Shown here: positions 1 through 32,275 of the stretch, piece by piece | Layout: each line of letters opens with the position of its first letter | How positions within the stretch are numbered: the stretch's first letter is position 1 | DNA from: Salinarchaeum sp. | GTDB lineage: Archaea > Halobacteriota > Halobacteria > Halobacteriales > QS-1-68-20 | Direction: 5' to 3' | Length of the DNA: 32,275 nt | NCBI GenBank assembly: GCA_007122875.1 | Contig: SKSS01000022.1 | Coordinates: 1 to 32,275, forward strand | Notes under the pieces: model-generated | What the model saw: the letters and a program-made list of their open reading frames with translations, nothing else | Database searches by the model: none | Told to the model about the DNA's origin: nothing | Made by a program: the position numbers and the translations under genes

Positions 1-1202
1 ACGTGCGTGTTGATCGCCCCCGCGAGCGTCTCCAGCGCCGCCAGCGCCCCCCGGGTGTTGAAATCATCGTTCATCGACTCGGTGAACGACGTTCGGGTCG
101 CGTCGACGGCTTCCCGGAGCCTCGCGTCCGTGACGGTCGTGGTCGCGTCGGGGGAGTCGGCAGCGGCGACGGCGCGCTCGTAGGCGCGTTCGAACCCCTC
201 CCATCGGTCGACGGCTTCGGCGACGGCCGCCTCGCTGTAGTCCTGTCGGCTGCGGTACGTCGTTGACAGCAGGAACGTTCTGACGGCGTCGGTTCCGAGA
301 TCGCTCACTGCATCGTCGACGTAGAAGTAGTTTCCGAGGCTCGTCGACATCTTCTCGCCGCCGGTCTCCAGCAACCGGACGTGGAGCCAGTAGCGGGCGA
401 AACGCTCGCCGGTCGCCGCCTCGCTCTGTGCGATCTCGTTTTCGTGGTGCGGGAAGATCAGGTCCTCGCCGCCGACGTGGATGTCGATCGTCTCCCCGAG
501 GTGGGTCATCGACATGGCCGAGCACTCGACGTGCCAGCCCGGTCGACCCTCGCCCCACGGGGAGTCCCACGTCTCGCCGGCGGGCGGGTCGTCGGGTACC
601 TTGCCGTCGCGGTGTTCGGCGATCGCCTCGGCGGAGACGCCATCGGCCTTCCAGAGCGCGAAGTCCGCGGGATGGCGCTTCTCGCCTCGCTCCTCGGGAT
701 CGCCCTGCGATTCGATCTCGTCTACGTCCTGATTCGAGAGCGCGCCGTACTCATCGAAGCTCGTCACGTCGAAGTAGACCGAGCCGTTCGACTCGTAGGC
801 GTAGCCGTTCTCAACGAGCGTCTCGATCAACTCGACGATCTGTGGGACGTGTTCGGTGACGCGGGGGTAGACCTCGGCGCGTTTCAAATTGAGCGCGCGC
901 ATGTCGTCTAACACGCTGGCGATGAAGTGTCGGGCGACCTCGCGTTCGTCGTCTCCGACCTCTCCCACGCGGGCGACGATCTTCTCGTTCACGTCGGTGA
1001 AGTTCTCGACGTGGCGGACGTCGTAGCCGAGGTGTGTAAGCCACCGGTGCATCACGTCGACGTGAACCCACGCGCGGGCGTGTCCGAGGTGGGCGTCGTC
1101 CGAGACCGTCAGGCCACAGTAGTAGAGGAGAACGGCGTCGGGATCCTGTGGCTCGAACGGTTCACGCTCGCCTGTGAGCGAGTTCGTCACCTGGAGGCTC
1201 AT
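1..1202 (-). CDS. cysS: Cysteinyl-tRNA synthetase, C-terminal end missing at window edge
   Basis: Class I aminoacyl-tRNA synthetase that charges tRNA-Cys with cysteine in the cytoplasm. About 400 N-terminal residues are present and the frame runs off the left edge. The HIGH-type motif is HLGH at residues 38-41, and the KMSKS-type loop reads KMSTS at residues 284-288. Zinc-site residues of the family are visible: Cys29 just before HLGH, Cys227 in the HVECS segment, and the [10 protein letters not shown] segment after it. The start ATG opens directly on the [12 protein letters not shown] segment, as usual for the family. It lies 46 bases downstream of a small membrane protein gene on the same strand and may share its transcript. 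Nothing looks damaged apart from the edge truncation. Confidence 0.96.
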
Positions 1203-1248
1203 CGGTTCGGGGTTGTCGGGACCGAACAAGAAAGCGTCGGAAACAGGC

Positions 1249-1431
1249 TCACGCCGCCCGTCGCCACCCCGTCAGCACCTCCCGAAGGACGTACCCTGCG
1301 AGGAGGATGACGATCAGTAGCGCGGCGATCTGGACGAACCGCAGGAGTGTCCCGATCACGGCCCCGAGGACGAACGTACCCAGCACGAACAGTACTATCA
1401 GGGCCGCGACACCGATGAGAAGCCGGTTCAT
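1249..1431 (-). CDS. Small two-helix membrane protein, function unknown
   Basis: A 60-residue peptide made almost entirely of two hydrophobic segments (about residues 3-27 and 31-49), ending with a short basic tail, LTGWRRAA. I do not recognise a named family. The composition fits a small integral membrane protein with both helices joined by a tight turn. The strand and position, immediately upstream of cysS with a 46-base gap, suggest co-transcription. A TATA-like AGGGTTTTG segment near 1460 (minus strand) lies about 29 bases before the ATG, which would suit a leaderless message. It could be a spurious frame, but the hydrophobic periodicity and the position between two genes on the same strand argue for a real gene. 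Confidence 0.6.
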   Translation of the reverse strand: MNRLLIGVAALIVLFVLGTFVLGAVIGTLLRFVQIAALLIVILLAGYVLREVLTGWRRAA

Positions 1432-1521
1432 GGGAGAGGAGTAGGCTCCGGTCGGACAAAACCCTCGCGGAGACCTCGATCGCAGAGTACGAGAACCGCT
1501 ACCGGCTCCCGACAGCGTTCG

Positions 1522-2046
1522 TTACCCGGTCAGTCGTGCGCCGACGATCCCGCCGACCACGGCCAACAGGACTTCCGGGGCCCATCCCACCGCGTGAGCG
1601 ACGACTGCGATCAGGCCCGCGCCGATCGCTGCCCCGACGAGCATCGTCCGGGAGCCGATCGTCCGACCTTCCAGATCGCGAGCGACGGTGGGACCCGCCG
1701 CGCGTTCGAAGACACGGACGCCGACGCACTCTCGAACTCGTCCGTACCCGAGCGAGACGGTGAGTCCGCCCTCAATCGACCGTTCACCGTCCGTTCGCTT
1801 CGGGAGTGGTCCCTCGATCGAGACGGGAATCGTTCGCTCGTCTCCGCCTTCGATGAGCGGGTTCTGATCGTCGACCCGAACGACAGTGGCGAGCGGCCCC
1901 TTCGGGCGGAGATGGATGCGTGTGGTCGGACCGTGGTTTCGGAGGACGAGCGTGAACGAACCGGCCGTTTCGAACGCGTCAACCGTCGGCTGGATTGTCG
2001 CTTCGGACCGATGGATATCGATCCCAAGCGAGTCGTCCGGAGCCAC
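1522..2046 (-). CDS. Haloarchaeal conserved protein with C-terminal membrane anchor
   Basis: This 174-residue protein has a soluble N-terminal part (residues about 1-125) with beta-rich character (VDAFETAGSFTLVLRNHG and similar strands), followed by two hydrophobic segments at the C-terminus (about 133-172). The layout resembles haloarchaeal conserved proteins of the DUF7524 kind, from memory and not verified. The N-terminal part would then be an immunoglobulin-like sandwich tethered to the membrane. The gene starts 10 bases after the stop of the Trm112-like gene, so the two are probably translated from one message. No catalytic motif is visible and no function is proposed. Confidence 0.7.
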   Translation of the reverse strand: MAPDDSLGIDIHRSEATIQPTVDAFETAGSFTLVLRNHGPTTRIHLRPKGPLATVVRVDDQNPLIEGGDERTIPVSIEGPLPKRTDGERSIEGGLTVSLGYGRVRECVGVRVFERAAGPTVARDLEGRTIGSRTMLVGAAIGAGLIAVVAHAVGWAPEVLLAVVGGIVGARLTG

Positions 2047-2056
2047 GACGACGCAC

Positions 2057-2251
2057 CTACGCGGCCGTCTCCTCGCGCATGTCCGGCGGCAGGAGGTTCG
2101 GAATGCCGTCCTCGATCGGGTAACGCTCGCTGCACTCCGTACAGACGAGCGTTCCGGACACGATCTCTCCGTCCTCGCGCTCTGGGTCTTCGAGGTCGAG
2201 GTCGGCCTTGTCGATCGGACAGCACACGATCTCCAGCAGGGATTCCTTCAT
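2057..2251 (-). CDS. Trm112-like zinc protein (methyltransferase-activating subunit family)
   Basis: The 64-residue protein beginning MKESLLEIVCCPIDK has the Trm112/UPF0434 pattern: a CCP segment near the N-terminus, a CTEC pair at the middle and the closing YPIEDGIPNLLP signature. In archaea and eukaryotes, Trm112 proteins bind and stabilise SAM-dependent methyltransferases that act on tRNA, rRNA or release factor. That role is inferred from the family; no partner gene is adjacent. A longer frame starts nine codons upstream at 2278, but the inner ATG matches the family length and has GGGAG about nine bases before it. It lies 81 bases after purA and 10 bases before the next gene, all on the minus strand. 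Confidence 0.85.
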   Translation of the reverse strand: MKESLLEIVCCPIDKADLDLEDPEREDGEIVSGTLVCTECSERYPIEDGIPNLLPPDMREETAA

Positions 2252-2332
2252 GTGACAACTCCCGCGGGCACGTCCCAAAAGCGTGACGGGTCGGTCGAAC
2301 CGTCGGGGTCTGGAACCCGGACCCGACCGAAC

Positions 2333-3721
2333 TCAGAACGGACGTTCGAGGACGACCGTATCCGTCCGGCCCGGTCCGACTCCCACAGCGTACAGTGGGG
2401 TGTCGAGTTCGTCGCTTACGTACTCCAGGTAGGTGCGTGCGTTTTCGGGGATCGCCTCGTACCCCGTTGCTGCGACGTCGGACCAGTCGACGTCCGGCCA
2501 GCCGTCGAACGTCCGATAGTTCGGCTCACACTCGCCCCATCGCTCGGTCGTCGCGGGCATCGTCTCGATCTCTTCGCCGCCGAGCGTGTAGGAGTGTCCG
2601 ACCTTCACCTCGTCAAGGCCGGCAAGGACATCGATGTGATTGATCGCGAGACCGGTGAAGCCGCTCGCCCGGGCGGCGTGTCGCAGCATCGGCATGTCGA
2701 GCCAGCCGACCCGGCGCGGACGGCCCGTGACGGTCCCGTACTCGCCGCCCTCGTCGCGGATGTACGTCGCGAGTTCCTCGTCGTCGCTTCCCCCGTCCGG
2801 CTCGGTCTGTCCCTCGACGAATCCGAGTTCCGTTGGCAGCGGACCGGTGCCGACCCTGGAGAGGTACGCCTTGACGATCCCGACGATCTCGCCCTGGCCG
2901 ATCACGGCCGGGCCGAGTCCGGTTCCGGTCGCCGCGTACCCGGCTGTGGGGTTCGACGAAGTGACGTACGGGTAGACGCCGTGATCGATGTCGAGTGAGC
3001 TTCCCTGTGCGCCTTCCAGCATCAGCGTTCCCCCGTCGTCGAGCGTCCTCGACAGGAACTCCCCGGCGTTGACGGTCATGGCGTCCTCGCCGAGTCGATC
3101 CCCGTACTCCCGGTACTCCTCGTAGAGGGCATCGACGTCGAACGCCTCGACGGGGTCGATCTCCCCGGCTCCGAACGTGGCGTTCTCGATGTCGATGCCG
3201 AACACGTCCTCGACGAGCGCTCGCTTGGTCGGGACGACGTACTCGAGTCGATCGCGCAGCACCGCTGGATCAAGGAGATCCCCGATTCGAATGCCTCGCC
3301 GACCCGCCTTGTCCTCGTAGGTCGGTCCGATCCCGCGGCCGGTCGTACCGGCTGCGAGGTTTCCGTCGCTTTTTGCGTCCTCTTCGATCCCGTCGATCAC
3401 GCGGTGATACGGCATGATGACGTGCGCACGCCTCGCGACGCGCACGTCCGGGTCGAGACCGCGATCACGGAGTGTTTCGATCTCCTCGAACAGCGTGGAC
3501 GGGTTGACGACACACCCGTTTCCGAGCACGCCCGTTTTGCCGCGGACGACGCCGCTGGGAACGAGCGACAGTTTGTACTCCTCGCCGTCGTGGATCACGG
3601 TGTGGCCGGCGTTGTCGCCGCCCTGATAGCGAACGACGGCATCGGCATCCTCGCTGTAGACGTCCACGAGGCCACCTTTGCCCTCGTCGCCGAGTTGTGC
3701 CCCGACGATGGTGACGGTCAT
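2333..3721 (-). CDS. purA: Adenylosuccinate synthase
   Basis: PurA joins IMP and aspartate using GTP to make adenylosuccinate, the first committed step from IMP to AMP. The 462-residue protein opens with the GTP-binding loop GDEGKGG at residues 11-17 (Asp12 is the general base of the family) and has the GGDNAGHTV segment with the expected His40. Other family stretches are visible: ERAHVIMPYH-like, GTTGRGIGPTYEDKAGRRGIR and the late GPGRTDTVV. An extended frame begins at 3859, but the ATG at 3721 gives the normal N-terminus and has GGCGGGG a few bases upstream. A TATA-like box lies 31 bases before the start. It is divergent from a winged-helix regulator across a 239-base gap. Confidence 0.97.
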   Translation of the reverse strand: MTVTIVGAQLGDEGKGGLVDVYSEDADAVVRYQGGDNAGHTVIHDGEEYKLSLVPSGVVRGKTGVLGNGCVVNPSTLFEEIETLRDRGLDPDVRVARRAHVIMPYHRVIDGIEEDAKSDGNLAAGTTGRGIGPTYEDKAGRRGIRIGDLLDPAVLRDRLEYVVPTKRALVEDVFGIDIENATFGAGEIDPVEAFDVDALYEEYREYGDRLGEDAMTVNAGEFLSRTLDDGGTLMLEGAQGSSLDIDHGVYPYVTSSNPTAGYAATGTGLGPAVIGQGEIVGIVKAYLSRVGTGPLPTELGFVEGQTEPDGGSDDEELATYIRDEGGEYGTVTGRPRRVGWLDMPMLRHAARASGFTGLAINHIDVLAGLDEVKVGHSYTLGGEEIETMPATTERWGECEPNYRTFDGWPDVDWSDVAATGYEAIPENARTYLEYVSDELDTPLYAVGVGPGRTDTVVLERPF

Positions 3722-3745
3722 AACAGCCCCGCCTTCTCCGTCGGT

Positions 3746-3759
3746 GGCTATACTGGTTA
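3746..3759 (-). promoter_or_regulatory. Likely TATA box of purA
   Basis: Read on the minus strand the segment is TAACCAGTATAGCC, centred about 31 bases upstream of the purA ATG. The distance fits an archaeal TATA element with a start site a few bases before the start codon. The assignment is by position and composition only. Confidence 0.35.
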
Positions 3760-3927
3760 CGATGTCGTCTATCGCACGGCCGGCTGATCGGTTGAGACGG
3801 CCCGTCAAAATCACCGAAGACCGCCAGGGTACCCTGACAAAATTACCGGGGACCACCAACGTTAACTACTCACACGCCGTATCTACTGTCGACAGTTCTA
3901 CCGATCAAATCGCCGCTGAGGACAAGC

Positions 3928-3934
3928 TTTAAAA
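3928..3934 (+). promoter_or_regulatory. TATA box of the winged-helix regulator gene
   Basis: TTTAAAA is centred about 30 bases upstream of the ATG at 3961. That spacing predicts transcription starting at or next to the start codon, the leaderless arrangement common in haloarchaea. An out-of-frame ATG at 3956 is followed at once by a stop, so it does not compete. Confidence 0.6.
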
Positions 3935-3960
3935 GGCGGAAAGACAAGTTAACAAATGCC

Positions 3961-4266
3961 ATGATAGACCGACTTGAGAAGGAAGTCGACATGCTGGAGC
4001 GGCATTTGCAGGTGCTGAAGATGGTCATCGGGAACGAGCCGATCGGAATCGTCAAGATGTCGAACGAGACGGGGTATCCACATCACAAGGTCCGGTATTC
4101 GCTTCGCGTGCTCGAAGAGGAGAACCTGATCGAGCCGTCGAGTCAGGGGGCGATCACGACCGAACACACCCGACAGTTTGTCAACGACCTTGACGGGAAG
4201 ATCGACGAGATCGTCGCGAATTTAGACGAGATGAAAATCGACGAGGTCGACGAGATCGAAGGGTGA
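3961..4266 (+). CDS. Winged-helix transcriptional regulator
   Basis: A 101-residue protein with an N-terminal amphipathic helix (IDRLEKEVDMLERHLQVLKM), a helix-turn-helix (residues about 30-60, IVKMSNETGYPHHKVRYSLRVLEEENLI) and an acidic C-terminal helix. This is the pattern of the haloarchaeal predicted regulators related to COG3432. The short C-terminal helix may mediate dimerisation. The gene is monocistronic by context: it has its own promoter, purA diverges on its left and non-coding DNA follows. Regulation of purA is possible from the shared intergenic region but is only a guess. Confidence 0.85.
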   Translation: MIDRLEKEVDMLERHLQVLKMVIGNEPIGIVKMSNETGYPHHKVRYSLRVLEEENLIEPSSQGAITTEHTRQFVNDLDGKIDEIVANLDEMKIDEVDEIEG

Positions 4267-4751
4267 TATCCGCTCGGCCGTAAACGGCGGAGCTTCCCAC
4301 AAGCGACGGCTTGCTGGGTTGGGAGAGTTACGGTTTACATCCCCGAAGGAATGCTGGCAGTGCCACGCTACTACCCTATCCACCGTCCTGAGACAGGGAT
4401 TCAGGGGTATCTTGGGCTTCGTTGCACCCTGTTCGTTTGATCGAAGGGGTGCCTTCCACGACGAACGGGTGAATCCCGATAGTGTCTCATTGGGATCGGG
4501 CGGAGAGACCGCCTCGGTTAGCCTTCAGTACGCTGTAGAAGATCTTAACACTACGGGCGGGCGCTGTATCCCCGCGCTGAAGCGCGAGGTTGTACCGCCC
4601 TAATTCGCTTGATAAGGTTCGAACCGATTGTCCGGTGAGTATCCGGAACGCAGCGGCTGATGTGCAACCGATAGTACAGAACATGAGGTTCTCCTTGACC
4701 GCTCGACGGGTGAGCCACGTCGGCTGTCGTGAGTTCAGGGCTTCGAGATCG
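4267..4751. mobile_element. Non-coding IS200/IS605-like element (MITE/PATE type), probable
   Basis: This gene-free stretch contains several hairpins typical of haloarchaeal IS200/IS605-family ends. At the left are GCCG-TAAA-CGGC (4277-4288) and CAAGC-GACG-GCTTG (4300-4313). At the right is an outer stem GGGCGG (4555-4560) / CCGCCC (4595-4600) enclosing CGCGC-TGAA-GCGCG (4573-4586). No TnpA or TnpB reading frame is present. The open frames at 4319-4603 (+) and 4487-4756 (-) show no protein-like pattern and are probably artefacts carried by copies of this repeat. From memory it resembles palindrome-associated non-coding elements of haloarchaea. The exact ends, especially the right one beyond 4602, are uncertain, and identity needs a search against ISfinder or other haloarchaeal genomes. 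Confidence 0.45.
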
Positions 4752-4789
4752 GACACTCAGAGCTCCGCAGGCAGACACTCAGAGCTCCG
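4752..4789. repeat. 16-base direct repeat overlapping a gene's stop codon
   Basis: GACACTCAGAGCTCCG occurs at 4752-4767 and again at 4774-4789, a 22-base period. The second copy includes the last codons and stop of the gene that ends at 4779. The first copy lies just outside it, next to the proposed mobile element. It looks like a local duplication of the gene's 3' end. Confidence 0.85.
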
Positions 4790-7385
4790 GCACGTTAACG
4801 TGGAACTCGCCACCGAGCGCTTCGACGAGACACAGGTGGTAGCCGGTCTTTCTGGACAAGTTCACGAAGCTCTCCTTCGATCCGCCGGCGAGGAAGCCGC
4901 TTTTCGTCGCCTCGGCAGCAACCGCCAGCGCGTCGGGGTCGAAGAAACTCGCAGTCACCAGAAACGCCGCCCCGAGTTCGTCGTGTGATGACTTGACTCG
5001 TTCGGCGCGCTCGACCAGCGAGGTCATCATCGATTCGGTCGCGGGATTGCGGGCGTCGTTGAGGGTGGCGACGATCAACGGGTTGCCCATCCGGTCGCGC
5101 AACACGACGTCGAACTTCAGCCGGTCACGGTACTCCTCGCCGTCTTCGACGTACTCGACGGTGACCTCGCCCCCGAAATCCACCCGATCGATCTCCGGAA
5201 GCGCACCGTAGAGGTCCGCCAGTTCGCTCCGGTTGCCGGTTTCGTCGATCTCGTAGAGGAGCTCTCGTACGAGCCACTCGACGAACCCGTACTCCATCGT
5301 GTCCTCGATGAACTCGCCGTACGATTGGCCCTCGACTTCCACCTCGTCGGCGTCGAACCGGGTGTGGTGTTCGAGTTGCAGGTTCGCGTTCACCTCGTCG
5401 GCGTCCGCATTCCGGCCGTGTGCGTCCTCCAGCGTCGCCTCGCCCTTCGATCCGTACCGAACGAAGAGGTTCGATCCCTCGATCGCCTCCCGTGTGCTCA
5501 CGGCGTTGTCACCGCCTCCAGCCAACCTGGTTTCGAGTCGTTCGACCTCCGCTTCGAGTCGCTCGATCGTCGATCGAAGCTCCTCGCGTTCCGATCTGAG
5601 CTCGTCGTTCTCGTCGTCGAGTTCGGCGACCCGTTCGCTGAGGTGTTTGATCTGCCCCTCACGTTCGAGCAGTTCGGCTCCCAGATCGGATCGGTCTTCG
5701 TCGATCGTCTCCGCCTCGGAGACGTCGACGGCACCGAGTGGATCGACCGGACGATCGCTTCCGGTCAGTTCCGGATCGAGTGAGGGAATCTGTCGCGTCT
5801 GTTGCCAGTCGAGTTCGGACTTGACCCAGTCCGCCTCATCGGTTCCAGCATCGTCCTCATCACCACCCTCATCGTCGAGTTCGGCGGGAGATGGCGATGT
5901 CCCCTCGGCGTGTGCGGTGGTCCCATCCGGTTCGGTAACGGCTGGTTCCGCCGCGGCCGTCTCCGTGGTCCCCGATGGTGTATCGATGGTCGGAGTGCCC
6001 GTGCTGGTGGCGTCGACCGGGTCCGATCGGCGGAGGTCGGCGTCGGACTCGATCGCCCGTCCGGAACGGTCGGTGGCTGGTGGTTCTGTGGAGTCGACGG
6101 CAGCGTCCGCGCCACGTTCGGGCTCCGAACCGCCGGTCCTCTCGCGACCGTGGCTGGGTTCACTCCTGTCGTTCGGCGATCGTCCGCGAGGTGCGCTCGG
6201 AGGTGTGGGCCCGTCCTCCGATCGAGCGTCGGAGTGAGTGTCAGACGGTGGGGACCGTTGGTCGGCGTGGTCGTCGGGGCGTGCTTGCTCGGCCCGTCGA
6301 GACCGTTCCGGGGGCGCTCGGTCGTTCGGCGCGGTCGGGTCGGCGGCCGTCCGGTGGGTCGGCTCCCTCGGTTCAGGAGTCGACCCCGCCCGTTCGCGTC
6401 GAGTCGAGTCGACTGGCTCACGCGTCGATTGCGAGGGATCCGCCGGCGAACGTGCTGGCTGTGTGGCATCGGTCGCGCCGTGGGATTCGTGGGGCGCGTG
6501 CGGCGCGTCGTGGCGTGACTCGGGAGGCTCGCGTTGGGGGCGGGTGCCAGCCGCCGTCTCCGGGGCCGGCTGGGACTCCGGACCGGAGCGTTCGGCTGCC
6601 GGAGGTGGATCCTCCGCGGCCCGTTTCGGCCGCTCCGAACCGGGCGCTGGGTCGGCGTCTCGACCGTCGAACTGTTCGGCCGTCAACCCATCGCCGGCGG
6701 TGGGTTCCTCCTCACCCCCCGCCTCCGGTTCGTCATCTTCGACCGATACGTCCGGTTCGATCTCTTCACTCGCGGTTCCCGATTCCTCTTGTTCGTCCGA
6801 TGTCTCCGGTGCGGCCTCCTCACTCGATGCGTCCGATTCGTCGTCCTGGCCGGGAATGTCGACGATCTCGATGTCGACGTCGATGACCTCGTAGATGCCG
6901 ACCTCGTCGGTCGTTCGCTCGACCGCCTCGTCGTCGGTCAACAGCTCCTCGGTGTTGCCGACGAACGCGACGTTCATCGAACGACCGCCATAGTACACTT
7001 GATAGTAGTCCCCGCTGAGGACGTTCTCGCTCAGTTCGACGTACCCCGTAAACGAGGCGTCGGTCAGCGTCTCTTCGACCTCCGACAGCGGCGTATCCTC
7101 GGTGTAGTAGCGGGCCTGAATGGTACCACCTACGTCCGTCATCGCGAAGAGCAGCGGCAGGGCCGGATGGGGAGCCTCGTGAGCGGTGCCCGCGACCCCG
7201 TCGAAGTCGTCGATCGTTCCCTCAACGACGCCGACGATTCGTCCATTGAGCATCAATAGACAAGCGCCGCCCGCGCGGACCGCACCCGAGAACGTCTCGT
7301 TCTCAAGGTCGGCGAGCGCGTCGAAGCCACCCGGAAACGGCCGGGTATCCCACCGGTCGATGTGGTCCTCCATGCGCGTGCTCAT
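4779..7385 (-). CDS. Large haloarchaeal protein: N-terminal domain, long disordered linker, coiled coil, C-terminal domain
   Basis: The protein has 868 residues and four visible parts. Residues 1-175 form a globular N-terminal domain (SGAVRAGGACLLMLNGRIVG, later DYYQVYYGGRSMNVAFVGNT). Residues about 177-520 are low-complexity and rich in Pro, Glu, Asp, Arg, Ser and Thr, so probably disordered. Residues about 565-620 form a strong coiled coil with Leu/Glu/Arg heptads. Residues about 625-868 form a second globular domain with core strands LKFDVVLRDRMGNPLIVATL, faintly like a restriction-endonuclease-type fold but without a clear catalytic Glu-x-Lys. From memory the ends resemble haloarchaea-only DUF7527-type proteins; this is unverified. 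The start at 7385 has no Shine-Dalgarno; Met5 is an alternative. It lies 48 bases after the UPF0058 gene and probably shares its transcript. Confidence 0.85.
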   Translation of the reverse strand: MSTRMEDHIDRWDTRPFPGGFDALADLENETFSGAVRAGGACLLMLNGRIVGVVEGTIDDFDGVAGTAHEAPHPALPLLFAMTDVGGTIQARYYTEDTPLSEVEETLTDASFTGYVELSENVLSGDYYQVYYGGRSMNVAFVGNTEELLTDDEAVERTTDEVGIYEVIDVDIEIVDIPGQDDESDASSEEAAPETSDEQEESGTASEEIEPDVSVEDDEPEAGGEEEPTAGDGLTAEQFDGRDADPAPGSERPKRAAEDPPPAAERSGPESQPAPETAAGTRPQREPPESRHDAPHAPHESHGATDATQPARSPADPSQSTREPVDSTRRERAGSTPEPREPTHRTAADPTAPNDRAPPERSRRAEQARPDDHADQRSPPSDTHSDARSEDGPTPPSAPRGRSPNDRSEPSHGRERTGGSEPERGADAAVDSTEPPATDRSGRAIESDADLRRSDPVDATSTGTPTIDTPSGTTETAAAEPAVTEPDGTTAHAEGTSPSPAELDDEGGDEDDAGTDEADWVKSELDWQQTRQIPSLDPELTGSDRPVDPLGAVDVSEAETIDEDRSDLGAELLEREGQIKHLSERVAELDDENDELRSEREELRSTIERLEAEVERLETRLAGGGDNAVSTREAIEGSNLFVRYGSKGEATLEDAHGRNADADEVNANLQLEHHTRFDADEVEVEGQSYGEFIEDTMEYGFVEWLVRELLYEIDETGNRSELADLYGALPEIDRVDFGGEVTVEYVEDGEEYRDRLKFDVVLRDRMGNPLIVATLNDARNPATESMMTSLVERAERVKSSHDELGAAFLVTASFFDPDALAVAAEATKSGFLAGGSKESFVNLSRKTGYHLCLVEALGGEFHVNVPEL

Positions 7386-7433
7386 GTATTTATTGGCAAG
7401 GAGGGAGTTCCGTGAAATACTTTCCGGCCCACC

Positions 7434-7712
7434 TCAGAGCTTGCTTTCGGCATCGTTGGCGAGTTCCTCCATTCGTTTTCCGATTCGGCCGGCGCTCGAA
7501 AACTCGTCCTCGCTCATGGCGGTGGCGAGCGCGTTTCCGAGCACGAACACGGCGTGCTTGTGTTCGCTTTTGGATTTGTGGACGTGGGACGGATCGACGC
7601 TGAGCTGATGGTAGGGCTCGAAGAGATCGTCGTCGACGTCGTCGAAATCCTCGAACGCCTCCATGATCGTCACCATCCGATCGTGAAGCTCCAGAAGCTC
7701 GTCTTTATGCAT
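7434..7712 (-). CDS. UPF0058 family protein
   Basis: The 92-residue protein matches the archaeal UPF0058 family closely: MHKDELLELHDRMV at the start, the HVHKSKSEHKHAVFVLGNAL core (residues about 42-62) and the AMSEDEFSSAGRIGKRM segment. The cluster of histidines in the core could bind a metal, but the biochemical role of the family is not established. It lies between the CopG-like gene upstream (78-base gap) and the large coiled-coil protein downstream (48-base gap), all on the minus strand. The length is normal and nothing is missing. Confidence 0.9.
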   Translation of the reverse strand: MHKDELLELHDRMVTIMEAFEDFDDVDDDLFEPYHQLSVDPSHVHKSKSEHKHAVFVLGNALATAMSEDEFSSAGRIGKRMEELANDAESKL

Positions 7713-7789
7713 GTGTCGATCGGTAGGAAGGCACCCGAGATAAGGGTTCGGCTGTCACAGGAGCCATCGCTCAGCGGCAACCGACGAAC

Positions 7790-8008
7790 TCAGAAAACGT
7801 ACTCGTCTTCGTGTCCCATGAGACCGTCGTCTTCGAGGCCTGGCTCGGCGTTCTCTCCGCCCATTGGTCCACTCGTCTTGTACGCTTTGAGCCCCGTGGA
7901 GAGCAGTTCCTCGATCGCTTCCTCCCGGTTGACGAACTCCCCCTGGTCGATCATCTGGGCAATCTGCATCTCGAGGTGCTCGGGGATCGTGATCTCTACC
8001 TTGGGCAT
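7790..8008 (-). CDS. CopG-like ribbon-helix-helix protein (haloarchaeal)
   Basis: A 72-residue protein. The N-terminal 45 residues (PKVEITIPEHLEMQIAQMI, then FVNREEAIEELLSTGLKAY) form a ribbon-helix-helix pattern: one short strand followed by two helices, as in CopG/Arc-type DNA-binding dimers. The C-terminal tail is acidic and ends GLMGHEDEYVF. The same tail occurs, from memory, in haloarchaeal DUF7120 proteins. It could be a DNA-binding regulator; the target is not evident. A TATA-like box about 31 bases upstream suggests a leaderless message of its own, which may continue into the UPF0058 gene. Confidence 0.85.
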   Translation of the reverse strand: MPKVEITIPEHLEMQIAQMIDQGEFVNREEAIEELLSTGLKAYKTSGPMGGENAEPGLEDDGLMGHEDEYVF

Positions 8009-8032
8009 CGGATACGTGGGCCTTCGGTAGAG

Positions 8033-8045
8033 GGGTATTTAAGCC
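8033..8045 (-). promoter_or_regulatory. TATA box of the CopG-like gene
   Basis: On the minus strand the segment reads CAGGCTTAAATAC and is centred about 31 bases before the ATG at 8008. The spacing predicts a leaderless transcript. The surrounding GC-rich DNA makes the TTAAATA core stand out. Confidence 0.6.
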
Positions 8046-8204
8046 TGACGGGGAGTAAACTCGGTGTTCGAAACTATTTCTCCACATATCAGATGATGGC
8101 TTTCGAAATCAGGCAGTAATATTTTCGATCGGGTAATACAGGTTCCAACCGTAGCCAACCGGTGCCGGTACCCATACGTTCCTCGGGCACGACGTTCCGA
8201 CAGA

Positions 8205-8801
8205 ATGACCGTCAGGGACGTTACCGACCTGTACGAGGAGTTCGGGGATGAGCGTCTTCCCCCTGGACAGCGCGAGACCTCAGCGTTTCCCGTGCTCTCG
8301 AAGGGTGACACGCCGTCGTGGGATCCGGAGACGTGGGAGTTTCGCGTCTGGGGTGCCGTCGAGGAGGAGCTAACGCTCGATTGGGAGGCGTTCACGGCAC
8401 TTCCCGCCGAGACACAGCAACAGGATTTCCACTGTGTAACCGGCTGGAGCAAGCTCGACTGTGCGTTTCGGGGAGTTCCGTTCCCGGAGATTATGGATCT
8501 AGTGGGCGTCCGTGACGAGGCCGACCACGTCATGTTTCACGCGCTCGACGGATACACGACCGACCTCCCGTTGGCCGACTGCGACCGGCGGGAAGTGCTG
8601 TTCGCCTGGGAGTACGACGACCGGCCCCTCCCGCCGGAACACGGCGGACCGCTTCGGGTCGTCACCCCACACCGGTACGCCTACAAGGGGGCGAAGTGGG
8701 TCGACGGCGTCGAGTTTCTAACCGAGTCAGAGCCGGGCTACTGGGAGAAACGCGGCTACTCAGTGACCGCGAACCCGTGGGAGGAAGAACGGTACGCATG
8801 A
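8205..8801 (+). CDS. Sulfite-oxidase-like molybdopterin-dependent oxidoreductase
   Basis: The 198-residue protein is the oxidoreductase molybdopterin-binding domain of the sulfite oxidase/MsrP (YedY) superfamily. Cys77 in DFHCVTGWSKLD is the expected molybdenum ligand. Further family features are GVPFPEIMDLVGV, HALDGYTTDLPL and the late PHRYAYKGAKWVDGVEFL. There is no twin-arginine signal, heme domain or membrane segment, so a soluble cytoplasmic protein is likely. The substrate cannot be told from sequence. The following 85 bases hold no convincing gene before menF; the two may be separate units. Length is normal for short archaeal members. Confidence 0.92.
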   Translation: MTVRDVTDLYEEFGDERLPPGQRETSAFPVLSKGDTPSWDPETWEFRVWGAVEEELTLDWEAFTALPAETQQQDFHCVTGWSKLDCAFRGVPFPEIMDLVGVRDEADHVMFHALDGYTTDLPLADCDRREVLFAWEYDDRPLPPEHGGPLRVVTPHRYAYKGAKWVDGVEFLTESEPGYWEKRGYSVTANPWEEERYA

Positions 8802-8886
8802 ACGCGGAAAACGACCCGTTCGTCGAGCGTCCGTTTCCTCGCTTGGATAGTCAGGCTAAAGAGGAAACGACCCGCAGGGGGGGTCA

Positions 8887-10221
8887 ATGGAAACGCTGAG
8901 TGAGGGGGCGGTCGTCACCGAGAATGGCCGGCTGGTGAGTCGCACCTGCGAGGTGCCCGATGTCTCCTATCGAGCGTTCCTGTCGGGACGGGGCGCGCCG
9001 CGAATTTACTGGGCGACCCCGGACGGATTCGAGGTCGTCGGCGTCGGGGCCGCTGCGATGGTGACGGCGTCGGGCTCCGATCGATTCGGGTCGCTCCAGC
9101 GAGATGCGGTGACACTCTTCGAGGAAGCAGACAGCGACGGACCCGAGGTGGCTCGTCCCAGAGCGTTCGGTGGACTGTCGTTCGGCGATGCTCACGAGTC
9201 GGCCTCCCCGTGGGACGGCTTTCCGGCTGCGGGGTTCGTCGTTCCCCGGACGACGCTCACCCGAGCGGAGGGAACGACGTGGCTGACGGTTACCGAAGTC
9301 GTCGACGAACCGGACACAGACGACATCGAAACCGAACTGGAGCGATCCCGACAGCGTGTCGTTGACCTGCCGATGCTCCGCCCGACGTCCGATCCGCCCG
9401 GCGTGCTCGCCACGCGGTTGACGGCACCACGGGAGGAGTGGACCGAACAGGTCGCACGGGCCGTCGACCGGATCCGGGACGGAGCCCTTCGAAAGGTCAC
9501 GCTCGCAACGTCGATGGAAGTCGACCTCGAATCCGAACTCACCATTCCGGCCGCGCTGGAGCGATTCCGACGGACGTATCCCAACTGCTACCGGTTTCTC
9601 GTCCAGCCGACCGACGACGCCGCGTTCTTCGGTCCCCCTCCCGAGCGACTCGTCCGACTTCGGGGGAGTCGAATCGAGACCGAAGCGCTCGCCGGCTCGA
9701 TGCCACGGGGTGAGACGCCGACGGAGGACAACGGCTTTGCCGACGCGCTGGTCGAAAGCGAGAAAATCAGACACGAACAGCAGCTGGTCGTCGACGCTAT
9801 TCGGGAGCAACTCGAACCGATCGCGGACGTACGCTGTGGTGACCGAGGGATCAGAAAGCTGGCGAACATCCAGCACCTCCACACGCCGATCCGTGCCAGT
9901 CTCGATACGGATGTCCACGTGCTGGAAGTCGTCGAGGCGCTTCATCCGACGCCCGCCGTCGGCGGGCTTCCGCTGTCGAAGGCGCTGGCGACGATTGAGG
10001 AGATTGAGTCGTTCGATCGGGGATGGTACGCCGCTCCGATCGGCTGGTTCGACGGCGACGGCGACGGCGAGTTCGCGGTCGGAATCCGGTCAGGGGTGGC
10101 GAGCGGAGATCGGGTGACGCTGTTCGCAGGGAACGGAATCGTCGCCGATAGCGATCCCGACGAGGAGTGGGAGGAAGTACAGCCGAAGTTCCGCCCCGTT
10201 CTCGAAGAGCTGGAACGATGA
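8887..10221 (+). CDS. menF: Isochorismate synthase
   Basis: MenF isomerises chorismate to isochorismate, the entry step of menaquinone synthesis. The 444-residue protein carries the chorismate-binding domain in its C-terminal half: LAGSMPRGETPTEDN, the long helix ALVESEKIRHEQQLVVDAI, then IQHLHTPIRASL, HPTPAVGGLPLSKAL and FDRGWYAAPIGWFD, the usual order for isochorismate/anthranilate synthases. The N-terminal part is less conserved, as expected. It is followed directly by menD, the next enzyme. Its stop TGA (10219-10221) overlaps an ATG that begins a chain of tandem repeats leading to the menD start. A salicylate-type isochorismate synthase is possible on fold alone, but menD next to it settles the pathway. 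Confidence 0.95.
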   Translation: METLSEGAVVTENGRLVSRTCEVPDVSYRAFLSGRGAPRIYWATPDGFEVVGVGAAAMVTASGSDRFGSLQRDAVTLFEEADSDGPEVARPRAFGGLSFGDAHESASPWDGFPAAGFVVPRTTLTRAEGTTWLTVTEVVDEPDTDDIETELERSRQRVVDLPMLRPTSDPPGVLATRLTAPREEWTEQVARAVDRIRDGALRKVTLATSMEVDLESELTIPAALERFRRTYPNCYRFLVQPTDDAAFFGPPPERLVRLRGSRIETEALAGSMPRGETPTEDNGFADALVESEKIRHEQQLVVDAIREQLEPIADVRCGDRGIRKLANIQHLHTPIRASLDTDVHVLEVVEALHPTPAVGGLPLSKALATIEEIESFDRGWYAAPIGWFDGDGDGEFAVGIRSGVASGDRVTLFAGNGIVADSDPDEEWEEVQPKFRPVLEELER

Positions 10222-10333
10222 CCGAATGCAGTCGAACCATGAACCGATGACCGTGTACAATCGAACCATGAACCGATGACCGTGTACAATCGAACCATGA
10301 ATCGATGACTGTGTACAATCGAACCATGAACCG
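10218..10333 (+). repeat. Four 29-base tandem repeats between menF and menD
   Basis: Units begin at 10218, 10247, 10276 and 10305, and the next unit position (10334) is the menD start codon. Every unit begins ATGAC and ends with ATGAACCG or ATGAATCG. Units 2-4 differ from each other at only two bases; unit 1 differs at four more near its start. Each unit encodes a 10-codon mini-ORF (MTVYNRTMNR; unit 1 gives MTECSRTMNR) whose TGA overlaps the next unit's ATG as ATGA. The first ATG overlaps the menF stop and the last TGA overlaps the menD start. The mini-ORFs are recorded as part of the repeat because none is shown to make a functional peptide. Confidence 0.95.
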
Positions 10334-12088
10334 ATGACCGATCCGAACCGAAACGCGCTCTGGGGGCGCGCCCTCGCCGAGGAACTCGCAGCGGCTGGCG
10401 TGGACGGTGCGTGCGTCGCTCCCGGCAGCCGATCGACGCCGATGACTGTCGCGCTCGCCGATCACGACGGCATCGACGTCTGCTCGCATCTCGACGAGCG
10501 TTCGGCGGCGTTCTTCGCGCTCGGCCGTGGCCGGCGAACTGGCCGGCCGACAGCGGTCGTCTGCACGTCCGGAACCGCGGCCGCCAACTTCCACCCGGCG
10601 GTGATCGAGGCCGACCAAGCGCGGGTTCCGTTGCTCGTGCTGACAGCCGACCGTCCCCCAGAACTCCGTGACAGCGGTGCGAACCAGACCGTCGATCAGG
10701 AGAAGCTCTACGGGGACGCCGTCAGGTGGTACCGTGACCTTCCCGAACCGGAGGCCGATCCCCGGAAACTCCGACGGCTCCGCACCGACGTGGCCCGCGC
10801 AGTCGCGACCACGACCGGAAGTTTACCGGGACCCGTCCACCTCAACGTCCCGTTCCGGAAGCCGCTGGAACCTGTCGACGTGCCCGGTGACGTTCCGGAC
10901 GACCTTGACCCGCTCGCATCGAAGGGTCGGCCGGGCCCGTTCGTCGAAACGACACCCGGACAGCCGGTTCCCGACTCGGCTGCGATAGCGACGCTCGCGG
11001 ACGCGCTCGTTGCTGCGACCCGACCGCTGATCGTCGCCGGGCCAGCGGACGGCCCGACACCGTCTCGGGACGCGCTCGCGGACCTCGTCGCGGTGACGGA
11101 TGCGCCCCTCCTCGCGGATCCGCTCTCGGGCCACCGGTTCGGCCACCGCGTCACGGAGGTTCCGGTCTGTGGGGGCTACGACGCCTACATCTCCGGCCTC
11201 CCCGATCCCGATTTCGTCCTTCGGTTCGGGGCCTCTCCCACCTCCAAGCCACTACGACACGCCCTCCGTGATGCTGACTGCAGGCAGGTCGTGGTCGATC
11301 CGGCCGGCGGCTGGCGCGAGGCCGAGTTCACGGCCACCGACCTCGTCGTCGCCGACTCGACCCGACTGACCCAGAACCTAACAGCAAGGATCGAGGACAC
11401 GGGAGCGTCCCCCGAGAACGGCTGGAGAGACCGATGGGCGGCGGCCGAACGCCGATACTGGGACATCGTCGACGCCGATCGATCGGCCGCGATGGAGGGA
11501 TCGGTCCTCGCCGACGTGGCCGCGCTGTCGCCCGATCCGTCCACCCTGTTCGTCTCGAACTCCATGCCCGTTCGGGATCTCGATCGCTTCGGCCGTCCCC
11601 GAGACGCCGACGTGACGGTGCTGGGGAACCGGGGTGCCAGCGGCATCGATGGGATCATCTCGACGGCGCTCGGAGCCGGCAGCGCCACCGACGACCCGCT
11701 CGTGCTCGTCACGGGGGATCTCGCGTTCTACCACGATATGAACGGACTGCTCGCGTTGGAACGCTGTGGGATCGACGCGACGATCGTGGTGGTGAACAAC
11801 GACGGCGGTGGGATCTTCCACATGCTGCCGATCGAGGGGTACGATCCCCCGTTCACCGAGCAGTTCAAGACGCCACACGGTCTCGATTTTGCCCCAACGA
11901 CCGACCTCTACGATCTCGACTTCGAACGGGTCGAAGCGGGCGAGCCGTTTCGGAAGGCGTTCCGAGGGGCCGTCGAGAACGGCGGGACACAGGTGATCGA
12001 GGTGCCGTTCGATTCCCGCGAGAGCCACCGACTGCGGGAGGCGATCACGGACCGGGCGCGGGACGCGATTCGGTCCGACGCTCCCTAA
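10334..12088 (+). CDS. menD: 2-succinyl-5-enolpyruvyl-6-hydroxy-3-cyclohexene-1-carboxylate synthase
   Basis: MenD is a thiamine-diphosphate enzyme that adds a succinyl-semialdehyde unit from 2-oxoglutarate to isochorismate, the step after MenF. The 584-residue protein has the conserved Glu55 in SHLDERSAAFFALG (the thiamine-activating residue of the family) and the cofactor-binding segment from GDLAFYHD (Asp462) to VVNNDGGGIF (Asn489). The segments APGSRSTPMT and CTSGTAAANFHPAVIEA are also typical. The ATG at 10334 overlaps the stop of the last upstream mini-ORF, so translation is probably coupled to menF through the repeat chain. No menB or menE follows; the next gene is convergent, so later pathway steps lie elsewhere. 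Confidence 0.96.
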   Translation: MTDPNRNALWGRALAEELAAAGVDGACVAPGSRSTPMTVALADHDGIDVCSHLDERSAAFFALGRGRRTGRPTAVVCTSGTAAANFHPAVIEADQARVPLLVLTADRPPELRDSGANQTVDQEKLYGDAVRWYRDLPEPEADPRKLRRLRTDVARAVATTTGSLPGPVHLNVPFRKPLEPVDVPGDVPDDLDPLASKGRPGPFVETTPGQPVPDSAAIATLADALVAATRPLIVAGPADGPTPSRDALADLVAVTDAPLLADPLSGHRFGHRVTEVPVCGGYDAYISGLPDPDFVLRFGASPTSKPLRHALRDADCRQVVVDPAGGWREAEFTATDLVVADSTRLTQNLTARIEDTGASPENGWRDRWAAAERRYWDIVDADRSAAMEGSVLADVAALSPDPSTLFVSNSMPVRDLDRFGRPRDADVTVLGNRGASGIDGIISTALGAGSATDDPLVLVTGDLAFYHDMNGLLALERCGIDATIVVVNNDGGGIFHMLPIEGYDPPFTEQFKTPHGLDFAPTTDLYDLDFERVEAGEPFRKAFRGAVENGGTQVIEVPFDSRESHRLREAITDRARDAIRSDAP

Positions 12089-12269
12089 CCCGTCACTGCC
12101 ACAGACGGTCATGCTTTTGCCGTTCGTCTCACCCCGAGAACGGTGAGGTGAGCGAAAACGTTGCCCGTGGCGCTGATCTCATCCTGGTGGGACAGGTCGT
12201 CGTCAAACAGGCTCAAAGGCGGTGTTCCACTCCGGGGCACTGCGTTTGGCCCGGCGTCCCGTCGCGGAG

Positions 12270-13157
12270 CTACGGAAGTTCGACGTCGACACCGCTTCGC
12301 TCGCTCGCGGCTGTAACCGTGTTGTAGAGCAACATCGCGCGAGTCATCGGCCCGACCCCGCCAGGGACCGGGGTGATCGCCCCCGCGACATCGCGAGCGT
12401 CGTCGAACGCGACGTCGCCGACGAGGATCGAGTCGCCGTCGCGTTCGACGCGGTTGACCCCGACGTCGATCACCGTCGCCCCCTCGGCGAGCATCGAGCC
12501 GTCGATTAGCTCCGGAACGCCGCAGGCGGCGACGACGATCTCGGCCCGTCGAACCTTCTCGGCGAGGTTCTCGGTCCTGGAGTGACAGACAGTGACCGTA
12601 GCGTTGCCGAGCGGTCCCTTCTGAATGAGGAGGTTCGCCAGCGGTTTGCCGACGATGTTCGAGCGACCGACGATCGTCACGTCCGCCCCCTCGGTCTCGA
12701 CGTCGGCCGCGTCGAGCAATCGAAGGACGCCGTGTGGCGTACACGGGAGAAACCGTGGGGTGCCCGTCACCAGCCGACCGACGTTCTCCGGATGGAACCC
12801 GTCGACGTCCTTCTCGGGATCGATCCGTTCGAGAACGGGCTGTTCGGAGACGTGATCGGGAAGCGGAAGCTGTACGAGAATCCCGTGGACGGCAGGATCG
12901 TCGTTGAGCTCGTCGATCGCGTCGTGAAGGTCGGTTTCGGGTGCTGTCGGGTCGATCTCGACGTCGATCGCCTCGATACCGACCTCCTCGCAGTCGCGTT
13001 GTTTCATCGAGACGTACGTCTCGCTTGCGGGATCGTCGCTCATCAGGACGGTCGCAAATCCGGGGACGACTCCTTCCTCGCGAAGCGTCTCTACGGAGCG
13101 CCGTACGTCCGCTCGGATCTCCGCTGCAACCGCTTCCCCGTCGATGATCTCGGCCAT
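12270..13157 (-). CDS. folD: Bifunctional methylenetetrahydrofolate dehydrogenase/cyclohydrolase
   Basis: FolD oxidises methylene-tetrahydrofolate and hydrolyses the methenyl form to formyl-tetrahydrofolate, using NAD(P). The 295-residue protein has the family Tyr48-x-x-x-Lys52 pair in ETYVSMKQRDCEE, the VQLPLPDH segment, VDGFHPENVGRL, the dinucleotide-binding GRSNIVGKPLANLL and the closing PVPGGVGPMTRAML. A longer frame starts at 13187, but Met at 13157 gives the standard MAEIIDGEAVA beginning. A weak TATA-like AGATTGATTA lies about 28 bases upstream, so it may have its own leaderless message besides read-through from glyA, 74 bases upstream on the same strand. glyA makes its substrate. Confidence 0.96.
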   Translation of the reverse strand: MAEIIDGEAVAAEIRADVRRSVETLREEGVVPGFATVLMSDDPASETYVSMKQRDCEEVGIEAIDVEIDPTAPETDLHDAIDELNDDPAVHGILVQLPLPDHVSEQPVLERIDPEKDVDGFHPENVGRLVTGTPRFLPCTPHGVLRLLDAADVETEGADVTIVGRSNIVGKPLANLLIQKGPLGNATVTVCHSRTENLAEKVRRAEIVVAACGVPELIDGSMLAEGATVIDVGVNRVERDGDSILVGDVAFDDARDVAGAITPVPGGVGPMTRAMLLYNTVTAASERSGVDVELP

Positions 13158-13231
13158 GCTGGAGATGGAGAGAGCGTCCCTAATCAATCTGCGGGACTGC
13201 AGCCAGAGTACACGGTCCCCAGATCACGCGC

Positions 13232-14491
13232 TCACTCGTACAGCGGATGGTCGGTACACAGCGCGTCGACCTCGTCACCCACCGCGCTCACGACTTCGGG
13301 ATCGGCTTCGCCGTCCTCGAATGCGTCGAGGACACGGACGATGAGGTCCGCGACGGTCTCCATCTCGGACTCCTCGAAGCCGCGTGCCGTGAGGCCCGGC
13401 GTGCCCGCGCGGATGCCGCTCGGATCGAACGGCGATCGGGTTTCGTCGGGGACGGTGTTGCCGTTGAGGACGATCCCGGCTTCGTGGAGGGCGTCCTCGG
13501 CATCGCCACCGCTGACGTCGGGATGGGACTCACGAAGGTCGACTAACACGAGATGGGTATCGGTCCCCCCGGAGACGAGCGAGAGCCCGTGCTCTGTGAG
13601 TCGGTCACCGAGCGCCCGCGCGTTGGCGACGACCTGCGCTGCGTACCCCTCGAACGCGGGGTCGAGTGCCTCACCGAATCCGACGGCCTTCCCGGCGACG
13701 TTGTGCATTAGTGGCCCGCCCTGCCCGCCCGGAAACACCGATCGGTCGATGTCGTCGGCGAACTCCTCGTCGCACATCACGATCCCGCCCCGACCGGCGC
13801 GGATCGTCTTGTGCGTCGAACCAGTGACGAAGTCGGCAACGCCAACTGGCGAGGGGTGGACCCCGGCAGCAACGAGCCCCGTGATGTGGGCGATGTCCGC
13901 GAGGTGGTACGCGCCGACAGCGTCGGCGGTCTCTTGGATGCGTTCCCACTCGACCGTCCGGGGGTACGCGGAGTAGCCGGAGACGATCACGTCCGGCTCG
14001 AACTCGCGGGCCCGCTCGTCGAGGGCCTCGTAGTCGATGTAGCCGGTTTCGGGATCGACCTGATAGCCGGCGACCTCGTAAAGCTGTCCGGTGAAGTTGG
14101 CGGTGTGGCCGTGGCTCAGGTGCCCCCCGTGATCGAGGTCGAGCGAGAGAATCTTGTCGCCCGGTTCGAGAATCGTGAAGTAGACGGCCTGATTGGCCTG
14201 CGTCCCGGAGTGAGGCTGGACGTTGACGTGATCGGCACCCCAGAGCGCTTTCGCGCGCTCGATTGCCAGGGTCTCAATCTCGTCGGCGTACTCACAGCCG
14301 GCGTAGTAGCGCGCGCCGGGATAGCCCTCGGCGTACTTGTTGGTCAGAACGCTGCTTTGTGCCTCCAGTACGGCCTCGCTGACGTGGTTCTCGCTGGCGA
14401 TCATCGAGAGCGTCGACCGCTGGCGGCTCAGTTCGCCCGCCAGTGCGTCCGCTGCATCTGGATCGATCGACCGGACCCGATCGTAGTTCAT
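13232..14491 (-). CDS. glyA: Serine hydroxymethyltransferase
   Basis: GlyA converts serine and tetrahydrofolate to glycine and methylene-tetrahydrofolate with pyridoxal phosphate. The 419-residue protein contains the cofactor lysine Lys228 in GSTHKTIRAGRGG, the aspartate that contacts the ring nitrogen (Asp199 in HLADIAHITGL), and the family segments LTNKYAEGYPGARYYAGCEY, NVQPHSGTQANQAVY and LDHGGHLSHG. The length is normal. folD follows on the same strand, giving a compact one-carbon module. A TATA-like box 26 bases before the ATG suggests leaderless transcription. It is divergent from the CHAT protein gene across about 100 bases. Confidence 0.97.
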   Translation of the reverse strand: MNYDRVRSIDPDAADALAGELSRQRSTLSMIASENHVSEAVLEAQSSVLTNKYAEGYPGARYYAGCEYADEIETLAIERAKALWGADHVNVQPHSGTQANQAVYFTILEPGDKILSLDLDHGGHLSHGHTANFTGQLYEVAGYQVDPETGYIDYEALDERAREFEPDVIVSGYSAYPRTVEWERIQETADAVGAYHLADIAHITGLVAAGVHPSPVGVADFVTGSTHKTIRAGRGGIVMCDEEFADDIDRSVFPGGQGGPLMHNVAGKAVGFGEALDPAFEGYAAQVVANARALGDRLTEHGLSLVSGGTDTHLVLVDLRESHPDVSGGDAEDALHEAGIVLNGNTVPDETRSPFDPSGIRAGTPGLTARGFEESEMETVADLIVRVLDAFEDGEADPEVVSAVGDEVDALCTDHPLYE

Positions 14492-14511
14492 GGGTGATCC
14501 CCGGTGGCTGG

Positions 14512-14521
14512 GCCGATAAAG
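14512..14521 (-). promoter_or_regulatory. TATA box of glyA
   Basis: CTTTATCGGC on the minus strand is centred about 26 bases before the glyA ATG. The position suits a leaderless haloarchaeal promoter. It is about 45 bases away from the divergent promoter of the CHAT gene. Confidence 0.5.
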
Positions 14522-14556
14522 CCTGCTGATCGCGGCGGTCGTATCTGTATGCCGAC

Positions 14557-14568
14557 AAAGATATAAGC
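14557..14568 (+). promoter_or_regulatory. TATA box of the CHAT protein gene
   Basis: AAAGATATAAGC is centred about 32 bases before the ATG at 14595. It is the most AT-rich point of the intergenic region and predicts a transcript starting just upstream of the start codon. Confidence 0.6.
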
Positions 14569-14594
14569 ACCCCGAGCACCGACGTTGCTACCGG

Positions 14595-16694
14595 ATGATC
14601 GACTGGGAATCGACTGGATCGGGGCTTCGCGTCCTCAGTCGAGGCGGAAACGAAGTCGAGATCTCCGCCAGTGATTGGTCGTCAGGCACGGACGCCCTCG
14701 ACATCTCTCGCCCTGTCGATATGACCGTTTCGGGAACTGCCACCTCACTCGAGTTCGGGCCGGCGATCGTTCGCGTGATGGATTTGACCGACGAAACGAC
14801 CTACGAACTCGGAAACACGATCGGCCCACTGACACTCCCATCGAGCCGATATCTGGTGCTTCTCTCCCTGCCGATACAAACGTACGTTCGATTCGACGGA
14901 GCCGCTACGATTCGGAAGTCGGCCGACTACCAGACGGTCGAACTCTCGTTTCCGGAGCGGACATCGAGCACGCTCGGATTTCGGGATCTCAGCGACCTTC
15001 CCACCGAGACGATCGCGATCGAACCCACCCCCGAGGGAGTCGCCACCGCGCTGTCGACGCTTCACGCCAGCGTCCAGATGACGACGCCGGACCGGTCGTA
15101 TCCCACGCTTCGGAACCACCCGCCACGGCTTCGGATCGACGAGCAGACGGACGTTCCCGACGCGGTACGACGGGAGGTCGCTGAGACAGGAATCACGCTC
15201 GCGACACGGCCACAACTGGACGATCTGTTCGTTCTCGCCCCACTCGCGTACTATCTACAGGCCAACGTGGAGGTAGAAGAGCGTGATCGGTCGGTACTTC
15301 GTGCTCCGGCTGTCGGTCTCGAACGGGAGTTCCCGTCCGGACTCGAACTCCAGTCGGACGCCGCCTCGACCCTCCGGAAGGTGTTCTTTCTCGATTGTCT
15401 CGTCCGGAACGAGGGGATACATCCGACGTCGCTGGCAGAAGCCGACGTCGTAGATGACCTCCCGTTCGATCCGGCGACAGTCTACGACTCCTCGCCCGCG
15501 GCGCGCCTCGATACTTACCTCTCGGTCCCGGACGAGCTGGTCGAACACCGGCTGCCGGACTGGCACCTCTCGATGTACGTCGAGCCGACGCTCGGACGTG
15601 CGAAGTGTCTTCCGTACCTTCTCGATCGGTTGAGCCTGGTGTACCTGCCGAGTTCGTCCGAGCTGACCGGTCGAGCGCTCATCGAGCGCTCGCTCAACGA
15701 CTTCTACCGCTCACATGGGCGATGGGGTGGGCAGGATCCGCTCGGTGGGTCGGTGCCATCGATCGAGCGAATCGATCCTGACCTGAGGGCGGGACGGATG
15801 CACGGCTGGCTCGCGGACGGAACGCCGATCGACGTGTTCAAAGCGAGCTACGAGTCGTTCGAGAACCGCCTCGAGCATCTCGCCCAGGGGCGTGACTCCG
15901 TGTGTGTTTGTGTCGTTCTCAACGACGAAGACATGGACGGCGAGCTCGACGAGGCCGAGCGTCTCTATCGCGAACGGGCGCAGACGCTCCCGATCGACCT
16001 AACAATCGAGCGACTTCTCACCCGCGACCGGCTGGCGCGGGTGTTCGAGGAACCAAACGACTTCGTCCACTACATCGGTCACTGCGAACACGGGGGATTG
16101 CGATGTCCCGACGGCACGCTCTCGATCGAGACGCTCGATTCGTGCAACACCCAGACGTTCTTCCTGAACGCCTGTGGATCGTACTACGAAGGACGTGAAC
16201 TCGTTCGGAAAGGGAGCGTCGCCGGCGCGGTGACGTTCTCGAAGGTACTCAACGAACACGCGGTGACGGTCGGCACGACGTTCGTCCGACTGCTGTTTCA
16301 CGGATTCAGCTTCCAGCGGGCGCTGGGATTGGCTCGTCGTCGAATCATGATGGGCAAAGACTACGCCGTCGTCGGGGACGGCACGCACTCGCTCACGCAG
16401 TCGAGCTCTTCACCCGTCAAGACAACGCTCGAATCTATCCAGAGGGGACGGTACCGACTGACCGTCGACACGTTTTCGCCGACCAAGATCGGCAGCTACT
16501 ATCAGGTGCACACCCCGGACAACGGGAAGTCATATCTGTCGGGCACTGTGGCGGTCACTGAACTGACGGCAGACGAGCTCCGGGACATGCTCGCGATCAC
16601 CGAAGGGCCGATAATCTACGAGGGGGCGTTTCGCTGGCCCGAAGAGCTGCTCGAAACGGAACTCACGCCTGCCACGTCATGTGCCCACGACTAA
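14595..16694 (+). CDS. CHAT-domain (caspase-like) protein, haloarchaeal
   Basis: The 699-residue protein has a C-terminal CHAT-type peptidase domain of the caspase/separase clan. His496 lies in FVHYIGHCEHGG and Cys527 in TFFLNACGSYYEG, in the order and sequence setting of the catalytic His-Cys pair, about 30 residues apart. A segment before it, MHGWLADGTPIDVF (from about residue 402) and the strand SVCVCVVLNDE, fits the start of the fold. The first 400 residues are not recognised: a beta-rich region to about 160, then a mixed region including DWHLSMYVEPTLGRAKCLPY. No signal peptide or membrane segment is visible, so it is probably cytoplasmic. Protease activity and substrate are inference. 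It is a single gene with its own promoter; a regulator gene follows 210 bases later. Confidence 0.8.
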   Translation: MIDWESTGSGLRVLSRGGNEVEISASDWSSGTDALDISRPVDMTVSGTATSLEFGPAIVRVMDLTDETTYELGNTIGPLTLPSSRYLVLLSLPIQTYVRFDGAATIRKSADYQTVELSFPERTSSTLGFRDLSDLPTETIAIEPTPEGVATALSTLHASVQMTTPDRSYPTLRNHPPRLRIDEQTDVPDAVRREVAETGITLATRPQLDDLFVLAPLAYYLQANVEVEERDRSVLRAPAVGLEREFPSGLELQSDAASTLRKVFFLDCLVRNEGIHPTSLAEADVVDDLPFDPATVYDSSPAARLDTYLSVPDELVEHRLPDWHLSMYVEPTLGRAKCLPYLLDRLSLVYLPSSSELTGRALIERSLNDFYRSHGRWGGQDPLGGSVPSIERIDPDLRAGRMHGWLADGTPIDVFKASYESFENRLEHLAQGRDSVCVCVVLNDEDMDGELDEAERLYRERAQTLPIDLTIERLLTRDRLARVFEEPNDFVHYIGHCEHGGLRCPDGTLSIETLDSCNTQTFFLNACGSYYEGRELVRKGSVAGAVTFSKVLNEHAVTVGTTFVRLLFHGFSFQRALGLARRRIMMGKDYAVVGDGTHSLTQSSSSPVKTTLESIQRGRYRLTVDTFSPTKIGSYYQVHTPDNGKSYLSGTVAVTELTADELRDMLAITEGPIIYEGAFRWPEELLETELTPATSCAHD

Positions 16695-16830
16695 CGTCAC
16701 GAGGTTCCGCCTTGACGGCCTGTGATCGTTTCGCGCGGCGTTCGGTTCCGAACCGCAAGTCATCTTAACATTTTCACAGATAACTGTCCATATAACATGG
16801 AAACCCTGTTCCACCATGCCGATCCACAAG

Positions 16831-16894
16831 AGTTATATACTCGGAAGAGTCTCGCCGGGGCCGTTAAAATTAAATACATACATAGCGTTTATAG
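16831..16894 (+). promoter_or_regulatory. AT-rich promoter region of the TbsP-like gene
   Basis: Three TATA-like stretches occur: GTTATATAC (16832-16840), TTAAAATTAAATAC (16864-16877) and GTTTATAGC (16887-16895). They lie about 69, 36 and 15 bases before the ATG at 16905. The middle one has the best spacing, giving a short leader of about 8 bases. The others may be a second start or a binding site. Confidence 0.5.
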
Positions 16895-16904
16895 CGACAG
16901 AGAG

Positions 16905-17723
16905 ATGCCTTCAAATTTACTCGGCGTCAAGACCGACGATATGTTAGCGACGATCATTCGTGACGCGGGCGACGAACTGCTGGTTATCAACCCGTCCGGG
17001 CACGCGATCGAACAGCTCATCGAGGTCGCCATCGACCACGACGACGAGCTGCCACAGATGCGGATGCTGGCCCAGGAACGAACCCTCAAGGACGTTATGG
17101 GCGACTTCATCGTCGCCAGTAACGCGGCCGACCTCATCGACAGCGGAGCACTCCAGTTCCGCACCGTCGATGATGATTCCGGAAACTCGCTCGCCGTGAC
17201 GGACGACCGCGTGATCGCCATCGTTCGCGCTGGAGAGCACGTCGCGGGGCTCGTCTCCGACGACGAGGAGTTCGTCGCGACCGCCAACGAAACCTACGGG
17301 ACTGACTGGGAGGAGGCGGACGAGTTCAACCTCCGCACGCCGCCGCTGACGCGCGTCCGCGAAACGCTCGAAGAGGAGATCGGGCTGGAGGCGGAAGACG
17401 ACTTCAATCAGGTGCTCGCGTCCATGGAAACCGCCCGAGGCGACGGCGATGGTCTGGACGAGGTGACCATCAGTCTGCTCGTCGCAGCCAAGAACGAGGC
17501 GCTGCTGTACGACATCAGCAAGTGGGGTGAGGACGTGGGGATCGCGAGCAAGGCGACGTTCTCCCGAACGAAGACGAAGCTCGAGGACATGGGCCTGATC
17601 GACACCGAGAAGGTGCCGATCGACGTTGGCCGTCCACGGCTCCGCCTCAAACTCGGCGACGACCGACTGAAGGACGCCGACAGCGACCAACTCGCGAGCG
17701 TCGCACAGTCGATCCTCCACTGA
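16905..17723 (+). CDS. tbsP: TbsP-like transcriptional regulator (DUF5821 family)
   Basis: The 272-residue protein has an N-terminal domain (DDMLATIIRDAGDELLVINPSG) and a C-terminal winged helix (residues about 190-255: LLVAAKNEALLYDISKWGEDV, then ATFSRTKTKLEDMGLIDTEKV). This is the layout of the haloarchaeal DUF5821 family, of which TbsP of Haloferax, a co-regulator with TrmB of a glyceraldehyde-phosphate dehydrogenase gene, is the named member. The assignment is from memory of the family. An in-frame ATG at 16797 would add 36 residues, but that DNA carries the promoter-like AT-rich stretches, so 16905 is preferred. Its targets in this organism are unknown. Confidence 0.7.
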   Translation: MPSNLLGVKTDDMLATIIRDAGDELLVINPSGHAIEQLIEVAIDHDDELPQMRMLAQERTLKDVMGDFIVASNAADLIDSGALQFRTVDDDSGNSLAVTDDRVIAIVRAGEHVAGLVSDDEEFVATANETYGTDWEEADEFNLRTPPLTRVRETLEEEIGLEAEDDFNQVLASMETARGDGDGLDEVTISLLVAAKNEALLYDISKWGEDVGIASKATFSRTKTKLEDMGLIDTEKVPIDVGRPRLRLKLGDDRLKDADSDQLASVAQSILH

Positions 17724-17747
17724 ACACCGCGTTCAGTCGTGCGGTTT
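17720..17747 (+). terminator. Possible terminator after tbsP
   Basis: A short hairpin CTGAAC-ACCGC-GTTCAG (17720-17736) overlaps the tbsP stop codon and is followed by TTTT at 17744-17747. Archaeal termination relies mostly on the T-run; this one is short, so support is modest. Confidence 0.35.
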
Positions 17748-17901
17748 TCACTGCGATTGGTTCTCATTCAGATCGAACACTGTTTGTCAGTAACTGATTC
17801 ACCGGCAAATCTCGACACCATGGCAATCCATTGCCACCGTTGTGGATCCGCGGTCACCCGGAACCGCGGGCTTTTCGGATGCCCCACGCGTGCGTTCAGC
17901 C

Positions 17902-19605
17902 ATGGAACTTCGCACCGTCGGGACCGGTCCCGCCCTCGACGCCGTCGAGGCGGCCCTCGCGGACGCTGGCGTCGAGACCGAACGGGGCGGTCCCGACTCG
18001 GTTGAGGACGCAACGGTCGCGGTCGTGAGCGACGTCGTGGGCGAATCGACGTTCTCGCGGGTGAACGACGCCGCGATACGTGGCGAAACCGCGTGGATCG
18101 CCGTGGAACTCGGTGGTCTCGGCGGAAAGAGCGGGACCGTCGAGGCGAGTGTCGCCGGGTTCGGCCCCGAGTACGGCTGTTATGAGTGCTTACAAACACG
18201 GGTGACGGCGACGGGCGTTCCGGACGACGGTGATCCAGGCGTCGAACGCCGAACCGCACGGCTCGCTGGGGCCGTCGCCGGCCATCGCCTCGTGGGATTG
18301 CTCGCCGGCGACGACGCGATCCGAGGGCGCGTCCTCGAACTGCCCTGGATCGAACGGGAGTTGCTTCCCGTTCCGGGCTGTCCCGCCTGTGGTGACACCC
18401 GGGACCGTTCGCTCCCCCTCAACTACGAGGGCGTCACCCTCGACGACGCGCTCGCCCGTGCCGAGCGGGGTCTCGACGAACGACTCGGCCCCGTCGTGAC
18501 GGTGGGCGAAGCGGATTCGTTCCCAGCGCCGTACTACCTCTCGACGCTCGCGGACACGGCAGGCTTCAGCGACGCCACGGCGGCAACCCAGGCTGCCGGG
18601 GTCGATGTCGACTGGAATGCGGCCTTCATGAAGGCGCTCGGCGAGGCGCTTGAACGGTACGCGGCCGGCGTCTACCGGACGGACGAGTTCGTGACCGCGA
18701 CCGCAGACGAACTCGACGCTCCGGTCGCACCCGACACCGTCGTCGCTCCCGGCGAGGTTCCCGCCCGCGACGAACCGATTCCGTGGGTTCGCGGGGTGAG
18801 CCTGGTCGATGGTACGGCCGTCCACCTGCCCGCGGAACTCGTTCACTTTCCGCCCCCGGAACGGCGCATCCGTCCGGCGATCACGACGGGATTAGGGCTC
18901 GGCTGTTCGACCATCGACGCGGTTCGATCCGGCTTGACCGAAGTCCTCGAGCGCGACGCGTCGATGCTCGCGTGGTATTCCACGTACGAGCCGGTCGGAC
19001 TAACCGTCGACGACGACGGCTATCGGGAACTCGTACGCCGTGCCCGAGCCGAGGAGCTGTCGGTGAGTACCGTCCTGCTTACCGGCGACGTGGATATCCC
19101 GGTCATCGCCGCCGTGGTCGAACGTGACGAGTGGCCGCGGCTCGCACTTGGCAGTGCAGCCGCGCTCGATCCGGTTGCGGCCGCACGGAGCGCGCTGGCC
19201 GAGGCGCTCCAGAACTGGATGGAGCTACGTGCACTCGGCCCCGACGCCGCTGCTGACGAGGGGGCATTCGGGCGATACGCCGCCGAACCGGGACCGGTGT
19301 CGGTGTTGTTCGATATCGATGCGGCGGTCCCGGCGGCGACGGTCGGGCCGGCGGAGTCGCCGACGGGCGCGGACGCGCTCGAAGCGCTCGTCGAGCGCGT
19401 CCGCGCGGCCGGCCTCGAAGCGTACGCGGCCCGGCTCACGACCCGGGACCTCGACCGAATCGGGCTGGAATCGGTTCGCGTGGTGGTCCCCGCCGCCCAG
19501 CCGTTGTTCGTCCGCGAACCGTACTTCGGCGAGCGTGCTCGCGAGGTTCCCGCCGAACTCGGCTTCGAGCCGCGGCTCGATCGGGAGCTACACCCGTTCC
19601 CGTGA
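17902..19605 (+). CDS. YcaO-domain protein with N-terminal E1-like zinc region
   Basis: The 567-residue protein fuses two parts. Residues 1-170 resemble the E1-like/cyclodehydratase partner region and carry two Cys-x-x-Cys pairs (Cys93/Cys96 in YGCYECL, Cys160/Cys163 in PGCPACG) that would bind zinc. Residues about 200-567 are a YcaO domain, an ATP-dependent enzyme that activates peptide backbone amides. Its ATP-site acidic helices are visible: AAFMKALGEALERYAAG (Glu248, Glu251) and STIDAVRSGLTEVLERD (Glu347, Glu350). The chain ends in HPFP, a proline-rich end like that of azoline-forming YcaO enzymes. In bacteria such fusions make azoline heterocycles in peptides; the substrate here is unknown. 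The ATG at 17902 is chosen over 17842; GCTTTTCGG about 27 bases upstream may be its TATA box. Confidence 0.85.
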   Translation: MELRTVGTGPALDAVEAALADAGVETERGGPDSVEDATVAVVSDVVGESTFSRVNDAAIRGETAWIAVELGGLGGKSGTVEASVAGFGPEYGCYECLQTRVTATGVPDDGDPGVERRTARLAGAVAGHRLVGLLAGDDAIRGRVLELPWIERELLPVPGCPACGDTRDRSLPLNYEGVTLDDALARAERGLDERLGPVVTVGEADSFPAPYYLSTLADTAGFSDATAATQAAGVDVDWNAAFMKALGEALERYAAGVYRTDEFVTATADELDAPVAPDTVVAPGEVPARDEPIPWVRGVSLVDGTAVHLPAELVHFPPPERRIRPAITTGLGLGCSTIDAVRSGLTEVLERDASMLAWYSTYEPVGLTVDDDGYRELVRRARAEELSVSTVLLTGDVDIPVIAAVVERDEWPRLALGSAAALDPVAAARSALAEALQNWMELRALGPDAAADEGAFGRYAAEPGPVSVLFDIDAAVPAATVGPAESPTGADALEALVERVRAAGLEAYAARLTTRDLDRIGLESVRVVVPAAQPLFVREPYFGERAREVPAELGFEPRLDRELHPFP

Positions 19606-19650
19606 GCGGGAGGTGACGATGTTCTTACCGTCGTCGACCGCCAAACGATC

Positions 19651-19664
19651 CAAATTATTTATCA
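19651..19664 (+). promoter_or_regulatory. TATA box of the small zinc-ribbon gene
   Basis: CAAATTATTTATCA is centred about 31 bases before the ATG at 19689 and is strongly AT-rich compared with its surroundings. It indicates that the small gene has its own leaderless promoter, separate from the YcaO gene. Confidence 0.6.
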
Positions 19665-19688
19665 TGATTGTCGTCGTTGAATCACGGG

Positions 19689-19880
19689 ATGTCAGACTGG
19701 CGTACGGATCCGACGATCACCGAGTTCGACCTCGGCTGTTCCGATTGTGGGAGTGACCTGTCGCCGACGACCGTCCCGGCCGCGCGGATCGTGCCGGACG
19801 TTCGCGGCGACATCACGATCGCCGAGTGTCCGGAGTGTGGCGGTCGGTACTACCCCGAAAAAGCGCTCGATCGCCTTTAG
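19689..19880 (+). CDS. Small zinc-ribbon protein
   Basis: A 63-residue protein with two zinc knuckles, CSDCG (Cys17, Cys20) and CPECG (Cys47, Cys50), separated by 26 residues. This is the classic four-cysteine zinc ribbon of the many small haloarchaeal zinc-finger proteins; the individual function is unknown. A longer frame begins at 19668, but Met at 19689 sits about 31 bases after a good TATA box. It lies 83 bases after the YcaO gene on the same strand. Its stop TAG interlocks with the stop of the convergent DUF63 gene. It could be an accessory of the YcaO enzyme, but no sequence feature demands that. Confidence 0.8.
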   Translation: MSDWRTDPTITEFDLGCSDCGSDLSPTTVPAARIVPDVRGDITIAECPECGGRYYPEKALDRL

Positions 19881-20992
19881 ATCCCGAACGTCGCACGCAG
19901 GAAGTCACGCGTTCCGGGACCGAGACCGACGGCGAGGACGGCGATGAGCAACAGCAGCGTGTACGTCGGACTCTCGTCGAACATCTCGTCGTTGAACAGC
20001 CAGACGACGAACAGCGCCGCGCCGACCTTCACGGGAATGAACGGCCACGTGTGGCCGATCAGGTCGGTGAGCCACGCCGGCTGGATCACTTCGGTGACGT
20101 CCTGTATCGCGGCGTTGACGACGTGTTTCGGCTCGTACTGCGGCAGTCCAAAGGCGTGCGGCCAGTCGAGGCTGAGAACGTTCGCCACTCCGTCGACGGC
20201 GTGGCCCCAGACGATGACGAGCCCCATGTAGCCCGTACCACGGTTGACTTCCGGGGCGTAGCGTTCGGTCAGCACCCACGCGAGCGCCGCCAGGACGGTC
20301 GCTCCAACGAGCGTGATGATCGGTACCATCGGTTCGAAACCGATCTCCTCCATCGTCAGCGCGAGACCGGCCAGATAGGCGATCGTGATCGAAAGCAGGA
20401 TCGCCCCGGTCGCGAACAGGGGATACTCGTACCGCTCGACGAGCCCGCGGTCCGTCGCTGCGACGGAACCGACCAGCGCCGCCAGCGTCACGGCGAAGAC
20501 GACGACGTAGATCAGCGGGCTGATCAACAGCGCACTCGCCGGAAACCCGATCGCGGGGTCGCCGGCGTTCAACAGCACGATGTTGGCGTCTTCGACGGTC
20601 CGAAGCGCCCCGCCGAAGAAGACGAACGGAATCACCGCGAAGAACAGTCCCCGATCGTCGCCAACGTCGAGCCGTCGAAGCAAAAAGATCACGCCGACGA
20701 GCGCGATCAGCAGGATGACTGCGTAGCTGGCCGTCGAAATCGTCGTGTAGCCGGGTTCGGCGACTATTCCCGTCGTACAGTCGCCGTCGAGAACGGTCTC
20801 GCCGCCGATGCGCTGGGCGCAGGCCTGGCCATGGGCGTCGGCGACGACCGGGCCCCAGAAGTACTTCCAGATGAAGCCGTCGTAAACCTGCTGAGGGAAC
20901 AGCGCTACACCGCCTGCAAGCGCGAGCGCCAGCCCCACGACACTGGCAATCCACGCCCGGACGGGATCCGTTCGATCGAGCGCCTCGTTCAT
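19877..20992 (-). CDS. DUF63 family multi-pass membrane protein
   Basis: The 371-residue protein has about nine or ten hydrophobic segments separated by short loops, beginning with AWIASVVGLALALAGGVALF. Family-like stretches include GLFFAVIPFVFFGGALRTVEDAN and the later VIVWGHAVDGVANVL. It matches the archaeal DUF63 family, which is of unknown function. The start at 20992 is supported by GGGGGAG six bases upstream; a longer frame to 21076 lacks this. The gene is 126 bases downstream of an Lrp regulator gene on the same strand. A Cys pair in AQACAQRIGGETVLDGDCTTG may be in a loop. The stop overlaps that of the convergent zinc-ribbon gene. Confidence 0.88.
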   Translation of the reverse strand: MNEALDRTDPVRAWIASVVGLALALAGGVALFPQQVYDGFIWKYFWGPVVADAHGQACAQRIGGETVLDGDCTTGIVAEPGYTTISTASYAVILLIALVGVIFLLRRLDVGDDRGLFFAVIPFVFFGGALRTVEDANIVLLNAGDPAIGFPASALLISPLIYVVVFAVTLAALVGSVAATDRGLVERYEYPLFATGAILLSITIAYLAGLALTMEEIGFEPMVPIITLVGATVLAALAWVLTERYAPEVNRGTGYMGLVIVWGHAVDGVANVLSLDWPHAFGLPQYEPKHVVNAAIQDVTEVIQPAWLTDLIGHTWPFIPVKVGAALFVVWLFNDEMFDESPTYTLLLLIAVLAVGLGPGTRDFLRATFGI

Positions 20993-21118
20993 GTTCTCTC
21001 CCCCGAACCCACACCGTTTCAGCGTTCCGATTCCGTGAGCGATCGACGCACATCCGCGAGGGAAGCGGCGGCTCAACGCACAGCTGTGACGGAAGCGGTG
21101 GATAGCCCGGGCGCGTGT

Positions 21119-21589
21119 TCACGCGTCGGCGTCCGGCACCGGCAGTTGCTCGTTCTCGTATTCGGTTCCGAGGATCACCATCGTCTGGGTCCGGTCGAAC
21201 CCGTCGATCTCCGCGATGTCGGTGAACATGAGCTTCCGGAGCGCGTCGGCGTCGGTGGCGTACACCCTGAGGATCACGTCCCACTGGCCGGTCGTCAGGT
21301 GAATCTCGCGTACGTTGTCGAGTTCCTGTAACTGTTTGAGTGTCTCGGTCTCCTGGCCCTGATCGACGCGCATTCCGACGATCGCCGAGATCCCCCACCC
21401 GAGCGCCTTCGGGTTCACCCGCGCGTGGTAGCCCTCGATGACCCCGGTCGCTTCCAATCGGGAGACCCGGTCGTGAACGGTCGCACTCGACATCTCTATT
21501 GTTCGGGCGATTTCGCTGAACGGCGTTCGCGCGTTCTCCTGTAACAACCGCAAAATCTCGCGGTCGATCTCGTCGAGGTCGGCGTCCAT
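21119..21589 (-). CDS. Lrp/AsnC family transcriptional regulator
   Basis: The 156-residue protein has an N-terminal helix-turn-helix (LDEIDREILRLLQENARTPF, then ARTIEMSSATVHDRVSRLEATGVI) and a C-terminal AsnC/RAM ligand-binding domain (AIVGMRVDQGQE, then VREIHLTTGQWDVILRVYATD). Such proteins form dimers or octamers and respond to amino acids or other small molecules. The effector is not known here. A longer frame starts nine codons earlier at 21616; the inner ATG matches the family, and a TATA-like segment (ATCGTTTTGAG) lies about 28 bases before it. The neighbours, a DUF63 gene and a phosphatase gene, give no hint of the target. Confidence 0.93.
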   Translation of the reverse strand: MDADLDEIDREILRLLQENARTPFSEIARTIEMSSATVHDRVSRLEATGVIEGYHARVNPKALGWGISAIVGMRVDQGQETETLKQLQELDNVREIHLTTGQWDVILRVYATDADALRKLMFTDIAEIDGFDRTQTMVILGTEYENEQLPVPDADA

Positions 21590-21673
21590 ATCCAGTATCG
21601 GGATCGCCGCCCTCAAAACGATACCCGTCCGAGGTCCGTCTCGGTACGCCGTGAGTTGCCGATCCGATCGGCC

Positions 21674-22468
21674 TCAGTCGATGCTGCGCGCCGCAGCGAG
21701 CGCTTCGTCGTGGATCAGGCCGTTCGAAGCCACCAGGCCGCGGGAGTCGTGTCGCCAGCGCTCACCGTCGAGATCTGTGACGGTCCCGCCCGCTTTTCGG
21801 ACCATGTGTACGCCGGCGACGGTATCCCATGGGTTGGCGTCGACGTTCGTGATCGTCGCGTCGAGCGATCCGGCGGCGACCAGCGCAAGGGCCGCCTGCG
21901 CACAGCCGACCCGTCGGAGGTCGGCGAACCGGGTGACGATCGCCGAGACCGCATGGGTGTACTCGTCCCGGCGGTCGAGATTCCACCAGATCGTCGGACA
22001 GACTGTACACGTCTCGGGGTCGGAACGGTCGCTCACCGAGATCGGTTCGCCGTTGCGCTCGACGCCGTCGGGACCGGAGACGTAGCTGTCGCCGATCGCC
22101 GGAAGTATCGACGCCGCAGCGACCGCTTCGCCGTCGACCACGGCACCCACGCTCGTCGACCACGTCGGAATCTCGCGAACGAAATTGTTGGTGCCGTCGA
22201 TCGGATCGATCACCCAGGCCGCTCCGTCGTCCGGAACGACCTTTGCTTCGTCGTCCTCCTCGCCGACGATTGTGTCGGCCGGAAACTCGTCGGCGAGAAC
22301 CTCGATCACGCGCCGTTGTGCGTCCCGATCAGCAGACGTGACGACGTCGGTCTTGCCCGATTTCGTCTCGACTGGCAGTCCAGCGCGAAACCCCGCAGCC
22401 GCGACGGCTGCTCCGGCCCGAGCCGCCCGCTCGGCGACCGCTTTCCGTCGAGATGCGTCCGTGTTCAT
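21674..22468 (-). CDS. Inositol monophosphatase family phosphatase
   Basis: The 264-residue protein contains the three metal-binding signatures of the Mg-dependent, lithium-sensitive phosphatases: Glu70 in IVGEEDDE, Asp88/Asp91 in WVIDPIDGTNNF, and Asp215 in NPWDTVAG. Archaeal members often hydrolyse inositol-1-phosphate and/or fructose-1,6-bisphosphate; the sequence alone does not choose. A Thr/Ser next to the metal site (DGTNNF) is also as expected. It starts 42 bases after the second HalOD1 gene and may be the last gene of that transcript. Confidence 0.93.
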   Translation of the reverse strand: MNTDASRRKAVAERAARAGAAVAAAGFRAGLPVETKSGKTDVVTSADRDAQRRVIEVLADEFPADTIVGEEDDEAKVVPDDGAAWVIDPIDGTNNFVREIPTWSTSVGAVVDGEAVAAASILPAIGDSYVSGPDGVERNGEPISVSDRSDPETCTVCPTIWWNLDRRDEYTHAVSAIVTRFADLRRVGCAQAALALVAAGSLDATITNVDANPWDTVAGVHMVRKAGGTVTDLDGERWRHDSRGLVASNGLIHDEALAAARSID

Positions 22469-22510
22469 GGTCGTTCGGCGGCGGGCACGACAAATAGACC
22501 CACCGATCTC

Positions 22511-22951
22511 TCACGTGGCGTCCGGCGCTCGAACGAGAATTTCGTCACGGGAGACGGTGACGCCGTAGCCCCCCAGCTCGAAGCTCACGGCCTGCGGGGC
22601 GGTTTCGTCACCGTGGATAAGTTCGGCTAGGGCCTGCTCGTCAGCGGCCTCGCTGATCGGATCGAGCGAGACTGGGTCCACCTCGGCGATGTCGGCGACG
22701 ACCGTAACGACCGCCAGACACAGTCGCTCGACGTCGATCAGGTCGATCAACGTCCGGTACGCGCCGGTCGATGGATCGTAGCGGGTCTCGTCTCGAATTC
22801 CCGTTCCCGTCGAGGTGCCGACCTCGACGGTAACCGACGAGGAGATCCAGGCGTCGGTCTCGTTCGGATCGTAGATCACGCCGAGCGTGTCATCGCCGTG
22901 TGGTCGTTCTTCGTAGTGCAGTTCGTTTGGAGGGGAGGCGTTCATTGTCAT
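22511..22951 (-). CDS. HalOD1 output-domain protein (second of a pair)
   Basis: The 146-residue protein has a HalOD1-type domain in its C-terminal half (about residues 75-142): RLCLAVVTVVADIAEVDPVSL, then ISEAADEQALAELI and AVSFELGGYGVTVSRDEILV. HalOD1 is a haloarchaeal domain found as an output module in signalling proteins; its biochemical role is not established. The N-terminal half (ERPHGDDTLGVIYDPNETD) is unassigned. Its ATG overlaps the stop of the zinc protein gene as ATGA, so translation is probably coupled. Met3 is an alternative start. Confidence 0.75.
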   Translation of the reverse strand: MTMNASPPNELHYEERPHGDDTLGVIYDPNETDAWISSSVTVEVGTSTGTGIRDETRYDPSTGAYRTLIDLIDVERLCLAVVTVVADIAEVDPVSLDPISEAADEQALAELIHGDETAPQAVSFELGGYGVTVSRDEILVRAPDAT

Positions 22952-23139
22952 CTGTCGTCTCGGTCGTTGTCGGTCGTCCGTTTCCAGTCGTGCAAACAGC
23001 CTTCGTCACAGAAGACGTAAACGGTAAATCGTCCGTCATCGTCCGACTGTCCCACGGCGGGATGCCACTCGTGGCCGCTGACGGGCGAATCACAGTGGAC
23101 ACACCGGTTTGGATCCGTGACGTCGGACACGGTGATCAC
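22948..23139 (-). CDS. Small haloarchaeal zinc-binding protein
   Basis: A 63-residue protein with a Cys-x-x-Cys pair (Cys13, Cys16 in RCVHCDSP), His23 and His26 in GHEWHPAVG, and a second pair (Cys44, Cys48 in FCDEGCLHDWK). The pattern suggests a zinc-binding fold like the small DUF7576-type haloarchaeal proteins (from memory). The gene is sandwiched between two HalOD1 genes and overlaps both by four bases (ATGA at each junction), so the three proteins are probably made together and may act together. No enzymatic motif is visible. Confidence 0.8.
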   Translation of the reverse strand: MITVSDVTDPNRCVHCDSPVSGHEWHPAVGQSDDDGRFTVYVFCDEGCLHDWKRTTDNDRDDR

Positions 23140-23486
23140 AGGAAGTGGTCTGCCGATCGAGCGGGGGAGTCGAGATCCGCTCGCTCGCCGGAGAGAACGG
23201 CGGTGTCGTCGGCAGTCGCCGTTCGATCGCCGTCGACGGAGACCGTTCCGTCGGCATCGACGGTGACCTGAAGCCCTGCATACTCGAACGCGATCGTCAC
23301 GGCGGTATCCGTCGCGTGTTCGATGAGAGCGTCCAACGCGTCCGGATCGAGCGTCTCGAACAGTGGTGGGATCTCCGTGGGAGCAGCCCCGAGGGTATCG
23401 GAAACGGCTCGAACGACGAGTTCGCTGGGGGAGAGCACATCGTGGTGGGAAGGCGGCGTCTGAGTGATCGTCGGGTGGTCGTTCAT
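23136..23486 (-). CDS. HalOD1 output-domain protein (first of a pair)
   Basis: A 116-residue protein that is nearly all HalOD1 domain: ELVVRAVSDTLGAAPTEIPPL, FETLDPDALDALIEH and AVTIAFEYAGLQVTVDADGTV. This is the canonical form of the domain, an output module of unknown biochemical action in haloarchaeal signalling. A longer frame is open to 23564; the ATG at 23486 gives the usual N-terminus (MNDHPT) but has no clear Shine-Dalgarno, and Met at 23534 is an alternative. It lies 78 bases after the Bat-like regulator gene, and its stop overlaps the start of the zinc protein gene. Confidence 0.85.
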   Translation of the reverse strand: MNDHPTITQTPPSHHDVLSPSELVVRAVSDTLGAAPTEIPPLFETLDPDALDALIEHATDTAVTIAFEYAGLQVTVDADGTVSVDGDRTATADDTAVLSGERADLDSPARSADHFL

Positions 23487-23564
23487 GAAGGTCCGTACTG
23501 GTGGCGGACGTATGGGAGTTGCACCTATTCTCATCACCTGTGTCCTGGACTGGACACTATCCAT

Positions 23565-26396
23565 CTAGACTCGGCCGCCTTCGAACAGAAGTTCGAAGAC
23601 AGTCCGCTCAGCCGCTCTGAGATGCTGGTTGAACGTCGGCTGCGTGATCCCGAGCGACTCGCCGAGTTCGCTCCCGGTTCGCTTCCGGGGTGACTCGAAG
23701 AACCCACCGAAATACGCCATTTCGAGCGCTTCGAGCTGACGATCGGTGAGCCGGTCGTTGAGCACACCGCGGAGGCTTGCCGGCGTCTTGAGCGGCCGAT
23801 CGCGCTGCCGTCGGGCGACGAGCTCGGTGCCGTCGTAGCTCGTCTGTAACGACTCGACGAATCGGCGAATGTCCGCGTCTGCCGCCAGTTCGACGACGAG
23901 CCGTCCACCGGCAGCCGTCGCTCGCATCGCGCGTGGGACACCCCCGTTGTCGAGGACCGTTCTCAACAGCCCGTCCCCCGGCGTGGCGTATTCGAACGTA
24001 CACCGGTCAGCATCCTCCGAAATCAGCGCCACCTCTCCGGCTGCCGTCTCCTCGTCAAGGTACGTCAACACCGTCTCCGGCTCCGCTCCAGTGACGGCGA
24101 AGAATCCGTGAAGCTCGTCATCCGCCGGAACCACGCTCAGAAACTCGAACTCGGCGTCGAGTTCGCGAGCCGCCCGGACGAACTGCACGTCATCGCCAAT
24201 CTCGAACTCCAACTCGGTTACCTCGTCCGTGATGAGGGCGTGCTTTCGTTCGATCGCGTTGATCGCGTGGCCGATCGTGCTCCCGAGTTCGGCGATCACC
24301 TCTCGCTCAATCTCGTCGAATGCCCCGGGACGATCCGCGAGGATGGCCATCACGCTGTACGTCGTGTCGTCGTACGCAATCGGGACGGCGATCCCGGAGC
24401 GAATCCCACGTTCCAGTGCCTCCTCTCGCCACTCAGAGAGCGGTGGATCGTCGAACACGTCGAACGTCGTGGCGTCTCCGGACTCGACGGCGTTTCGGAC
24501 GGGCGGGGCGTCGGCGAGTGTGCCGACGAGTGCGGCGTCCCCGCCAGCCCACTCCCTGGGTTGAATCTCACCCGTCGCCGTGTCGAGCGTCCCGACCCAC
24601 GCCACAGCGTACGGGTCGACCGACACCAACCGTTCGGGCACCTCGCGCTCGATCTCGGCTCGCGTCGTCGCATCGACCAGCACACGGTCGATTCCACGGA
24701 TGACCGCGTTGACGCGTGCGAGTCGTTCGAGCCGCTCGTTCTGCTCGGACAACCGACGCTCCTGCTCGCGGACGGCCCGATCGCGTTCGACCCGGTCGAA
24801 CGCGACTCGGGCCGTCGCCACCAGCAGGCGGACGAGATCGCGTTTCCAGGTCGCCAGCGACGGATCATCGGTGCTCCCGACGACGAGGACGCCGTGTCGA
24901 CCGAGTGGCAGGGCGAGCACACTCGACAGCGGCGTGTCGTCGGGAAGTCCGGAACGCTCGACGGGATCGCCGCCGGCGAAGGCCTGCCATCCCAGATCCG
25001 TCGATCCGGAGAGCAACAGTTCATCGGCGTCGAGACCGACCGCGGTCGAGGTTCGCGCCCTGGGATCGAGTCCGCCGCCCACGTCGTCGTACAGCGCTGT
25101 GACGGCGATGTTGTGTCCGATCGCGTCCTCGATCGCCTCAACGATGATCTCGGCGATCGCGTCGTGAGTTCGGGTCTCCAGCAGTTCCCGGCCGGCATCG
25201 TTGAGCACCGCCAGCCCTTGTTCCCACCGCTTGCGCTCGGTCACGTCGGTGACGAATCCCTCGAGCGCGACGAGTTCGCCATCCTCGTACACACCGTGAC
25301 CCCACTCTTTGAGCCACCGTCGCTCGCCCTCGTTCGTCTCGACCCGATAGGTGATCGAAAGCTGTTCGCCGGCCTCCAGTGCCGACTGGGTTTCGACCCA
25401 CGCCCGCTCGCGGTCCTCCGGTACAAGTATCTCCTCGCCCCAGGACACCGCTCCGGAGGTCAACTCATCAGGCGTGTAGCCGACGAGTTCGTGGCTTCCC
25501 TCGCTGACGAACTCGAAGGGCCAGTCCGGTTCGTTTCGTGCGCGATACACCATTCCAGGGAGGTCGGCGAACAACGTCGAAAGCTGCTGTTCACGCTCGC
25601 GAAGGGCCTCTTCCATCTCCCGGCGTTCGCTCACGTCCCTGAGAACTCCGATGAAGTACCGGTCGCCTGCGTAACAATACTCCCCGAACGAAACGTCCAG
25701 AATCAGTTTGCTCCCGTCGGTGTCCCGACCCGATAGCTCGACGCGATTCCATCCGACGGTCCGCTCGCCTCGTTCGAGGTACCGATCGAACGCCGATCGG
25801 TGTTCCGACGCCGTCTCATCGTCCATCAACGCCGTCACTGCTCGTCCGATCAGATCGGAACGGTCGTATCCGAAGAGCGCCCCGGCAGCAGGGTTCGCAT
25901 ACCGGATCACGCCCTCTTCATCTATCGTGACGATCGCGTCCGACGCCGCCTCCGTGAGGGTGTAGTAGGCCTCAGTCGGGAGCGTAGCATCCGCTTTCCG
26001 GCGAGAGTGAACCTCCGAGACGACCCGATCGGCGAGGCCGACCGGTCCGGCCGCACCGTCGCTCGAAACCACTGCGATGTCGCGTTCGAGGGCCCATCGA
26101 GCGTCGTCCCTGCTGCCCGCGTAGAGGACAACGGGAACCTCCGGTCGGCGCTCCCTGACGGCCACGTCAACCGTCCGCCCACCGCCGAGGCGAATTACTT
26201 CGCTGACGACGCAGTCGACCGATGAAGACAACCGCTCGCCCATCTCGTCGATCGTCTCGACGGAACCGACCGACAGCAGTTCGTGTTCGTCCGCGAGCGC
26301 TGCGGCGGCGGTTTCATCACCGACGTATACCACGTCGATCCGGTCGCTGCGTGGCCCCGAAACTGCCCCGCTTGCGTGATCGTCTGGATCAGTCAT
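23565..26396 (-). CDS. Bat-like multidomain sensor regulator (degenerate receiver, PAS, PAS, GAF, GAF, HTH_10)
   Basis: The 943-residue protein has an N-terminal receiver-like domain (residues about 19-135), two PAS domains (about 143-262 and 275-395, with AYYTLTEAASDAIVTIDEEG and the PAC ending VTDVTERKRWEQ), two GAF-like regions (about 397-560 and 580-730), the bacterio-opsin-activator domain, and a C-terminal HTH_10 (LTDRQLEALEMAYFGGFFES, then GESLGITQPTFNQHLRAAER). It is a haloarchaeal one-component regulator that would sense redox, light or small molecules and bind DNA. In the receiver, Glu66 sits where the phosphorylatable Asp is expected. A longer frame to 26585 has no conserved sequence. 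Target genes are unknown; HalOD1 genes follow on the same strand. Confidence 0.9.
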   Translation of the reverse strand: MTDPDDHASGAVSGPRSDRIDVVYVGDETAAAALADEHELLSVGSVETIDEMGERLSSSVDCVVSEVIRLGGGRTVDVAVRERRPEVPVVLYAGSRDDARWALERDIAVVSSDGAAGPVGLADRVVSEVHSRRKADATLPTEAYYTLTEAASDAIVTIDEEGVIRYANPAAGALFGYDRSDLIGRAVTALMDDETASEHRSAFDRYLERGERTVGWNRVELSGRDTDGSKLILDVSFGEYCYAGDRYFIGVLRDVSERREMEEALREREQQLSTLFADLPGMVYRARNEPDWPFEFVSEGSHELVGYTPDELTSGAVSWGEEILVPEDRERAWVETQSALEAGEQLSITYRVETNEGERRWLKEWGHGVYEDGELVALEGFVTDVTERKRWEQGLAVLNDAGRELLETRTHDAIAEIIVEAIEDAIGHNIAVTALYDDVGGGLDPRARTSTAVGLDADELLLSGSTDLGWQAFAGGDPVERSGLPDDTPLSSVLALPLGRHGVLVVGSTDDPSLATWKRDLVRLLVATARVAFDRVERDRAVREQERRLSEQNERLERLARVNAVIRGIDRVLVDATTRAEIEREVPERLVSVDPYAVAWVGTLDTATGEIQPREWAGGDAALVGTLADAPPVRNAVESGDATTFDVFDDPPLSEWREEALERGIRSGIAVPIAYDDTTYSVMAILADRPGAFDEIEREVIAELGSTIGHAINAIERKHALITDEVTELEFEIGDDVQFVRAARELDAEFEFLSVVPADDELHGFFAVTGAEPETVLTYLDEETAAGEVALISEDADRCTFEYATPGDGLLRTVLDNGGVPRAMRATAAGGRLVVELAADADIRRFVESLQTSYDGTELVARRQRDRPLKTPASLRGVLNDRLTDRQLEALEMAYFGGFFESPRKRTGSELGESLGITQPTFNQHLRAAERTVFELLFEGGRV

Positions 26397-26603
26397 GCGT
26401 TCGTAACGTGCGTAGCCGCACGGCTGCCGTGTCGATCCACTATCGTGTCGATACAGTCCGTGGCGATCCGCATCCACCCCTTCACTCACGAAGGTGTCCA
26501 CGCGGTAAACGTCTTGTCCCCGAGGGGAGAACCGTGCCGTCTCGTTCCGGAGGGAAGAACCGTACGGTCCTTCGAGCGCCTTCACGCGTGCGAACGTCGA
26601 CGG

Positions 26604-27035
26604 TCATCCCAACACGACAACGGCCACCCGAAATCGTCCCGTACACGGCTCGATCTCGACCTCGTCAACGATCCGCTCTCTGACCGCCGTACGCCAGCGT
26701 TCGACGGCCGCGACGTGGCGCTCGCGGTGGAGCGACGGGGAGTACTCCAGGTCGGGATCCGCCCTGATCGCATCTTCGGTTTCCGTCGGCTCTGGATACG
26801 GCGGAATCGGATCGACCAGCGCTCGTGGATCGATGTGCACCGGCTGGGGGCTGTCGTCGTACTCGCCGGGCGTCGTCACGTGAAGTCGAGCGCGCATCCG
26901 GCCGTGAAAGGGCGGGGTGACCCGCAGGACGGCGTCCCCATCCCGACGAATCCGATCCTCCAGCGCGGTCACGACATCCTCCGTGGAGACTGCGATCGTC
27001 CGCAGGACGCTCGGCTTCGACGAACCGTGTCCCAT
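26604..27035 (-). CDS. Haloarchaeal conserved small protein, function unknown
   Basis: The 143-residue product beginning MGHGSSKPSVLRTIAVSTED has a conserved-looking core: VLRVTPPFHGRMRARLHV, then IDPRALVDPIPPYPEP and LEYSPSLHRERHVAAVERW. From memory this is a haloarchaea-only family (DUF8009-like); there is no known function. The frame is open to 27242, but the upstream residues are Arg/Ser-rich and unlike a protein start. ACGCTAAGCC near 27058-27067 (minus strand) lies about 27 bases before the chosen ATG and may be the TATA box. It is divergent from the O-methyltransferase gene and 207 bases upstream of the Bat-like gene. Confidence 0.75.
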   Translation of the reverse strand: MGHGSSKPSVLRTIAVSTEDVVTALEDRIRRDGDAVLRVTPPFHGRMRARLHVTTPGEYDDSPQPVHIDPRALVDPIPPYPEPTETEDAIRADPDLEYSPSLHRERHVAAVERWRTAVRERIVDEVEIEPCTGRFRVAVVVLG

Positions 27036-27192
27036 CGGACTAGAGTTCGTCCGCGTCGGCTTAGCGTTCTCGTCGATGATCCAGCGATTCGACCGCATCC
27101 TCACTCGACTACTCGTTCCCGCCCGATCCACGCCGGATCCGTCATCCACCTCGACCCGAAGGTATTGGGGCGCTCCACGGGTAGTGCGTCCC

Positions 27193-27828
27193 ATGCCACC
27201 GATCCGATCGGAGTTAACCGACCAGTATCTCGCGACCGTCAAACCGCCGGCTGACGACCTCGTCGAGGAACAGGAAGCCCAGGCCGCCGAGGAGGGAATC
27301 CCGATCGCCGCGCGCGAGGTCGCCCGGTTTCAAGCCGGACTCGCCCGTTCGACCGACGCCGACCGCGCACTGGAGTTCGGGACGGCGATTGCCTACTCCA
27401 CGATTCAGGTCGCAAAGACCGGCACGGAGGTCGTCACGATCGAACGCGATCCCCAGCGAATCGCCGACGCGACCGACTACATCGAGCGCGCGGGTGTCGG
27501 CGATCGAATCGACCTCGTCGAGGGTGATTGCCTGCCTGCGCTCGACGAGATCGAGGGACCGTTCGACCTCGTGTTCCTCGACGCCGCCAAGACGGAGTAC
27601 CCCGAGTATCTCGATCGCTCGCTTCCGATGCTTCGATCGGGTGGGATCGTCCTCGTCGACAACGCGCTCTGGGGCGGCCGCGTTCCCGAGGCCGAAGCGA
27701 CCGGGGAGTTCGCCGACGAGGAGACCGAAGTACTGCACGAGTTCAACCGCGCCTTCGTTCACCACGACCAGTTGGACGCCGTGATCACGCCGATCGACGA
27801 CGGAATCGGATTTGGCGTGAAACGGTAG
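27193..27828 (+). CDS. O-methyltransferase (catechol-type, class I SAM)
   Basis: The 211-residue protein is of the Methyltransf_3 family: the SAM-binding segment is ALEFGTAIAYSTIQVAK, followed by VVTIERDPQRIADATDYIERAG, the metal/active-site stretch DLVFLDAAKTEYPEYL, and LVDNALWGGRV. Such enzymes methylate catechol-like or other small hydroxyl substrates with a divalent metal; the substrate here is unknown. The ATG at 27193 is preferred over the long upstream frame because the N-terminal helix ELTDQYLATVKPP is typical. A weak TATA-like GAAGGTATTG lies about 28 bases before the start. Two tandem repeat blocks follow the gene. Confidence 0.93.
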   Translation: MPPIRSELTDQYLATVKPPADDLVEEQEAQAAEEGIPIAAREVARFQAGLARSTDADRALEFGTAIAYSTIQVAKTGTEVVTIERDPQRIADATDYIERAGVGDRIDLVEGDCLPALDEIEGPFDLVFLDAAKTEYPEYLDRSLPMLRSGGIVLVDNALWGGRVPEAEATGEFADEETEVLHEFNRAFVHHDQLDAVITPIDDGIGFGVKR

Positions 27829-27844
27829 GCACGAACGACGGGTT

Positions 27845-27910
27845 TTCGGCTTCGATCCATCACCTCCTGTTTCGGCTTCGAGCCATCACCTCCTGTGTCG
27901 GCTCGATCCA
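27845..27910. repeat. 26-base tandem repeats
   Basis: Two copies (27845-27870 and 27871-27896) differ at one base and a third is partial (from 27897). Each begins TTCGGCTTCGA and ends CCATCACCTCCTGT. The ATCACCTCCT core is identical to the conserved 3' end of 16S rRNA; the opposite strand therefore reads AGGAGGTGAT. Confidence 0.85.
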
Positions 27911-27938
27911 GAGCTGGTATCGAACCATATCACTGACC

Positions 27939-28025
27939 CGTCTGATCTCGAATCACACCGACTGATACGTCTGATCTCGAATCACACCGACTGATACGTC
28001 TGATCTCGAATCACGCCCACTGATA
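27939..28025. repeat. Three 29-base tandem repeats upstream of a stress-protein gene
   Basis: Copies start at 27939, 27968 and 27997. The first two are identical; the third differs at two bases. Each begins CGTCTGATCTCGAATCAC and ends ACTGATA. The block ends 39 bases before the ATG of the universal stress protein gene. The repeats contain the imperfect dyad GATCTCGAATC. Confidence 0.92.
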
Positions 28026-28064
28026 CCGCTCGGGACCGTACCCGTAGGGGGGTATCACCTGGCA

Positions 28065-28826
28065 ATGGCTGATGGAGACGACCATCGGATTCTCGTTCCC
28101 GTCGACGTTCTCGGCGGCCAGAGCGTTCCGTCGACGATCATCGAGGCGTTCGCGTCGGTTCCGGTCGTCCTGCTCGGATACCACCAGGTTCCCGATCAGA
28201 CGCCATCGGGGCTGGCTCGTTCGAAGCACGAACAGCGGGCGCGAGCGGAGCTCGAAGAACTCGAAACCGTGTTCGAAGCCGCCGGCTGTCGGGTCACCAC
28301 GCAGCTCGTGTTCACCCGTGACCGATTCACGACGTTCGAACGGGTCGCGATCGAACGATCGTGCGACGCCGTCTTGCTGACGAACCCGGCCCCGCTCCTC
28401 GATCGAATTCTTGTCGCGATCCGTGGGGACGTCGCGGTCGATCACATCGCTCGACTGGTGTCGGCGGTTCTCGCTGACACGACGATCGACGTGACGCTCT
28501 TTCACGTGGCGTCGACTGAGGAGGGGAGAGAACGCGGGCGAGCACCGATCGAGTATGCAGCGAAGACGCTCGAAGCACACGGCGTCGAACGCGACCGGAT
28601 CGACACCGACATCGTCGTCGACCGCTCGCCCACTGACGCCATCGTCGACGCCGCTGCCGATCACGACCTGATCGTCGCCGGTGAGAGCCGTCCATCGCTG
28701 CAGCGGTACATCTTTCGGGACCGCGTCGAACGGATCGCCAAGCGCACGCGCGATCCGATTCTCGTGATTCGCGCGGAGTATCTCGAGGACGACCCGTTCG
28801 AGACGAACGATGCCCGATCGTCGTGA
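28065..28826 (+). CDS. Universal stress protein family, probable tandem-domain
   Basis: The 253-residue protein resembles two consecutive Usp folds: an N-terminal half starting RILVPVDVLGG with a conserved central stretch VVLLGYHQVPDQ, and a C-terminal half starting RILVAIRGD and ending with the nucleotide-site-like segment LIVAGESRPSL and IAKRTRDPILVIRAEY. Usp proteins bind ATP or act as regulators of stress and transport; which applies here is unknown. A near-identical layout is seen in the second stress protein gene after the permease, so they are paralogues. A clear TATA box was not found; the tandem repeats upstream may be regulatory. Confidence 0.85.
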   Translation: MADGDDHRILVPVDVLGGQSVPSTIIEAFASVPVVLLGYHQVPDQTPSGLARSKHEQRARAELEELETVFEAAGCRVTTQLVFTRDRFTTFERVAIERSCDAVLLTNPAPLLDRILVAIRGDVAVDHIARLVSAVLADTTIDVTLFHVASTEEGRERGRAPIEYAAKTLEAHGVERDRIDTDIVVDRSPTDAIVDAAADHDLIVAGESRPSLQRYIFRDRVERIAKRTRDPILVIRAEYLEDDPFETNDARSS

Positions 28827-28933
28827 GCACCGTTCGAGACGACGGGATTCTCACTCTACAGCGCAATGTTCCGGTGAAGCTCCCACCCCGACCGCCGCCA
28901 TGCTTATTTGGGAACGTTCCGATACGCAGATTC

Positions 28934-28938
28934 AGGTG
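28934..28938 (+). promoter_or_regulatory. Shine-Dalgarno-like site supporting the GTG start of the permease
   Basis: AGGTG lies five bases before GTG at 28944. It complements the 3' end of 16S rRNA and supports this start over the upstream in-frame TTG at 28908, which overlaps a TATA-like CTTATTTGG and is therefore unlikely to be translated. Confidence 0.45.
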
Positions 28939-28943
28939 TCGAT

Positions 28944-30374
28944 GTGACGAGTGGAGATGGGGCGGTTGGCGGACCGGACGAACCCTCCGATCGAGAGACT
29001 CCCGAAACGGGGGTGCAATCGGTCTCCGAGGACGTTACCGTTCACGACGACGACGTCGAACTCGAACGGACGATTGGGCTCGTCGGCGGGCTGGCGATCG
29101 GAATCGGGACGATGATCGGCGCGGGGATTTTCGTCTTTCCGGGACTCGCCGCGGGGAACGCCGGCCCGGCGGCCGCGCTCTCGTTCGCCATCGGCGGCGT
29201 GATCGCGCTGTTGGTCGCCCTCCCGGCGTCCGAACTGGCGACCGCCATGCCACGAAGCGGTGGCGGCTACTACTTCGTCTCGCGGACGATGGGGACGGCG
29301 TACGGATCGATCGTCGGTCTCGGGCTGTGGCTGGGGCTGGTGTTCGCCTCCGCGTTCTACCTCGTCGGATTGGGCCACTACGTGGCCGCGGTGCTCGCCG
29401 AAGTCGGCGTTGCGCTGTCGGTCAGCCCGGTGGTTCCGCTGGGGCTGGTGTTCGGCGTCGGTCTAGTTGGGTTGAGCGTCGCCGGCACGGAGAACACGAC
29501 CAAACTCCAGAACCTCGTCGTGGGAATCCTCCTCGTCATCCTCACGCTGTTTCTGTCCTACGGCACGCTCGACACTGTCGGCGTCTTCGGGCGCGAAACG
29601 ACGCCGGAGACGTTCTTCCCGCAGGGCTACTTTCCGGTGTTGAGCACCGCTGCCCTCGTGTTCACCTCGTATCTCGGCTTCGCACAGGTTGCCACGGTTG
29701 CCGGCGACATCCAGCGGCCGAGCCGAAACCTCCCGCTGGCGATGGTCGGCTCGGTCGTCGTCGTGACGGTCTTCTACGTGCTGACGATTTTCGTCGCCAC
29801 GAGCGTCTACGGCGCGACACAACTAGAGGAGTTCGGCGAAACCGCGATGGTCGAGGTCGCCCGCGAGTTCGTCGGACTCCCTGGGGCGGTCGCGATCTTA
29901 TTTGCCGGGCTGTTAGCGACGTTTTCGAGCGCGAACGCGTCGATTCTCAGCGCGTCCCGGACCGTCTACGCGTTGAGCCGCGACGCGCTCTTGCCACAGA
30001 AAGCGAGCGAGATCAACCTCCGGTACGGGACGCCGCACGTCGCGCTGCTGGCGGCGGGTGTTCCGATTCTCCTGCTCGTCGCCACCGGCCGGGTACAGGT
30101 GCTCGCGGAGGTCGCCTCGTTCCTGCACCTGCTCATGTACGGACTCATCTGCATCGCGGTGATCGTCCTCAGACGCCGTGATCCGGCCTGGTACGACCCG
30201 AGCTACCGGATGCCTGGCTCACCGCTGCTGCCGGCGGTCGGGGCGATCGCCAGCTTCGGACTGGTCGCCTTTATGCAGCCGGCGTCCATCGTCATCGGTA
30301 TCCTCGTCATGATGCTGTCGTATCTGTGGTACCGGTACTACGCCCAGGCCGTCGAACTCAAGGGAGCGCTGTAG
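28944..30374 (+). CDS. Amino acid permease of the APC superfamily
   Basis: The 476-residue protein has an acidic N-terminal tail of about 40 residues and about 12 membrane segments. The first contains the APC signature [17 protein letters not shown], and the fingerprints [15 protein letters not shown] and the later [23 protein letters not shown] follow. It should import an amino acid or related amine by proton or sodium coupling; the substrate is not determined. It lies between two paralogous stress protein genes, and the downstream one starts two bases after its stop, suggesting one transcript. Start chosen: GTG at 28944 with a Shine-Dalgarno-like AGGTG; a TTG at 28908 is open in frame but lies in the promoter-like stretch. 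Confidence 0.9.
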
Positions 30375-30376
30375 CG

Positions 30377-31123
30377 ATGACCGACAAACCGACCGTGCTC
30401 GTCCCGATCCAGGTGCTCGAAGGGGAGTCGATCCCCGAGGGCGTCCCCGAACTCCTCGCGAACGCCTCCGTCGTCGTCCTCGGCTATCACGTCGTTCCGG
30501 AACAGACCGCGACCGGACAGGCGCGACTCCAGTTCGAGGAACGGGCGCTCGGCCGTCTCGACGAGTTCGAGACGATCCTCGAGAACGCGGGCGCGAGCGT
30601 CGAAACCCAACTCGTCTTCACCCACGACGAACAGCAAACGATCGACCGAGTGAGCGTCGAACACGGCTGTCTCGCCGTGCTGGTCCCGAACGCGACCAGC
30701 CCACCCGAGAACGTGTTCGTGGCGATCCGCGGCACCGTCGGACTCGACCGCCTCGTCCGCGTGGTTGCGGGGTTGTTCGCCGGCACCGACATCGGCGTGA
30801 CGCTGTATCACCTCGTTGCCGAGGACGAATCCGACGAGGACGTTCGGACGCTGCTCGATGGGGTCGTCGCCAGGTTGACCGAGGCGGGGATGGATCCCGA
30901 TTCGATCGACCTCCAAATCGAGCGCGACCGTACCCCGCAGGATGCGATCGTCGCCGCGGCCGATGAGTTCGACGCGCTCGTCGTCGGCGAGTCGGACCCG
31001 TCGCTGGTGACGTTCGTCTTCGGCATGCGCGTCGCGCAGGTCGCCGAGTGGTTCCTCGGCCCGGTGCTGGTGATCCAGCGCGAACGGCCGCAGGAGGACG
31101 ACCTTGGTCGAAGTAAGGATTGA
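30377..31123 (+). CDS. Universal stress protein family, paralogue downstream of permease
   Basis: The 248-residue protein is clearly a paralogue of the product of the gene at 28065: VLVPIQVLEGESIPEGVPEL, VVVLGYHVVPEQTATGQARLQF and, in the second half, VFVAIRGTVGLDRLV, ALVVGESDPSL and FLGPVLVIQRE. It starts two bases after the stop of the permease gene, so it is probably translated from the same message. A role in controlling the permease or in stress response is suggested by this arrangement, common in archaea, but not proven. The chain ends in an acidic/basic tail. The ATG has no strong Shine-Dalgarno. Confidence 0.88.
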   Translation: MTDKPTVLVPIQVLEGESIPEGVPELLANASVVVLGYHVVPEQTATGQARLQFEERALGRLDEFETILENAGASVETQLVFTHDEQQTIDRVSVEHGCLAVLVPNATSPPENVFVAIRGTVGLDRLVRVVAGLFAGTDIGVTLYHLVAEDESDEDVRTLLDGVVARLTEAGMDPDSIDLQIERDRTPQDAIVAAADEFDALVVGESDPSLVTFVFGMRVAQVAEWFLGPVLVIQRERPQEDDLGRSKD

Positions 31124-31161
31124 AATCGTCTGTAAGCAAGTTGTGTAACAAAGTGAGTATA

Positions 31162-31190
31162 GCCACCCGGTGGCCCAAGCGTGCGTTTTT
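31162..31190 (+). terminator. Possible terminator after the stress-protein/permease cluster
   Basis: A hairpin GCCACC-C-GGTGGC (31162-31174) is followed 11 bases later by a TTTTT run (31186-31190). It lies 39 bases after the stop of the second stress protein gene. The T-run overlaps a minus-strand ATATAAAAA segment, which could instead be a TATA box, so the call is tentative. Confidence 0.35.
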
Positions 31191-31307
31191 ATATGCTTTC
31201 GGCCCTATCGCTGGTAGATGTAGGGCTCCGCTCAGCGATTTTTGCTGGGAAATAACTGGAATTCAGCAATTGTAAATTTCACAACACCCTGGCACTATAA
31301 ATGCATA

Positions 31308-31640
31308 CTATTCCGGTGGCACCCACACGTCTTGTAGAATTTCGTGCGCATTTGCCATGACTTGGGCACGACGACGATTATCCTCGTATTGTGCCTCTTG
31401 AAGCATCCCTATCACACGGTCTATTTTCTCTTGGCTTTCCTTCGGTGCAGTGCTAATCTTTTGCAACTCCTCAATAGCCACGTGAAAACAAGAGTCACGC
31501 AGGGAGAAATCCCGGCCAGCACCGTTTGGGTCGTCGTATCCGCTTGTCCCGTCAGCAGGCATACTTCCCTCTCTCGTCACGTCAATAGCTTCCGCAAGGT
31601 GTTTGTTATTTGTCTCGTCATCTCCATCTGCGTACTTCAT
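31308..31640 (-). CDS. Hypothetical protein in AT-richer terminal region
   Basis: A 110-residue protein that I do not recognise. The N-terminal part (MKYADGDDETNNKHLAEAID) is acidic, a Gly/Asp-rich segment follows, and the C-terminal 55 residues (CFHVAIEELQKISTAPKESQ, then GMLQEAQYEDNRRRAQVMAN) look helical, possibly a coiled coil. The base composition is more AT-rich than the rest of the window, and it is next to an integrase remnant, so it may be cargo of an integrated element. A TATA-like GATTAACAATACT is about 27 bases before the ATG. A small accessory or regulator protein of unknown function. Confidence 0.6.
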   Translation of the reverse strand: MKYADGDDETNNKHLAEAIDVTREGSMPADGTSGYDDPNGAGRDFSLRDSCFHVAIEELQKISTAPKESQEKIDRVIGMLQEAQYEDNRRRAQVMANAHEILQDVWVPPE

Positions 31641-31660
31641 GTTACGTATGTTGGGATCCC

Positions 31661-31673
31661 AGTATTGTTAATC
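31661..31673 (-). promoter_or_regulatory. TATA box of the hypothetical gene at 31640
   Basis: GATTAACAATACT on the minus strand is centred about 27 bases before the ATG. The spacing is that of a leaderless haloarchaeal promoter. Confidence 0.5.
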
Positions 31674-31721
31674 ATTCTGACCGAAAACAGTGTATAGTTG
31701 AGTTGCTGCTCGCGCCGTGTG

Positions 31722-32144
31722 TTAACCCAATTGACTCAAGCCGTCTCGTCTGTCTTCTACCGGGGCTTGGCCGTACTTCATTGTCGTCTGTACGGCCTTG
31801 TGACGAAGCTGGGCCTTCGCAGCGGCTAACTCTTCCTTTCGCGTCATGTAGGTGCCGGCCGAGTGACGGATACTGTACCACGAGACACTTCGATTCTCGG
31901 TATTTATCACGGCTTCATTGCAGAGTTTGACTAATAGTCGCCGTAATTGCTTAGAGCGGTGCGGGTTCCCCTCACGGGTTAACCAGAGGGCGTCAGTGTC
32001 GTGTACCGCTCGTAATTTCGTCGTTCGATAATCCACCTGGCAAGGTGCTTCCGCCGTCCGTTCGGTGATACTCACACGCCAATTATCCCGGTTCTTGGTT
32101 GAGTCCTCTTCAGGGATACGGAGCACGGCGTCTTGAGTTCGCCG
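31722..32144 (-). pseudogene. Tyrosine recombinase (integrase) remnant, catalytic C-terminal part
   Basis: About 140 codons in frame encode the C-terminal catalytic domain of a haloarchaeal phage-type integrase: VLRIPEEDSTKNRDNW, DALWLTREGNPH, then SWYSIRHSAGTYMTRKEEL with the box II Arg, and LRHKAVQTTMKYGQAPVEDR with the late His and the Tyr nucleophile. The N-terminal DNA-binding domain and the first catalytic Arg are absent: a TGA in frame lies at 32145-32147, right before the matching region. A GTG at 32126 could start a short product, but it would be inactive. It lies next to tRNA-Leu, a usual integration target, so this is the scar of an integrated element. Confidence 0.8.
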
Positions 32145-32161
32145 TCAGAAGTTGTTGCGAG

Positions 32162-32182
32162 GGCAAGACGCTCCGTCTTGCC
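32162..32182. other. Perfect inverted repeat next to tRNA-Leu
   Basis: GGCAAGACG-CTC-CGTCTTGCC forms a nine-base-pair stem with a three-base loop, 12 bases beyond the 3' end of tRNA-Leu. It could be a tRNA-end structure, a processing or termination hairpin, or a piece of an attachment region. No T-run follows. Confidence 0.8.
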
Positions 32183-32194
32183 GCACTTTGACAG

Positions 32195-32275
32195 TGCGAG
32201 GGAAGGGAGTTGAACCCTTGAACCTCTACAGGAGCGGATCTTGAGTCCGCCGCCGTTGGCCGGGCTTGGCTACCC
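32195..32275 (-). tRNA. tRNA-Leu (CAA), first bases cut by the window edge
   Basis: Read on the minus strand the sequence folds as a long-variable-arm tRNA: anticodon stem GGCGGA with loop CTCAAGA, so the anticodon is CAA. The variable arm is TCCTGTAGAGGTTC, the T-arm AAGGG-TTCAACT-CCCTT, and the acceptor strand is CCCTCGC with discriminator A. The first four bases (expected GCGA) lie beyond the right edge. CCA is not encoded. There is no intron. An integrase remnant lies just downstream of its 3' end. Confidence 0.93.

Follow-up and report, generated by a model that had tools for sequence, protein, structure and literature searches.

How could menD remain translationally coupled to menF when four tandem 29-bp units have come to stand between them? 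The question is raised by a stretch of haloarchaeal DNA of 32,275 nt, referred to here as the window, in which the two genes, both of the vitamin K pathway, are joined by a chain of short open reading frames rather than by a direct overlap. From the sequence comparisons reported below, the array is likely to be a relay of mini-ORFs that arose from a duplicated ATGA junction and that was retained as it keeps menD coupled to menF.

Geometry of the menF-menD array

Direct reading of the sequence places four 29-bp units at positions 10218-10333, between menF and menD, which are themselves 112 nt apart (Table 1). The menF stop codon TGA (10219-10221) sits inside the first ATGA of the chain. Starting from this ATGA, each unit comprises 10 codons followed by TGA, and each TGA shares an ATGA with the next ATG, giving the same stop/start overlap at all five hand-overs from menF through mini-ORFs 1 to 4 to menD. 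TRF reported the array at 10216-10340 (period 29, 4.3 copies, score 208, 91% matches) as the best-scoring one in the window. The reading and TRF together confirm the initial annotation, which had described the units as ATGA-linked 10-codon mini-ORFs running from the menF stop to the menD start.

Table 1. Features of the menF-menD junction in the window
Feature	Coordinates	Strand	Description
menF-type isochorismate synthase	8887..10221	+	ORF of 444 aa; Chorismate_bind PF00425, E 3e-76
Mini-ORF 1	10218..10250	+	ATG ACC GAA TGC AGT CGA ACC ATG AAC CGA TGA, encoding MTECSRTMNR and stop; unit 10218-10246
Mini-ORF 2	10247..10279	+	MTVYNRTMNR and stop; unit 10247-10275; direct reading
Mini-ORF 3	10276..10308	+	MTVYNRTMNR and stop; unit 10276-10304; direct reading
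Mini-ORF 4	10305..10337	+	MTVYNRTMNR and stop; unit 10305-10333; TGA overlaps menD ATG
menD (SEPHCHC synthase)	10334..12088	+	ORF of 584 aa; TPP_enzyme_N/C domains; start ATGA

The menD start is well placed, since the MenD N terminus aligns with its relatives from residue 1 or 4; the closest MenD matches are all from Halobacteria, at identities of at most 70%. The host genome, G000, is a 125-contig MAG of 1.9 Mb, ~60% complete, and its genus and family have no other genome in the compared set; the copy number of the array in this fragmented assembly may vary or be misassembled. A 251-bp junction query against the ~60% complete host genome returned only the self-match. The 29-bp unit was not found in viral contigs, and the junction had no match in plasmids. 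The oxidoreductase gene located 5' of menF also terminates in ATGA (region 8798-8886), and the 33-codon ORF that begins at that ATG misses the menF start.

Four bases, spread over three mini-codons, separate copy 1 from copy 2, and every one of these changes is nonsynonymous. Selection on the mini-peptides at the protein level was dropped as a candidate, as copy 1 differs from the others at three codons, and this difference in mini-peptide sequence between copy 1 and copies 2-4 was counted against the relay reading. Copies 2-4 differ by two C/T changes, both synonymous in the mini-ORF frame. The initial annotation was correct on this point, but the weight it gave to the observation did not hold: 4 of the 8 possible C-to-T changes in the 29-bp unit are synonymous, and finding both of them so is therefore weak evidence.

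The number of linked mini-ORFs adds little either. When an array with a period of 29 is seeded by an ATGA, a chain follows unless a stop intervenes, and 68% of shuffled units were free of an intervening stop. The chain is thus one geometric coincidence, copied four times; the actual coincidence, a period of 2 mod 3 (1 in 3), is to be counted once. The closing rule is a unit length of 3n+2 with no internal stop, not 29 as such.

Other menF-menD junctions and other gene pairs

A total of 150 distinct haloarchaeal menF-menD junctions were gathered from genome contigs and classified. Bare ATGA is the commonest state (75 of 150); 7 junctions have a bare GTGA, 7 have other short overlaps, and 37 are gapped with no ATG in the menF stop. 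At 10 of the 150, ATGA is kept at the menF stop and the menD start is displaced downstream. Nine of these 10 are closed by relays of one to four mini-ORFs, each of 5-27 codons. Single mini-ORFs form the relays of L046, L067, L085, L098, L359, and L404; L089 has two (MTVYN and MTVTHDHR, each followed by a stop), L410 has three, and the window has four. At the tenth junction, L405, the mini-ORF stops one base before the menD start and leaves the step unclosed. At a closing chance of 0.3, the binomial probability of 9 closures in 10 is 1.4e-4, or 4e-4 if L085 and L098, which share a mini-ORF, are counted once. Apart from this pair, the relay mini-ORFs look mostly unrelated in sequence, so they do not descend from a single element. 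Where the menF stop carries GTGA, the junction is closed in only 2 of 14 cases, versus 9 of 10 for ATGA (Fisher p ~0.0005). The GTG of GTGA is a weak start.

Chain-breaking spacers, which the initial annotation had named as evidence against coupling, do occur between menF and menD in some haloarchaea, but the ATGA at the menF stop has mostly been lost there too. Among Haloferax junctions (L071, L074, L078, L079, and L080), the genes are uncoupled, with spacers of 48-120 nt that hold short repeats and have irregular lengths; spacer length is free where the ATGA link has been lost.

For other gene pairs, 394 genomes of the order were searched for a pattern of four ATGA spaced 29 bases apart. Chains anchored at both ends join a hydantoinase_A-like gene (hyuA) to a URO-D-like gene in G153 and a RibD_C gene to an HD domain gene in G265, each with 3 units of 29; in G174, a phytoene-desaturase-like gene is linked to UbiA by 6 units of 29 and then a 20-codon mini-ORF that hands over by ATGA. 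Relatives of two of these genomes retain the simple state. Where G153 carries 87 inserted bases (3 x 29), G075 and G222 have a bare ATGA (...ATCGAACGATGAGC...) with flanks alike, and their downstream proteins are 95% and 92% identical, respectively, to that of G153. Similarly, G381 has a bare ATGA at the RibD_C/HD junction where G265 has three units. Copy number thus stands at 0 versus 3 at two homologous junctions. These insertions of 3 x 29 bases, together with the frequency of bare ATGA between menF and menD, bear out the proposal in the initial annotation that the array grew from an ATGA overlap. At several loci, moreover, the unit starts like the downstream gene and finishes like the upstream gene: the unit MTVEYWQVAR (stop) sits between ...WQVAR (stop) and MTVDS..., and the unit MNITYTFGAIT (stop) sits between ...LGAIT (stop) and MNITYTY.... 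The units appear to be copies of the local junction, as expected from tandem duplication across it.

Several further arrays were set aside as clean chains, namely, G050 (TspO and then 6 units), G332, G188, and G000:C7, with a far-end gene that was unconvincing, an early stop, or a last step that was unclosed. The last of these is a 29-bp ATGA array (ATGAGGGTTGACGAGCAGTACACACATTC) at C7:13037-13156 of the host genome (L116 and L120), with a TPP-enzyme gene on one side and a gene for a small membrane protein on the other. Its mini-ORFs are open and its ends are joined to neither gene, and it was counted against the relay reading.

Three other arrangements were observed in passing. At G153:C12:351790-351923 (L296), alternating 13-base units, ATGAACGCAGCGA and ATGAACACGACGA, lie immediately 5' of a 173-codon ORF, and the unit pairs form 26-base ATGA chains. 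In the viral contig L161, a purine-rich GGAGGT stretch and start codon are triplicated at intervals of 29 bases, which is start-site duplication of another kind. A 181-nt gap of the host (L210) holds a 62-codon relay ORF with degenerate internal repeats (DRPSRTDRP...) that closes from ATGA to ATGA and is flanked by two well-scored genes.

Searches were extended to periods of 28, 26, and 30 in 285 haloarchaeal genomes and to periods of 29, 26, 32, 28, and 31 in viral contigs. Arrays anchored in both genes occur at 8 independent loci: the window, G153, G265, G174, and the viral loci L186, L476, L498, and L494 (plus three near-identical contigs). Their periods are 26, 29, and 32 only, all 3n+2. 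The existence of 26- and 32-base chains overturns the earlier statement that only a length of 29 preserves coupling; any 3n+2 would serve. Overall, the interpretation in the initial annotation is supported in part. No both-end-anchored array was seen at period 28 in the 285 haloarchaeal genomes and viral contigs or at period 31 in the viral contigs, and the period-30 arrays among 20 loci that were retrieved for inspection were intragenic or without both anchors. Finding 8 of 8 loci at 2-mod-3 periods has p ~0.004 if three periods against three are equally likely; the result is weaker (p ~0.03) when weighted by the rough array count per period. For the viral contigs alone, the comparison is nonsignificant (5/193 arrays versus 0/96, p = 0.13), the five including the doubtful L166, which was discounted as a chain because one unit carries a stop. 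A 26-bp array in G155 was left out of the count, being anchored at the downstream start and not at the upstream stop.

A rough genome-wide test, run with a purpose-written simple gene caller, covered ~1.8 Mb, of which 1.2 Mb came from the host and 0.6 Mb from related loci. Of 13 pairs that have a gap and an ATGA in the stop of the first gene, 8 were closed, compared to 11 of 48 for control ATGs (p = 0.012), a modest enrichment that is not fully independent of the junction survey, as the 8 closed pairs include the menF-menD junctions of the window, L046, and L067. Single relays of 9-15 codons were found in the host at L124, L228, L266, and L272.

A relay model and its alternatives

We propose that an ancestral ATGA overlap would have coupled menF and menD by termination-reinitiation and that slippage or tandem duplication would have lengthened this junction locally by copying a 29-base segment. 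Because 29 is 2 mod 3 and no in-frame stop interrupts the unit, the added units would become linked mini-ORFs of 10 codons, each with its start on the preceding stop and its stop on the next start. A ribosome ending menF would then re-initiate on mini-ORF 1, terminate, and repeat this stepwise until it reached menD, with no untranslated gap to cross; the chain would matter, and the mini-peptides would not. Copies would survive because each relays terminating ribosomes onward and menD stays coupled to menF, and selection against uncoupling would retain only chain-closing arrays. We infer both the travel of ribosomes through the relay and the selection against uncoupling. A constraint that keeps chains closed is supported by the displaced-start menF-menD junctions (9/10) and by the both-end-anchored arrays (8/8 at 2 mod 3).

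Published requirements for coupling are consistent with such a relay. In Haloferax volcanii, coupling drops 40-60% at ~13 nt and is near zero at 22-23 nt (PMC10666635), so that menD would be expected to lose its coupling across 112 nt of bare spacer. In Escherichia coli, the last 15 nt of the upstream gene are enough for re-initiation, and a 33-nt ORF can therefore serve. Given these distance and length requirements, 33-nt ORFs with ATGA hand-overs would satisfy the known needs at every step.

An extension of the relay model, compatible with it, is that the number of mini-ORFs acts as a dial for MenD output, with ribosomes lost at each hand-over and slippage varying the count. In published assays, each step of re-initiation is incomplete (PMC10666635), and arrays grow by whole steps, with 3-6 units at different junctions; however, it is not evident what a cell would gain from making less MenD per MenF, and we consider this extension unlikely.

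Alternatively, the array could be a neutral minisatellite that grew by slippage in a spacer no longer important, with the ATGA chain a by-product of its seed. Arrays of the control word AGTA (the pattern reversed) with period 29 occur in 7/394 genomes, as do ATGA arrays; being equally frequent, such arrays arise without a link to translation. Both the host and its relatives commonly carry tandem repeats with units of 26-29 bp, also without ATGA, and array growth is common in the host genome outside coupled junctions. Within the window, two intergenic arrays without ATGA (27932-28026, period 29, and 27844-27910, period 26) lie 5' of a Usp-domain gene (28065-28826). A single closed chain could moreover be chance, as an ATGA-seeded array closes ~1 in 4 times (about 1/3 x 0.7), and several Haloferax species have the free-length, repeat-bearing, uncoupled spacers described above. 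Against this explanation, nine of the 10 ATGA-keeping displaced menF-menD junctions are closed where ~3 would be expected, the both-end-anchored arrays all have periods of 2 mod 3, and sister species retain a bare ATGA; we regard neutral growth as quite improbable.

It is highly improbable that the array serves menD as a promoter of its own, as a regulator-binding array, or as an RNA element: the MIRU-containing senX3-regX3 spacer of Mycobacterium tuberculosis does drive senX3-independent regX3 expression (PMC4213456), and ORF repeats and promoter activity can therefore coexist, but a simple consensus check for the independent promoter raised in the initial annotation found no TATA-like box in the array better than 4/6, RNA folding of the array was no better than shuffled (z -0.22), an Rfam search of it gave no family above chance, and repeat-free spacers in other species close likewise.

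Returning to the relay, similar chains elsewhere suggest that repeats are tolerated since a ribosome can move on to the next gene while staying bound. More tentatively, and with considerable doubt, mini-ORF relays derived from ATGA duplication may form a widespread, unannotated class in archaea and phages, in which ribosomes are processive and copy number is a heritable translation dial. Sister species that differ by 0 or 3 inserted mini-ORFs offer natural experiments on termination-reinitiation, and the menF-menD chain demands five consecutive re-initiations. If ribosomes traverse such chains, re-initiation would be efficient and processive, with scanning unneeded, and tiny ORFs in the intergenic spaces of operons should be regarded as couplers, not noise or peptides.

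Comparison with known systems

In bicistronic designs and minicistron leaders, as in the two-codon minigene of axe-txe (PMC8708949), a short ORF supplies a downstream gene with ribosomes or influences its translation, and spacing and frame matter there as they do here. These systems, however, have a single leader ORF, engineered or of two codons, and lack a tandem chain with its anchor in an upstream gene. Minisatellites and VNTRs grow in tandem by whole copies, and the menF-menD array likewise consists of head-to-tail, near-identical copies; unlike minisatellites, units of the menF-menD type are limited to lengths of 2 mod 3 and end exactly on a stop and start codon.

The MIRU of senX3-regX3 (Supply 1997, per review PMC12548453) are tandem ORF-bearing repeats inside an operon with -4 coupling, the same arrangement as at menF-menD. 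Their units of 77 and 53 bp are both 2 mod 3 (PMC4213456), and their copy number differs between strains (PMC12548453). MIRU is, however, one dispersed, apparently mobile sequence family, whereas the menF-menD unit was found only at its junction (in a host genome ~60% complete) and units at comparable haloarchaeal loci copy their own flanking junction. By the dispersal criterion, the menF-menD array is not a MIRU.

TeRe pairs of H. volcanii and E. coli also hand over at ATGA and depend on distance (Huber 2019, PMC6728339; Huber 2023, PMC10666635). Like them, menF-menD is a co-directed pair, here haloarchaeal, with a stop/start overlap (ATGA/TGATG) at each hand-over. The known TeRe cases join two genes directly, whereas menF and menD have four mini-ORFs between them and need five consecutive hand-overs.
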